Part shown: positions 1 through 64,000 of the stretch, piece after piece
Layout of the letters: each line of letters starts with the position of its first letter
How positions within the stretch are numbered: position 1 is the first letter of the stretch
Assembly: GCA_021292105.1 (NCBI GenBank)
Contig: CM037867.1
Span: forward strand, 16,134,928 to 16,198,927
Source of the DNA: Anadara kagoshimensis
Lineage: Eukaryota; Mollusca; Bivalvia; Arcoida; Arcidae
Direction of reading: 5' to 3'
Length of the DNA stretch: 64,000 nt
Notes under the pieces: generated by a model
Database searches by the model: none
The model's input: the letters and a program-made list of their open reading frames with translations, nothing else
Told to the model about the DNA's origin: nothing
Made by a program: the position numbers and the translations under genes

Positions 1-73
1 GCTTTTCTCGTCTTAAATGTAGCATCATATATCATTCCATTCCACGCAACAATTCATTTATTCTTTATTATTT

Positions 74-147
74 TTACGTCTCGATATAAGTGGAATATTC
101 TTGACTGGGACGTTAAACACCATTACTCAACTCTCAACTCAACTCAT
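74..147 (+). repeat. 3' tail of a tRNA-headed SINE (family A)
   Basis: Only the tail is present: the 'tctcgatataagtg', 'attcttgactgggacgt' and 'cattactcaactc' blocks also seen at the 3' ends of the copies near 3250, 33230, 36900 and 52600. It lies in the intron before the first visible lectin exon. Confidence 0.5.
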
Positions 148-180
148 TTATTCTTCTTGATGGTTTTTTTTTTCAAATAG

Positions 181-298
181 CAAGCATGTGTAAAACAGAA
201 TCTACCTGGCAATACCAGGATTCCAAAAAGTGATAGAGGAAAATGGGATGACATTGGGTGTAATAATTTACTTGGGTATATTTGTGAAGGTCAAAAAG
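181..298 (+). CDS. Lectin receptor exon: C-terminal half of a CTLD
   Basis: A pyrimidine tract and 'caaatag' precede the exon, and AAAG|GTAAGA ends it in phase 1. The peptide contains GKWDDIGCNNLLGYICEG, the W-x-D-x-x-C ... Y-I-C pattern that closes a C-type lectin fold. Its first half lies upstream of the window. Confidence 0.8.
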
Positions 299-3200
299 GT
301 AAGACAGAAAATATACTTAAATAAATGCATTTAGAAGTATTGGCGTTTTCAATAGGAAATTGTTGTCAGGTTTATCTCTCCAAAAGTTAATAAAACTTGG
401 TAAAACGTATCTAAAGTGACAGAATAACGGATATTATTACCAAATGTTTTGGCGGTATGGCGCCTATATCTTCGAACTTTTCACAACAAAAGAGTTGTTA
501 AGAATGTAATTTTCCTAATTTGTTTCTCAGACGTTGACAATGTATGACGGAATGCATTATTGAGATGGTCCGTAAATTAATTTTAAACATATATATATTT
601 GTAGTTTGATTTTTATTGGATAAAAAAAAATCTATAACTAGTTTTAGACCAAAGTAAGCAAATTCTTATGGTCAGATACTTTAATCTCAAACTCGGTCCC
701 GATCTGAAACAAGTAATTGATAATTTGTTCGCATATAGATTCTACAATGTAGCTTAAAGGCATTGAAATTTCCTGGTTTTGATACCTGTATGACGTAATG
801 CCGTAACGTCATCAATGACGTGTCGCTCGGAGCAGAAATGTGAACTTTCGCGATAATAAATAACAACAAAATACATTTTCTTTTTTTATACCTATTGGTT
901 AAAACTTTTTATAACAAATGATAATCATTAAATGAAATTAAAAATTATAAAAGCAAATGTTGGGTGAATGACTCTATTACGTTATGACATCCCTCGTATC
1001 ATAAATTGCGTGCCTTATTATTATTATAAAAGTAGTCCACGTTGTACAGAGATACTAGTACCCTTTCTTGTATAAATATATCATCCTCTCCTATTCATAC
1101 AGCCGACTTCCTACCTTTCTTTAATAAACGTGCAGAAATATTTCATGACCAAAAATACTAATCCACTGATTTTGATTTTTTTTTTATTTACTAGTTAGCG
1201 GTTTACCAATTGCCACACCACCAGGATCTCTATGTAAATCTGGTTATATCCCCTATGGACAAGGATGCTATAAAATGTACAGTCAAACCGATTGGCAAAC
1301 TGCGGCTACTAACTGTAGTTACGACGGAGGATCGCTAACATCAATAGTTGATGTTTATGAAGAAGCTTTTATAAAATCTGTATATATCAACTTAAATCAG
1401 TCAGTTTGGTTAGGAATGACGTTTTCTGCAAAGGTATGTTGATGAACAAATTTTTATGACAGCCAAGTTTGCTTTGCTTTCGTGGATAGCCTGAATTTAC
1501 TTTCAACGAATTCTGTTTTTGTTGATAACCTGATCCATGAATTTACATGTTAACTAAATAATATAGACATATATTAGAAAGTAACGTTTATTGACGAAAC
1601 CAAAACCTACATATTTACATCCCAATATTATGGTATTTTTCTGTTTAATCTAATTTAACCCAATGTGTCTGCTTCCAAGTTTTTTCTTTGTTTTGGGATT
1701 GTGGTTTGGACATAGATTGGTTTGTTTTTTATCTTAGAATTCTCTCTCTCTTTCTCTCTCTCTCTATGTCTCTCTCTTAGTATTTCAGACTATTTCTATT
1801 TGTACATTTCCAAAGTGTAAAAATGTATTTGTCGTTCCTTAAGCGAAGAGGGACAATTAAAACAATCCAATAGTAATGTAGTAAACAATATACAATTTGT
1901 CCCTAAAAATGACTTTGTGTGTTTTTAACAATTTCTCCACAACTAACGCAGTGAATTCGCTTTTATTACTATGTGTGTAAAAAAAAAATTAAAGATTGTG
2001 CATCAAAAATGTAACGAAAGTGATAAACTCAATTGTTTACGTAATGGTGCATTTTTCATACACTATACACTGTAGATGGCCCTATAAATAATTTACCTTT
2101 GTCGTTGTAGGGTACATACACGTGGTTGGATGGATGGCCTGTTCTATACACAAACTGGGGTAGTGGTCAACCGGTCAAAGCAATAAATGGAGGATGTGTA
2201 GCAATGATAAATGGCATGTGGAGTGACCAAAACTGTAATTCAAAATTCAACTTTGTATGCAAAATAACTTCTGGTAAGTTAACTTTTACAAAATACTAGT
2301 TGGATTTAAACGCCAGCGATAACAGGTAAAACACGCTGTGATCAGAAAGTATTTGTCTTTGTGTGCTCATTTTCAAAACCATTCTAATATATGATTTATG
2401 TTCATCCTATTTAAATTCTGTAAACTTTCCGTGTTTGTAATAATTGTTGTTGGTTAATCCACTATACTGACATGATACTGAACAATAGAAGCTATTTACA
2501 GTTTTGATCGACTAAACCACATTTAAACACGAACAAGTGATTGTGTCTATACCTACGTCGAGCATTTGTACCATTTATATCAACTGCCGTCTGCATCATG
2601 TTTTTGTTGATCAGATATTTTGTTCTTATTTGAACCGTTGATAAACTAACCTTTTTCTTCATAGCAACGCCACCACCACCAACAAGTCCACCACCAGGAA
2701 CATGCCCTAAAGGGCAGCAACATCGTGGTATTTACTGTTACCAAGGTGATGTAGGCGCGTCAAAGTCTTGGCCTGAAGCCAACTATATGTGTCAGAAAAT
2801 CGGAATGAATTTACTGAGCATCCACAGTCAGGAGGAGTCAAAATTTATTCTAAACACCATGGTTACACCTACCACTCCTCCATCTCGATACAGCAGAACA
2901 TCTAATAGCTTCTGGATTGGAATGAACAAAGGAACATCAGGTAAACCTTATCTTTCCTTCCCGTTTTGGTCTTTCCTAAAATAAACAGCTACATTTACTC
3001 AGTTGCTCCTTACTAGTATGTCGGAGGTCGTTAGTTCGAACCCTGGTCGGTGTCTGACCAAGACTTGAAAATAGGTAGAAACTGAACTGTTCTTTCGCCA
3101 ACTCGACATTTAGAAATAAAAGTCACAGGGTCCTTCTGAAGAGACCTTAAAAACTGATACCCCGTATAAATGTAAACATGGCACTTACAGGATCCTAACT

Positions 3201-6200
3201 CCATGTGAGCGAACTACAAATTTTTGCCACCTATAGCTGATGACGCCTCAATATACGTGAAATATTCTTGACTGGGACATAAAACTGCATTCAATCAATT
3301 AATCAATCTTTCCTACATTAGGATAAGTATGGATAAGTTTTTCTTGTCTTGTCTTTTGTCGCCAGTTTATCAGTAGCCCTTAGTTACGTATGATTAAGAG
3401 TTGTTGCATGACGTTATTTAACGCGGTATTTTTGTACATTTAATGACCTTGTATCCAACCATAGCATGCTCTGATCATATGGCGAGAAACATGGCCTGTT
3501 ATACATGTATATGGTGGTTATATGTGCCTGTTTGCCATTTTTTTCAAAAACATTTCAAAGTTTTGGGATTGTGATAGCTTAAAATGCCGAACTAAAAGAA
3601 CAGTCAATCAACAAGGATAAATTAATCAAAGTTGTGTTCATTTAACGTTTTTGATAGGTAAAAACAGAAGGGATGCATTAATAACTGTAAATACTTGTTT
3701 ATTTCATAAGATGGCTTCACTTGGACGGATGACACACCTATTGACTTTCTGAACTGGAGCCCTCACGAACCTTCCGATCCAATGAACTCAACTACTGAAG
3801 AGTGTATTGAAATGTTTACTGGTACTGGAAAATGGAATGACGTCTCGTGTTTTGTTAATCGTGGATACATATGCAAAGGTCTAGCAGGTATGAAATACTA
3901 GATTTTAGATAATGAAACAAACTCGTCATAGTTTCGTCATCGGTCGAAATAGCCGTGTTTTGTTTTGGTTTTGGTCATGCTTTAATAAAGAATAAACGAT
4001 AACCGTCTTGGTGTTGCAAACAACTGTAGTCGCAAAAGTCTAAATGTGTGTAGCACTAAAGACTATAGATTTTAATAAAACAATTAACCTCTTTGTAGAA
4101 TACCATAACAATGAAAAGATCTGTGTATTTTCTCTTTGGCCATGCTGTTATTTAGGATAAACAATAAAGAAAATTGTGTTGGTGTTACAAACAAACGTGT
4201 ATATACCCACAAAGGTCTCGCAACTAGCTAAACAGGAGGTGCCTGCCCTTCCGTAGCACCTGGTCTCACTTCGCTTGTGGAAGTTCAGGTGTCAGTTTTA
4301 AAGTTTTTACTGTTTCTGGATTGTGATTAAGACATGTATTAGTATGTTTATTAGTGTGTTTGTTGATTTTATTTCTCTTTGGCCATATTCGTATATCGGA
4401 TAAACAAGAACGAAAACCGTGCTGGTGTTGCAAATAACTATGTTTATTATACCGTATGAGAAAAATATGATACTATTTGTAATTTGAATGGATCGTTGGA
4501 TCATGTTATCAGGGTGGAGAAAACATTGTGTTTCCCGCTGACGTCATCGATGGAGAATCTGTCACGGCGTTCTAGCATTTGCGATAGGAGAAAAGGCAAT
4601 GAATCGTAGGACTGATGTTTTCAGTCTGCCTTTTTTAAAATATGTTTTCTTTCTGTCTGTCTTTCTAATAACCATGGTTATCTTTCGGTATAATAAACAA
4701 TTCATTGCCTCACGCAAAGGCAATACATGTATAATGTAGGCGCAAATGTCTAGCTGGTGTGTAGCACTAAGAAACAATAAAGCTCTTTATAAAACACTGT
4801 CAAAATATCGGAATGGTCCTTTTTTAAACTTCTTTCAAAACCAAATGCAAATCTGCAGCACTGAAACTTTTGGTGTGATAACGCATCAAAATCTTAGAAA
4901 ATATCGTTTCCATAGAAACCCATGAAACGAAATAAAACAATTTGTAACTGAAACAGCTTGTATTAAAAAAGACAAATCAACCGATCGCACGAACGAAATA
5001 AGAAATTGTATGAAAATACAGTTCCCAGTGGTTTTGATAATCATAGAAGAATTGGCAATTAGAAAATGGTACTTGGCAAATATCAAAGTTTTGTTAAAAC
5101 TAAAACGCATTTCAGTTGTTATATGTGTACTTAGATCCTTCAAATCCTTGCATGAAAAATAAATAAAATGTGATCGGTCTCCAAAACAGATTAATGAGTT
5201 AAACTACTGGTGAAATTAAGAGATGTCAGAATAATCTGTTGAAAAATAGCAAAACAACAAAAGACTTATATTTCATTAACACACTACATTCAAACCTGTC
5301 TTTAAGGTCACTTGTATGTAAGGGTCATCTGCCCATAATGGTTAGAAAAATGTAATCCCAATTGTCCTTTTTTTGTGATTTGAACCTGTATATAAGGGTA
5401 ACCTGCCCACAAAGACCACTTTTACTGATGCCCTTGGGTGACCTTTATAGACAGGTTTGTCTATACTTCAATCAAAAGCAAATATACCAGTCAATGTCCA
5501 AATCACGAACCCAAAACCAAAGCAAAATGTTGCAAAGTTAATTAAGTATATTGTGATTTTCCATCAGGGAAGTGAGAAAGGGGTGCTCTGCAAATGTAGG
5601 AACCTCCTGTCTAGCTAGCTACACCTTCCACGCGTGGAATCAAAATTGCGAAACAAAGGAACATGAAACTCTATGACGTAACATATATACATACATGTAA
5701 TAATTTTGGATACGAATACTCGTATTTATCAACAATATTGTGATGACGACCATTACACTTCTTTGAAAGCCGTAATAAGTCTGGCCTTGCAATACATCGA
5801 TACGTGGAATCGGACTAGTGTACAGACAGTTCTATTGAATACAAAACTAAATGATTTTGAATTTTATAATTTTATATTGATGCAATTTCAGCCAATCTTA
5901 CAACAACCGCCGCTACAATGACTATACCAAACAAACAATGGTCTGCTACTACAGGATCTAAACAGACAACTCCAAGGGGTATTATAGACCCTTTTACTCC
6001 ATTAATTCCTCCTACTGGCCCCACAACTCCAAATCCAATTCCAAACATACCAGGTGTTTCAAATTACAATGGCGGGAAAGCAACAGGTAAGTGCACTTTC
6101 AATCAGTACAAATATGATCCGAGCTAAATAAAGGCCGAACTTTTAGAATAAAGTTTTGTCCTTTGTATATTTTTTCAACGCCTAAAAAAATTTGGTTTAA

Positions 6201-8064
6201 CAACTTTGATCCAAGCATTACTGATGAGGAATTGTATTCCGAAACGGTTGTCTAGTTAAAGTTAAAGTCTGTCCCGAGCCATTAGGCCCATCAGGCCGGA
6301 GCTTATCCCGGTTTCGGTGGCGTTAAGCGACTGAGAGTACAAGACTCTCCCCTGAATGGGACGCCGGTCCATCGCAGGGTTAACCCCCAGCATTTTGCTG
6401 GTACTCATTTATTTTTCAGCTGAGTGAACTGGAACAACGTGAAATTAAGTGTCTTGTTCAAGGACACAACACATCGCCCGGTCCAGGGATCGAACCCACG
6501 ACCTTCGAATCATGAGTCCAATGCCTTAACCACTAGGCCACGCGTTTCCACAAAACGGTTGTCTAGCGTTGTTGAATTAACACTGGTATAATAATATTAC
6601 TATAGTATATAATTTTGGTAAACTCCATTGAAAACATATTCAATCAAAATTTCGATCTTGGTGAATCGTACGTATGATCGTATTGAATGAGCTTTGATGA
6701 TTTCGAACTTGCTCATTCAAATCAAGATTAAACAAAAATCAATTAACCGTCTCTATTTTGATGCGTTTCACACTTATAGTCCAACAACATCGGTCTGTCC
6801 GCTTGACCTTTCATAAGGAATATTCATATAGGAGAATTCATCCATTATATGGGTAGTATAAGGTTTAGCAGACCATACTTAATCATTTTTGTTACTCATT
6901 ATGTAGACGAAATAAACACGTGCGTCCCCTATACATAAATAGACTCGTTCATGATAAATATTTAAATTAAAGGTCAAACGGTTAGGTCAGTGTTATTTGT
7001 TTTTACCAGTAGTTAACGACACTTTTTCAATATTTCAATTGATTTTATAAATGCGATTCCGTTCATTTGTGTATTTTCAAAACACAGAAACAACTAATTT
7101 ATTACTTACTGTCTAAATAATCTGTCAGTTAAAATATGAAAATCCTCAAAAACTAAAGTATATTCCCTCATGCAAAGTATTTCCTTAGTTTTTGGTTAAA
7201 TATGTTTTGGTCTTTTTGGATATCTTTTTCAACCCCTTGAAAAATTTTGGTTTTACACTTGGTTTTGTCCAAGCACTACTGATGAGGAATTGTATTCTAA
7301 AACGACCGTATAGTGCTGTAAAAAGAATCCTGGTATAACATGTATTTAAGCAGTTTTTTCCATCATAATGTTTTTCGTTTGTAGTAGGACATGCGCATAT
7401 ATGGCCGAAGTATTTAAATACCAGGCTAGCACTGTTTTTGACCGCCTATGTTTGAATCCCTATCGTCCAGAGTGTGAAAGTTTGTTCGTTCATTTGTCAG
7501 CCGCTGATGGTAAACTCGCATTGCCCTTACTGCCAAAGTTCAAATCGTTGTAGAACAATATGAAAATTTCGCAGTTCGTTTGTCGAACGCCCTAACTAGC
7601 TAAGTTTGAATTCATTATCGGCCAGTGTGAGGAAGCTTGTCAGTTCGTTTGTCAAAACTCGATGGTTAGCTCACATTGCCCTCACTGCCTGGATTCGAAT
7701 CCTTATAGGCCAATGTAAAAAAATGTCTGCTAGTCTGAGTTCCCAAGTCCATAACAGTAGAAAGAACCTCAATTGTTGGCATCCAACCATTACTGCATCA
7801 TACTGCTCTTATTTTTGTATCTTTGTTTTATTAGCTTCAACATCTAACCTATCAACTGGAGGAATAGTGGCCATATTGGTTTCAGTGGTTTTTGTGTTGG
7901 TGATCATTGGACTGGCGGCCATATTTATCAAAAGACGGTCTAGCGGAGCCGGAAGTGGCTTAGGTGTTGGCGGGATAGATAATTCTTTGTACTATGAAAA
8001 ACATAATGAGCAAGTTAACATTTCAAACGGGAACTCAATTGTTAGTCATGAAGAGGATGCTTAA
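181..8064 (+). CDS. Transmembrane C-type lectin-domain receptor, 3' part (7 exons)
   Basis: The gene is cut at its 5' side by the window edge. Exons 181-298, 1195-1433, 2111-2273, 2665-2940, 3711-3887, 5892-6086 and 7835-8064 all have AG/GT borders and join in phase. The product contains the end of one C-type lectin-like domain (CTLD), two complete CTLDs, a Pro/Thr-rich stalk, one transmembrane helix and a cytoplasmic tail of about 50 residues. Mannose-receptor-like and other multi-CTLD membrane proteins in molluscs have this plan and are usually assigned to recognition of glycans or microbes at the cell surface; that role is family knowledge here. The penultimate CTLD has QPV where EPN/QPD would bind calcium and sugar, but the last one keeps E-P and W-N-D. 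Domain borders lie at phase-1 introns, as expected for shuffled modules. The signal peptide and any further CTLDs must lie upstream of the window. Confidence 0.85.
1195..1433 (+). CDS. Lectin receptor exon: N-terminal half of the second visible CTLD
   Basis: The acceptor is 'atttactag'; the phase-1 join gives V-S-G-L-P-I-A-T-P-P. The peptide then reads C-K-S-G-Y ... C-Y-K-M-Y, W-Q-T-A-A-T-N-C and ends V-W-L-G-M, the usual first half of a CTLD with its WLGM-type core strand. It ends in phase 0 at AAG|GTATGT. Confidence 0.85.
1741..1780. repeat. CT-rich microsatellite in an intron
   Basis: An interrupted run of TC dinucleotides inside the intron between the first two complete lectin exons. Confidence 0.6.
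2111..2273 (+). CDS. Lectin receptor exon: C-terminal half of the second visible CTLD
   Basis: It begins in phase 0 with GTYTWLDGWP and contains NWGSGQPV, then GGCVAM, MWSDQNC and FVCKI. Disulphide cysteines are all present. The Ca/sugar site is atypical: QPV replaces EPN or QPD, and WSD replaces WND, so classic calcium-dependent sugar binding by this domain is doubtful. It ends in phase 1 at CTG|GTAAGT. Confidence 0.85.
2665..2940 (+). CDS. Lectin receptor exon: linker and N-terminal half of the last CTLD
   Basis: The acceptor is 'cttcatag'. The peptide opens with a proline-rich linker ATPPPPTSPPPGT, then C-P-K-G ... Y-C-Y-Q, S-W-P-E-A-N-Y-M-C, L-L-S-I-H-S and F-W-I-G-M. Unlike the preceding CTLD, the intron that splits the domain is in phase 1 rather than phase 0, so the two modules are not a very recent duplication. 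Confidence 0.85.
2991..3305 (+). mobile_element. SINE family A (tRNA-headed)
   Basis: A degraded tRNA head has the B-box-like 'agttcgaaccctggtcgg'. The body contains 'tctgaccaagacttgaaaat', 'tgttctttcgccaa', 'cagggtccttctgaagagac' and a tail 'attcttgactgggac' ... 'attcaatcaattaatcaatc'. The same body recurs at least ten times in the window. It lies in an intron of the lectin gene. Confidence 0.75.
3711..3887 (+). CDS. Lectin receptor exon: C-terminal half of the last CTLD
   Basis: It contains DGFTWTDDTPIDFLNW, then PHEPSDPMN, CIEMF, KWNDVSC and GYICKG. The E-P-S and W-N-D residues are close to the mannose-type EPN...WND calcium site, so this is the domain most likely to bind sugar. It ends GCAG|GTATGA in phase 1. 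Confidence 0.85.
3968..4440 (+). repeat. Three imperfect intronic repeats
   Basis: The pattern 'gg.catgct...aataaaca...accgt..tggtgttgcaaa' recurs near 3968, 4133 and 4375. The spacing (about 165 and 240 bases) is irregular. No coding sense; family unknown. Confidence 0.4.
4222..4350 (+). repeat. Interspersed repeat matching the mariner insertion site at 9.7 kb
   Basis: It shares 'agctaaacaggaggtgc' and 'gattgtgatt' ... 'attagtatgttt' with 9668-9732. At the second site a mariner is inserted at the TA; here the TA is empty (4343-4344). An inverted partial copy, 'cctcctgtctagctagct', lies near 5605. Confidence 0.5.
5291..5459. mobile_element. MITE with CAAACCTGTCT inverted ends
   Basis: The left end CAAACCTGTCTTTAAGG and the right end CCTTTATAGACAGGTTTG are inverted copies. 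The interior carries 'gcccacaaagaccactttta' and 'cccttgggtgacctttat'. Related pieces are at 8263, 18661, 21391 and 34003. Intronic in the lectin gene. Confidence 0.6.
5892..6086 (+). CDS. Lectin receptor exon: Pro/Thr-rich stalk
   Basis: The acceptor is 'caatttcag', the donor ACAG|GTAAGT, phase 1 on both sides. The 65-residue segment is rich in Pro, Thr and Asn (for example PFTPLIPPTGPTTPNPIPN) without cysteines, which suits an extended, probably O-glycosylated stalk between the lectin domains and the membrane. Confidence 0.75.
6214..6255 (+). ncRNA. Hammerhead ribozyme motif, core intact but split by a SINE
   Basis: CTGATGA (6221-6227) is followed by a perfect 5-bp stem II GGAAT/ATTCC with loop TGT, then GAAA (6241-6244), a short stem III region CGGTTG and cleavage triplet GTC before TAG. 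All core residues of a type I hammerhead are present. Stem I is imperfect, and its 3' strand continues only after the SINE at 6256-6552. It lies in the last intron of the lectin gene. Confidence 0.65.
6256..6552 (-). mobile_element. tRNA-derived SINE, full length, with target duplication
   Basis: Read on the minus strand, it starts with a tRNA head: A box TGGCCTAGTGG and B box GGTTCGATCCC, about 35 bases apart. A central domain ('gaccggcgtcccattcaggg') and a TTTAACTTTAAC tail follow. The 14-bp direct repeat AAACGGTTGTCTAG flanks it (6242-6255 and 6553-6566). It is a different family from the other SINEs here. Confidence 0.85.
6781..6840 (+). repeat. Solo end of the ACAACATTGACCTGTCC MITE
   Basis: 'acaacatcggtctgtccgct' followed by 'tgacctttcataaggaatat' matches the terminal sequence of the complete element at 10946-11118 and the end at 53034. 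Confidence 0.45.
7100..7340 (+). mobile_element. Short interspersed element ending in a hammerhead, copy 2
   Basis: It shares an approximately 240-base body with the copies at 63606 and 37740: 'cctcaaaaactaa', 'catgcaaagta', 'ccttagtttttggtt', then the hammerhead region. No ORF. Family comparison suggests a non-autonomous, retrozyme-like element; that assignment is inference. Confidence 0.55.
7272..7317 (+). ncRNA. Hammerhead ribozyme motif, probably inactive
   Basis: Stem I is perfect over 7 bp (AGCACTA 7272-7278 with TAGTGCT 7311-7317). The core is CTGATGA, stem II GGAAT/ATTCT. The invariant G of GAAA is A here (AAAA, 7299-7302), which should abolish cleavage. Confidence 0.65.
7835..8064 (+). 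CDS. Lectin receptor last exon: transmembrane helix and cytoplasmic tail
   Basis: The acceptor 'ttttattag' joins in phase 1. A hydrophobic stretch of about 22 residues (IVAILVSVVFVLVIIGLAA) is followed by the stop-transfer cluster KRR, a Gly/Ser-rich patch and a tail containing NSLYYEKHNEQVN, ending EEDA before TAA. This fixes a type I single-pass topology. The tail tyrosines do not match an ITIM or ITAM. Confidence 0.85.
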
Positions 8065-8255
8065 AAAATACATATGATATATTTTATTGAAATCGACCAT
8101 AAGCTGATAATCAGAAAGACGAAAGATGAAGACAAACAACACAGCTATAAGACTTCTGCCCTTTTTAATTATTCGTCAATGCATTGTACATCTTGAAATC
8201 TGCCTATTAAGGCTATTTTGTATTAAAGACATCTATATGCAAGTGACTGAGGCTA

Positions 8256-8261
8256 AATAAA
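8256..8261 (+). promoter_or_regulatory. Candidate polyadenylation signal of the lectin gene
   Basis: AATAAA lies about 190 bases after the stop codon; an ATTAAA variant sits at about 8222. No cleavage site can be seen. Confidence 0.4.
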
Positions 8262-8262
8262 T

Positions 8263-8345
8263 ATACAGTAACACCTGTCTATTAAGGCAACTCAGTAGAA
8301 CCGTTTCGAATTGCTACGACTTCGTGTCTTAAAAGGCAACGTAAA
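8263..8345. repeat. Fragment of the AACCTGTCTATTAAGG MITE
   Basis: 'acagtaacacctgtctatta' is followed by a decayed body, related to the elements at 5291 and 33.9-34.1 kb. It may overlap the lectin 3' untranslated region. Confidence 0.4.
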
Positions 8346-8564
8346 ATGACAATAATTTTTGGATATAAACCTCGAATGACATACCTAGTACCAAAAAAAG
8401 ATAATATATTTATCTTTGTTTGAATTTAAGGTGTATAGATGATGCGCAATTAATTTATTCAATATTCATGCACGTGTATATATTTACGTTTCCATATAGT
8501 GCTGTCACAGTGTGTGTATTATTTAAATGTTTGCTTAAAATGACCGAATAGTGCAATAACAATA

Positions 8565-8566
<2 letters not shown>

Positions 8567-8602
<36 letters not shown>
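8567..8602. repeat. (GT)18 microsatellite
   Basis: An uninterrupted GT run. The stretch 8350-9000 otherwise shows only GT-rich tracts. Confidence 0.9.
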
Positions 8603-8607
<5 letters not shown>

Positions 8608-8793
8608 CGCAAAAGTCATAATGCAGTGATTTAATTGTGCTTAAAGCCTTGCATAATTGCATAGTGTGCATCGTGTGTGGGGGGGGGTATGTGTGTGTGT
8701 GTATGTGTGTTGTAACATTTAGTGCTGTCACAATGAGTTTCAATGCAAGGTTAAATCTACGCATGTATGCTTGAAGCATTTTATATTTTTCAT

Positions 8794-8796
<3 letters not shown>

Positions 8797-8837
<41 letters not shown>
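8797..8837. repeat. (GT)20 microsatellite
   Basis: A second uninterrupted GT run 200 bases from the first, with a mixed GT/G tract between them (about 8677-8710). Confidence 0.9.
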
Positions 8838-8838
<1 letters not shown>

Positions 8839-9107
8839 TGACACCAAAAGGAACAATTGTGTTTTGATCAATGTTAGCTTGAAGATGTTTGTGCTTCCAT
8901 GGTTACAAGACATTGTGTTCATATCAAAAAGATGGAAGTATTAAAGTGTCTATTACTGTTACTTTTACTATTTATCGGTAAATTTTCGTATTTGGTTTAT
9001 TTTCGCATATATTCGCGACAATAACAAAACGCGAAGATAAGCCCTTAAAGAATATTTTATAATTCATCTGGATTTTTTCTTTTTATCATCGATAAAGCAA
9101 AAAATAA

Positions 9108-9268
9108 AAATACGCGAATAAATCGAAAACTAATGGACGCGAAAATAACAATACTCGAATAAATTGAAAACTAATGTTCGCGAAAATAACAATACGCGAA
9201 TAAATCGAAAACCAATGGACGCGAAAATAACAATAAGCGAATAAATTGACAACTAATGTTCGCGAAAC
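9108..9268. repeat. Minisatellite of about 39-bp units
   Basis: Four units of the pattern 'cgcgaaaataacaata' + 'cgcgaataaat' + 'gaaaactaatg' occur in tandem with about 10% divergence. No ORF of note. Confidence 0.7.
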
Positions 9269-9732
9269 TTCCGGATTTACAGTATATGGAGGTTTTAGCT
9301 GTTGATAAAAGTAGACCGAAACAGTGAAAATGTTTTATAATTCAAATTAGTTGAATTGAGTCTGTATTGTGTGTTATAAGTGTGAATTTATTTAGTGTCA
9401 GAATTAAATCAATTTTATACATTTTTGAAGCTATGTTCTGTCTTTGTCTTTATATAAGTACAACAAAGCAAGCTGCTTCGTATAAGTTGATGACCCAGTG
9501 ATATTGCAAGCCAAAGCTTATCAAGGTCCTTAAAAAGTTTTATGACCGTCATCACAGAATTGTTAATAAGTTTTATGTCTATGTGTCCAGGATTGCCATG
9601 GATAAATTTGACGTCCCATGGGTCCATGTTCCTTCACTTAATTTTGATTACACACGTGGCGGGTGTAGCTAGCTAAACAGGAGGTGCTTATCCTTCCGGA
9701 AGAAGAGATTGTGATTCGGACCTGGATTAGTA

Positions 9733-10918
9733 CGAGGGAATGTCAAAACGTTCATAGAACGGGGTATATATTGCCGAAAACAAACCATACATTTTATTAT
9801 TATTTTTCAATATAGTCCCCCATTTACCCCAATGCAATTAGCCAACTTTTCTTTCAGACTGTCTATACCTTTGAAATAGAAGTCTTCGGTTTGGTACTGA
9901 AACTATGCCTCTATTGCAGCCTTATGTCCATCATCATCAGGAAATCTGATTCCCCGTAAATGGGATTTCAAATTTCTAAATAGGAAATAATCACTGGGTG
10001 CCAAATCGGGACTGTAGGTTGGTGATTAAGTTGTTCGAACTTGCATTCACGATCACTGCTTGTGCAAACCTTGACTTGTGCACAGGAGCATTGTCGTGAA
10101 GTAGCAATACCCTCGGCTCAACTTTGCCCTCTTTTCTAATTTAATAGCAGCTTTCAGCTGCTTCATTAGATCAGCATAGTAAGCCCCAGTGATAGAGATT
10201 CCAGCAGGTTTATAATTGATTAACAGAACACCCTTAGAATCCTAAAACACAGTGGCCATGACTTTGCCAGCTGATGGTTTGGTTTTGAATTTCTTTGTTT
10301 CTTTGGTAGGGGTAAGCCAGGGTGCTGTGCATTGACTCCCCCCGACTTGATTGGAGTCTTTAGAAGCGATCCTGCACATTAAGGTTTCTTGGGACCCATA
10401 TTAAGGATACTTTTGACATCCCAAGACCGTGTATACACTTCCATGTGAAATGTCACACTCCCTAGCTATGTCATCTATCCTAATTCGATGATCATTCATA
10501 ATGAGGGTCTCCACAGACGTGACAATTTCCTTTGTGATGGCATCAGCTGGCCGACCTGACCGTGGGTCATCCTTCAGTGAGGTGCGCCCACGTTTAAATT
10601 CATCTGACCATTTTACCACTGTGGAATAGGCAGGGCCACTGTCACCGTACACCTCGGTCATTTGCCGGTGAATTTCTTTGGCATTTGATCCCTCTACTGT
10701 GAGGAACTTTATTACTGCCCTACACTCAAAATTTTGATTTTCCATCATTGCTTGATGGTCACCAACTTTAAATGCTTTTGAGAATTACACAAATATGTTG
10801 TGACAAATAAACTTGATATGCTTAAAATGGCGGAATGTTGTGTTGTCTTAATAAGAAAAGAAAATGTTTGTTACGCTTGGCTGAATACGCTGTTCTATTA
10901 ATTTTCTGACTTCCCCTC
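9733..10918 (-). mobile_element. Mariner-family transposon, inactive
   Basis: Inverted ends CGAGGGAATGTC (left) and CGAGGGGAAGTC (right, read inward) continue with about 75% identity for some 30 bases. A TA dinucleotide flanks each side (9731-9732, 10919-10920). The length of 1.19 kb suits a mariner. The transposase it carries is broken. Confidence 0.8.
9780..10748 (-). pseudogene. Mariner transposase, broken
   Basis: The minus strand opens at 10748 with MMENQNFECRAVIKFLTVEG and keeps both N-terminal helix-turn-helix motifs of about 115 residues, including VVKWSDEFKRGRTSLKDD and RSGRP. It then hits a stop. Downstream, other frames preserve the first catalytic region (F-stop-DSKGVLLINYKPAG, where the stop is TAG for the usual Trp) and the second (HDNAPVHKS). 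Further stops and frameshifts follow. Mariner transposases are cut-and-paste enzymes of about 345 residues, so this one cannot be functional. Confidence 0.8.
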
Positions 10919-10945
10919 GTATGTTTGTTTTTGATATATGTGTCG

Positions 10946-11118
10946 GCAAACAACATTGACCTATCCGCTTTAATTTAAATATTTATAACAGACCAGTACG
11001 TACATTTATGTAGATGACGCATGTGTCATTGGACATGTGCACTAAACATGGTTTGGGTTTATCCTTCTATATGAATATTTCTCATGAAAGTTCAAGCGGA
11101 CAGGTCAATGTTGTTTGC
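10946..11118. mobile_element. 173-bp MITE with 25-bp inverted ends
   Basis: GCAAACAACATTGACC... at the left and ...GGTCAATGTTGTTTGC at the right are inverted copies; pairing extends through TATCCGCTT / AAGCGGACA. Single ends occur at 6781 and 53034. Confidence 0.7.
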
Positions 11119-11663
11119 ATATACAAGGAACCATTTTTGAAACTTGATTAGTTTTAAACAATCGATTATTCAAAATGCGTTCCTTCATGCGTAGCAGTCT
11201 ACGCAGTCCTATTAGTGGAGCGTTCACCTTTTGTGTCGAAGGCTTCGGGTTCTTTCACCGAGCTGTGTGGTTCTCCGAAGTATGGACTAGCAATGGAAGT
11301 CATATTTAAAGGTTATATTGGAGGGACTTCCTCCGTGTCGGACCGTGGAAAACTCAAAATTAAAAGGGAGAAAGGATATGGTACTGGGAGTTAAATTAGT
11401 AGATCACTGGCCTATAGTGGGGAAGTCCGAGGCTCGATCCCCGGTCCGATCCTGCCTTGTCTCCTTCCTAGTACACATGATATAAGTTTGCAAACAGAGG
11501 TCAATATAAATTTTTCAAACAAAAATTCAGTTATTTTATAATTATTATTATACTGATATTTTGAAGAACTGTTATTAATAATTAACCTAATCAAGATTTG
11601 GACAGCTTGGTCCGAAAGTTCCAATGATTAATTGCTAAATCGTTCGGTGCCACTATCACGGCA

Positions 11664-11940
11664 CTACGGTAGCTCAGTTGGTAGAGTGTTTATTTTGCAT
11701 TTGCTAGGTCAGAATTCGAACCCCGGTCGGTATCATATCAAGATTTGAAAAAAGCTATAATGGTAGCGACTGTTCTTTCGCCAGTACACTACTGTCATGT
11801 GATGATTTTGATTTTTTTTTTATTATTATTAAAATAATGCACATGACACTGCATTTAGAAATTTACGGGTCCTTCGGAGGAGACATTAAAACCGATGACC
11901 CGTGTTACGCTTGTGTTAGTTTCATATCGCCATCATTGAA
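11664..11940 (+). mobile_element. SINE family A
   Basis: The tRNA-like head has a clear A box TAGCTCAGTTGG and a B box region 'aattcgaaccccggtcgg'. The body keeps 'tgttctttcgcca', a T-rich insertion, and 'cgggtccttcggaggagac'. Confidence 0.75.
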
Positions 11941-12210
11941 TCTGCACATTAAGTGCAATGAAAGAGATTCCAGCAGGTTTGTAATTGATCAACATACATG
12001 TATATATCGACATTAGAACCAGAAATACTTTGATTATTACTTTTCCAGTTTTATATTGACTCGCCTTCATTATCTTTGACACTGGGTGAATCCATGAACA
12101 TGGAATTTTTCAGTTCTCTCTTCTGACTGTCAAGCAGATACCAATTTGGTAGAGATCTTGTGTATTGAAACAAATCTTGTGAATACCTTCAACTTTCTAA
12201 ATGTTTAATC

Positions 12211-12219
<9 letters not shown>

Positions 12220-12256
<37 letters not shown>
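12220..12256. repeat. (CA)18 microsatellite
   Basis: An uninterrupted CA run. Confidence 0.9.
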
Positions 12257-12257
<1 letters not shown>

Positions 12258-12454
12258 CGTAGTATTGCAACCATTTTTTTATGATTGATGAATTGAATGT
12301 GGTTTTGCGTTTTACGCTGCTTATACCCTAAATATGTAAGTAATGAGTTACCGCTTGTTGACCTTGTTTGGCCTTTATGATAAACTTTGATCCACTATCA
12401 TGACATATTGAGTTTAATAAATATTTCAAATCAACAGACAATGTTGATTGATGC

Positions 12455-12489
12455 ATGGATGGATGGATGGATGGATGGATGGATGGATG

Positions 12490-12546
<57 letters not shown>
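12455..12546. repeat. (GGAT)n/(GATT)n microsatellite joined to a SINE tail
   Basis: About 9 GGAT units pass into about 14 GATT units. The array abuts the 3' end of the minus-strand SINE at 12547, whose family tail is (AATC)n. Confidence 0.9.
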
Positions 12547-12548
<2 letters not shown>

Positions 12549-12847
12549 GTTTTACGTCCTAGTAAAGAATATTTTACTAATATCGAAACGTCACCAGTTA
12601 TAAGTGAAGTGGCAGGAATTTGGAACCTTTGCAGAGTGCTTTGGGGAATTTCCAAGGAAGGTTCTTAACACCTGCAGTGACACGGGGCGTCGGTTAATAA
12701 GGTCTTTACCGAATGATCACGTGACTTTCATTTCTATAAATGCCTAGTGCTTAGCTTTTTTTAGGTTTTGGTCAGACATGACCAGGGTTCGAACACACAG
12801 CCTCCCACATACGCAGCGAGCACTCTACCAACTGAGCTACCGCTGTG
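12547..12847 (-). mobile_element. SINE family A, full length
   Basis: On the minus strand, the head has A box TAGCTCAGTTGG (12827-12838) and B box-like GTTCGAACCCTGG. The complete body ends at the 'ggacgtaaaactcc' tail. This is the best-preserved family A copy. Confidence 0.8.
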
Positions 12848-13095
12848 GTAACAGACAGTGGTGTCTATTTTGTACGGCTACAGGATTCTAGTAGCTTTCT
12901 ATAGACGTATTTAGGTTTATTGAAGATTCCTTATTGACCAACTAGGTGAACATCTCCAATCTGTGGTAGATCTAGTGCATAAAACGATCCCTATATATGC
13001 ATTTGTAACCCAAACTTGGGGCATATGCATTGGTAACATAAGGTTACTAGTGGTTTCCTTTAATACTCTGTCATTGTACAAAGGTTGCATATTAT

Positions 13096-13111
13096 TAGCT
13101 CACCTGAGCCA

Positions 13112-13143
<32 letters not shown>

Positions 13144-13154
13144 GTCCGTTGTCT

Positions 13155-13217
<63 letters not shown>

Positions 13218-15538
13218 ACGAACCACTGGGCAGATTTCAACGAGACTTGGTCAGAAGCATGTCTGGGTCGGTGCAATTCAGATTTGTTCGTGGCATTGCC
13301 ATGGCTACCATAACTAGGTCAAGGTGACCTAGGGGTGCAAAAATCTTAAAAAATCTTCTTCTCCGAAAGTATTGATTGGAGAAAAAATCTGATGTGATAT
13401 TTGGCTTCTCTAGGGTCTTAAGCCTGTAGTTTGTTCATTTCGTGAAATTCGGTCGAAAAATGGGTTACGCGTTTTTGCGTTTAATTTTGAAAAAATCGTA
13501 AAATAGCTTCAAATTGTTATAACTTGACTACTTGACCAGATAATGACATGGAGTTTTCAGTTTTGACATCTTCTTGTTAGTATCTTCAAAATGAGGTCAA
13601 GGTCAATTGTGAAGGTCGTGACCTAATTTTTTTTACCTCTGATTATACTTATTATCTCTAAAATTATAAACTTTTTGTATAGTCATGTATATTACAATGT
13701 TGTAGGTATTGATACAACGACCATTTTGATGTATAGAAAAAGGTCATGGGTTCAAAGGTCAAGGTCACAGATGCGAAACAATACCGAAATGGTTAATTAT
13801 CTCGAAAACTATAAACTTTTTATATAGGCATTTATATTAGAATGTTGTAGATATTGTTACAACGATCATTTTGATGTATACAAAAAGGTCATGGGTTCAA
13901 AGGTCAAGGTCACGGATGCGAAACAATACCGAAATGGTTAATTATCTCGAAAACTATAAACTTTTTGTATAGGCATTTATATTAGAATGTTGTTGATATT
14001 GATACAACGATCATTTTGATGTATAGAAAAAGGTCATGGGTTCAAAGGTCAAGGTCACAGATGCGAAACAATACCAAAATGGTTAATTATCTCGAAAACT
14101 ATAAACTTTTTGTATAGGCATGTATATTAGAATGTTGTAGGTATTGATACAGCAATCATTTTGATGTATAGAAAAAGGTCATGGGTTCAAAGGTCAAGGT
14201 CACAGATGCGAAACAATACCGAAATGGTTAATTATCTCGAAAACTATAAACTTTTTATATAGGCATTTATATTAGAATGTTGAAGATATTGTTACAACGA
14301 TCATTTTGATGTATAGAAAAAGGTCATGGGTTCAAAGGTCAAGGTCACGGATGCGAAACAATACCGAAATGGTTAATTATCTCGAAAACTATAAACTTTT
14401 TGTATAGGCATTTATATTAGAATGTTGTTGATATTGATACAACGATCATTTTGATGTATAGAAAAAGGTCATGGGTTCAAAGGTCAAGGTCACAGATGCG
14501 AAACAATACCAAAATGGTTAATTATCTCGAAAACTATAAACTTTTTGTATAGGCATGTATATTAGAATGTTGTAGGTATTGATACAGCAATCATTTTGAT
14601 GTATAGAAAAAGGTCATGGGTTCAAAGGTCAAGGTCACAGATGCGAAACAATACCGAAATGGTTAATTATCTCGAAAACTATAACTTTTTGTATAGGCAT
14701 GTATATTAGAATGTTGTAGGTATTGATACGACGATCATTTTGATGTATAGAAAAAGGTCATGGGTTCAAAGGTCAAGGTCACAGATGCAAATCAATACTG
14801 AAATGGTTAATTATCTCGAAAACTATTAACTTTTTGTATAGGCATGTATATTAGAATGTTGTAGGTATTAGAAAAAGGTCATGAGTTCAAAGGTCAAGGT
14901 CACAGATGCGAAACAATACCGAAAATGTTAATTATCTCGAAAACTATAAATTTTTTGTATAGGCATGTATATTAGAATGTTGTAGGTATTGATACAACAA
15001 TCATTTTGATGTATAGAAAAAGGTCATGGGTTCAAAGGTCAAGGTCACAGATGCGAAACGACACCAAAATGGTTAATTATCTCGAAAACTATAAACTTTT
15101 TGTATAGGCATGTATATTAGAATTACAACGATCATTTTGATGTAAAGAAAAAGGTCATGGGTTCAAAGGTCAAGGTCACAGATGCGAAAACAATACCGAA
15201 ATGGTTAATTATCTCGAAAACTATTAACTTTTTGTATAAGGATGTATATTAGAATGTTGTAGGTATCGATAAAACAATCATTTTGATGTATAGAAAAGGT
15301 CATGGGTTTAAAGGTCAAGGTCACAGATGTAAAACAATACTGAAATGGTTAATTATCTTGAAAACTATAAACGTTTTGTATAGGCATGTATATTAGAATG
15401 TTGTAGGTATTGATACAATGATCATTTTGATGTAAAGAAAAAATGGGGTCATTGGGGTTTAGTATTTACGTTGTCTTTAAATCTATCAGCTAGCCATTAG
15501 TTATCAGGTGAGCGTATAAGGCCCATGGGCCTCTTGTT
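13096..15538 (+). mobile_element. Pearl / HINE-type non-autonomous element A
   Basis: It starts with a 5' hairpin (GCTCACCTGAGCC and GGCTCAAGTGAGC, 13098-13126). A (GTC)n microsatellite, a unique 5' region of about 430 bp and about twelve tandem units of 145-147 bp follow. It ends with TCAGGTGAGC (15504-15513, the inverse of the 5' start), the perfect palindrome AGGCCCATGGGCCT (15519-15532) and CTTGTT. This order (subterminal inverted repeats, microsatellite, tandem core, 3' hairpin) is that of bivalve pearl elements and Helentron-associated elements, which are thought to move with helicase-encoding partners. No coding capacity. Confidence 0.85.
13640..15430 (+). repeat. Tandem array of about 12 units of 146 bp
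   Basis: Units are 90-98% alike and each carries 'ggttaattatctcgaaaact', 'ttttgtataggcatgtatat' and 'gggttcaaaggtcaaggtca'. One unit near 14860 and another near 15125 have internal deletions. Confidence 0.9.
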
Positions 15539-16105
15539 ATAACACTTACGTTGAATCGGATAATATTTTTTAAGAAAATGTCTGTAAAACGTTTCTGATA
15601 TGTTGACTGGTTACAAAGGTCACATCCATTACATACTATTATGTAAGGGAATATTTTGAAAACGTTTCTGATACTATCGTAGATCTAAGCTTTTTACTTT
15701 GTTTATTGTTATAATTCAGATTTATCAAACATTTTTCAGTCCCTTTTATCAGTATGGAGGCATAAGGGGAATTCGGTCACTGCGTGGAACTGACAAACTG
15801 TCTCTGGCCGGGATTCGAAACTATAGGTGGTGAGGGACCCGATAATCCAAAAGCCGGCGCTTTAGAATACAGGACCATTTTCATAATAATTTATAATGCG
15901 TGTTTCCACGATTTAGTCAGAATACGATGATCAATTGGCAGGTTTACAAAATACAAATAAAGAATATCGACTTAACTGTATGATGTGTATTGTGTAATCA
16001 ATGCACTTTCGAATTCATTGTTAAGTTTTTGAAAAAGTTCATGAATGTTGCCAGAATGCTTGAATAGGTACATCAGAAATTATATGTCCCCGAGTGTAAT
16101 ATGTA

Positions 16106-16326
16106 CAGTACAGGCCTGTCGAAAGCTTAACACATAGCTAACAATGAAGTGTCCGTTCATCTCGACCCATCGTTAGCTATATCTCTACAGCTTTTCGGCA
16201 GCCACTATCTATCTCTTGGCTATTTTTGGACACTAGCTATCCGCTTTATCTAGATCACTCAAGTTGCAGCCGGTCTTCGACTCCTTTTTGTTAGCTAGGT
16301 GTTCAACTTTCGATAGGTCTGTACTG
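16106..16326. mobile_element. 221-bp MITE, CAGTACAG ends, copy 1
   Basis: The ends CAGTACAGGCCTGTCGAAAG and CTTTCGATAGGTCTGTACTG are inverted copies over about 29 bases. TA flanks both sides. Copy 2 is at 58413-58626. The ends and the TA target suggest mobilisation by a Tc1/mariner/pogo-type transposase. Confidence 0.75.
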
Positions 16327-16611
16327 TATAATGCTAGTAGACCATTAATAGAAGTCCTACTGCCTCGGCGTGTCACGAATTACCGAACTAATCGGCTTTA
16401 AATTTTAGGAAAAAATTTAAAAATATATATATTTTATTTTAATTTTTTTAAGAATTGTATACACTATCTGCATCACATAAAGCTCAAATAGTATCAGGGG
16501 AAACGCCAAGAGCAAATTGTGTTTCGGTTTTGTTTTTTGAAACCTTCCGCGGTCGAAAAAACGGGATTATTTTTTGTCAAGTGTCCGACACCGGAAAACA
16601 ATCGGTCACAT

Positions 16612-17785
16612 TCAGTTTCGTATTTTAACGGTAAAATTTGCATGTATGGGTGAAAACGCAATATAAGCACATGTATCATAAACTTAAAATTTCGTATGTA
16701 TTATAAAATTTTACATGACATATCATACTTATAAAAAATTCGCGATTTTCTGACGGCACCCGATTTCTCTTGAAAATCAGCACGAAATTCAACTCGATTT
16801 TTAAAACTTGTACGTTTTTTGTACCATGAATATTTCTCTTTGAAATTTTGACATAACATTACAATACTATTGTTATTTATTTCCTTAAAATATTATACCT
16901 GGTGCATAAAGTGTAGATATCTGAAAAAAGCAAAAAACCAAGAGCCTCCATTCGTCGTCAATGAAAACAAAAATGGCCGCGAGCTTCAGTGTACAGTAAA
17001 TTCAGTGTCGTGTTTGAACGGTAAAGTTTGCATTTATGGGTGTGAACGCATTATAAGCAGATTTGTCATGAACTTAGAATTTCGCAGTATGAAAAATCCG
17101 AGATGACATGCATACTTACAAAAAATTCGCGATTTTCTGACGGCACCTGGTGTCTCTTGAAAATCACTGTTAATCAGCATGACTCAATTTTTAAAACTTG
17201 TACGTTTTTTGTATCATGAATATTTCTCTTTGAAATTTTGACATAACATTACAATACTATTGTTATTTATTTTCGCAAAATATTATACCTGGTGCATACG
17301 GTGTGGATATCTGAAAAAAGCAAAAAACCAAGATCCTTCATTCGTCGTCAATGAAAACAAATATGGCCGCAAGCTTCAGTGTACACTAAATTCAGTGTCG
17401 TATTTTAACGGTAAAATTTGCATTTATGGGTGTAAACGCATTATCAGCAGATTTGTTATGAACTTAAAATTACGAATGTATGAAAAAATTCTGGATGACA
17501 CGCATACTTGCAAAAAAACCTCTATTTTCTGACGGCACCTGATTTCTCTTAAAAATCACTGTAGCCTGATCAGCATGAAATTCGACTCGATTTTTAAAAC
17601 TTGTACGTTTTTTGTACCATCGTCTTTTTTCTTTGAAATTTTGACATTGTATTACAATATTATTGTAATTTATTTTAACAAAGTATTATACCTGGTGAAT
17701 GCGGTGTCAATATCTGAAAAAAGCAAAAAACCAAGAGCCTTCATTTGTCGTCAATGAAAACAAATATGGCCGTGACCTTCAATGT
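16612..17785 (+). repeat. Tandem repeat of about 390-bp units (three copies)
   Basis: 'gattttctgacggcacc' recurs at about 16744, 17131 and 17524, and 'aacttgtacgttttttgta' in each unit. The period is 387-393 bp. Units 1 and 2 keep one frame open over about 78-90 residues with similar peptides (for example YLKKAKNQ, VVNENK, LQCT), but there is no ATG start. A diverged relative of the unit lies near 25090-25320. Confidence 0.8.
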
Positions 17786-18209
17786 ACTCATACATTGTAC
17801 ATACATCTGACGTAGTGACGTCAATATCGTGTTTCGCTTCATCACACAGTCGAGTCATGACTGTTGCATGCATTATCGATTTTTCTACCTACATGCACTG
17901 TCAGCTGCCCAGCATGTTTACATATTGCGGTGACTTCTAATCGTTACATGTTGCAGGGATCCTACCATTTTGAGGTCCAAAATATAGGAAAAATAGGAAT
18001 GTGGCATCAAAATTATAGGAATTTTATGAAAATTATAGGAGTTTCCACTAAAATTATAGGAATATTTTTAAATAATTTGCACAAAAAATATATACATCCA
18101 CGGCCTCTCCTACAGCCATTTCTGTTCCCCCTTTTACTAACAAAATAAAACATTGGCAACTGCAATGTATACTTACTGGTTTAAAATACATAAACGTGAA
18201 TGTTGTTTC

Positions 18210-18229
18210 AATAATAATAATAATAATAA
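18210..18229. repeat. Short AAT microsatellite
   Basis: About seven AAT units. The surrounding 17786-18660 shows only decayed 'aaaattataggaa' repeats and AT-rich sequence. Confidence 0.7.
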
Positions 18230-18660
18230 CTTTTATTGGAAAACTGAAATATACAGTGTCATCCATTACATGATATAAAACATAGAAATCAAATATATAA
18301 ACATAACAGTACATATAATTGTGACAATCACTCTCCGCAATTTAATGAATTACAAACATTTCTAATTAAGGAAATACCTGATGTCGGTCCATCAGTGCAA
18401 TACTGGATTAGCTAGTGAAAAATTATCCTTCATTTGTATGTGTTAAATACATGTAAAATGTTTTCATATACATACACTCATATATATGTGTATATACATA
18501 TATACCGGTACCTATCCATATTTCTATATAAAGTAAAATTAAAATTATATTATATATATGTACTAAATGCAAGAAAATGTCCCCATTCTGAATTCCAGTA
18601 ACAAAAATCATGATAGGAAAATATAAGAAAAGGGTAAAAAAAATTATAGGAAATACAGCC

Positions 18661-18741
18661 CAACCTGCCCTCAAGGTCAACTGTCCATTAAGGCCACTTT
18701 TACTGGTTCCTTTGGGTGGCTTTGATAGACAGGTTTAACTG
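18661..18741. repeat. Fragment of the CAAACCTGTCT MITE
   Basis: 'aaggccacttttactggttc', 'tttgggtggctttgatagac' and 'aggttt' match the right end of the element at 5291-5459. Confidence 0.5.
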
Positions 18742-18828
18742 TGTAGAAAAACATAGAAATGGTAGAATCTCTGATGTTGACCTCCACTCAAATAAATATG
18801 TCTTGCTGGTCCAAATAATCAGCATTAA

Positions 18829-18871
18829 TGTGTGGTGTGTGTGTGTGTGTGGTGTGTGTGTGTGTGTGAGT

Positions 18872-18914
<43 letters not shown>
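18829..18914. repeat. Compound GT / GA microsatellite
   Basis: GT-rich units pass through GAGT into about 17 GA units. Confidence 0.85.
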
Positions 18915-18915
<1 letters not shown>

Positions 18916-20503
18916 ATATGTGTGATGGGAGGGTAGGATTTGAGGAATTTTAAAACTGCATGATTATGTACCCATTACAAGCCATATGTGTTATATACAT
19001 GTACATGAGTAGTCTACTAAAATATTTGACTTATTTCAAACCAACACCAGAATATGCAGGTGTACAATAAAGTATTTATAAATTGAAAATGAAATGCATA
19101 CAATAAATAATTAGAATGCTGCATCAAAACTAACCAAAGATAAATCTCATTTTTTTTAAATTTTAAAATTAATTGTACATGTGAGGTAGTCATGGACTTG
19201 ACAACAATATTCATTAACTTGGGTTTGAGCTTAGCTGTGGATTAACATCTTTAGACATTGCTTTAATATTTCATATCACAAAATTTCACATACATACATG
19301 TATATATATATACACATGTATTTTAGTTGTTTAATGTGTAATTTCAGTGTTCAATCATGAATTTTATTCTTTCCTGATCATTTTCAGCTTATGAGGGTTA
19401 ATTTGAGGTTGAATGTTACACAAATGAAAGTGTAAATAAGATTTACAACAAATACTTATTATAATTCCACATCAATTTAGTTTATTTTATATAGTTTTAA
19501 TTTTAATACTAATTTTACCAGTCTAAAAAATTGGTTTTATCATAATTATACATGAAAAAATGCACAAGTCATGAGTTATCAGTGAAAACTTGTTAAATCC
19601 ATGGACTGAAACAAATCAGCAAGGAATAATATAACTACCAGATGTGAAATAAGGTGTTTGTTGCTGAATAAGAGAAAGTTTATAAGTGCCTTACATTGCA
19701 TGTCCAAATTTCACAAAAAGTGAAATCATTTTTCATATTGAAATAATCAGTATGGGAGGTCTTTCTCTGGTTCCATACTTGTTCATCATCTGAATTAAAT
19801 GACAACTTATGATGGGCCATGTTAGCTTAAATTTGAATTACTCTGGCTTTTAAGTCAACATCAGATGATGGACACATGTATTGTTGTAGGTATGGTAAGT
19901 CTATGTGTTTGTAACTCACATCTAAACACATCTGTCAAACTGAATTAAGCAAAGTGACTTTAATGACTTGGCTCAGTTGTGGGTGTTGAATCAAGATTAT
20001 AATGGACAATTTGCAATGTTTTAGACCTATCTGTTTATGGTTTAAGTTAAATTATAATTTCATTTCATTATTTAGCAATTTCAATTATGATACATTAGCA
20101 AAAAGATCCTGTCTCCTCTAAAGTTTTAGAGCAAAAACAGTAGAGCTGTCATGTGCTACTGGAATAATATAATTCAAATGTTCTGACTTTGAATGCATTA
20201 TTTTTATAAAAATTCAAAATCACTTTAATCAGCACATGACAATTTCATAAAAATTCAATAGTAGCATATGCCAAGGCTAATTACAATAAAAATAACTTAG
20301 TAGCTTAGATCATAGATGTATGCACACTGTATGAGTCCAGTTTTTATGCAAATTTTCAATTTGTATAGGATTTCAAATGAATTGTTTTCTGTTAAAATTT
20401 GATTAAACAATTAAATGGGACTGTATAATAAACCATGAGTTCATGCTTTGTACCAAAGTAAAGAAGGCGGGGTTTTTATTACATTAGAATTTGAAAAAAT
20501 ATA
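18915..20503. other. AT-rich stretch without recognised features
   Basis: Both strands were scanned. Only short ORFs and simple AT-rich sequence were seen; no splice-bounded coding segment or repeat family was recognised. Confidence 0.5.
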
Positions 20504-20515
20504 TAGAGTAGAACC

Positions 20516-20976
20516 GGGTAACTTCGGACAGCCGGGGTTCTTCGGACAGACACTAATTTGCAACACAAATTAAAATTTTACCACCATACACACTATCGGG
20601 AATATCTCTGACTTTAACGAGTATATAAACTACACAATTCCGACAGGTTTATCCGTTCCGAGTGCACGGCTAATCCTGAAAACTGATTGCTACTTAGTCA
20701 CGTGAACGGTAAAGGAAATCCTTTCTTTTTTGACGAGCACTCACAGAAGACGCTGATCTGGGTATAGCTTAGGTAATATGCTAAAAAAATAATTCATGTT
20801 TGATATATTTACACATATAAGCATGTGAAGTGATATATCGTGAAAAAAAGTTTAAAAATATGTATGTTTGAAAAATAGTTTCATTAAACAATTCACCTTA
20901 ATTAAATGTTTAAAGTGTCCGAAGATCCCCTACTCTTATAACGGGTGTCAACTGGGCGTTCGGGTAAAGTCGGACA
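20516..20976. promoter_or_regulatory. Left subterminal motif array of the pogo-like element
   Basis: Four copies of the end motif: 20516-20530 (GGGTAACTTCGGACA), 20534-20548 (GGGGTTCTTCGGACA), 20916-20930 (inverted, TGTCCGAAGATCCCC) and 20962-20976 (GGGTAAAGTCGGACA). They are likely transposase-binding sites by analogy with elements that carry several subterminal sites. Confidence 0.7.
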
Positions 20977-21390
20977 GGCACTAAAAGTTTTATTATTAAC
21001 TATGGACCTCTTTAAACTCTATCAAAGTTGGTGTAAAAAATAAGTATTTACAACAATTGTTTCACAAGATTAATTATATACATGTACATACATTTTATAT
21101 AATTCGGCCAAGTCAAATCTGAGATCTATACTGATTGATACATATATTCCCTAGTCACGATTGATGGTAAAACACATTCACTAGCTAGTTAGACCCGACC
21201 AGAATTTTAGCTATGACCGTATACAAAGTGAGGAACCTCTACCAACTAGGCATCCAGTGATTTTCTAAATCTGTATTTAAATAAATATACAAACCCAATC
21301 AAACCCGATTTTCTATTATTTATTGACATATTCCAAAAAGTTAATGCTATTCTCCCACATAGGTACATGTAATTGCTATATCATTCCCGC

Positions 21391-21558
21391 CAGTAAAGAC
21401 CACCCAAGGGAACCAGTAAAAGTGACCTTCATGGGCAGATGATCCTCATATAGAGGTTCAGATTACACGAATAAAGACTCATTGAGATAAAATTATACTG
21501 GCCTTTAAAACCAGGTGGTCCTTATATAGAGGTGGTCTTTAAGACATGTTTGACTGTA
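21391..21558. mobile_element. MITE of the AAACCTGTCT family nested in the pogo-like element
   Basis: 'accacccaagggaaccagta', 'aaagtgacc' and the end 'gacatgtttgactgta' match the family at 5291. It sits in the non-coding leader before the transposase. Confidence 0.5.
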
Positions 21559-21561
21559 TAT

Positions 21562-21564
<3 letters not shown>

Positions 21565-21623
<59 letters not shown>
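21565..21623. repeat. (CT)29 microsatellite
   Basis: An uninterrupted CT run about 80 bases before the transposase ATG. It could act as a long pyrimidine tract for the acceptor-like 'ttctttcag' at about 21699. Confidence 0.9.
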
Positions 21624-21625
<2 letters not shown>

Positions 21626-21703
21626 ATTCTTCAAAGGTTAGGGAGAACAAACATACATACAGCACGTAAAATAAAGTACCGCTTTCCAATTCTTTCAGAT
21701 ACA

Positions 21704-23586
21704 ATGCCTAAAAAATCTAAAAAGATACACAGTCAGTATAAGTTTGAGGACCTAGAGGCAGCTGTTAATCTCGTCAAAAATGGCAAAATGTCAACTAGAC
21801 AAGCATCTAAAACATATGGCATACCCAGGTCAACCATATCAGATAGGGTTACAGGGAGAGTGGAGCCCGGCACCACCCCAGGCAAGAGACCTGTATTCAG
21901 TAGGGATATTGAAGATGAAGTTGCTGTAAAAATGAAACATGCTGCTAAAATGGGGTTTGGGTTATCTGCGCGCCAATTAAAGGCAAAGATGGCACAGCTG
22001 GCAGTCCGTACAAATATTAAAACGCCATTTAAGAATGGAATACCTGGAAAGGACTGGATTGAAGGTTTCAAAAAACGCCATCCAGATATCAGTCTACGTA
22101 CCCCAGTGCCTTTGACAAACGTAAGGGCTAGAATGCTTAACCCTTTGGTAACAGAGAGATATTTTCAAGACCTCGGCAAACTGATTGAGAAACTTAATTT
22201 GAAAGGTTACCCCGATAGAATATGGAACATAGACGTAAAAATGTATCCTTGACACATAGACCAACAAAAGTATTTGCAACCAAAGGAATGAGAAATATAC
22301 CAGGAAGAGTGGGTAATTCTCGAGATAGCGTATCCATGTTAGCATGTATCAATGCATCAGGAAATACGATTCCACCAATGGTTATTGTTAAGGGAAAAAC
22401 AAGAAAGGTGCTTGACTCTTACAACACTAAAGATGGAGTGCCTGGTACTAAATATACATTCCAGGGAAAGGCGTGGATGGAGGACACCTTGGGAGAGCTA
22501 TGGTTTAATAACCATTTTCTAAACCACTGCGGTTCATCAAGACCACAACTAATACTGTTAGACTCACATAGCTCACATGAAACTCTTGGGCTACTCGAAA
22601 GTGCACGAAGAAATAATATAGAAATATTTGCACTACCACCCCATACAACACATTGGCTTAATCCTCTTGACAAAACAGTGTTTGCGTCATTTAACAGAGA
22701 GTATGACAGAATTTGTACAGAATTTATGTCTTCTTCTCCTAACAATATTGTTAACAAATGGGAATGGCCACGTTTATTCAGCGAAGCTTATAATAAATCT
22801 TTTACAAGAGAAAACATTATAAATGGTTTCAGGGTCTGTGGTATTTATCCTTTGAACCCGCAAGCGATTGTGCCATCTGCAACTTCCCCCTCAGAGGTAT
22901 TTAGTACAAGTAATGCTAGTGACAAGGTAGCTTATGGCCATCAAGCTCCAGCGTTAAATTCTACTGCTCCACTATTACAGCATCATACTCATTCAGAGAA
23001 ATCTACACTTAATGTTGAACTCCCAGTGATAGCTACATCCGGAGTACGTGAGGTGTTAGGTGAAGCTGACAATAATGGGTCACTTCTTCTAGAGGGTACA
23101 ACCGCCACAGATGTTCTCAACTCCATTATTACAGGCACAATGAACGTGGAATCTGTCACTCATTTCGAACTACAAAACTTAAACACATTTACAGAAACTG
23201 AAATTGAACATGTCATGGACACTACCTGTAGTCCGTCCCGTATCATCACACAGTCTGACACATCTCTACTAACGCCATTCCATGAAATCAACAATCTTTT
23301 TAATGTTCCATCAGAAAACACAAATAATAAAAGTAAAAGATGCGTCAAGAAACTTACGTCACATCGATTATTAACCAGCGAAGAAATCATCGAACAAAAA
23401 CAGAAAGAAAACGACATCAAACAAACAGAATTGAAAGAAAAAGAAAGAAAGAAAATGGAACGAGAAATAAAACGCAAACAACGAGAAGAAACTTCAAAAC
23501 TTAAAGAAGAACTTAAACGTTTGAAAGAGGAACAGAAGAAACTGCAATATGAAATAAATGCAAAAATGCTAAAACCTAACAAGTAG
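21704..23586 (+). pseudogene. Pogo-like (CENP-B HTH / DDE) transposase with one frameshift
   Basis: The 5' frame (21704-22252) starts MPKKSKKIHSQYKFEDLE with a psq-type helix-turn-helix (ARQASKTYGIPRSTI-like) and a CENP-B-type region (GLSARQL, KDWIEGFKKRHPDIS). It reaches the first catalytic Asp at WNID, then reads into TGA. The second frame (open from 22222) takes over at SLTHRPTKVFA and runs to 23586. It carries the second Asp in LILLDSHSSH and the third in LNPLDKTVF, 35 residues apart (DD35D). A charged coiled-coil tail of about 70 Lys/Glu-rich residues ends the protein. The shift is -1 (or +2) in the run GACGTAAAAATG near 22231. It could be a mutation, a sequencing error or, less likely, programmed. 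The rest of the frame is clean, so the enzyme was intact recently. Confidence 0.85.
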
Positions 23587-23724
23587 AACTTTGCCAAGTA
23601 AAACCAATTTAATTTTTGAAAACAGTCAAATATATTTTGTTCAAATCGCACATTGCATATATCAATGATTTGAAAATGTATTCAAGTTGTTTAATTTATT
23701 TTATCTTTTTTTAAATTAAATAGA

Positions 23725-24111
23725 ATGGATATTGTGAATTTGGCTGTTGACTTTGTCGTGGCAGTAGGGATGCATCATTATGGTTCTAAGTCTTTAGAAG
23801 TTGGAGAAATTTTGAGAGCCCAACACGAGCCTGATAATATATATGACACAAATGCTGTGGCTCTGAAGAATTCCGATGGAATAAAATTGGCATACCTGAA
23901 CAGATACTCTGCTTCATATATTTCTAATATAATGAGATTAAATATAAATCTATCAAATGTTTATGTTAAAGTTAAAAGTGTGGCTGTAGTGAGATCTAAA
24001 AAGTCAGGTCCAGAGCAACAATGTAGCTTAGGCTTTAAATGTAAAAGTTCTGATGTTGATCGTGTGAAAAGTCAACTTAAACACTCCTGTATGTCGCTAA
24101 GGGTGTGGTAA
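23725..24111 (+). CDS. HIRAN-like domain protein of the pogo-like element
   Basis: The ORF encodes 128 residues from an ATG 138 bases after the transposase stop. The core reads VAVGMHHYGSKSLEVGEILR, then EPDNIYDTNAVAL, then SDGIKLAYLNR and SASYISNI. That order (G-x-x-x-Y, G-E-x-L, E-P-x-N-x-Y-D-x-N-A-V, G, L-x-R) is the HIRAN pattern known from HLTF and Rad5, where it binds 3' ends of single-stranded DNA. There is no helicase or RING part; the domain stands alone. It lies between the transposase and the right inverted end, on the same strand, so it belongs to the transposon. A role in handling excision ends or in host-repair interference is inference. A splice-acceptor-like 'aaattaaatag' lies just before the ATG. 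Confidence 0.75.
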   Translation: MDIVNLAVDFVVAVGMHHYGSKSLEVGEILRAQHEPDNIYDTNAVALKNSDGIKLAYLNRYSASYISNIMRLNINLSNVYVKVKSVAVVRSKKSGPEQQCSLGFKCKSSDVDRVKSQLKHSCMSLRVW

Positions 24112-24176
24112 ATTGATCTGTACCATTATTTGTAAAATTATAAACCATTGGCTTACTTTTTTAAAAAAGGTGCATG

Positions 24177-24414
24177 TGTCCGAAGATCCCCGTAGCGAGT
24201 GTCCGATTTTACCCGCAATGTGTCCGAAGATACCCGACAACAGACACATAGATAAAACTATTTTTTATGCTGTTTTAAAACAATTTTTTTGCCCAGGATA
24301 GGTCAAAATAATTAAGTAAACTTCCAGACTCGAGTCATAGTGAAAATATAACAAGGGAGATAACGCCTAATACCTCCCGATACTCATTGACCCAAAAGGT
24401 GTCCGAAGTTACCC
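24177..24414. promoter_or_regulatory. Right subterminal motif array of the pogo-like element
   Basis: Four copies, all in the orientation of the right end: 24177-24191 (TGTCCGAAGATCCCC), 24200-24214 (TGTCCGATTTTACCC), 24221-24235 (TGTCCGAAGATACCC) and 24400-24414 (TGTCCGAAGTTACCC). They mirror the left array. Confidence 0.7.
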
Positions 24415-24426
24415 GGGTGTACTCTA

Positions 24427-25683
24427 ATTAAGACCAGTGCCAATCTTGTGATGAAATTCAAAATGTACATATTTATGAATTGAGAGCTAAATCTAAGTTG
24501 AAAGATGTTCCTCATCTAAGGAATATTTTATGTAGAAATCCACACTCCTGGTCAAATATTAATGGTAAATATTTTGAGTAAACCCATTCCCCATGTATTT
24601 AAAATAAATAAATAAAATAAGACAGTTGAATGTTATTTAGCAGCCAAATACATTGAAGGCCTACAAAGCATACAGGCCAATGTGTCCTGAGTACATGCAG
24701 GCCAGTGTATTGGTATCCATGCAAACTTCATATATTCAGTGGTACCACAAATCAATCCTGCATGTTATATGTGTAAAAACATGACTACCATGTACAAAAT
24801 AAAAAGGATCATTCGGGAATGCAAAAAATAACTTTGAGGCGGTGACGGCACTTTTCTAAGATGGCTGCCTGAAAGTAGACCCAAATTTCCGGCAAAATCG
24901 GCTTGAAGTGTGAAGAAAATTACTATTTAAATGGTAAAACTTACTTTATTTCAGCAAATAAATCCAAACAGCGTCTCTGGACTATCAAATTTACACATGG
25001 TGTACCATGAGGAAGCTGCCGTTGCATTATTTATGGGTCAAATGAGCCGGAAAAGGACCGACCCATGATCACATATCCGACATTTTCATCGATTTTTTCG
25101 ACTTTAAAACTTGTACGTTTTTTGTACCAGAAAATTTAACTGTCGAATTATACATCAAAATAAACACGGGAAAAAGTTCTTTCCATTCATATTAAAACAT
25201 CTTTGGTGCATGAGCAAATGATTGAAGAGATCACATTTTTCAAAAAAATAATTTTCGATTTTAGGCAAGTGTCCCGCATTCAATCGGTATTTAAATGGTA
25301 AAATTGCCACCAAATTAGAGCAAATCTGCCTTTAATCAATTACAATTATTCAGAAATTTTAATAAAATGCCATGTGTTTCAGTAATAACAGTCGGTAAGA
25401 CAAATATTTCATTATTTCCACGCCTCGAGTATATGCCGTTTTTGGCCATTTTTTTCACCCCTTCTGCGCGTGCAAACTTGTTTAATGAATCAATGCGTAG
25501 GCCGGGTTGGCGTATAACTTAAAACAAAGGTCAATCCGGTAATTCTAGGGACCTGTCAGAAGTTTGATACCCACTTTTTTTTTTTTAATAAATAGAAATA
25601 ATTTCCAGTTACGGATTACTATTAATATATTATTGATAATTTGTTATTACAGTAATTTGATAAATATTGTGTAAACTAATCCT
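24427..25683. other. Non-coding stretch with a diverged 390-bp-repeat relative
   Basis: Around 25090-25320 the blocks 'aacttgtacgttttttgta', 'catctttggtgcatgagc' and 'tatttaaatggtaaaatt' resemble the tandem repeat at 16.6-17.8 kb. The rest shows no coding or repeat structure that I recognise. Confidence 0.4.
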
Positions 25684-26184
25684 ACAGTGCATAAAGGCTA
25701 TTTTGAACATGGAATATTGTAAATTACATTTTACTAAAGAATTGCTTGGACAAATTAACAGTGCATATTTATTCATTATTCAGAGACCTAAGTAAAAAGT
25801 ATATTTTTGTCAATGCTGCATGTTTTGGTTAACGTCTGTATATAGAAAAAAAAATCATATTTGTATTCCAGCTATCCATTTGGGCCCCAAATTACAAATG
25901 AATGTATCTTTTACCCGTGTGATTGAATCAAGACATTCACACCTGGACGACCTACATATAACCAATGAGGTACCCATTAGGAGTATTAACCATTTTGATT
26001 TTATTGAAAAACGGTTGCAAAAATGATGGTATGGACACACTCACATAAACTGATTTAAAAGAAAACTTTTTTTTCACTTAGGTCTCTCTTTTCTGTGTTG
26101 AAATATTATTAAAATGTTAACAAAAGATAAAAATAAAAATGTAATCGCAATATATGCATGTTCAAAATAGCCTTTATGCACAGT
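25684..26184. mobile_element. 501-bp foldback element
   Basis: Ends ACAGTGCATAAAGGCTATTT and, on the other strand, ACTGTGCATAAAGGCTATTT match over 28 bases with one difference. Pairing resumes at AGAGACCTAAGT (about 25783) and ACTTAGGTCTCT (about 26078). The arms are therefore about 120 bp with a diverged middle. The interior has a 68-codon ORF but no recognised domain. Confidence 0.65.
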
Positions 26185-26189
26185 AGTGC

Positions 26190-27740
26190 ACCCATCTAAA
26201 ACATCTTTGGTGGTTCACCTAATGAGGGTGGGAACTACAAAACGGAATAGCACTGTAAACAACTCTTTTGAAAAGGAGTCATGTAAATTCAATGGCAATG
26301 TGGAACTTGCGAACATGTGGAAATAGAACTGAAGCATAAACTTTATAGTGAGTAGAGGGTCATATAAACCCAATTCATTAATGGCGATCTAAACGTCATT
26401 TTAACTAGCTGATACGGTAAACACAGTTAAAACGAAACAATTATTACAGGTAATTAAATGCTCCGACTGTAGAATAATAAATTCTCAACTACTATTTAGG
26501 CGACTAAATCCCCATTTTATTTTTGTCTTGTTGGTGTTTGTGGTGGAACCAACCTAAACCAAGCACCTTAAGCAAGACCATAACCTGGAACATAAGGATC
26601 TACATCGGTAGATGAAGTTTTCACTCTTGACGATTATGCAACATAACGCACTAACATGTGGTGCTGATCATTAGAGGAGGATAGAAAATTGGAAATTTAG
26701 AAACAGTTTTAAAGAAGAAAGAAAGATAAACGATAGAATTCTAGCTGTGATTTTTCACCCCATCAGCCCAAGCCTACCTGGCTTGGATGTTCCATGTAAT
26801 GATCTATCCCTACACCTCAACCGCAGTTCTCTACACAAGAAAATGATAACTTTGTCTTCCTGTTTTGTGTGGTTGAATATCAGTGCATCTGTATTTATAA
26901 GAGATGCTATGTACTTGGCACCAAAACCAGAATTTTTGCAATTACATTTTGACAAAATCTAGGATGGCATCTTACAAATATTGAAAAAATCTATTTGACA
27001 CTTGGCTGAGTGTAAATACCTTTACAAAAATCTGATATATCACAATTGTCAGGTCTGGGATCCGCCCGAAACGGGGATAAATGGAAATCGCCCGATCGGG
27101 GGATAAAGCGTCTAAGCATTTTTATGACTATAACATCGCACATGCGTATTTCATTTGTTTGTCTAGAAACGGGCTTAAAATCGAGTAAAATTGATGACCT
27201 CTTATAAAAACAGCCACGGGGATTCATTTGTAAGTAGGGGACTTAAAAATTTTAACACTTACAATAAACTTATATTTCTAAAGATCTGTCGTGCGGAAAA
27301 AAGTTATAAGCTCTTTAAAATGCACTTCTGGTTATAAATGGTCCAATTAAAAATACATCGTAGTTACGGGTATAGAAATGCTAAAAGGACGGTTTCTTAC
27401 CTAGTTCAGATGTGTGTTAACCAACTCTTTGAAGATGTATTTTTTTTTATTTTCTGTCTGAATTTCGTCCGTCCCCCCCACCCCCCACCCCAATTAAATA
27501 CCAAAATGTTTTTCAAAGAACTTTGACCAATCTACATATTCTTCATGAAATAACTTGCAATTGTTCAGGATAAAATGTCCAGGTTGTGTCAGAACTTGTA
27601 ATCTGTTGTTAAGTCAGGTGAAAAGCTTGTAAATATGTAGCTAATAATAGTATATGTTTCAATTCTCAATCCAATGCTACAATATACTAACTAAGCTTTT
27701 AGTGACAATTAGATTTTTCAGTTTTTACCCGTGTATATGC
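26190..27740. other. No supported feature
   Basis: AT-rich sequence with a C-rich tract at about 27474-27491. Overlapping ORFs of 66-78 codons on both strands near 26750-27227 show no domain, no splice context and no repeat relationship. Confidence 0.5.
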
Positions 27741-27753
27741 AGCTATAGCTGTA

Positions 27754-27818
27754 ACCATACTACAATAAAAAGGTATCAAAATATCTGAAGATGTTGGTGT
27801 TCGTCCTAATTATTACTT
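27754..27818 (+). repeat. Left 65-bp terminal direct repeat of the Penelope-like element
   Basis: It begins ACCATACTACAATAAAAAGG and ends CCTAATTATTACTT; it is identical base for base to 31639-31703. Six extra bases (GCTGTA) lie between the target repeat and this copy. Confidence 0.85.
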
Positions 27819-28013
27819 GTATTTAATACCACATACACCTGCATCCGTGCGGATCCATCTAAAGATATTTTCAACACCACTCCATCCACCTTACGGCGTT
27901 GGAACTTTTCACCACCACCTCTCCTAGTATACTTACCAAAGTTCCGGTATCCTTGTGATCCGCCTTTCCTACCTTAGATCCTAACAACAGGACACGCCAG
28001 GAATATACACAAC

Positions 28014-28625
28014 ATGGAACACTTTCAGGACCCAATCGAAACCACCTCCTCTAATAACCAAGATCAACCAACTAAAAGAAAGAGAACTAATACCAGTGAA
28101 GCACCATTCCAACCTAACACCGCTTCACCACCTAACACCACCGCCTCTACATCCGATGCCACCGCCTCCAATTTCAAAACCAACACCGCCAACCGTATAC
28201 AGGATTCCAATATGGCATACTTTAGAGCATATAGAAAACTCAGTATTGACAAAGTCAAAGCAACCAAACACATATCTTACCTCCATGATTGCATACAGCA
28301 GGACACAATCCCTAAAGGACTCAAGGTCAGAGTAACACCGCAAATCCCAAGTAAACCATTACCATTTCTAGTTAAATGGGAACTAACCCACATCGAATTC
28401 TACAGGAACCTCAGAAACCAACTACATCAATATTGGATTGATAAAGCCGCAGAAACAGAAAAAGAACTCCTCAGTATAGAGACAATCCTTAAAAACAACA
28501 CCACTCAGGAAGAATTCACACATATCGATAGAATTATTGAGAAGAACATACAAGAATACCAAACAGCCAATACTAAATCCGATGCCGCGCAACAGAAGGT
28601 TCAAAAGACCCAAAACACCCAATAA
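28014..28625 (+). CDS. Penelope-like element ORF1 protein
   Basis: The 203-residue protein opens with a low-complexity Ser/Thr/Asn/Pro region with a basic patch (TKRKRT, a possible nuclear signal). From about residue 70 it changes to a helical, charged region (YRKLSIDKVKATKHISYLHD ... WELTHIEFYRNLRNQLHQYW) and ends in likely coiled coil. I recognise no catalytic domain. By position it could be an RNA-binding or multimerising partner of the ORF2 enzyme. Its stop overlaps the ORF2 start by 44 bases in another frame. Confidence 0.65.
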   Translation: MEHFQDPIETTSSNNQDQPTKRKRTNTSEAPFQPNTASPPNTTASTSDATASNFKTNTANRIQDSNMAYFRAYRKLSIDKVKATKHISYLHDCIQQDTIPKGLKVRVTPQIPSKPLPFLVKWELTHIEFYRNLRNQLHQYWIDKAAETEKELLSIETILKNNTTQEEFTHIDRIIEKNIQEYQTANTKSDAAQQKVQKTQNTQ

Positions 28626-30732
28626 TGCAGTCGTTAATCTCACAGATACACCACTTACTAACAATGAATTTCAAATACTATCTTATGGACTCAACTTCGC
28701 CATACACCGCCCAACAATTAATCCCATTGAACTTGATACTTGTACTCGCATTTTCAACCGCAGGCTATGAATCATCCATTTTTTTAGGAACCATCCAACC
28801 CAACATTCTACTGATCCACTAACAAGCCTTAAACCCACATCCGGGTGGACACCACCACCAACACAAAACATTACATTTGAATCCTATATTCACACAACAA
28901 CAGAACTCATCAGACGCTCACCCAAATCACAACCACCTTCAAAAAACAACATCCAGCCTGAATTACTTACCGCCCTACATAACCTTAGTGAAAGGAAAGA
29001 TATTGTTATCAAACCCGCAGATAAAGGAGGAGCCATAGTTATTTGGAAAACAAGCGATTACATTAGAGAAGCCAACAAACAACTCAACAACCATAACCAC
29101 TATGAGAAATTAGAAAGAGACATAACATCCACCACCGTGAATCAAGTCAAAAACTTTATCCAAACCTGCCAAAAAAGAAACTTGCTATCCAGCGATGCCA
29201 ATAAATACCTGTTGCCACACCATACCATTACACCCCACCTGTACTTATTACCAAAGATTCACAAACAGGGATGCCCTGGCAGACCCATAGTATCCGCCAC
29301 CAACGGACCCACATCCAGAATATCCAAATACGTCGATTTATTCCTAAGACCACTAGTTCAAGAAACCCCATCATTCATCCAGGATACCACAGACTTCTTG
29401 TGCAAATTAAAGAAAATTGGCAAAATACCTTTAACCAGTTATATTGGAACCATAGATGTATCTTCACTATATACCTCCATACCTCACAAAGAAGGCCTAT
29501 TAGCATGTAAACAAGCACTAGATAACCGCACCGAATTATCACCACCCACCTGGATTCTTTTAAGAATGATCCACTTAGTCCTCACCACCAACAGCTTCGA
29601 ATTCAACGATAAATTTTACCTACAGAAACAAGGATGCGCCATGGGCACCGCATTAGCACCGCAGTACGCAAATCTGTTTATGACCCACATTATAGAATCT
29701 ACAATCAACAAAAACCACACCCTACTTCCTAGTACATGGTACCGATACATAGACGATATATTCTTTATATGGGACCACTCCGAAGAAGAACTTATACAAT
29801 TCTTGGAGGGACTCAACAACCTTCACCAAACCATTAAATTTACGTTTGAATATAGCAAACAAAATATCAACTTCCTAGACACCACCGTCTATAAAAACAC
29901 CGATGGAACTCTACTCACCAAATTATACACCAAACCCACCGATGCCCACCTATACCTACATTATAAATCCAGCCACCCACTAAACCAAAAACGAAGCATC
30001 CCATACAGCCAAGCACTCAGGATAAGAAGAATATGCTCAACACTGCCGGATTTTGACTCGGCAAGCTCCCGTATGTGCACCGCATTTTTAAACAGAGGAT
30101 ACCCGAAAAAGCTAGTCCTAGACGCAATAGCAAAAGCCAGAGTATTGGACCGAGACGTCCTCCTCACCCCTTCGAAATCAAATACTAAGGAAGTCATCCC
30201 ATTCATTATCCCATTCCATCCAAACTTAGGAAAGATAAACCGCATATTAAACACCCAACGATATCTACTGTCCGGAAACGAAGAATGCAAAATTTTTCAT
30301 GACAAAAGATTTACCGTAGCATTCCAAAGAACAAGAAACATACGCAATATGTTGGTAAGGGGAAAGATTAACACCATTATAAAAACACCGGGAAGCCGCC
30401 CATGCAACAACATTTGCGCCACTTGCCCGTTCATGAAAACCACTAAAACATTCACCAGTTCAACCACCAACAAAACATACAAGATAACCAGTCATATCAA
30501 CTGTCAAACAACGAATGTGATTTACCTAATTCAATGTAATAAATGCACCGCCCAATATGTTGGACAAACCTCGAATAACATTATCACCCGCTTCCGCACC
30601 CACTTCTATGATATAAGGCACCAAGACGCGCTCAAACCCGTATCCAAACACTTCACCACAAATGGCCACACAATTGATGACGTCACAATCATTGGCATCA
30701 CCAAGACCACCGCAAAAACAACTACCGTTTGA
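28582..30732 (+). pseudogene. Penelope-like reverse transcriptase with GIY-YIG endonuclease (one in-frame stop)
   Basis: Read from ATG 28582, the frame is open to 30732 except for TGA at 28768-28770, in FNRRL-stop-IIHFF. A CGA-to-TGA change at a CpG would explain it. Domains in order: N-terminal VVNLTDTPLTNNEFQILS; KPADKGGAIVIW; reverse-transcriptase blocks LLPKIHKQGCPGRPIVS, GTIDVSSLYTSIP, QGCAMGTALAPQYAN and the catalytic YIDDIF; a Cys-rich linker CNNICATC; and the endonuclease NVIYLIQCNKCTAQYVGQTS with R-x-R-T-H downstream. Length is about 716 codons. The family copies its RNA at nicked chromosomal DNA. From the ATG-rich sequence after 28770 a shorter protein with the whole RT core could still be made. 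The linker cysteines suggest a Neptune- or Nematis-like clade; that is tentative. Confidence 0.9.
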
Positions 30733-30806
30733 GACTCGAGGAATCGTGGATACACGAGCTGCAAACCCACGAACCACTTGGCTTAAATCTGAAACAGTAA
30801 ACCACC

Positions 30807-31418
30807 ATGGCCCGAACAAAAACTACTCAGAGGAAAATCAGTACAACAACAACCAGCAACAAGATTCCATGTGATAAATGCCACCGCCAATTTAGCAGAA
30901 TCCAGTCACTCAAAAGACACTACCAATCCAAGCACAATGCCATCATTACTCAGTATGAATGCACAGAATGTTTCGCCACTTTCGGCAGAAAAGACATCGC
31001 CAGAAGACATCTGAAAAACGTTCACAACAATTTAGACATAAAATTAGATACTTTCCAAACCACCATCTATACGTATGCAGATGTACCGGATAAATGGACA
31101 CCACCTTTTGAGAGCACCCCTAAGAAGAGGAAAACCATAAAAAAAGCAACAACGGATGTCACAACCATACCCAAATTCAGGATTGTTCCGGGTAATAACA
31201 TCCCGTATGTACCAACCACTCAGCCAAGTAAAAGCTTATCATCATCATCAACCTCAACCATCAGCACCGTACATGAACCACCAACTAACACTTTCAATTT
31301 ACTCATAGAAGATCTACAACTTTCAGAATCCGACAGTGGAACCACCATTTCCAGCACCACCTCAGAACCCAATGGATGGATCGATCCCCAAGATTGGATT
31401 ATCATTGATGAATGCTAG
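30807..31418 (+). CDS. Penelope-like element ORF3: histone H3 tail-like N-terminus plus two C2H2 zinc fingers
   Basis: The ORF starts 74 bases after ORF2 at ATG in an excellent context (ACCACCATGG) and encodes 203 residues. The first residues are M-ARTKTTQRKIS. Histone H3 begins (M)-ARTKQTARKST, so 7 of the first 9 residues after Met agree and both K4 and K9 are in register. Two C2H2 fingers follow: C-x2-C-x12-H-x4-H (CDKCHRQF ... HYQSKH) and C-x2-C-x12-H-x4-H (CTECFATF ... HLKNVH). The remainder is Ser/Thr-rich with a basic patch PKKRKTIKK and an acidic, Trp-containing end (NGWIDPQDWIIIDEC). It lies inside the terminal repeats, so it belongs to the element. Canonical animal Penelope elements encode RT and GIY-YIG only. 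A chromatin-contacting role, for example like SNAG-domain zinc-finger proteins that mimic the H3 tail to dock on LSD1, is inference. Confidence 0.8.
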   Translation: MARTKTTQRKISTTTTSNKIPCDKCHRQFSRIQSLKRHYQSKHNAIITQYECTECFATFGRKDIARRHLKNVHNNLDIKLDTFQTTIYTYADVPDKWTPPFESTPKKRKTIKKATTDVTTIPKFRIVPGNNIPYVPTTQPSKSLSSSSTSTISTVHEPPTNTFNLLIEDLQLSESDSGTTISSTTSEPNGWIDPQDWIIIDEC

Positions 31419-31595
31419 TTATCAGTTTAATACAACTTTATGAACACTACTTACACTGATAAGTATAAATATAAGCTTTACGCAAGATAATGTTTTTAAT
31501 TTATTTATTTTCACTTTAATTTCAATTACATGTTTGCTAATTTCGTCGCGATCGCTACACCGCTATTTGTACTTTATGTTGATTTGTATTCACTC

Positions 31596-31637
31596 TTGGT
31601 CCTGATGAAGGCCACCCCAGGCCGAAAGCTTGACCAG
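31596..31637 (+). ncRNA. Hammerhead-like ribozyme fold at the Penelope repeat
   Basis: TTGGTC (31596-31601) pairs with GACCAG (31632-31637) as stem I. The core CTGATGA is followed by a bulged A, a 4-bp stem II (GGCC / GGCC, loop ACCCCA), GAAA and a minimal GCTT in the stem III position. Hammerheads have been described in Penelope-like terminal repeats. The bulged A and one-pair stem III lower confidence in activity. Confidence 0.5.
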
Positions 31638-31638
31638 C

Positions 31639-31703
31639 ACCATACTACAATAAAAAGGTATCAAAATATCTGAAGATGTTGGTGTTCGTCCTAATTATTA
31701 CTT
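31639..31703 (+). repeat. Right 65-bp terminal direct repeat of the Penelope-like element
   Basis: Identical to 27754-27818; starts two bases after the hammerhead-like fold and is followed at once by the AGCTATA duplication. Confidence 0.85.
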
Positions 31704-31710
31704 AGCTATA

Positions 31711-32872
31711 TATCGGAATGTCGGGAGTGTAGGGTAAATCTATATCCTGCTTTTAGTTCCAACATTATTATTTTAAACTGAAGAAGATTTGTCATTTAGC
31801 CTCCTGTTCTTTATTTCAAACAAAATAATCATATTTACTAATAATTAAAAAATAATAATGATAAACAAAAGCGGTATTAACTATTGTGATTGATTGTATC
31901 ATCAAATTAGCTTTGTAGTGACTTGCTTAAAATATTCCGAACTCAGTTTATACTATATACAAAAATTCTTCTAATTATGCAGCATTTACACCAAAAAATA
32001 AAAAGAAGAAAAGTGACAAAATGAATGTCGTCCTCTGATGGAAAATCAAGATAAAATAGTGTATTAAATTCTTTGACTTGGCATGTCACTTATAAGTCTA
32101 TCGATCGGTTGATCAAAGATGAGGCACAAGCTTCGTAATTATCGAAAAGTGCTCATCTGTTTTTACTAGCGTCCAAAGATCTATCGCCCATAATTAATCG
32201 TTCTAAATTACCTGTGTTTATCCGTAAATGCTCTTGGGACACTACACATATGCCGGTCACGGCTTGGTAATCACTCGCTGACAACGTTAATTAATCTCGT
32301 TTAAGGAATAATCCACCTGTAATTAACACCTTCACACGTGGACTTATGTTAATTCAACATCATGACCAAAATAAACACTCATTCGGAACTCACTAGATCG
32401 ATCGTTGACCGAGACGAAAACCTGTTGCTTTAACAACTCAGCTCATGTCTGCAATGCGCAGTGAACCTGTTAATGTAAACATTTTTTTCGCCATCACTTT
32501 TGCCAATGTTTAGTTTTTATTGCCAAATTTATTTATTTTTCTCATTTTGCGAAAAAAGCGAATGGCAGCGTGAACCCTGGATATAGCTTTAAATACATGA
32601 ATTAAGTGCTACAAAACTCTCCTGATCAAAATCCTTAGTATATCAGGATCTGCAGTGGTGTACGCTTACAGTGGTCTGCTGTGCTTTTTTAACGGTCACA
32701 TCATCAGTCATTTATATAACCTATGTTTTTAGTTAATTTTAGATGTATTTTAATCTAATGACTTATTGTTCATGTTGTTTGATTAATTAGCAATTAAAGT
32801 CTATAAGTAACCATGGTGACAGAAGATTGATTAATTGGATATTGAGATGACGCATAACTGATAACTACAGAG
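31711..32872. other. Upstream region of TRUB2
   Basis: No ORF, repeat family or clear TATA/initiator could be identified. It presumably holds the TRUB2 promoter and 5' untranslated region. The bases 'aactacag' directly before the ATG could be a splice acceptor, so an upstream non-coding exon is possible. Confidence 0.4.
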
Positions 32873-32993
32873 ATGGTAGTCCGTTGGGGTCCGAAGGCGT
32901 ACAAGTTGCTAAATGGTGTATTCTGTGTATACAAACCAAGTGGAGTACCTTGCTTTAAGGTTATAGAGACAATACAAAGAAACCTAGCCAAAG
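32873..32993 (+). CDS. TRUB2: TRUB2 exon 1
   Basis: It starts MVVRWGPKAYKLLNGVFCVY, then KPSGVPCFKVIETIQRNLAK, matching the TruB-family opening G-x-x-x-V-x-K-P-x-G. The ATG is the first in frame and has G at +4. It ends AAAG|GTAAAT in phase 1. Confidence 0.85.
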
Positions 32994-35900
32994 GTAAATT
33001 TTATACAACACTTAAATTACTTGTGTTACGCCTCTGAATTTCCTAGGGAACACCACTGTGGTAGCTTAGTTGGTAGAGTAATCACTCTATAAGTGGGATG
33101 TCATGGGTTAGAAACCCGACCGGGTCCGCCTCAAGTTTTAAAAGTTGGTAATGACTGGTTTTTTCCCCAAGGAACCGTTTCTGTACCTTCACATATAGCC
33201 AGCAGCATCCTAATATAAGTGAAATATTCTTGACTAGGACAGTAAATGCCATTACTCAACTCAACTTCCTGGGGAACAAAGGCCCATAATACACAGTGTA
33301 ACACCTCTCCATCAGACACAGTTGTGGGATATCTTCTTGAGCTCTGCCCATGTCTTTCCAGCTGCCCTTGCCTCTATGTCAGTGCTTCTGCACCTAGTCT
33401 GTTTTAGCTCTCTTCTCTTCCTCTTTCATTGTGGATTCCCAGCAGAACCTGCCGGTATTACTATATACATTTGTAATTTAATTCCTTGTTATTAAAAATA
33501 AAAATCAAAGTGTTATTTAACATTGTTCATATATTGCCAAAAGACCCCTATTGTAATCTGTAGCTCAGTAATAGATTGTTTGCTCACTGTTCATTCTAGA
33601 AGAAGCAATGGGGCCATTGACCCCTTAGTTAACCAAATAACCCCATTGTTAGGGCCTAAGTGACTCATGATTAATGTAATGTGAACGCAAAATTATTGAT
33701 GTTATGGTATTTTTATTGGAAACATTTTAAAAATGAACCTCCTGTGAAAAATCTAGGGTTTACATATTTGAGGGTCAGAGTCCAAACTCTAGCTGGGTTC
33801 TGATAGAATAGACTTAAAAATAGATAGTGACTTTCCTTTCATCGATCATTCAACATTTAGAAATAACAGTAATGGGGTCCTTAACAAGAGATTCTTAAAT
33901 ACTGATGCACCATGTCATAACATATATAGCACATTAAAAACCCCTCCCTGTACATTTCCTTTAGTGTACTGCAAAGGTTAAAATTTCTGTCACTTTACCT
34001 TTACCTGTATATAAGGCCCACCTGTCCATAAAGGTCACTTTTACTGACTTTTGGGTGTCCTGTATAGACATGTTTGACTGTACATGTATTTTGTATGTCT
34101 TGTTTCAGATTTAAATGCTCTACCTTGTTACCAACAAGAGAGAATAACAGAAGATAAGGAAACTAAAACACTTGTCTTAAATACACCAGAACCATCAGGC
34201 CTAAGCTTACAGAATCACAGACTAGGTAAGTAGCTTACAGAACCACATGCTAGGTGAGTAGCTTACAGAACCACAGGCTAGGTGAGTAGCTTACAGAACC
34301 ACAGGCTAGGTAAGTAGCTTACAGAACCACAGGCTAGGTCAATAGCTGACAGAATAACAGGCTAGGTCAGTAGCTTACAGAATCACAGGCTAGGTAAGTA
34401 GCTTACAGAACCACAGGCTAGGTGAGTAGCTTACAGAACCACAGGCTAGGTAAGTAGCTTACAGAACCACAGGCTAGGTCAATAGCTGACAGAATAACAG
34501 GCTAGGTCAGTAGCTTACAGAATCACAGGTTAGGTGAGTAGCTTACAGAACCACAGGTTAGGTGAGTAGCTTACAGAACCACAGGCTAGGTATGTAGCTT
34601 ACAGAATCACAGACTAGGTAAGTAGCTTACAGAACCACAGGTTAGGTGAGTAGCTTACAGAACCACAGGCTAGGTCGGTAGCTTACAGAATCACAGACTA
34701 GGTAAATAGCTTACAGAACCACAGGCTAGGTGAGTAGCTTACAGAATCACAGGCTAGGTGAGTAGCTTACAGAATCACAGGCTAGGTCAGTGGCTTACAG
34801 AACCACAGACTAGGTCAGTAGCTTACAGAACCACATGCTAGGTCGGTAGCTTACAGAATCACAGGCTAGGTAGGTAGCTTACAGAACCACAGGCTAGGTG
34901 AGTAGCTTACAGAATCACAGGCTTGGTGAGTAGCTTACAGAATCACAGGCTAGGTGAGTAGCTTACAGAATCACAGGCTAGGTCAATAGCTGACAATAAC
35001 AGGCTAGGTCAGTCAGGCTAGGTCAGTAGCTTACAGAACAACAGGCTAGGTCAGTAGCTTACAGAACAACAGGCTAGGCTAGTTGAGTAGCTTACAGAAT
35101 CACAGGCTAAGTGAGTAGCTTACAGAATTATAGGCTAGGTCAGTAGCTTACAGAATCAAAGGCAAGGTGAGTAGCTTTCAGAATCACAGACTATTTACAA
35201 TTTGAATTGACCTTTTTTAGATGAACCTATTTGTTTTTTCTGGCATTCAATTGCTCTTGAATACATTTTGGGGTCATGACTTCTGATTACGTAACATTTA
35301 ACTATCCGATTACATCACAGAATGTCATCATATAACGTCATGCATTGTTTGATTGGTCAAAATCTAAGTTTAGTCCCGACTAAACTATCCTTATTCGGAG
35401 CAAGGCTGTTCCATCAATCCTATATGTTTGTCAGAATCTTGAATGAAATAAATTATTGTAGCGATAATTTTGCATTTCAGAGTTCACTGAATATGCTATT
35501 CCTGACTCTCATTCATAATACGGTATTACGGAATGAATACGCTCAAATAGAATGTTATTTCTTAATTGAACAAAAATTGATGATCCATAACCATAGAGAC
35601 ATAATCAATTAACTAATTCATTAATAATTTGAAGATTAAAAACTGGGTCTCTTTCCCTTGAAAAAGAGAACTTATTGCTAAAAATCTGATCATAATTGAT
35701 TATGGCTTTTAATCAATCATCGACATATCACTAATGAACAGTCCTCAATTTTGTCTACTAAAATGGTGACCAAAACAACCTGGAATTGTGTCTGGCGACC
35801 TAAAATTTGTAAATGGTGGCCAGCTTATCCACTTTAAATTTGAAATTTTGTGACCAGTGAAAAATGTTATTTCTGCGTCCCAAAATGTTCATGATACTGT

Positions 35901-38900
35901 TACCAGTTGTGGTAATATAATGGACACTTTACATCATCATTATTGTTATAAAAACGCTAATGTATGTTAGTGATTTTAAGTCAGTTTTAAAAAGTGCACT
36001 TTTGTTTTCCATAGCTAAAAGATGCCTTAATTTTCCTTCATTTGCAAGAAAGGATTGCCTGGCCACTTTGAAGTTCCACTGGCCACCTGAAAATTTATAT
36101 TGGTGGCCAGCTTGCCACTCGGGTTTGAAACTCACTTTGGAGGCTAATAAATTAAGCCATTGATTTATAATACTGTAGATCACTTATTTTTCGCGAGTAG
36201 AAAATTTAGCATCAAGACCATCTTGGCCTTATTCGCAAACATTTTAATTCGCGTTTGGAATATTATTGAATACAACATATGTTTGCCAACATAGAAATAT
36301 TTGTTTGCTGGAAATATTCGCGTGCTATTTGAATTTGCGAATGGGATAAGTCGCGATTTTACGCGAAAATAAACCTCTGGCGAAATAAAAGTGATCTACA
36401 GTAGATTTCTGATTAAACAGTTTTACACAGTCGATTATTTGCAAACAGCTAAAACATTATAAAACTTTAAGTAAACCAATGATTCGCACCTCTGTCTTTG
36501 TTTATGTGAATTCTATTTTGCTTAGATATCTTAAATTTGGTGAACACTTGAAGACGGTTATGTCCTCTAGGAATCTAATTAGCTAGGATACTTCTATTGT
36601 TAGAGTGCTTGCTTCAATTTTGGGAGGCTGTAGGTTCAAATCCCGACCATGTCTGACCAAGACTTGAAAATATGTAGTGATTGGTTTTCGCTAAGTATTA
36701 AAAATTAAAAAATAAAAGTCACAGGGACTCCTTGGGAAGAGAGCTTAAAAATAGAAGCTTACTGTCACGGCAGGTGTGGAATGTTAAAGAACCCCTCCCT
36801 GCACATTGCCCTGAGGGCACTGCAAAGGTGGAAATTTCTGCGACTTCACCTATAGCTGGTGAAGTCTCGATTTAAGTAAATATTCTTGCCTAGTATGTGA
36901 AACTGATTCAATCAATTAATCTGTAATTTCCTTTCTTTTTTGTATTATTTCAGTTCTTGGGGAGAGATATGAACCATCAGACTTTGTTGTAAAATATGTT
37001 AGTAATATGTGCAAACATTCATCTGGAGTCTTGGGTAAGTTTATAAAGGTTATGCAGCCCTCAAGTTTGTCTACTAAAATGGTGACCAAACCAACCTGGA
37101 ATTGTGTCTAACGACCTAAAATTTGTCTACTTTAAATTTGAACTTTTGTGACCACAGAACAGATATTATTTCTGTGTTACAGAATTTTCATGATGCTGTT
37201 GCCAATTCAGGCAATACAATGGACACTTTACACCATCATTATTGTTATATATAGCACTGATGTATGTAAGTGATTGTAAGTCAGTTTTAAAAAAGTGCAT
37301 TTTTGTTCTCCATACCTAAAAGATGCCTTCATTTTTCTTTATTTGGAAGAAAAGGTTCCCTGGTCACTTGGAATTTCCACTTGCCACCTGAAAATTTAAA
37401 TTGGTGGCCAGCTGTCAACTTAGTTTTGAAACCCACTTTGAAGGCTGTTATGAACAGCGCTTAATCTGTTAGTTTTGATGCTTTACCCTTCTTTCCCTGA
37501 CGAGGAAATTTGATTGCTGTAGGTTGGTCGTTTTTTCCAGGCACTCCAGTTTTATCTGGAGTTTTATGCAAGATCACAAAGGTTATCATTATTTCTAAAT
37601 TTAATTATTAGTGTGGATATGAATATAATATATATATATAATATATTTTAAACCACTGAGCTGGTATATCTGCTGGTGGTGTTTCCCCGTGGATATCACT
37701 CAGCTGGCAATAATTGTGTATTTTTGTCAGAAATATACTGTTGTCGAAATTTGCTGCTAGTTAAAATCTGAAAGTACTCAAAAACTAAGGTATACTACGG
37801 TACTTCATGCAAATTTGATAAAATATGTTTGAATTCTTTGGATATATTTTCAACATCTTGATGAAGGAAAAAGCACTACTGATGAGGAAATGTATATCAA
37901 AATGGTCCTCTTTAAGAAATAAGGTTATTTTCCAATGCCTTTGCCTTTTGTCCAAAATTTTTGAGACATTCCATTATACTTTGCAAGTTCATAAAAACAT
38001 TGAAAAATAACCTTATTTCTTATATTAACAATATTTATAAAAATGAATTTTACTGCAGTCTGGCATTTTTAGCTCACCTGACCGAAGGTCATGTGAGCTT
38101 ATGGCATAGCGCAGCGTGTGTATGTGCGTGTGTGCGTGTGTGCGTCGTTAACACCTATTTTCGACTTCTCCTCTGAAACTACTGGACAGTTTTTAATGAA
38201 ACTTTGTCAGAAGTATATATGGGCCGGTGCAATTCAGATTTGTTCGTGGCGTTGCCATGGCTACCATAACTAGGTCAAGGTGACCTAGGGGTGCAAAAAT
38301 CTTAAAAAATCTTCTTCTCCGAAAGTACTGATTGGAGAAAAAATCTGATGTGATATTTGGCTTCTCTAGGGTCTTAAGCCTATAGTTTGTTCATTTTGTG
38401 AAATTCGGATAAAAAATAGGTTACGCGTTTTTGCGTTTAATTTTGAAAAAAATCGTAAAATAGCTTCAAATTGTTATAACTTGACTATTTGACCAGATAA
38501 TGACATGGGGTTTTCAGTTTTGACATCTTCTTGTTAGTATCTTCAAATTGAGGTCAAGGTCAATTGTGAAGGTCGTGACCTAATTTTTTTTACCTCTGAT
38601 TATAATTATTATCTCGAAAACTATAAACTTTTTGTATAGGCATGTATATTAGAATGTTGTAGGTATTGATACAACGATCATTTTGATGTATAGAAAAAGG
38701 TCATGGGTTCAAAGGTCAAGGTCACAGATGTGAAACAATACCGAAATGGTTAATTATCTTGAAAACTATAAACTTTTTGTATAGGCATGTATATTAGAAT
38801 GTTGTAGGTATTGATACAACGATCATTTTGATGTATAGAAAAAGGTCATGGGTTTAAAGGTCAAGGTCACAGATGCGAAACAATACCCAAATGGTTAATT

Positions 38901-41900
38901 ATCTCGAAAACTATAAACATTTTGTATAGGCATGTATATTAGAATGTTGTAGGTATTGATACAACGATCATTTTGATGTATAGAAAAAGGTCATGGGTTC
39001 AAAGGTCAAGGTCACAGATGCGAAACAATACCAAAATGGTTAATTATCTCAAAAACTATAAACTTTTTGTATAGGCATGTATATTAGAATGTTGTAGGTA
39101 TTGATACAACGATTATTTTGATGTATAGAAAAAGGTCATGGGTTCAAAGGTCAAGGTCACAGATGCAAAACAATACAGAAATGGTTAATTATCTCGAAAA
39201 CTATTAACATTTTGTATAGGCATGTATATTAGAATGTTGTAGGTATTGATACAATGATCATTTTGATGTATAGAAAAAGGTCATGGGTTCAAAGGTCAAG
39301 GTCACAGATGTAAAACAATACCGAAATGGTTAATTATCTCGAAAACTATAAATTTTTTGTATAGGCATGTATACTAGAATGTTGTAGGTATTGATACAAC
39401 CATCATTTTGATGTATAGAAAAAGGTCATAGGTTCAAAGGTCAAGGTCACAGATGCGAAACAATACCGAAATGGTTAATTATCTCGAAAACTATAAACTT
39501 TTTGTATAGGCATGTATATTAGAATGTTGTAGGTATTGATACAACGATCATTTTGATGTATAGAAAAAGGTCATGGGTTCAAAGGTCAAGGTCACAGATG
39601 TGAAACAATACCGAAATGGTTAATTATCTTGAAAACTATAAACTTTTTGTATAGGCATGTATATTAGAATGTTGAAAGTATTGATACAACGATCATTTTG
39701 ATGTATAGAAAAAGGTCATGGGTTCAAAGGTCAAGGTCACAGATGCGAAACAATACCCAAATGGTTAATTATCTCGAAAACTATAAACTTTTTGTATATG
39801 CATGTATATTATAATGTTGTAGATATTGATACAACAATCATTTTGATGTATAGAAAAAGGTTATGGGTTTAAAGGTCAAGGTCACATATGCGAAACAATA
39901 CCGAAATGGTTAATTATCTCGAAAACTATTAACTTTTTGTATAGGCATTTATATTAGAATGTTGTAGGTATTGATACAACAGTTATCATGATTTAAAGAA
40001 AAAAGTCATTGGGGTTTAGTATTTATGTTTTCTTTAAATCTATCAGCTAGCCATTAGTTGTCAGGTGAGCGTATCAGGCCCATGGGCCTCTTGTTTATGT
40101 TCATTTGGAAACAATTTTGAAATGGGTCGTCTCCTGTTAGTCAAAGAGAGCATTTAAAATCTGTCATCGCGTGTAGCAATGTCTCTTGCAAAGTATAGTC
40201 GATGTCAAATACTTTATTGAAGCAAAGATATTTCAATTGTAAATATAGTGCTATAAAATTAACACTGATATAATATTTAATTAGAACTGTTATTAATGAG
40301 AATTTTAATATCAATATATTAACTGAAAAATATATAACGATACATCAATATATCAAAATATCCAAAAAGTGATTAATATAGTTTATTTCTTGTTGAATCT
40401 TTTCTAGATAGATCATTTTCCACAAATATTTGGCATGTCTGGTGCTCATTTGATAATTTTCCACCAATATTTGACATATCTGGTGTTGTTTTAAATGTTT
40501 CTAATATTATATGTACTCTGTTTTGTGCGTCAGTTGGTTGTGAGATACATTTAAATGATGTGTTGTAATTATAATACACTAGTACATTTACAAACAGTTT
40601 AATCTACGTGTCATTGACTACTCCTACCTTAACCATGAACTGGAGGCCATTTTTGTAGATATCGATACTCAAAACACCTATCGATATATATCATATCAAT
40701 GGCTTTTATCGATGATATATACCTATTATATACACAGTGTGTATGTACAACCCTCTGTATCAGGTCGAGTCCTTTTTTTTAGTAGTCGTATCACTATGAG
40801 TCAAGCATGATACGAAGGGTTGTACATACACACTGTGTATATGATATTTTTATCTAACATTTCCAGCTAGGTTATTTAAACTAATAAAAACAACAATTTA
40901 TGTGAAAAAATTATGTTTTACCACAGAAAAACATTGAACTATGTTGTGACATACAAAATTCTGTATCATGCGTGTTCCATGAAACTTGCATTTCATCAAA
41001 TCAGATATAAAAACTAGTCTAATGTTAGATACTGATATATTGATCTATTAATGACAATCCTATATGTAACTGATACTCACCAACCTTTCCATGCCTCATT
41101 AGTTTACTTGACCAAGTATGATGATTTTCTCCAAACACTCCGGTTTCCTCCTCTACCATTGATAAACTGACTGCCTCCATATAGTGAAAGAATTGACGTA
41201 TCGCTGACCACGCCCCTAATGTTCCGACAAAGGCCTGGCATGCTTGATTTACATACTAAAAGAATGTTAACTCAGCCTTAATTGCGCCGTTTGATGATGT
41301 CACTGATACTAGTGCGTCATTAGTTGCCATGACACTACTTTGGCACCGTGATGGCGGCCTCTGTCAGAACAATGTGGGCGTGGCAACAATACGTCAATTG
41401 ACTGGGACATAAAGCTCTTTTACTCAACTTGCCTAACTCTACAAATCGAAGTGACAGAAAACTAATAATGCCAACATTAAATGAAATGCCATCTCATGGC
41501 AAGGTAAATCTTCTTCAACATTTTTAATGTGCAATATGCACCTTTTAACATTTTTAATGTGCAATATGCACCTTATATATTTAGATATAGCCTTGGGCCA
41601 TATAGTATCCTTAGTGTCTGAGATTAAGATTAACTAGCCCATAGCTCCTAAAAATAAGTATGAGCCAGGTCTCTTAATTTTATAAATTTTAGATATTTAT
41701 TGCTATTACAACTTTGTTTCTGAAGTGAGCTGGACCCTTAACTCAAAATTGTTCAGATTCAACCCCGAGTACAACTATATTTGGACTGTGAGGCCCACAA
41801 TGGAAATTTTCTATAAAAAAAATTAGTTTAATATCGAATGACAGGTCATTCAGATGAGGGATAAGCCCATTGGCTTCTAGATGGTATTAAAGAACTACTA

Positions 41901-44900
41901 TAAACTAAGTTTTGTATGCAGCTATTAACTTTCAATATCCTGTTACCAAAGGCAACAGTAGTTTGTACCATGTGATCTCCTATCACCCAATCAAATTTAT
42001 TCTTACAAAACTGATATATAATAAGTATTATTATTATAACCTTTTAGTTATGAGTGTAGGAACAAGACATAATTATATGGAGAAAATAGCTGCAGCAAAA
42101 TATCTACGGGCAAGTATTATGTACAGTCAATGTTTTCTTTATCCGACATTATTTTTCTGCTCAATGGGTAGAATGCTTGCTCTGTATGTGAAAGTGAGAA
42201 ATGGTGTTTAACGTCCCAGTCAAGAATAATTCACTTATATGAAGACGTCGCCAGCTATGGGCAAAGGTGCAGAAATTATGCCTGTGTGTTGCGCTGATGG
42301 CATTATAGAGCAGGGTTCTTTAACGTGCCAAGCCCACCGTGACACGGGACCTCGTTTAAGTTCCCATCCGAAAGAACCGTGACTTCTGTATGTGAAAGGC
42401 TGGGGTTAAATTACTCGCGGGAAGATGTCACTAACAATTTGCAATAAATTGGAAATATTTTACCTGGATGTTTGTAGTTAGGCTAATTAACACAAGTTTA
42501 CTTTTCATTGATTTAATCATTTTGTTTATATTGCAGCTGGTTCATCACACTTACAAAAACAATATCCTTCTTCCCAATGTGCTAAGAAATCTCTCACCTC
42601 CAAAAGCACAATTAAATTTTGGAGTATATTAGAATTTCATTGCACTTATACACTGTGACTTTGAATACTGGAAGCTTCTGTGTTTTGGTTTGACTTTTAT
42701 ACACACTGGAAGTGATGATAATTTGACAGGCTATCAAAATAAATCATCAAGTCATGAAAAAACCCTACTGGCCTGAAGGTAGACCATAAGGTTTCAGCTA
42801 ACTCATTATCTTGAGAAAGGTAATGAACAAGAAACAAATCCAAACTGTTCAAATTCAATTTATTGGTGGTAAATGCAAACAATGTGCTTTTTGCATGCAT
42901 GCAGTTTTAGAGATGAGATTCTTTTTTTTTCAAACAAAATGGCCTATGGCCAACACTGAGATATTGTATGTGTATATCCACCCTTTCATGCATTCATTTG
43001 TCAAATGCACACTTATATTATTATCCATATATTCTTTCATTTTATTATTATTTTCCTGCTCAGTGGGTAGAATGCTTGCTCTGTATGTGAAAATGAGTAA
43101 TGGTGTTTAACGTCCCAGTCAAGAATATTTCACTTATATCGAGACATTGCCAGCTATGGGCGAAGGTGCAGAAATTTTCCCTATGCGTTGCGCTGATGGC
43201 ATTATACAGCAGCTATCAAAATAAATCATTAAGTGGTGAAAAAACCCTACTGGCCTGAAGGTAGACCATAAGGTTTCAGATAACTCATTATCTTGAGAAA
43301 GGTAATGAACAAAAAACAAATTCAAACTGTTCAAATTCAATTAATTGGTGGTAAATGCAAACAATGTGCTTTTTGCATGCATGCAGTTTTAGAGATGAGA
43401 TTCTTTTTTTTTTTTTTTTTTTTTTCAAACAAAATGGCCTATGGCCAACACTGAGATATTGTATGCGTATATCCACCCTTTCATGCATTCATTTGTCAAA
43501 TGCACACCTATTATTATCCATATATTCTTTCATTATACATGTTATGTAGACTATTACTCTTCCATATTGATACAGTAAAACATGAATATAACAAACACAC
43601 ACACCAAATACATGGCTATGTTTCCATTCCTGGTAGCCAAAATCTCCATTGGCTACTAATTTCTAAAGAATTCTTTCAAAAAGTAACCTATTTTAGCAAA
43701 TTTGTGGAAAAATACTTTAAAAAGGACTATATTTTCACAAGTTTTGGAAATTTGGCTACTAATTATTTTAAATTTATAGAAACCTAGACACGGTTAGTAC
43801 GAAGTCAAATATTGGACCGGTCTGATCCTCTCTATAAGTCTATTTATAACAATATAACGAAGTTCAAAATAGAGTCCCGAGGACTTAGTTATAAAGTGAA
43901 CGTGATTTACTGTATACCACTCTGCCAAAATATTGGAGACAGACTGTAAAATCTGAAAATGAAATTCAATTTTACACATTTGTTAAAACCACACTTACGT
44001 ATGATCCCTGTTTACATTATTCTAGCTCTTCCATGTTTATAAACACTTTCAAAATATTGCGGACATACTATAATACCTGAAAATGAAATTTAAGTTTACA
44101 CATATATAGGTATACCATGTACAGGGAACATTTGGGGTAGCCACATCCAATTACTCTCCAAAAGGCAAAGTACTTCAAAGAACCACATACCGTGAGTACA
44201 TTTAAATTATATAAACTTATCACCTCACCTCGCCTATCATCTTCGTGCCCACTGGCACATAAGGCCCCAATTATTATGGATTTCCGTAATCATCTACCTG
44301 GTAATTAGCCATGTAAAACCCCTTTGAACTTTGAAGACCAGTGGTTTTCTGTTGGAATTTTCCATCCCTTAGCCACAGGTTCCAGTTATTTGAGGCGCCA
44401 GAGACTCGCCTATCACCACTGTCACTCAGCTGCTATTGCATTTCCAGGGCCACCAGACATGGAGGTGTGACATTTGATTCACTGGTAGAACCTTTTTGAG
44501 ATGGTTGGCATTGCTTGAGGTTTTATAAAGTGAAACCTAGTGACATCAGAAACATCTCTTGAGACCGTACCAGCATTTATCCACATAACTTATAGCATGT
44601 ACTAATTACTTTGGCCTTTAACTCCCAGTGGAGCTTAGACCATTGACAAAATCGCTCTAACTGGCTCTGTTCTGTGTGATTTTTCAATGTCTGTCCAGTT
44701 GTATCCCCTCTGTTTCAATTTCATTTCCGTATTTTGTCTACAGGTGTGTCTTGAACGTCCTCTTTTCCTTTTTTCCCTGTGGGTTCCATTCCAGAGGTTA
44801 TTTTGTTATGTTGTTTACAGGTTCTTGATGGTGTGACCTCTCCGTCCCCATTTTCGTTTTTGTATCTTTGTCACAACATGATCTTGTTTTGAGATCTGCC

Positions 44901-47900
44901 ATAGCTATAATATACTAGCAGGGCTAAAAGTGACATTTTTAAACTAGGAGTATCAAAAATGTTCAAGTGTCAATCAAAAAATTTTGATGCCAAAATATGA
45001 TATTTTAATCAAAAACTTAAAAGCAAAATGATAGTTGTTTTTATTTCTAGTATGTAAAAAATGATAGTTGTTTTTATTTCTAGTATGTAAAACTGATTGT
45101 TGATTTTTATACATGTACAAAATAGTAGTATTGTGTCTATATATTCTTTTGGCCTTATCTTTCTGTTTTAAACAACTATTTTTAACCAGAAATGGTTAAA
45201 GTCAGATTTTGATGATAGAAATTTTAGTAGCCGAACTGACAACTAATAGCAATGCAGGGATGAAGATTAGCAGGGGCCCAGTAGCCATTGGCTATCTAAA
45301 ATCAGTCTGAGCCCCTTAATATTTACACATTTTAGCTGTGTATTACTATTACAACTTCTTTCATGAAGTGAGCTGGGCCCCTAACTCAAAAAAGTTAAGC
45401 TTCATCCCTGGCAATGAAATGGTTGCAGAATCCAAATTTTTGTTGAAATAGGTCCTATTTTAGGTGCAACTTTGAGACCTGACTAGTGATGGGGAATCTG
45501 TGATTTTTCATAATCAGTGGTCTGGAATACTCACTTTAGTATTAATCTGAAATAATCCATTATATAACAAATACATAGGAAATAAACATTTGTTCATTTG
45601 TTCATTATTACTAGTTTGAGGGGGTAAATAGAAATCACCATATCTCTCTGTCGATGTAAAATTGTGTCTGGGCCATATCTCATAACTGCCTCGGAGGAAT
45701 GTCATAAAACTTCATATGAATAATCTTCATGGTCCAAATGTGTGTCATGTCCTTAAACCAAGGTCATATCAGAAAGGTTAAGTGAAATTTTGGGGGTGGG
45801 GTGGGGGGTGGGGGGATATTTGGTTCTCAAGAGACAGTTCTAGTTATGTACAGAACATGCATGATATACACTATATTAAGTACATGTAATTTTGTTTTGA
45901 ACTCGAATTTTCATGTGCATTATCTATCATTAATTCAATTTACTGCCATATAAATGTAACTACTCAAAATCTATTCTTAAATCCAGAGAATAGGAGTAAT
46001 AGAAAAAAGTGCCAGCCAAAACAGTGTGTTGTCATTCTTGTTTCTGCCCATAGTCTCTTCTCGCCCAAAAGGAAACAGACCAATGATTATTCCATTGTAT
46101 TCATCATCAGTACCTTTTCTTTAAAGCTTTATTTTTTGCAAATAAAACTTTTAATTGGCACCTGAAAAATTTTGATTGGGAGCTCCTACATTTAAAAAGT
46201 CACTTTGACTGCCCCTGTACTTAGTAATCAGACATGCTCTTAACTTCTCAAGTGAGCTACAAAGCCCATGTGTCTCTTGTTAGTTGTTACAGATAACATT
46301 ACAACATTATTACAGTTGGTGACATCACAATGTAATTGAAATTATGTGTTTTATCACTTGCTATGATTCTGTAAAAAATATTAAGAACCACTATGGAAGC
46401 TTAGTTGGTAGGGTTCTCACTCAGTAAGTGGGAGGTTGTGGGTTCCAACCTACAGAAAGTGAACTGAGAAACATTTGTGCGCCAAGGTTCATATAAAAAA
46501 AGACTACAATTAGTAACACCTTGATATCAATTAAGGGGCCTTAATAGCCTGTTTGTCCAGAGCATACAGTGCCTCTCATCGAATAGGATCAAATCCCACC
46601 CCACTGGGGACAGATACAAGTGTGAGAAAGCTTGTCAGCTTTAGATTTGCAGTTTTCTCTACACATTTTGGTTCCCCCTCCCCCCTCTGCGTCCCAGAAC
46701 TGAAATCTTGATATAAGTGAAAGAAAGAATCTTGAATGTGGCACAAAACTCCATTACTGGACTACTCTCTTGATATAAATCAACTAACTCATCTTTTCTG
46801 TTTCATTGCAGATCATATTACAAAGTTGAAGCTGGATAAAGTGTGTGCTGCCTCCCAGGCTAGTCACCAAAAACACATGTTTGAGTCAGTATTTGTTGTT
46901 TGTTTTAGGATAATTAGCATGGTTCTAAACAAAACATGCAGTTGTGCTAAATTAAACTAAATTTTAAAAGTTGTAACGCCTGATTTAGTGTTAATAAGTA
47001 CAATGTATCCATGCTGAATGTTGTTATGGATATATTTGGTGTCACATAGTTAAAAATAGGAATAGAAGCTAGGGAAAAATTGAGTTCTATCCATGGTTGA
47101 TTTGTAATTACAGATATTGTTGATATTTTGATGAAAAAGGAATGTCATATCAAAACATAGTTTTACTAACTAGTTTGAGGGTGAAATATAGGAATCGCCA
47201 TGTCATGTCTGTCTGTCTGAAAGTCAAGGTCACAGGAAAATATTATACTGTTTGTAGGTGTTGGTGGTAGGGGTATTTGGCTTTCAAGAGACAGTTCTAG
47301 TTTTACTTGTCATTATTTATACAAATAGATTTTGTAATTTCTAAATCATAATGGCAGTCTGTCAAGTGACTCCTGATTTTCCTTATATTTCCTGATTTTT
47401 TCGTTTGATAAACTCCTAATAACTTCTGATTTTGAGCTTTTCCCCTCAAAAAAACAACATAATTTGTTATCTGTCTGTAGAAACCAATATAGGCTATTCG
47501 CCTCTCTGGCAAATAATAATATGTTGGAATTATTTAAGTGTAAAGCAAATTTGCGTTGTATGTAAGTAAGAATACTAAGATTCATTTGTTGCTGCTAAAC
47601 ATTCAAATTGTGACATTTCTTTTTATAAATGTCATATCATGTAGGGCAATTTTCTTTTTTTATAGATATTTTAGTTCATGTTGTTACCAAAATTTGTGGT
47701 TTTTATCACTTTTTATAGAAATAATTCCTGATAATCTCCTGATTTTTAACTATAAACCCTCCTGATTTCCTTTTTTTAGCCAAAACGTGCTTGACAGATT
47801 ATCTCCCTTATTATTTGTAAGTATGCTTTAAACTGGCCATTTGACCTTTAATTTGAATATTAGATTGGGGTAATAGACTGTTCATCATCTTAAACACCCA

Positions 47901-49208
47901 GTGCCCAGTATTTCTATCCTCTAACCTTATATATCGATTTTTATATCATGTTATTGTGATAAGGCTATAGCCCCTACATTACACAATGGATATACTTGTT
48001 TGAATATTAAAATTAAAGGCTAAAAAGCCAGGTCAAACGTCGTGGCACACTATACCTTATTATTTGTATATATATGCTGTGTGATTAATCTCCGTTATTA
48101 TTTGTAGATATGCTGGTGTTAATCCAGAAAGCCAGAAAGCTTATGAGCTGGCATCAGTTGGAATTGTTCGTCCACAAAGTAAAGATACACCCCAATAGTG
48201 TATGGAATCAAATGCATAGATTTTAATCTTCCAGATTTCACTTTAGGTAGAGATATTATTATAACCCCCACCCCACCCCCACACCCCACCCACCCCACCC
48301 CTCCAGTAGGGATGTTATTATTATAACCCCACCTTTTATCACACAATTTAATTTGGACATAACTGTTAAATTCATTAAAAATTTTCCACCAGTGTTACAT
48401 ATTTCAGAAATTATTTTCAAATGTGATTTTAAAGAGACTGGAATATCAGAAGAATATATCCTTAAGATAATAGATTATATTGTACCAAACTTTACATGAA
48501 GAAGGAAATAGTGTGTGAGTGAGTAAGTGAGCTTTTTTGATCAGTTTTTGTATGTTAACCACTATTGTAGCTCAGTTTATAGAGTGCTTGCTCCGTATAT
48601 GGGAGGTGTAAGCCAGGTCTGACCAAGACTTGAAAATAGGTTGTGATTGTTCTTTTGCCAAGGACTTGGCATTTAGAAATGAAATGAGGGTATTTCAGTA
48701 GAGACCTTAAAAGCCAATGCCCTGTCTCAGCTGGTAAGAGTGCTCACTTCATATGTGGAAGGTCTTGGGCTCTAAACTCAGCCAAGTCTTACCGAGACTT
48801 GAAAACAGGAAGTGACTGTTCTTTTGCCATGTTTGCCAAGCACTAGGCATTTAGAAATAAAAGTCACAAGTTCCTGCTGGAGTGACCTTAGAAAACAATG
48901 CCCCATGTCACAGCAGGTGACCCTCCCTACACATTGCCCTGAGTGCACTGCAAAGGTAAAATTTTTTCCACGTCGCCTATAGCTCGTGACGCATCTATAT
49001 AAGTAAAATATTCTTGACTAGGGTCTAAAATTCATTCATTTCATCAATCAAATTTGGTTTGTTGTACAGTAACATTTCATTTTTTGATAATCTATTGACT
49101 ACAATGTTTGCCCAATCCTCATGAAATCTCAAACTGATCCTCTTCTCTAAGTCTTAGTTTTTAGCTTACTCAAACAAAAAGTCAGCTAAGGCTGAGCTTA
49201 TGACATAA

Positions 49209-49244
<36 letters not shown>

Positions 49245-50783
49245 AACACCTACTTTAGAAAGTACTGGGCAGATTTCACTAAAATATTGCTGAGAAGTTC
49301 TAACAAAATTAGGTCAAGATGACCTGGGGGTGCAAAAATTTTAAAACAAAACTTCTTCTTTTAAACTTACGTTGGGGAACAAATGTGATCTTAGCCTATA
49401 GTTTAATTTTGTGAATGTCAGTCAAAAAATGAGTTGCAGGTTTTTATGTTAAGTTTTGAAATTATTGGTAAAATGGCTTCAAATTGTTAAAACTTGACTA
49501 TTTACATGATTTAAACAAAGAATGAAACTGAGGTTTCCAACTGACATGTAACACATTAAAATGAGAACTAACCACCTCTGCAGTGTTTGGGGAAAGGGTC
49601 TCTTTTTTGCTGTAATTTTGAAACATTAAATTTTCATTTTTTTTTCTCAGAAATTCACAGTATTAATGAGAAGTCTGAATTCCTAAGGGCTTTAATACAT
49701 GACATAGGATTAAAATTAAAGTCTACAGCAGTGTGTTCAAGTGTCCGTAGGATCAGGCATGGTTATTTCACATTGGATCATTCTTTACTGAGGGCAAATT
49801 GGCATTTAGACCAAATCTTGGCTAATATGAAGACATGCAAAGAGCTTACAAAACCAAAAATATTGATAAGTGACCGAAATGTTAAACCTTTACAGGATAC
49901 TAAACTGCTCGCTGTTGGTGAAAGTAAATTGCTCACTGACGACAAAGATAAATTGGTTGCTAAGGGTGATGAAATTAACTCCGACAGTGACAGTGAATTA
50001 CTTGCTGGCAATGACAATAACTTGGTTGCTAAGAGTGATGGAATGAACTCCGACAGTGACAGTGAATTACTTGCTGGCAATGACAATAAGTTGGTTGCTA
50101 AGGGTGATGAAATGAACTCCGACATTCACACTGAATTACTTGCTGGCAATGACAATAAGTTGGTTGCTAAAGGTGATGAAATTAATTCCAACAGTGACAG
50201 TGAATTACTTGCTGGCAATGACGATAAATTACTTGCAGATAAAATATCATTTCCTGGTAATGACGCTAAATCTATCTCTGCGGATAGTGTAAAATTGCAA
50301 ACTGATGGTGAACTGATTAGCGATAGTGAATTGTGTAGTATTGATGAATTGATTAATGAAAGTGAATTGATCAATGATGGTGAATTAAGTAATGATAGTA
50401 AATTTAGTTATGAAGGTAACATAAGTAATAATGGTGAATTAATGAAGGAAAGAGAATCAGTTAAAGAAGATGAATTGATTACCGAGGGTGAATCAATTAA
50501 CGATGATGGATTAGTTGACATTGTTAAAATGAGCAATAATGGTGAATTAATGAACAACAGTGAATTGATGAATGCCAGTAAATCGATCAATGAAGGTGAA
50601 TTTATTAATGATTGTGAATCTATTAACAAGGGTGAATTAAAAAATGCTAGTGAATATAGTAACAAAGATGAAATTAGTAATAATGGTGAACTAATGAAGG
50701 ACAGTGAATCACTTAAAGGAGGTGAATTGATTTATGAGTGGGATCAATTAATGATGGTGAATTGGTTTACAAGGGAGAATTAG
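32873..50783 (+). CDS. TRUB2: TRUB2-like mitochondrial pseudouridine synthase, 8 exons, atypical
   Basis: Exons 32873-32993, 34109-34225, 36954-37034, 42048-42109, 44110-44191, 46812-46884, 48108-48246 and 49651-50783 join in phase apart from one indel in exon 7. The protein follows the TruB-type family and aligns, from memory, along human TRUB2: LNGVFCVYKPSGV at the start, SSGVLVMSVG, VQGTFGVAT, SHQKHMFEYAG, AYELASVGIVRP, and LIHDIGLKLKSTAVCSSVRR with GYFTLDHSLLR near the end. TRUB2 makes pseudouridine in mitochondrial mRNA and works in mitochondrial RNA granules. Oddities: the catalytic Asp position reads Cys, intron 4 is GC-AG, exon 7 has a net -1/+2 shift, and exon 8 adds about 300 repeat-built residues where the human protein has a short tail. 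Introns are long and full of mobile elements. Whether the gene is functional, neofunctionalised or decaying cannot be decided from the sequence. Confidence 0.85.
33052..33267 (+). mobile_element. SINE family A with internal deletion
   Basis: The head is 'gtagcttagttggtagagta' and the tail 'attcttgactaggacagtaa' ... 'cattactcaactcaac'. Lies in TRUB2 intron 1. Confidence 0.75.
33285..33445 (-). pseudogene. LINE relic, C-terminal end
   Basis: On the minus strand a peptide with AAGKTWAELKKISHNC and W-R-G-V resembles the conserved last residues of non-LTR retrotransposon polyproteins (W-x-x-L-K-K-x-A-x-x-R-x-x-W-R). It is broken by stops. TRUB2 intron 1. Confidence 0.5.
33765..33998 (+). repeat. 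SINE family A, 5'-truncated
   Basis: Family body blocks 'acatttagaaataacagtaa', 'ggggtccttaacaagagatt' and 'cacattaaaaacccctccct' are present; the head and tail are lost. Confidence 0.6.
34003..34084. repeat. Fragment of the CAAACCTGTCT MITE
   Basis: 'acctgtatataaggcccacc', 'aaggtcacttttactgac' and 'tagacatgtttgactgta' match the family at 5291. It ends 25 bases before TRUB2 exon 2. Confidence 0.5.
34109..34225 (+). CDS. TRUB2: TRUB2 exon 2
   Basis: The acceptor is 'cttgtttcag'. The peptide DLNALPCYQQERI ... PSGLSLQNHRL corresponds to the LNARK ... INHPLV region of human TRUB2. It ends GACTAG|GTAAGT; this exon end and donor form the unit of the minisatellite that follows. Confidence 0.8.
34198..35192 (+). 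repeat. 28-bp minisatellite seeded by the exon 2 splice donor
   Basis: About 35 units of 'agcttacagaaccacaggct' + 'aggtgagt' follow directly from exon 2. Each unit carries a donor-like AG|GTGAGT or AG|GTAAGT and an acceptor-like TTACAG. Sub-blocks repeat at a higher order (for example 34230-34390 and 34390-34520). Confidence 0.9.
35744..36150 (+). repeat. Interspersed repeat, copy 1 of 2
   Basis: About 80% identical to 37055-37447, from 'ttgtctactaaaatggtgac' to 'ggtggccagcttgccactc'. Family unknown; TRUB2 intron 2. Confidence 0.65.
36171..36403. mobile_element. 233-bp MITE with TACTGTAGATCAC ends
   Basis: TACTGTAGATCACTTATTTT (left) and AAAAGTGATCTACAGTA (right) are inverted copies. The interior has scattered TCGCG motifs. 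A related element is at 54162-54360. TRUB2 intron 2. Confidence 0.7.
36590..36925 (+). mobile_element. SINE family A, nearly full length
   Basis: The head B box region is 'aggttcaaatcccgaccatg'; the body includes 'gttaaagaacccctccctgc' and 'ctatagctggtgaagtctcg'; the tail is 'attcaatcaattaatc'. It ends 28 bases before TRUB2 exon 3. Confidence 0.8.
36954..37034 (+). CDS. TRUB2: TRUB2 exon 3 (catalytic motif altered)
   Basis: The peptide is VLGERYEPSDFVVKY, then VSNMCKHSSGVL, and joins exons 2 and 4 in phase. It aligns with the human segment LVCG ... VGVGHRLDAQASGVL, in which D is the catalytic Asp of all TruB-type enzymes. Here the H-R-L-D residues read S-N-M-C. Other frames give no better match. 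Confidence 0.8.
37055..37447 (+). repeat. Interspersed repeat, copy 2 of 2
   Basis: Matches 35744-36150 with small deletions; TRUB2 intron 3. Confidence 0.65.
37740..37915 (+). repeat. Relic of the hammerhead-bearing element, copy 3
   Basis: The body 'actcaaaaactaaggtatac' and 'agcactactgatgagga' are recognisable. GAAA has become AAAA, and the second stem I strand is lost, so no ribozyme remains. Confidence 0.55.
38070..40095 (+). mobile_element. Pearl / HINE-type non-autonomous element B
   Basis: Same plan and sequence family as 13096-15538: 5' hairpin (AGCTCACCTGACC / GGTCATGTGAGCT), a GT-rich microsatellite instead of (GTC)n, the same unique 5' region, about nine 145-147-bp units, TCAGGTGAGC (40061-40070) and the AGGCCCATGGGCCT hairpin (40076-40089). 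TRUB2 intron 3. Confidence 0.85.
40728..40842. mobile_element. 115-bp MITE with long inverted ends
   Basis: ATATACACAGTGTGTATGTA (left) and TACATACACACTGTGTATAT (right) are inverted. The arms pair over about 34 bases with few mismatches. TRUB2 intron 3. Confidence 0.7.
41192..41398. mobile_element. 207-bp MITE, ATTGACGTATCGC ends, copy 1
   Basis: The left end ATTGACGTATCGCTGACCAC and the right end GTGGCAACAATACGTCAAT are inverted. Copy 2 (61119-61326) shares ends and interior ('accgtgatggcgg'). Confidence 0.75.
41512..41572 (+). repeat. 30-bp tandem duplication
   Basis: 'catttttaatgtgcaatatg' + 'cacctt' occurs twice in a row. TRUB2 intron 3. Confidence 0.7.
42048..42109 (+). CDS. TRUB2: TRUB2 exon 4
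   Basis: The acceptor is 'ataaccttttag'. The peptide VMSVGTRHNYMEKIAAAKYL continues SSGVL as in SGVLVLGVG of the family. The best phase match with exon 5 needs the donor CGG|GCAAGT at 42110, a GC donor with otherwise perfect consensus. Confidence 0.75.
42163..42425 (-). repeat. SINE-related repeat (family B)
   Basis: On the minus strand it shares the 'attattcttgactgggacgt' tail with family A but has a different centre ('gccatcagcgcaacacac' type), also found at 43060-43215 and 52145-52410. TRUB2 intron 4. Confidence 0.6.
42731..43535 (+). repeat. Direct duplication of about 310 bp, 482 bp apart
   Basis: 42731-43040 and 43213-43535 match nearly base for base ('gcctgaaggtagaccataag', 'tgtgctttttgcatgcatgc'). 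The segment between (43060-43212) is itself a family B copy like the one at 42163. TRUB2 intron 4. Confidence 0.75.
44110..44191 (+). CDS. TRUB2: TRUB2 exon 5
   Basis: The acceptor is 'catatatag'; the peptide is VYHVQGTFGVATSNYSPKGK, then VLQRTTY, matching human YTVRGLLGKATDDF ... VEKTTY. The donor is ACC|GTGAGT, phase 1. Confidence 0.85.
44620..44905 (-). pseudogene. LINE relic, C-terminal region
   Basis: Minus-strand peptides KRKWGRRGHTIKNL, EWNPQG, KRGRSRHT and NRASWSDFVNGLSSTGS follow the order typical of non-LTR retrotransposon ends (R-K-W-x-x-I-G-H-T, W-N-P-Q-G-K-R-x-R-G-R-P, R-x-x-W-x-x-x-V-x-G-L). Frameshifts and stops separate them. TRUB2 intron 5. Confidence 0.6.
45610..45846 (+). 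repeat. Interspersed repeat ACTAGTTTGAGGG...GACAGTTCTAGTT, copy 1
   Basis: Starts 'actagtttgaggg' and ends 'caagagacagttctagtt', like 47169-47302. A G-rich tract lies inside. TRUB2 intron 5. Confidence 0.6.
46230..46283 (+). repeat. 3' end of a pearl/HINE element
   Basis: 'ctcaagtgagctacaaagcc' + 'catgtgtctcttgtta' is a diverged form of the 3' terminus of 13096-15538. Confidence 0.5.
46389..46760 (+). repeat. Decayed SINE family A
   Basis: The head 'gaagcttagttggtagggtt' and a tail-like 'cttgatataagtgaaagaaa' frame an altered body. It ends 50 bases before TRUB2 exon 6. Confidence 0.5.
46812..46884 (+). CDS. TRUB2: TRUB2 exon 6
   Basis: The acceptor is 'tttcattgcag'; the peptide is HITKLKLDKVCAASQ, then ASHQKHMFE, matching human HVTREKLDRI ... 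GSHQKALVM. The donor GA|GTCAGT is weak but is the one that gives the correct phase with exon 7. Confidence 0.8.
47169..47302 (+). repeat. Interspersed repeat ACTAGTTTGAGGG...GACAGTTCTAGTT, copy 2
   Basis: A shorter version of 45610-45846 with 'aaagtcaaggtcacagg' inside. TRUB2 intron 6. Confidence 0.6.
48108..48246 (+). CDS. TRUB2: TRUB2 exon 7 (contains an indel)
   Basis: The peptide YAGVNPESQKAYELASVG, then IVRPQSKDT matches human SNLDLKTQEAYEMAVRG. After the CCCC run at 48190-48193 the family match moves to another frame: IVYGIKCIDFNLPDFTL, ending TTAG|GTAGAG. The net change is -1 or +2. In the original frame a stop (TAG, 48196) follows. An upstream GTAAAG donor at 48179 has the same phase as the true end. 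Confidence 0.8.
48556..49040 (+). mobile_element. Two SINE family A copies in tandem
   Basis: A 3'-truncated copy (48556-48720, head 'tgtagctcagtttatagagt') runs directly into a full one (48722-49040, 'tcagctggtaagagtgctca' to 'ttcatttcatcaatc'). TRUB2 intron 7. Confidence 0.75.
49160..49560 (+). repeat. 5' part of a pearl/HINE element
   Basis: It has a decayed hairpin, a (GT)12 run (49214-49238) and the unique 5' region ('aggtcaagatgacctggggg', 'tggcttcaaattgttaaaac') but no tandem core. TRUB2 intron 7. Confidence 0.65.
49651..50783 (+). CDS. TRUB2: TRUB2 exon 8 with a repetitive C-terminal extension
   Basis: The acceptor is 'tttttctcag'. The conserved part is EIHSINEKSEFLRALIHD, then IGLKLKSTAVCSSVRR, ending near NMKTCK (about 49845). 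Then come about four 23-residue repeats of the type SELLAGNDNKLVAKGDEM (about 49950-50240) and many 6-7-residue acidic repeats around GELMN / SELIN to the stop at 50781-50783. A frameshift near 50740 ends the open frame; repeat DNA of the same type continues to about 51150 in changing frames. Confidence 0.8.
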
Positions 50784-51250
50784 TTGACAATGGTGAATTG
50801 TCTAACAGTGGTGAAATGAGCAATAATGGTGAATTGGAAAAGGACAGTGAATTAGTTATAAAAAAATGAATTGATAAATGAGGGTGGATTGATTAACAAT
50901 GGTGAATTGGTTTACAAAGGAGAATTAGTTGACTGGTAAAATGAGCAATAATATTGAGTTGAAGAAGGACAGTGAATCAGTTATAGAATATGAATTGATA
51001 AATGAGGGTGGATTGATTAACAATGGTGAATTGGTTTACAAAGGAGAATAAGTTGACAGTGGTGAAATGAGCAATAATGGTGAGTTGATGAATGACAACA
51101 AACCATGTCCCAGAAACGATTAAAGAAGGTGAATTGATTATTAATGGTGATAAATGCAGCAGAGACAAAGAAAGATGATATATTTAATTCTGATGGCGAA
51201 GGATTTGTTGGAGTTGATAAAATTAACAATGATAATCAGGATAACAAACA
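50784..51250 (+). repeat. Decayed continuation of the TRUB2 coding repeats
   Basis: 'aatggtgaattg'-type units go on after the stop, with two longer near-identical blocks ('attgataaatgagggtggat' near 50872 and 50995). Frames are interrupted several times, so the original ORF was probably longer. Confidence 0.7.
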
Positions 51251-51362
51251 CAAGAGTAAAAATAGGTTTTTTATGATACATGTTATATTAAATGTTTTCT
51301 TGTATGATATGATCTATTGTTGACAATATAAATTTATGTATAAAAAGATTGCTCTTTTTTGT

Positions 51363-51560
51363 TTAGGACTACTCGCTTCCTATTTGGAAGGTTGTGGGTT
51401 TGAACCCCCTACCGAGACTGAATAAGATTTGAAAACAAGTAGCAACTGTTCTTTGGCCATGCTAACCACTGCAGAAGCTCAGTCCATAAAGTGCTCATTT
51501 TGTAAATGGGAGGTCTTGGGTTCGAACCCTGACCAGGTCTGACCCAAAACTTCATAGTTT
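51363..51560 (+). repeat. Two SINE heads in tandem
   Basis: B-box-like 'gggtttgaaccccctaccg' and 'gggttcgaaccctgacc' mark two family A heads; the second is cut by the HINE at 51567. Confidence 0.65.
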
Positions 51561-51566
51561 TCTTTA

Positions 51567-52097
51567 TTAGCTCACCTGAACTGAAGGTTCAGTGGAGCTT
51601 TTCTAATCAAAGTTTGTCTGTAGTCTTACAAGTTTGTACAAGGCAACCTCGTAAAAATCTACTGTAAGATGGCCACTATTTCTATAAATAGCAAAATCAC
51701 TAAAATGGCCATTGTGCATTCAACTTGCCACCAAATTTCTTCGAATTTTAAATATAGAAAGTAGATTCCTAGTCATATAACAAATGTAAAGGGTTTTTCA
51801 TTTACCTAATTTAAGCAAATTATGCAAATTAGGACAAAGGGCCTCTTGTTTACATTTGCACTTTTTTGTTTAGTATGTTAGCTGTTTATAAATTATATAC
51901 TCTAAATATATAGACTTTAGATATTTTAGATGTAGCATTCTTAGAACAAGTTGTAATTACATAGCAAAAATTTTGCATATTTGCCATAATTGCTAAAAAT
52001 TTAGACATTCTTTTAATTAATGTAATTGACCATTAACACTTTTCATGAGATATGTACTCACCTTCAGGTGAGCATTAAGGCCCATGGGCCTCTTGTT
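51567..52097 (+). mobile_element. Short pearl/HINE-type element D without tandem core
   Basis: The 5' hairpin GCTCACCTGAACTGAAGG / TTCAGTGGAGC and the 3' end TCAGGTGAGC plus AGGCCCATGGGCCT (52077-52090) and CTTGTT are present. An internal 'gggcctcttgttta' near 51840 suggests a second, older 3' end. Confidence 0.7.
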
Positions 52098-52144
52098 ATT
52101 TTTTTTTATTATTTATGAAATTTTTAAATTTAAACATAGAATAT

Positions 52145-52645
52145 ATAAGAATGACAACAAAGACTTGAAAGTTGGTACTTACCGTTCTTTCGCCAATCAC
52201 TCCTCATTAGAAAATGAAAGTCATGGTTGTTATGTATGGGAACTTAAAAATAAACAAGGTCCCGAATTAGTAGGCATGGCACGATAAAGAATCCTGCTGT
52301 ATAATGCCATCAGCGCAACACACAAAATTTCTACACCTTCGCATATAGCTGGCAATGTCTCAATATAAGTAGATTATTCTTGACTGGGACATTAATCAGC
52401 ATTACTGAACTCTTTAGCCAAGCACTCAGCATTTAGAAATGAAAGTCATGGGTCTGGAGGAGACTTAAAAACCGATGCCACATGTTATGACAGGCATGGC
52501 AGGTGAAAAAACCATACTGACACAATGCACTAAGCTCACTGCAAAGATAAACATTTTCACCATTTCACTTCAGCTGGTGATTTCTTGATATAAGCGATAT
52601 ATTTTTTTTTACTAGGAGGTTAAACCCATTCAATCAATCAACCTC
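52145..52645 (+). mobile_element. SINE family B body followed by SINE family A body
   Basis: 52145-52410 has the family B centre and tail. 52411-52645 has the family A body ('gccaagcactcagcatttag') and the tail 'attcaatcaatcaacc'. Confidence 0.65.
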
Positions 52646-52649
52646 TCCT

Positions 52650-53033
52650 TAAGTCTAATTTTGGTTTGTTTGTTTATTGTTACGCCTAAGAACTAGGGCC
52701 AAATGCATTAAAGGGATGAAATAATACTAGTAGCAAAGAAGGTGGGGTTAAATGCGCTGATATGATGAATGGCGCTGTTCCATATACTGACAAAACCAGC
52801 GGATAATAAATGAACACCAGTGTTTTATCAAATTAAATGATTGTCCTTTTGCAAATTGTAAGCTGAAGAATGTCAAGGATTGATATTGTAATATGAGAAA
52901 TAACTTTCAATTTGTTGTGGTTTACGGAGTATCAACAATAACTTGGAAGTGGCAATTGCTTCTAAAGTAACTAAGACCAAATAAAACATAATAAACAGTT
53001 AATTGGCAAGTGGTTTATCAGAGTATATAGGTA
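52650..53033. other. No supported feature
   Basis: AT-rich sequence without a recognised ORF, motif or repeat. Confidence 0.4.
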
Positions 53034-53100
53034 AACAACATTGACCTGTCCGCTTGACCTTTCATTAGAATATTCATATTCACCCTGTACATTGGTAGAG
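53034..53100 (+). repeat. Solo end of the ACAACATTGACCTGTCC MITE
   Basis: 'aaacaacattgacctgtccg' + 'cttgacctttcattagaata' matches the end of 10946-11118. Confidence 0.5.
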
Positions 53101-53138
53101 TTAGGATACACAGTTAACCTCTTAACCCTTTGTTGACC

Positions 53139-53160
53139 AATCGTGCGAAAACGCACGATT
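53139..53160. other. Perfect 9-bp hairpin
   Basis: AATCGTGCG and CGCACGATT are separated by AAAA. No context explains it. Confidence 0.6.
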
Positions 53161-54161
53161 TGACGGTTTTTACACACACCCCATCTTTCAACCGATGATT
53201 TCGAAATCAAAATGAGCATGGATTTTAATAAATTTGGTATCACTGGAAAGAGGAATTCCTCGGGTTTCTCGCTGTTATAAAATTATTGAAATGTAACGGC
53301 ACAATAAAAACTTCTGATAGATATTCTTTAAAAAACATGTTGCAAAAAAGAGCGTTTTTGCCGTATCCACGGGCGATTTGATTTTCGTTGAATACATCGG
53401 GATATCTCAATAACGAAAAAACATTTAAAGATTTCCAACGAGACATCATTAGCACATTATTCAATGTCTCTTCTGGTATAAAAATTATTTTTTAAAAATT
53501 AATGTTAAGCAGTTTAATTTCTAGCTTACATTTTAGGTTCTTACTTTTTCGGAGTCAATAAAATGCTTGAAATGATTTTATTTAAGAAATTGTGAGAAAT
53601 AATAATGATGCATTTTTTAAAAATAATTTAAAATTGTATGTTGTAAAACTATAGAACTTTTCCTCACAAATGTTTTTTACATTTTGGAAAAATATCTTAA
53701 AAGACCGAAAAACGATCGAATCAAACTTTGGGTCTAGACAATAAAAATGGCGAGAAAATATGAAATTACGTACGCGTCATCCAGCAGTACAAATGTGACA
53801 TAGATAAAGCGTCTTCTACTACGTCCGTAACATACTTCTATATATATGTACGATTAGGGGTCAAATATTAGACCGTTCTTCTGATAGAATTTTTTTTGTC
53901 ACTAAAATTATTAGTCTTATAAATATATGTCAAGAGTGTGACCTTCCAACGGAACAACACCCGCCTGCTTAACAGCATTATTTTATCTTCTCTGTAAATT
54001 TTTTATTTTTAATATTGATCTCAACCAAGAAAAAAATATTTATATTGTGTCTTGATAAATTGTAACCAAATTCAAGCTACAATTTAGCCTAGGCCATATT
54101 TAGTTTAATTTTCCATCGGAAAATGTCTTTTTTTCCCTTTTTTTAAAATTTCTCTTAAGAT
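53161..54161. other. No supported feature
   Basis: Poly-A/T-rich sequence with several C/G-containing short palindromes; no splice-bounded coding segment was seen. Confidence 0.4.
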
Positions 54162-54360
54162 ACTGTAGAGTTGCTTTTATTCACTGGGGATTTAATTTTG
54201 CTATATTCGCGGGTCTTCAAAGCACGAAATTAAATACAAAGTCAATATTTTCATGTAGCATTCATTAAACATGGACTGATGTAATCCGTGTAGAAAATTG
54301 TTAACACTCGCCACTGGACTGCGAATGTTTTTACCCCGCAGAATTAATCAACTATACAGT
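54162..54360. mobile_element. 199-bp MITE with ACTGTA ends
   Basis: ACTGTAGAGTTGCTTTTATT (left) and, on the opposite strand, ACTGTATAGTTGATTAATTC (right). Related to the element at 36171. Confidence 0.55.
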
Positions 54361-54461
54361 GAGGAAAACAAAATTCAGTAACAAAAATATCCCCATTTTC
54401 TCTAAATTGGTATAATATCGTTCCAATTCTGAAAATCTCAATAACAACTTTATCATTTTTG

Positions 54462-54660
54462 CAACTCAGTAGGCAAAGTGATCGCTTCGTATTTGGCGGT
54501 CGACGGTTCAAGCCCAGTTAGGCTGTGGCCAAGAAAAAAAAAGTCTGTAGTGCCTGTTCTTTCGCCGAGCCCCATGTATTGAGGAATGAAAGGTGTAGGT
54601 CATTCGGGTGAGATCTTTAACCCCGATGCCGCATGTAACTGTAGGCGTGACACTAAAATC
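54462..54660 (+). mobile_element. SINE family A, 3'-truncated
   Basis: The head is 'gcaactcagtaggcaaagtg' with B box 'cggttcaagcccagttagg'; the body 'cctgttctttcgccgagcc' is present. Confidence 0.65.
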
Positions 54661-54879
54661 CCTCACTGCACGGCCGACCGAAGTAGTTCAGTGGTAGTGT
54701 GTCCGCCTCGAGAACAGGGCTAGGTCAGATACCGCTTCTTTACCTGTCGCTCGGTATTGAAAGAGTATAAAATGACTGGGAGAGTGGTTTACTTTCTGCG
54801 GCATAATGACTCTGTGAGTTAGCACCTTAAAATTCAACCCAAGTGCATTCAATTTTATGCGTTGAAATTCCCCGCATTT

Positions 54880-55034
54880 AAGGATTGAATGTCACTTTGA
54901 ATGCTGTCATCGAGGTATGACTGCATCAGCTCACGTTCAAAGTAAGTGAATCGCGAAGCGATTCATGTTAACTTTGAACGTGAGCTGATGCAGTCATACC
55001 TCGATGACAGCATTCAAAGTGACATTCAATCCTT
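54880..55034. repeat. Perfect 64-bp inverted repeat (hairpin)
   Basis: Arms 54880-54943 and 54971-55034 are exact reverse complements (64/64). The 27-base spacer contains a smaller palindrome (GAATCGC-GAA-GCGATTC). Confidence 0.95.
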
Positions 55035-55780
55035 ATGTTTACATTATTTTTACCCACAAAAAGGTATTATTAATTTTCCGAAAGTCGGTGTATTAATGTG
55101 GTTGGAACACTTAAAGCGAGATAACTCTTATTGTAGAACCATATAAAGAGAACAGCCATGTTGATTTGTCTCGTTGCTTGGCGATCGTAAAATATAGTTC
55201 CGTAAAACACATTTGAAAATTAAATTAGATTTCTCCTTTTTTCACTAAACAATAATCTGTTTGGTAAGATATTACCATGAATATAATTATTTAGTCGAAT
55301 AACAAACAGTTGTTCATAATTTAAATGTGGTGTCCTCGGACTCACTAATTTTTTCACTTCGTATCTTTATAGGCCATGGGAAATGGACATTAATCATTAA
55401 AAAATTATTTTGATATAAAAAGACAACAAATATTGATTTTTATTATTCTTTTTTATTTTCAAATCATTTTTAAAATTGGTGCAGTACGTTTGTTACCGCT
55501 CGTAAAGAGCGTCCCTGCAGTCGCCGGATAGATTTATGAATGAACCCGCAGGAAATTATGAATGAATAAGTAGTCCCTTGGTGGTATGTATTCCTCCGCT
55601 GTACATCGAAAGCGGATTGGCTGAAGATATTAACTGACGTATCGCTTTACACAGAGCGCGCGACACACTGCTGTCATCGAAAAATTAACGCAATGGTTCC
55701 AAAGAGATTCATATAAGGCAATGCATTTGTAATGTAAACATAGACGTGTTAGAACACGTTTATGCGGCAACACCGCTATG
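55035..55780. other. Remainder of the unknown insertion
   Basis: No ORF with a recognisable domain; AT-rich with some CpG-containing patches near 55640-55680. Confidence 0.4.
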
Positions 55781-56229
55781 TGGCGTAACAGTGCATGCTA
55801 ATAAAACGCACTCGCACATCTCGCGCATGCACAAACCTGTTCTTATGTTAATCCTTAGAGATCATTAAACTTTTATCTAGTCATGAATAGCAGAGGTTGC
55901 TAGCGCCACTTTTAAAAAAGCATTTTATCCAACCAACCAATTTTAATGCATTGCTCTGATAGTACTGCAAAGGCAAAAAAATCTGCCACTTTTTAGAGTT
56001 CCCTCTACTATTCCAGAAATCCACGATACAAATAAAAATTACATGTATATTTGGGATTTAATTTTTGTAGCGTCTATTAAGAACTAGACCAGATTGATTT
56101 ATGTAATACTTAGCTGTCTCTGCGAATGCACCCCAGAATAATAAATAGGCAATGTTGATATTTCTGCTACTTTTGAAGAATTAGCACTTGACAGGAATGG
56201 ATATTTGGATCTTATTTCATTTATATTTT

Positions 56230-57560
56230 ATGACGATAGTGTATGGAGATTCTGCTTTGTTGACCAGGCATTTTAAGCCTCAGGATTTTGAGTTGAAATT
56301 AGAGGGAAATCATACTAATTTTCACAGCTATTTTTCGGCCTTTTGCATTAATTTTGTCAAATACAAACCCCTATATATTATCAAAGCATAGAACTTAAAC
56401 TTTTTGTTTCCATCAAATTTAGTCAGATATTGGTAACAATGGCAACGGAATATCCATTTTAATGCAAAAATTTGGGAAAAATCATTAAAATATTGCTTCT
56501 GGATGCATGAGTGACAAACTAATGCATATATCTACGAGGAATTCACACCAAAATGATAAAAATGAATTGATTTGATACAATTCAAACTTTTATTGTAAAA
56601 TATTTCAGCAATACTGAAGTTTTAGCACAATCAAATCTGTGATATATTTATAGTCTTATAATGAACAAAATCTTGATTTTAATCTTTTATTCACGATTTA
56701 CAAACAAATGATGGTTGGTTTTCGATGCTTATTTTCAGCCTTTCTATTGTAAATTATTATAAGGAAACCTTATATATCCTTAAAGATAAAGAATTGAAGT
56801 TTTGATTACATTTGCAATAAAGTCTTATTATTGGTTACCATGGCAACGGATCTACATCTAATTTGCATAAATAGGTAAACAATCATTTAAATATTGTTTA
56901 TAAACGCATATCCTAACTGAATACATATAACTATTGGAAATTTACATTGAATGGGCAAAAAAAAATGATTTCAAGCAATTTAATTCTTGTTATAACAAAT
57001 ATGCAGGAATACTCAACTTATATTTCAAATTTTAACTCCCAGTATGCTTTTACTTTGAAATAAACAATATCCATTAATATATCATGACTCAAGGTTATAC
57101 AAATAAATGTATGTATGTTTTTAAGGTTGTTTTTCAGTGTTTTTCTTGAAAACCTCCTGGGCTGGGTAACTCGAAGCTCTCTTAGCAGTTACGAACACTT
57201 ATTGCTTATATAACACAAAGTAGTTAAGTGTTCGTAACTGCTAAGAGAGCTTCGAGTTACCCAGCCCTGTACTCTGAAAAATATAGAGTAAATTTTATAT
57301 GTCTTTTCATAAAAGTCTGATATCGGTTGCCATGGTAATTAGTAAAAAAAATCAGCTAATGCAAATAAAGGTATATTCATTTAAATAGTGTTTCTTGATA
57401 TATAATTCACTAAAATGTGTGTTTCTTTAAATGCATTGAAGGTACAAAAGAAGAAATAATTATTCATTGAAAAAAATTAAGAAATACTCACCAATGTAAC
57501 ATACATGTATATATACTCTCATTATGAAAAAATATCAAATGCAGTCTCAGAATTAAAGAT
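56230..57560 (+). repeat. Diverged tandem repeat of about 390-400 bp
   Basis: GGTAACAATGGCAAC (56432), GGTTACCATGGCAAC (56833) and GGTTGCCATGGTAAT (57325), each followed by similar 'gcataaataggta' and 'catttaaatattg' blocks, mark three units. Removing the 109-bp hairpin at 57159 makes the two spacings about equal. Confidence 0.6.
57159..57267. mobile_element. 109-bp hairpin element
   Basis: Arms 57159-57201 and 57225-57267 are exact reverse complements over 43 bp, starting GGGCTGGGTAACTCGAAGCT. The loop is 23 bases. It interrupts the tandem repeat around it. Confidence 0.9.
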
Positions 57561-58410
57561 TTGACCATTTATTACGTTTTAAGGCTTTATGGTGAAAAGA
57601 GACAAGGAAAATATTCTTAAAATTTGTTTTCAAGTTTTAATCTACATGATCAAATTACGAAAAATCCAACAGACATAAACTGTTAACTGAAATTTTAAAA
57701 TGATCCTCTATAAACTGTACGGTTGGTTGGTTTGTTGGTTGAATGTTTTTACACTACATCAGTTGATTTTTTCAGCTTCTTGTGATGAGACAACTTTTTC
57801 TTTTTAATTTCAATTGTTAGTCTAAAACAAAATGGCGACATTTAGAGTGCTAGTACATATACGCTGGATACACCGACTGCGATGTCACAGAAAATTAAGT
57901 CCATTGCACTAATCGAGCCACAACAAGGAAACCCCTTTCTTAATTGAAATTGATCCCAATCACCTGGGATTTGAAGGTTACACCTTCATCACTCGGTCAC
58001 TGAAGCCACCCTATAAAGTGTATGAGAAACATACTACTACTAGATTTACAATGCAATGCAACCCGAACTGCAATTAATTGCCATGTGCATTATTTTTAAA
58101 TAAAAATTCAAAAATATCTCATGACAAAACAATAATTAATTTATTGAGGGGGTGGACCTTGGACCAGAGGACAGAGCATATAAAGTATTAGATTGCTCTC
58201 TATCATGCAAGCAATTTAAAATATATATGTGTTTTATATGTGGGAGTCTGAATAGTTTTGTTAGATATCCAACAATGTATTATATAGGGGTGGCGCTAAC
58301 GAAATATGTTGAGTATTGGATATATCTAATAGAAAGGGTTGAGGTTGTGGATCTTAATAGGTTTCAATGTGATCAAAGGGTGTGGCACAGTTACTGGTGG
58401 CAAAACCTAT
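57561..58410. other. No supported feature
   Basis: AT-rich; a GGTT tract near 57721-57740. A 98-codon frame at 58152-58448 has no domain, and its end overlaps the adjacent MITE. Confidence 0.4.
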
Positions 58411-58412
58411 TA

Positions 58413-58626
58413 CAGTACAGACCTGTCGAAAGTTTAACACTAAGATAAAGGATAAGTGCCGAATCGACAGCCCATTTTGGCTGCTCATTATCAACACCTC
58501 TTGATAACTGCTATCTATGTTTCGGCGGGCCAGTTTTTTCGACCAAAAGCATATCCAAACCCCTCTCCAGCCGATTTCGACTCTTTTTCGTTAACTCGGT
58601 GTTAAACTTTCGACGGGTCTGTACTG
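58413..58626. mobile_element. 214-bp MITE, CAGTACAG ends, copy 2
   Basis: CAGTACAGACCTGTCGAAAG and CTTTCGACGGGTCTGTACTG are inverted, with TA on both sides. The interior is partly shared with 16106-16326 ('ttcgactc.tttt.gtta'). Confidence 0.75.
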
Positions 58627-59400
58627 TATGTACTGTACTTCTTGTGATTAGACACATCATTTTTAAGATTTCTGGCAATCTCAGGTAGTCGAGTAAAATA
58701 AGAATTTTACATATTTTTTGTGGTTTCCAAATAGCAGCCATGTTAGATTTTTATATGCCATTACCATGTCTTCAGACCAATGATAATGTAGTGCCTGCAT
58801 AGTAACATCATGTTGTTTTGTTGTAATGTTGCTTAATGTCGCATCAGCATTTTTTAGCTATCTGCGACAGAATCAAGTTAATTTAATTCTAAAAATAAAT
58901 CAAAGTACAAGGTCTTGTATGTGCAAGATATAACAGTGTGTGTTTGAACTGACCGGGGTTCGAACCCACGGCGGTCCCACTCTAGAGACACACACTAAGT
59001 AGACCCGATATGGGAAATAATACACGCGGTAGTACATATGCATGCATATTTATATTCACTTGGAAAATCTAATTTATGATACTACAGTAAATTTAAAAAA
59101 AATAAATAAATAAAAATTCATGTACGAAATCACGAAATGTAAACTCTATAAAAAGACCTTCCATATACTGATATACAGATCAATCGTTTATAAAGCCACG
59201 TTTCCATCTACAAGCTGAAATAATAAGAGCTATACATTAGCTATATATAAAATAAAATAATTCATTGAACTATATGCAAGTTAAACTAGTTTAAATACAT
59301 TTCATTTAGTTCAGTAAAGATGTGTTACCTTGGAATAAGGTAATGTTATCATCTGTTTTACATTGATGTCAAGATTGTTTCAAGGTTGTCAAGTAAAAGT
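58627..59400. other. Mostly featureless stretch with a tRNA-like SINE head
   Basis: On the minus strand, 58950-59010 has a B box in GGTTCGAACCCCGGTC preceded by a tRNA-like arm, probably a SINE head with no body. Nothing else was recognised. Confidence 0.45.
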
Positions 59401-59460
59401 TGATGTCGAAAACAGGACTACCCGAAAAAAAACAACCTTCGGCAAGCGAAATGACAACAT

Positions 59461-60895
59461 CCCGTGATGTAGACACAGGATTCACAGTTAAGACAGTGCT
59501 TGTCAATACTGTGTCTACATTTCAGGAGACAAGCACTGTCTTAACTGTGAATCCTGTGTCTACATCACGGGAGACAAGCACTGCCTTAACTGTGAATACT
59601 GTGTCTACAATACGGGAGACAAGCACTGCCTTAACTGTACATCCTGTGTCTACAATACGGGAAACAAGCACGGCCTTAACTGTGAATCCTGTGTCTACAA
59701 TACGGGAGACAAGCACTGCCTTAACTGTGAATCCTGTGTCTACATTACTGTGAATCATGTGTCTACATTACTGTGAATCATGTGTCTACATCACGGGAGA
59801 CAAGCACTGCCTTAACTGTAAATCCTGTGTCTACAATACGGGAAACAAGCACGGCCTTAACTGTGAATCCTGTGTCTACAATACGGGAGACAAGCACTGC
59901 CTTAACTGTGAATCCTGTGTCTACATTACTGTGAATCATGTGTCTACATCACGGGAGACAAGCACTGCCTTAACTGTAAATCCTGTGTCTACAATACGGG
60001 AAACAAGCACGGCCTTAACTGGGAATTCTGTGTCTACAATACGGGAGACAAGCACTGCCTTAACTGTGAATACTGTGTCTACATTACTGTGAATCATGTG
60101 TCTACATCACGGGAGACAAGCACTGCCTTAAGTGTGAATCCTGTGTCTACAATACGGGAGACAAGCACTGTCTTAACTGTGAATCCTGTATCTACATTAC
60201 GGGAGACAAGCACTGCCTTAACTGTACATCCTGTGTCTACAATACGGGAAACAAGCACGGCCTTAACTGGGAATTCTGTGTCTACAATACGGGAGACAAG
60301 CACTGCCTTAACTGTGAATACTGTGTCTACATTACTGTGAATCATGTGTCTACATCACGGGAGACAAGCACTGCCTTAAGTGTGAATCCTGTGTCTACAA
60401 TACGGGAGACAAGCACTGTCTTAACTGTGAATACTGTGTCTACAATACGGGAGACAAGCACTGTCTTAACTGTGAATCCTGTATCTACATTACGGGAGAC
60501 AAGCACTGCTTTAACTGTGAATCCTGTGTCTACAATACGGGAGACAAGCACTGCCTTAACTGTGAATACTGTGTCTACATTACTGTGAATCATGTGTCTA
60601 CATCACGGGAGACAAGCACTGCCTTAAGTGTGAATCCTGTGTCTACAATACGGGAGACAAGCACTGTCTTAACTGTGAATACTGTGTCTACAATACGGGA
60701 GACAAGCACTGTCTTAACTGTGAATCCTGTATCTACATTACGGGAGACAAGCACTGCCTTAACTGTGAATCCTGTGTCTACAATACGGGAGACAAGCACT
60801 GCCTTAACTGTGAATACTGTGTCTACATTACTGTGAATCATGTGTCTACAATACGGGAGACAAGCACTGCCTTAACTGTGAATACTATGTCAACA
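59461..60895 (+). repeat. 45-bp minisatellite with 248-bp higher-order repeats
   Basis: About 30 units of 'gtgtctacaatacgggagac' + 'aagcactgccttaact' + 'gtgaatcct' occur. From about 59840 they are arranged in blocks of five units plus a 23-base piece; blocks starting at 60089, 60337 and 60585 are almost identical. The first unit is inverted: 59461-59504 is the exact reverse complement of 59528-59571. Confidence 0.9.
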
Positions 60896-60995
60896 TTACT
60901 AGAGTCCAACGCTTAATGAAATACAGACTTTATTAAACGCTAAAGTTGCAACACCTAATGCAGTCCAGACTTCATTAGGCGTTGACAATTTCGAC

Positions 60996-61118
60996 ACCAA
61001 ATGAAGTCCAAATATTGAGGCTCCAGACAAGTTGTCTTTTTAGTGTTACAAAATATATTTTCTCAAAATTGAACTATTGTAGTTGATTCTCAATATTTGG
61101 ACTTCATTAGGCGTCGAA
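60996..61118. repeat. Inverted repeat around AATGAAGTCCAAATATTGAG
   Basis: About 60997-61025 and 61090-61118 are inverted copies (about 26 of 29). The same 'cttcattaggcgt' motif recurs at 60970 and 61335, framing the nested MITE at 61119. Confidence 0.6.
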
Positions 61119-61326
61119 ATTGACGGATCGCCGGCCACGCCCACTATGTTCCGACAAGGGGTCGACATGCTTGAATTACACGCAAAAAGAATGAAAACTC
61201 GGCCTGAATTGTGCGGTTTAATGACGTCACTGACACTAGAACGTCATTAGTTGCCCTGAGGCTGATTTGGTACCGTGATGGCGGTCAGTGTCGGGACATT
61301 GTGGGCGTGGCCGGCGATACGTCAAT
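61119..61326. mobile_element. 208-bp MITE, ATTGACG ends, copy 2
   Basis: ATTGACGGATCGCCGGCCAC and GTGGCCGGCGATACGTCAAT are inverted; about 80% identical to 41192-41398. Confidence 0.75.
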
Positions 61327-61627
61327 ATTGTGACTAATGAAGTCCGGATGGCGTTGTAATTTCGACATTGGTTTTCATTAGGAGTCTTTACAGCTCATTC
61401 TACAACTTTTCGATAATTAGGCCTTTATCAGGTGCCGATATACCCCCCCTCCTTTGAAAAATTGAAGAGAGAGAGAGCGAGAGCTATTGACTGATGTGAC
61501 CCCCATTTGTTAATGTAACAACCCATTTCTGTATACGTGTTGTTCCGGATCGCGTTTACTAGACCCCACGTTTCTGGAAGATCGAGCCTTCGGCACTCGC
61601 ACCTAGCATTGATATACTAGTAATTCT

Positions 61628-61674
61628 CAATCCCCCCTTTCAAAAAATCCTGGATCCGCCCCTGATATACATTC
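61628..61674 (-). repeat. End of an interspersed GGATCCGCC-type repeat
   Basis: 'ccccctttcaaaaaatcctg' + 'gatccgcccctg' is the reverse of the start of the copy at 63165. Confidence 0.45.
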
Positions 61675-61904
61675 AAATTGCATTCTAATAACATAGCACT
61701 CCTTTTTACAAGGAAAACTGTGGTAGAATTAAAAAAACCTTAAAAATAAAAAAAATATTTAAAAAAATATTTTTAACTTAGAAATATTGATTCCCCTTGT
61801 GGAAATTATTTGTGAACGGAAAAATATTTTCAATGGTATTGGAACATGTGGGAAAGTGAATTGTCCTTGCCGTTGACCTTTACTGGTTCACCTGGTATTA
61901 GGAT

Positions 61905-62150
61905 AATGTGACTGGGAGACTGGCACGCTTGTCTGAAGCGTACTGACTCGGTAAGCTAGCACAGTAAAGTCGCCCTGAGTGCGCGCTAGTACAAGGCAGA
62001 CCATACAACACACTCGCACTTCACATGCATACACAAACTTGTTCATAGATTAATCCATAGAGATTAATAAAAATAGTTTTCGTTTCTCGCGAATAGTTAA
62101 AAACATTTGCTGAGTTGACGTTAAGCAACACCCAACCAACCAATTATTGG
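61905..62150 (+). mobile_element. SINE of the third family, undisrupted copy
   Basis: It contains 'gtgactgggagactgg', 'aagtcgccctgagtgcgcgc', 'aaacttgttcatagattaat' and 'caaccaaccaatt', the same order as 54664-55945 without the insertion. Confidence 0.6.
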
Positions 62151-63160
62151 TATGGGAGTTGGACAGAAAACTATTATGAACAGAAAAGACATTATCATAA
62201 TATGTTTCGTTTCTACATGTAGGATAGGAATGTGCATATAAAAAGTGTTTAGATAAATAATTCAAATAGATATTTCATGTAAAACAAACTTAGGGCACCT
62301 AATTTCACCTGTTACATATGATAAAATATTTGAAAATATTCAAATAATGGAAATAACCGATTTTGAACTTAATCAAACTGGATAGATTAAGTATTTATTA
62401 AATGTGTTTTATTGTGTTGCAGGATAACCGATAGCTCTGAGATATCCCATTAATTCGCGCTCATGTTCCCCCTCCCCCCGTCAGTAACCATTACATATTG
62501 TCAAGAGTTAACTCAACATTTGCACTCGCAAGCTGTTCAGTATTACCTTACCACTCGTGCAAGGTATATTTAAAGCAAACATTATCAACCTATTTCTAAT
62601 CTATATGAATCGTACTTGGTATTACTATCACGGTTTGATTTTCAGAAAATATAGCTATTTGGACAAAATATAGGTCATTGGTTTCCAGCTCTATATAATC
62701 CTCAATCATATATTAGTTATATTCTTACAAATGTAACTCCTCAAAAACTAGTAAGACAAAGTATTAAGCGGATTACATGATTTTTCTTACCAAAATTATT
62801 CAAATGCGGATAAAAGCATGAGACTTTGCACTAATATTTTTTCAATGTACATAGTTTTTAAAATCAATCATAAAGAGAACAGTATATTAGACGAATTATA
62901 ACTCATGATAAATTAAACGAACTGTAACCTACCCGCCAAGGTAAATTCAAATAATATTGACACGTCACTTGCTTTAAGTAAAACAGTATATTTTAACATA
63001 GGCGTAGGAGGGTTTTTAAATATTGGGGGGGGGGGGGGCAAACCGCATTTTCAATGTATTGTGCATCGTTTTTGATAGGTAAAAATACTGTGATATCAAG
63101 GCAAGATTATATAAAATAAATGTATGACACAAGCCCTCTCATTTGAGACGGACATTTGAG
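62151..63160. other. No supported feature
   Basis: AT-rich sequence, a G-run at about 63025-63039; no coding or repeat structure was recognised. Confidence 0.4.
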
Positions 63161-63164
63161 ATGG

Positions 63165-63320
63165 ATATCGGAGGCTGATCCAGAATTTTAGAAAGGGGGG
63201 CGTAGAATGTGAGAGCCGAAGGCTCGAACCTTCTAGGGGGGTTCGGGGGCATGCTCCCCCGGAAAATTTTGAAAATGTGGCGCAAAAATCCTGCATTCTG
63301 GAACATTAAGTTCACAATAT
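63165..63320 (+). repeat. Interspersed repeat with a G/C hairpin
   Basis: 'ggaggctgatccagaatttt', 'ccgaaggctcgaaccttcta' and the stem GGGGGCATGCTCCCCC (63244-63259) form a block often seen in invertebrate repeats. Family not identified. Confidence 0.45.
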
Positions 63321-63605
63321 ATATGAAATTATACAAAATTCGAATTTTGACTAATCAATTGATTAAAGTAATCAGGCTTCGAACAACTCGGGCCAAGTTT
63401 GATCAAAATTCACCAATAGACATGGAAGATATGGAGCGGACACGATATTGGGATGGACAACCAGACGGACGGACAGATAGACAGACAGGGTGATTCCTAT
63501 ATAACCCCCTAAACTTTGTTTGCGGGAGTATATAAAAATATAGAATAAATAATAGTACTCGTAAGAGTGGATATTACAAACTCATTCGGTAATACTTTTG
63601 TATTC

Positions 63606-63840
63606 ATTGTCAGAAATATACTATTTTTTAATTTCCTGCTAGTTGAAATCGGAAAATCTTCAAAAACTAAGGAAGACTTCCCCATGCAAAGTACTTCCTT
63701 AGCTAAATTTGGTTTAATATATTTTGTTCTTTTGGATGTTTTTCAACCCTTTTAACAAATTTTGGTTTCAATTTTTTGGTTCAAGCACTACTGTTGAGGA
63801 ATTGTATTCCGAAACGGACGTCTAGTGCTGTAAAATTAGC
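63606..63840 (+). mobile_element. Short interspersed element ending in a hammerhead, copy 4
   Basis: The body ('cttcaaaaactaaggaagac', 'catgcaaagtacttccttag') matches 7100-7340 and ends in the hammerhead at 63784-63829. Confidence 0.6.
63784..63829 (+). ncRNA. Hammerhead ribozyme motif, one core change
   Basis: Stem I AGCACTA / TAGTGCT is perfect (7 bp), stem II GGAAT / ATTCC perfect (5 bp, loop TGT). GAAA, CGGACG and the cleavage triplet GTC are intact. The core reads CTGTTGA rather than CTGATGA, a change at an invariant A that should impair cleavage. Confidence 0.7.
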
Positions 63841-64000
63841 ACCGGTATCAGATGTAACATAACATAAGCATTAGTAAGTTATACATATAACTTAACCAAA
63901 AGATTTGACTCTCTCATTGATGTTACTAATAAATTTAAAATAGAAGCAAATGAATTAATTTTACACTATTTGGATTCAAGAATACAAAAAAGAAATATTT

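Follow-up and report, generated by a model that had tools for sequence, protein, structure and literature searches.

Why should a protein encoded by a retroelement begin with the same residues as histone H3? The protein is ORF3, a 203-aa reading frame (30807..31418, + strand) that is intact in the window, the whole 64-kb stretch of DNA analysed here. A preliminary description had assigned it to a Penelope-like element (PLE), and the element at 27754-31703 indeed has the layout of one. ORF1 (203 aa by ORF reading; 28014..28625, +) has no Pfam family above its own cut-off, and it is followed by ORF2 (28771..30800, +; assigned by Pfam and by frame reading), in which a reverse transcriptase (RT) is fused to a C-terminal GIY-YIG endonuclease, as in EN+ PLEs. 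The RVT_1 match lies above its Pfam cut-off (32.4 bits vs 29.6) and the GIY-YIG match slightly under its curated one (21.1 bits vs 22.6), with the motifs YLIQCNKCTAQYVGQTS legible. By repeat comparison, the element carries two 65-bp direct repeats that are 100% identical, the 5' copy at 27754..27818 (+), which is part of a pseudo-LTR, and the 3' copy at 31639..31703 (+). The sequence from 27754 onward recurs after the 3' end of sister copies, in the partly tandem arrangement of PLE terminal repeats. ORF2 of the window copy is damaged by a TGA at 28768 and by a frame break near 30730, which severs the end of the endonuclease and leaves its C-terminus to be read in another frame up to 30800; ORF3 is intact despite this damage.

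Two further observations concern the surroundings of the element. A hammerhead-ribozyme-like core (CTGATGA ... GGCC ... GGCC GAAA) lies at 31598-31639, directly before the 3' 65-bp repeat, and PLEs with hammerheads are already known. Rfam reported no ribozyme at E ≤ 1 over positions 26000-34000 of the window, its sole match there being tRNA-like. This stretch at 33060-33121 falls short of the gathering score (25 bits vs 29) and is perhaps the head of a tRNA-derived SINE.

The start of ORF3 reads MARTKTTQRKIS, with the start codon within ACCACCATGG, just as first described. Its N-terminal tail, delimited by ORF reading and conservation, consists of the start Met and ARTKTTQRK (30807..30836, +). 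Histone H3, whose genes were located and read in the same genome, begins M-ARTKQTARKST and ORF3 M-ARTKTTQRKIS; seven of the first ten residues (1-4, 6, 8 and 9) are identical in exact register, as the preliminary description had claimed. Behind the tail come the two C2H2 fingers that it had also reported, finger 1 (C22, C25, H38, H43; 30870..30935, +) and finger 2 (C52, C55, H68, H73; 30960..31025, +), whose cysteines and histidines occupy invariant alignment columns and which Pfam recognises in two stretches (PF13894, 29.0 bits vs a cut-off of 27). A Pro/Lys-rich middle with the motif KKRK and a Ser/Thr-rich acidic C-terminus complete the protein, which as a whole is T- and K-rich. ORF3 is not itself a histone: no histone fold follows the tail, and among the 20 Pfam families matched at E ≤ 1, zf-C2H2_4 alone passes its cut-off and none is a histone. 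An AlphaFold2 model (mean pLDDT 54.7) places helices in the finger region only, the remainder being of low confidence. Searched by sequence against the PDB, full-length ORF3 matched 110 sequences at E ≤ 10, and the best 60 of the 110 were zinc-finger chains; phmmer with the first 20 residues returned no PDB match, H3 included, which is unsurprising for so short a query. No relative of ORF3 was confirmed in collections of viral contigs and genome contigs, and the tail motif had 8 matches in the viral contigs, with no C2H2 fingers seen before the first stop (≤200 residues).

A single short motif chosen by eye in one copy could resemble H3 by chance. However, when we drew 200,000 random ten-residue sequences from ORF3, the best agreed with H3 at 6 positions (4 draws) and none reached 7, and the probability of the seven-residue motif under ORF3's own composition is 1.25e-8. 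We also scanned the genome (1.115 Gb in 36 contigs) for exact matches to M-A-[R/S]-T-K-x-T-x-[R/S]-K and found 16 sites, namely 12 ORF3 starts and 4 histone H3 genes, against 0 in the reversed control. This pattern covers R or Ser at positions 2 and 8, and it is for that form, which includes the R2 tail, that the motif is known to be rare outside H3. Of the four H3 genes, L042 has a complete frame. In the other three the likeness to H3 ends early, perhaps at introns, about 90 residues in for L045 and about 45 for L050 and L051; H3 arrays may be undercounted because the scan skips very common words. Together with the 23 loci and the codon rates described below, these figures refute a chance likeness, to which we assign practically no probability.

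To find relatives of ORF3 in its own genome, we performed tblastn and obtained 145 matches at E ≤ 1, with 150 of 421 candidates scored; many were ordinary zinc-finger frames aligning to the ORF3 fingers only. Five further loci are 98-99% identical to ORF3 over its full length and free of stops, and one close locus on C14 has stops in that frame. Other families have diverged widely: compared with the window copy, ORF3 is 40% identical in L015 and 31% in L017 and L018, and the RT-endonuclease of the window copy is 51% identical to that of L017 over 450 residues. Residues were counted at 23 loci with a readable start, which are not independent, since one family contributes seven close copies, among them that of the window, and several of the others fall into pairs or fours. 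The count omits L003 (overlaps L002), L010 (5' truncated), L024 (two starts, both decayed), L025, L026 and L028 (match ends short of the start), L027/L065 (tail lost; L065 starts MASKGVAV...) and L062 (decayed; MAQTKFSF followed by a stop). Also omitted are L060, L061 and L068, an outgroup that has no tail.

Across these 23 loci, the start residue is Met in 22 and Ile in 1. K4, R8 and K9 are present in all 23 and T3 and T6 in 22 each; position 1 is A in 20, V in 2 and T in 1, and position 2 is R in 15, K in 7 and N in 1. The other positions are free. Position 5 is T (16), I (6) or R (1) and position 7 is P (15), E (3), Q (2), I (2) or N (1), so that H3's Q5 and A7 occur at 0 of 23 loci, as does its Ser at position 10. 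The window copy has Q7 where all five close sister ORFs have P7, the sole amino-acid change in their first ten residues, and the tail of L014 is eroded (MVNIKRTQRKE). The expectation that related copies would keep A-R-T-K and the start was thus upheld within this one genome, allowing for K at position 2 and the few substitutions of A1. Because K2 occurs in 7 of the 23 and Q5, A7 and S10 in none, the tail is not a faithful copy of H3 beyond the seven shared residues. Because both tail and start are kept across diverged families, the H3-like N-terminus is selected and not a matter of chance. Separately, the tail-less L065 (C16:35787000-35795000, about 5840-6310) holds an ORF3 relative in an open frame of 186 aa, and this 8-kb region gave no match to RT at E ≤ 0.01; the relative may be an old copy or else an exon that has been exapted.

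The codon-rate comparison of tail and remainder that the preliminary description had proposed bears this out. We used nine of the 12 available loci, each standing for a lineage or sub-lineage (although L018 and L021 are close relatives), and dropped L001, which belongs to the same family as L004, and L013 and L014, which are decayed and have less well kept tails. The nine tail codons gave pN 0.159 and pS 0.793 (ratio 0.20), compared with pN 0.500 and pS 0.764 (ratio 0.65) for the linker and pN 0.436 and pS 0.820 (ratio 0.53) for the remainder of the first 80 codons; some of the nine loci are decayed copies, in which changes acquired since insertion act as noise and weaken the signal. When nine-codon windows were slid along the first 88 codons of five families, pN was lowest in the tail (0.169), which ranked first of 74 windows and ahead of all those in the fingers. 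The tail is under purifying selection. ORF3 is therefore a genuine protein that selection maintains in one PLE clade, and the H3-like N-terminus is a selected feature of it: the in-register match to H3 is maintained.

Conservation might instead operate on the RNA, with the stop/start region acting as a reinitiation or RNA-packaging signal and the likeness to H3 arising as a by-product. The junction of ORF2 and ORF3 lends this some plausibility, as the two frames overlap or lie a few bases apart in several families. In the window family, a TAA, six bases and an ATGG follow one another in one frame (30798..30810, +; TAA-ACCACC-ATG), ORF3 starting six bases past the TAA at 30798; the stop and start overlap as TAATG in L019, L020 and L021 and as TGATG in L017/L018, and a few bases separate them in L011 and L015. 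With its start at or next to the ORF2 stop, ORF3 is probably translated by termination-reinitiation. However, synonymous sites of the tail codons are almost saturated (pS 0.79 above and 0.81 in the five-family comparison) while the amino acids are kept. For example, R8 is encoded by AGG, CGC or AGA and T3 by ACA, ACT, ACC or ACG. Because codons at the kept residues vary freely, selection acts on the amino acids, and the RNA-level explanation, largely refuted, is very improbable.

The tail is also fixed to the N-terminus. Its distance to the start Met is constant and no insertion falls inside it, with K4 and K9 at their exact H3 distance from the N-terminus, as had been claimed from the window copy. 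The spacer between K9 and the first finger cysteine, by contrast, varies in length: the window family and L015 have 11 residues there, L018 and L020 have 6. L017/L018 have an extra in-frame ATG immediately upstream, MMAKTK (ATGATGGCT); if this upstream ATG were used, the tail would be buried.

The main rival to mimicry of H3 is that the tail serves as a basic nucleic-acid-binding arm or as part of a nuclear localisation signal, its match to H3 being convergent in charge only. The H3 tail is itself basic and contacts DNA. The invariant residues of the ORF3 tail are K4, R8 and K9, R2 swaps with K, and two fingers of a DNA-binding type come next; several of the residues shared with H3 (K, R, T) are also what one would expect of a basic arm, given how rich the protein is in T and K. 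Such an arm leaves unexplained, however, why the uncharged T3, T6 and A1 are kept nearly as strictly as the charges and why the motif is tied to the N-terminus when its distance to the fingers varies. The KKRK elsewhere in ORF3 could supply a nuclear signal, and the finger ORFs of sister elements lack the tail. We regard the basic arm or nuclear signal as unlikely, though deserving of more weight than the other rivals.

These sister elements are three PLEs of the same genome (L060, L061 and L068) in which an ORF with two C2H2 fingers lies downstream of the endonuclease. Their finger ORFs start MAPYKKC... or MAPTTKC..., L068 and one of two L061 stretches have a break in the finger frame, and the RT of L060 is 37% identical to that of L017 over 432 residues. 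At four more outgroup places, L069, L070, L071 and L072, a C2H2 pattern search of about 1.3 kb past the endonuclease found no finger. Because the sisters have fingers without the tail, the fingers appear to be older than the tail, or else the tail was lost in the sister group. Within the tail-bearing group itself, some old relatives no longer have the tail (L065, L062 and both starts in L024) or carry it in eroded form (L014), which weighs against mimicry.

Two structural variants were also seen in the genome. One is a derivative of the L017/L018-type element, present at G000:C16:10343705-10344397, C14:71581459-71582151, C19:56071017-56071709 and other places like these. Of the RT query it retains only the initial 86-133 residues, and ORF3 residues from 86-99 to 244 come directly after them; it forms a 281-aa open frame at the three named places, has neither the H3-like tail nor the fingers, and accounts for 22 matches at 94-97% identity in the ORF3 search, many of them adjoining an RT piece. 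The other is an inverted pair of copies with ORF3 pointing outward on both strands, found at L017 (C15:59519500-59525000) and L056 (C5:22818000-22827500).

What would such a tail do? From the pattern of conservation we infer binding to a host protein, a type of receptor and a purpose. Methionine aminopeptidase removes Met before small residues such as Ala, Thr and Val, and the start Met of ORF3, followed by one of these three, would be removed to expose [A]-[R/K]-T-K-[T/I]-T-x-R-K. The two fingers would hold element or target DNA or RNA, and the free tail may enter a host pocket that grips the unmodified or modified H3 N-terminus, much as the SNAG tail of Snail1 enters LSD1. ORF3 would then bridge the nucleic acid of the element to a host chromatin complex, tethering the retrotransposition complex to chromatin or diverting the complex from silencing the element. 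We consider it somewhat probable that ORF3 is an N-terminus-anchored H3-tail mimic that docks a nucleic-acid-bound protein on such a complex. A more specific version, to which we give slightly less than even weight, is that this clade evolved a DNA- or RNA-bound substitute H3 tail: a free A-R-T-K...R-K carried on fingers may present the element as an unmodified nucleosome tip to the H3-reading machinery, and so help it to select the chromatin into which it inserts or keep H3K4 erasers stalled on its own copies.

The candidate contacts of a pocket for the H3 N-tail are the kept set, that is, a small first residue, R/K2, T3, K4, T6, R8 and K9. Because T3, K4, T6, R8 and K9 are conserved, a pocket for residues 1-9 of the type that LSD1 uses for H3 and SNAG would fit. 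An LSD1-type pocket is the single most likely receptor, with perhaps a quarter of our expectation resting on it and most of the rest shared by other H3(1-9) pockets. The preliminary description had proposed a mimic for readers, writers and erasers of K4 and K9; the H3-like N-terminus stood, and "K4 and K9 readers" proved too broad. HP1 chromodomains need A7 and the residues flanking K9, and we set aside an HP1-type K9 reader, position 7 being free and position 10 never Ser. We likewise set aside a WDR5-type pocket, as WDR5 needs Arg at R2, which K replaces in some families. The N-terminus could otherwise be a substrate of H3-tail enzymes, for example haspin, which phosphorylates T3, or a methyltransferase acting on K4, that switch ORF3 through the cell-cycle or chromatin machinery. 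The kept A-R/K-T-K-x-T does include the modifiable T3 and K4, but the strict conservation of R8 and K9 would need a further reason, and R2 to K may weaken substrates of this type; we hold this to be improbable, though less remote than an RNA signal. If the tail is instead an H3-tail mimic, it would be a natural variation experiment on H3 residues for its receptor, with T3, K4, T6, R8 and K9 kept and positions 5, 7 and 10 free. To our knowledge, how PLEs choose targets and coexist with host chromatin is largely open, and the tail offers a ready peptide and a hypothesis on this relation.

Among PLEs, a family-specific extra ORF is also found in the bdelloid Athena elements and Terminons, whose ORF3s are DEDDy or GDSL enzymes, in contrast to the finger ORF3 described here; the words "zinc" and "histone" are absent from the main text of that report (PMC5408684). 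Closer to hand, L060, L061 and L068 have the two-C2H2 ORF in common with ORF3 but not the H3-like tail. Among the open-access titles and abstract beginnings listed, none describes an H3-like tail in a protein of a PLE or other transposable element, which is not proof of novelty. The nearest functional parallel is with the SNAG repressors (Snail1, Gfi1 and INSM1, acting with LSD1-CoREST), which like ORF3 combine a free, H3-like N-terminal tail and C2H2 fingers in one protein. SNAG (P-R-S-F-L-V-R-K) resembles H3 more in shape than in letters, and its consensus has a hydrophobic residue at the place of K4. The Snail1 tail resembles that of ORF3 in its small first residue, Arg at position 2 and later Arg-Lys, and the residues described as crucial for binding LSD1 (Pro2, Arg3, Ser4, Phe5, Arg8 and Lys9) are the counterpart of the A1-R2-T3-K4...R8-K9 kept in ORF3; H3 and SNAG peptides hamper the Snail1-LSD1 complex (PMC4237825). 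Members of the Snail superfamily have at least four fingers (PMC4237825), whereas ORF3 has two. Unlike SNAG, ORF3 is encoded by a retroelement and keeps H3's own T3, K4 and T6, with K4 at 23 of 23 loci in place of a hydrophobic residue. Short copies of a histone tail in otherwise unrelated proteins are also known from the histone mimics influenza NS1 (ARSK), G9a (ARKT) and EZHIP (an "oncohistone mimic"), which in this respect are like ORF3. Those mimics lie inside or at the end of the protein, whereas the tail of ORF3 sits at the N-terminus with exactly the spacing of H3 and belongs to a transposable-element protein; if a retroelement protein does carry a selected copy of the H3 N-terminus, histone mimicry would reach beyond viruses and host repressors to transposable elements.
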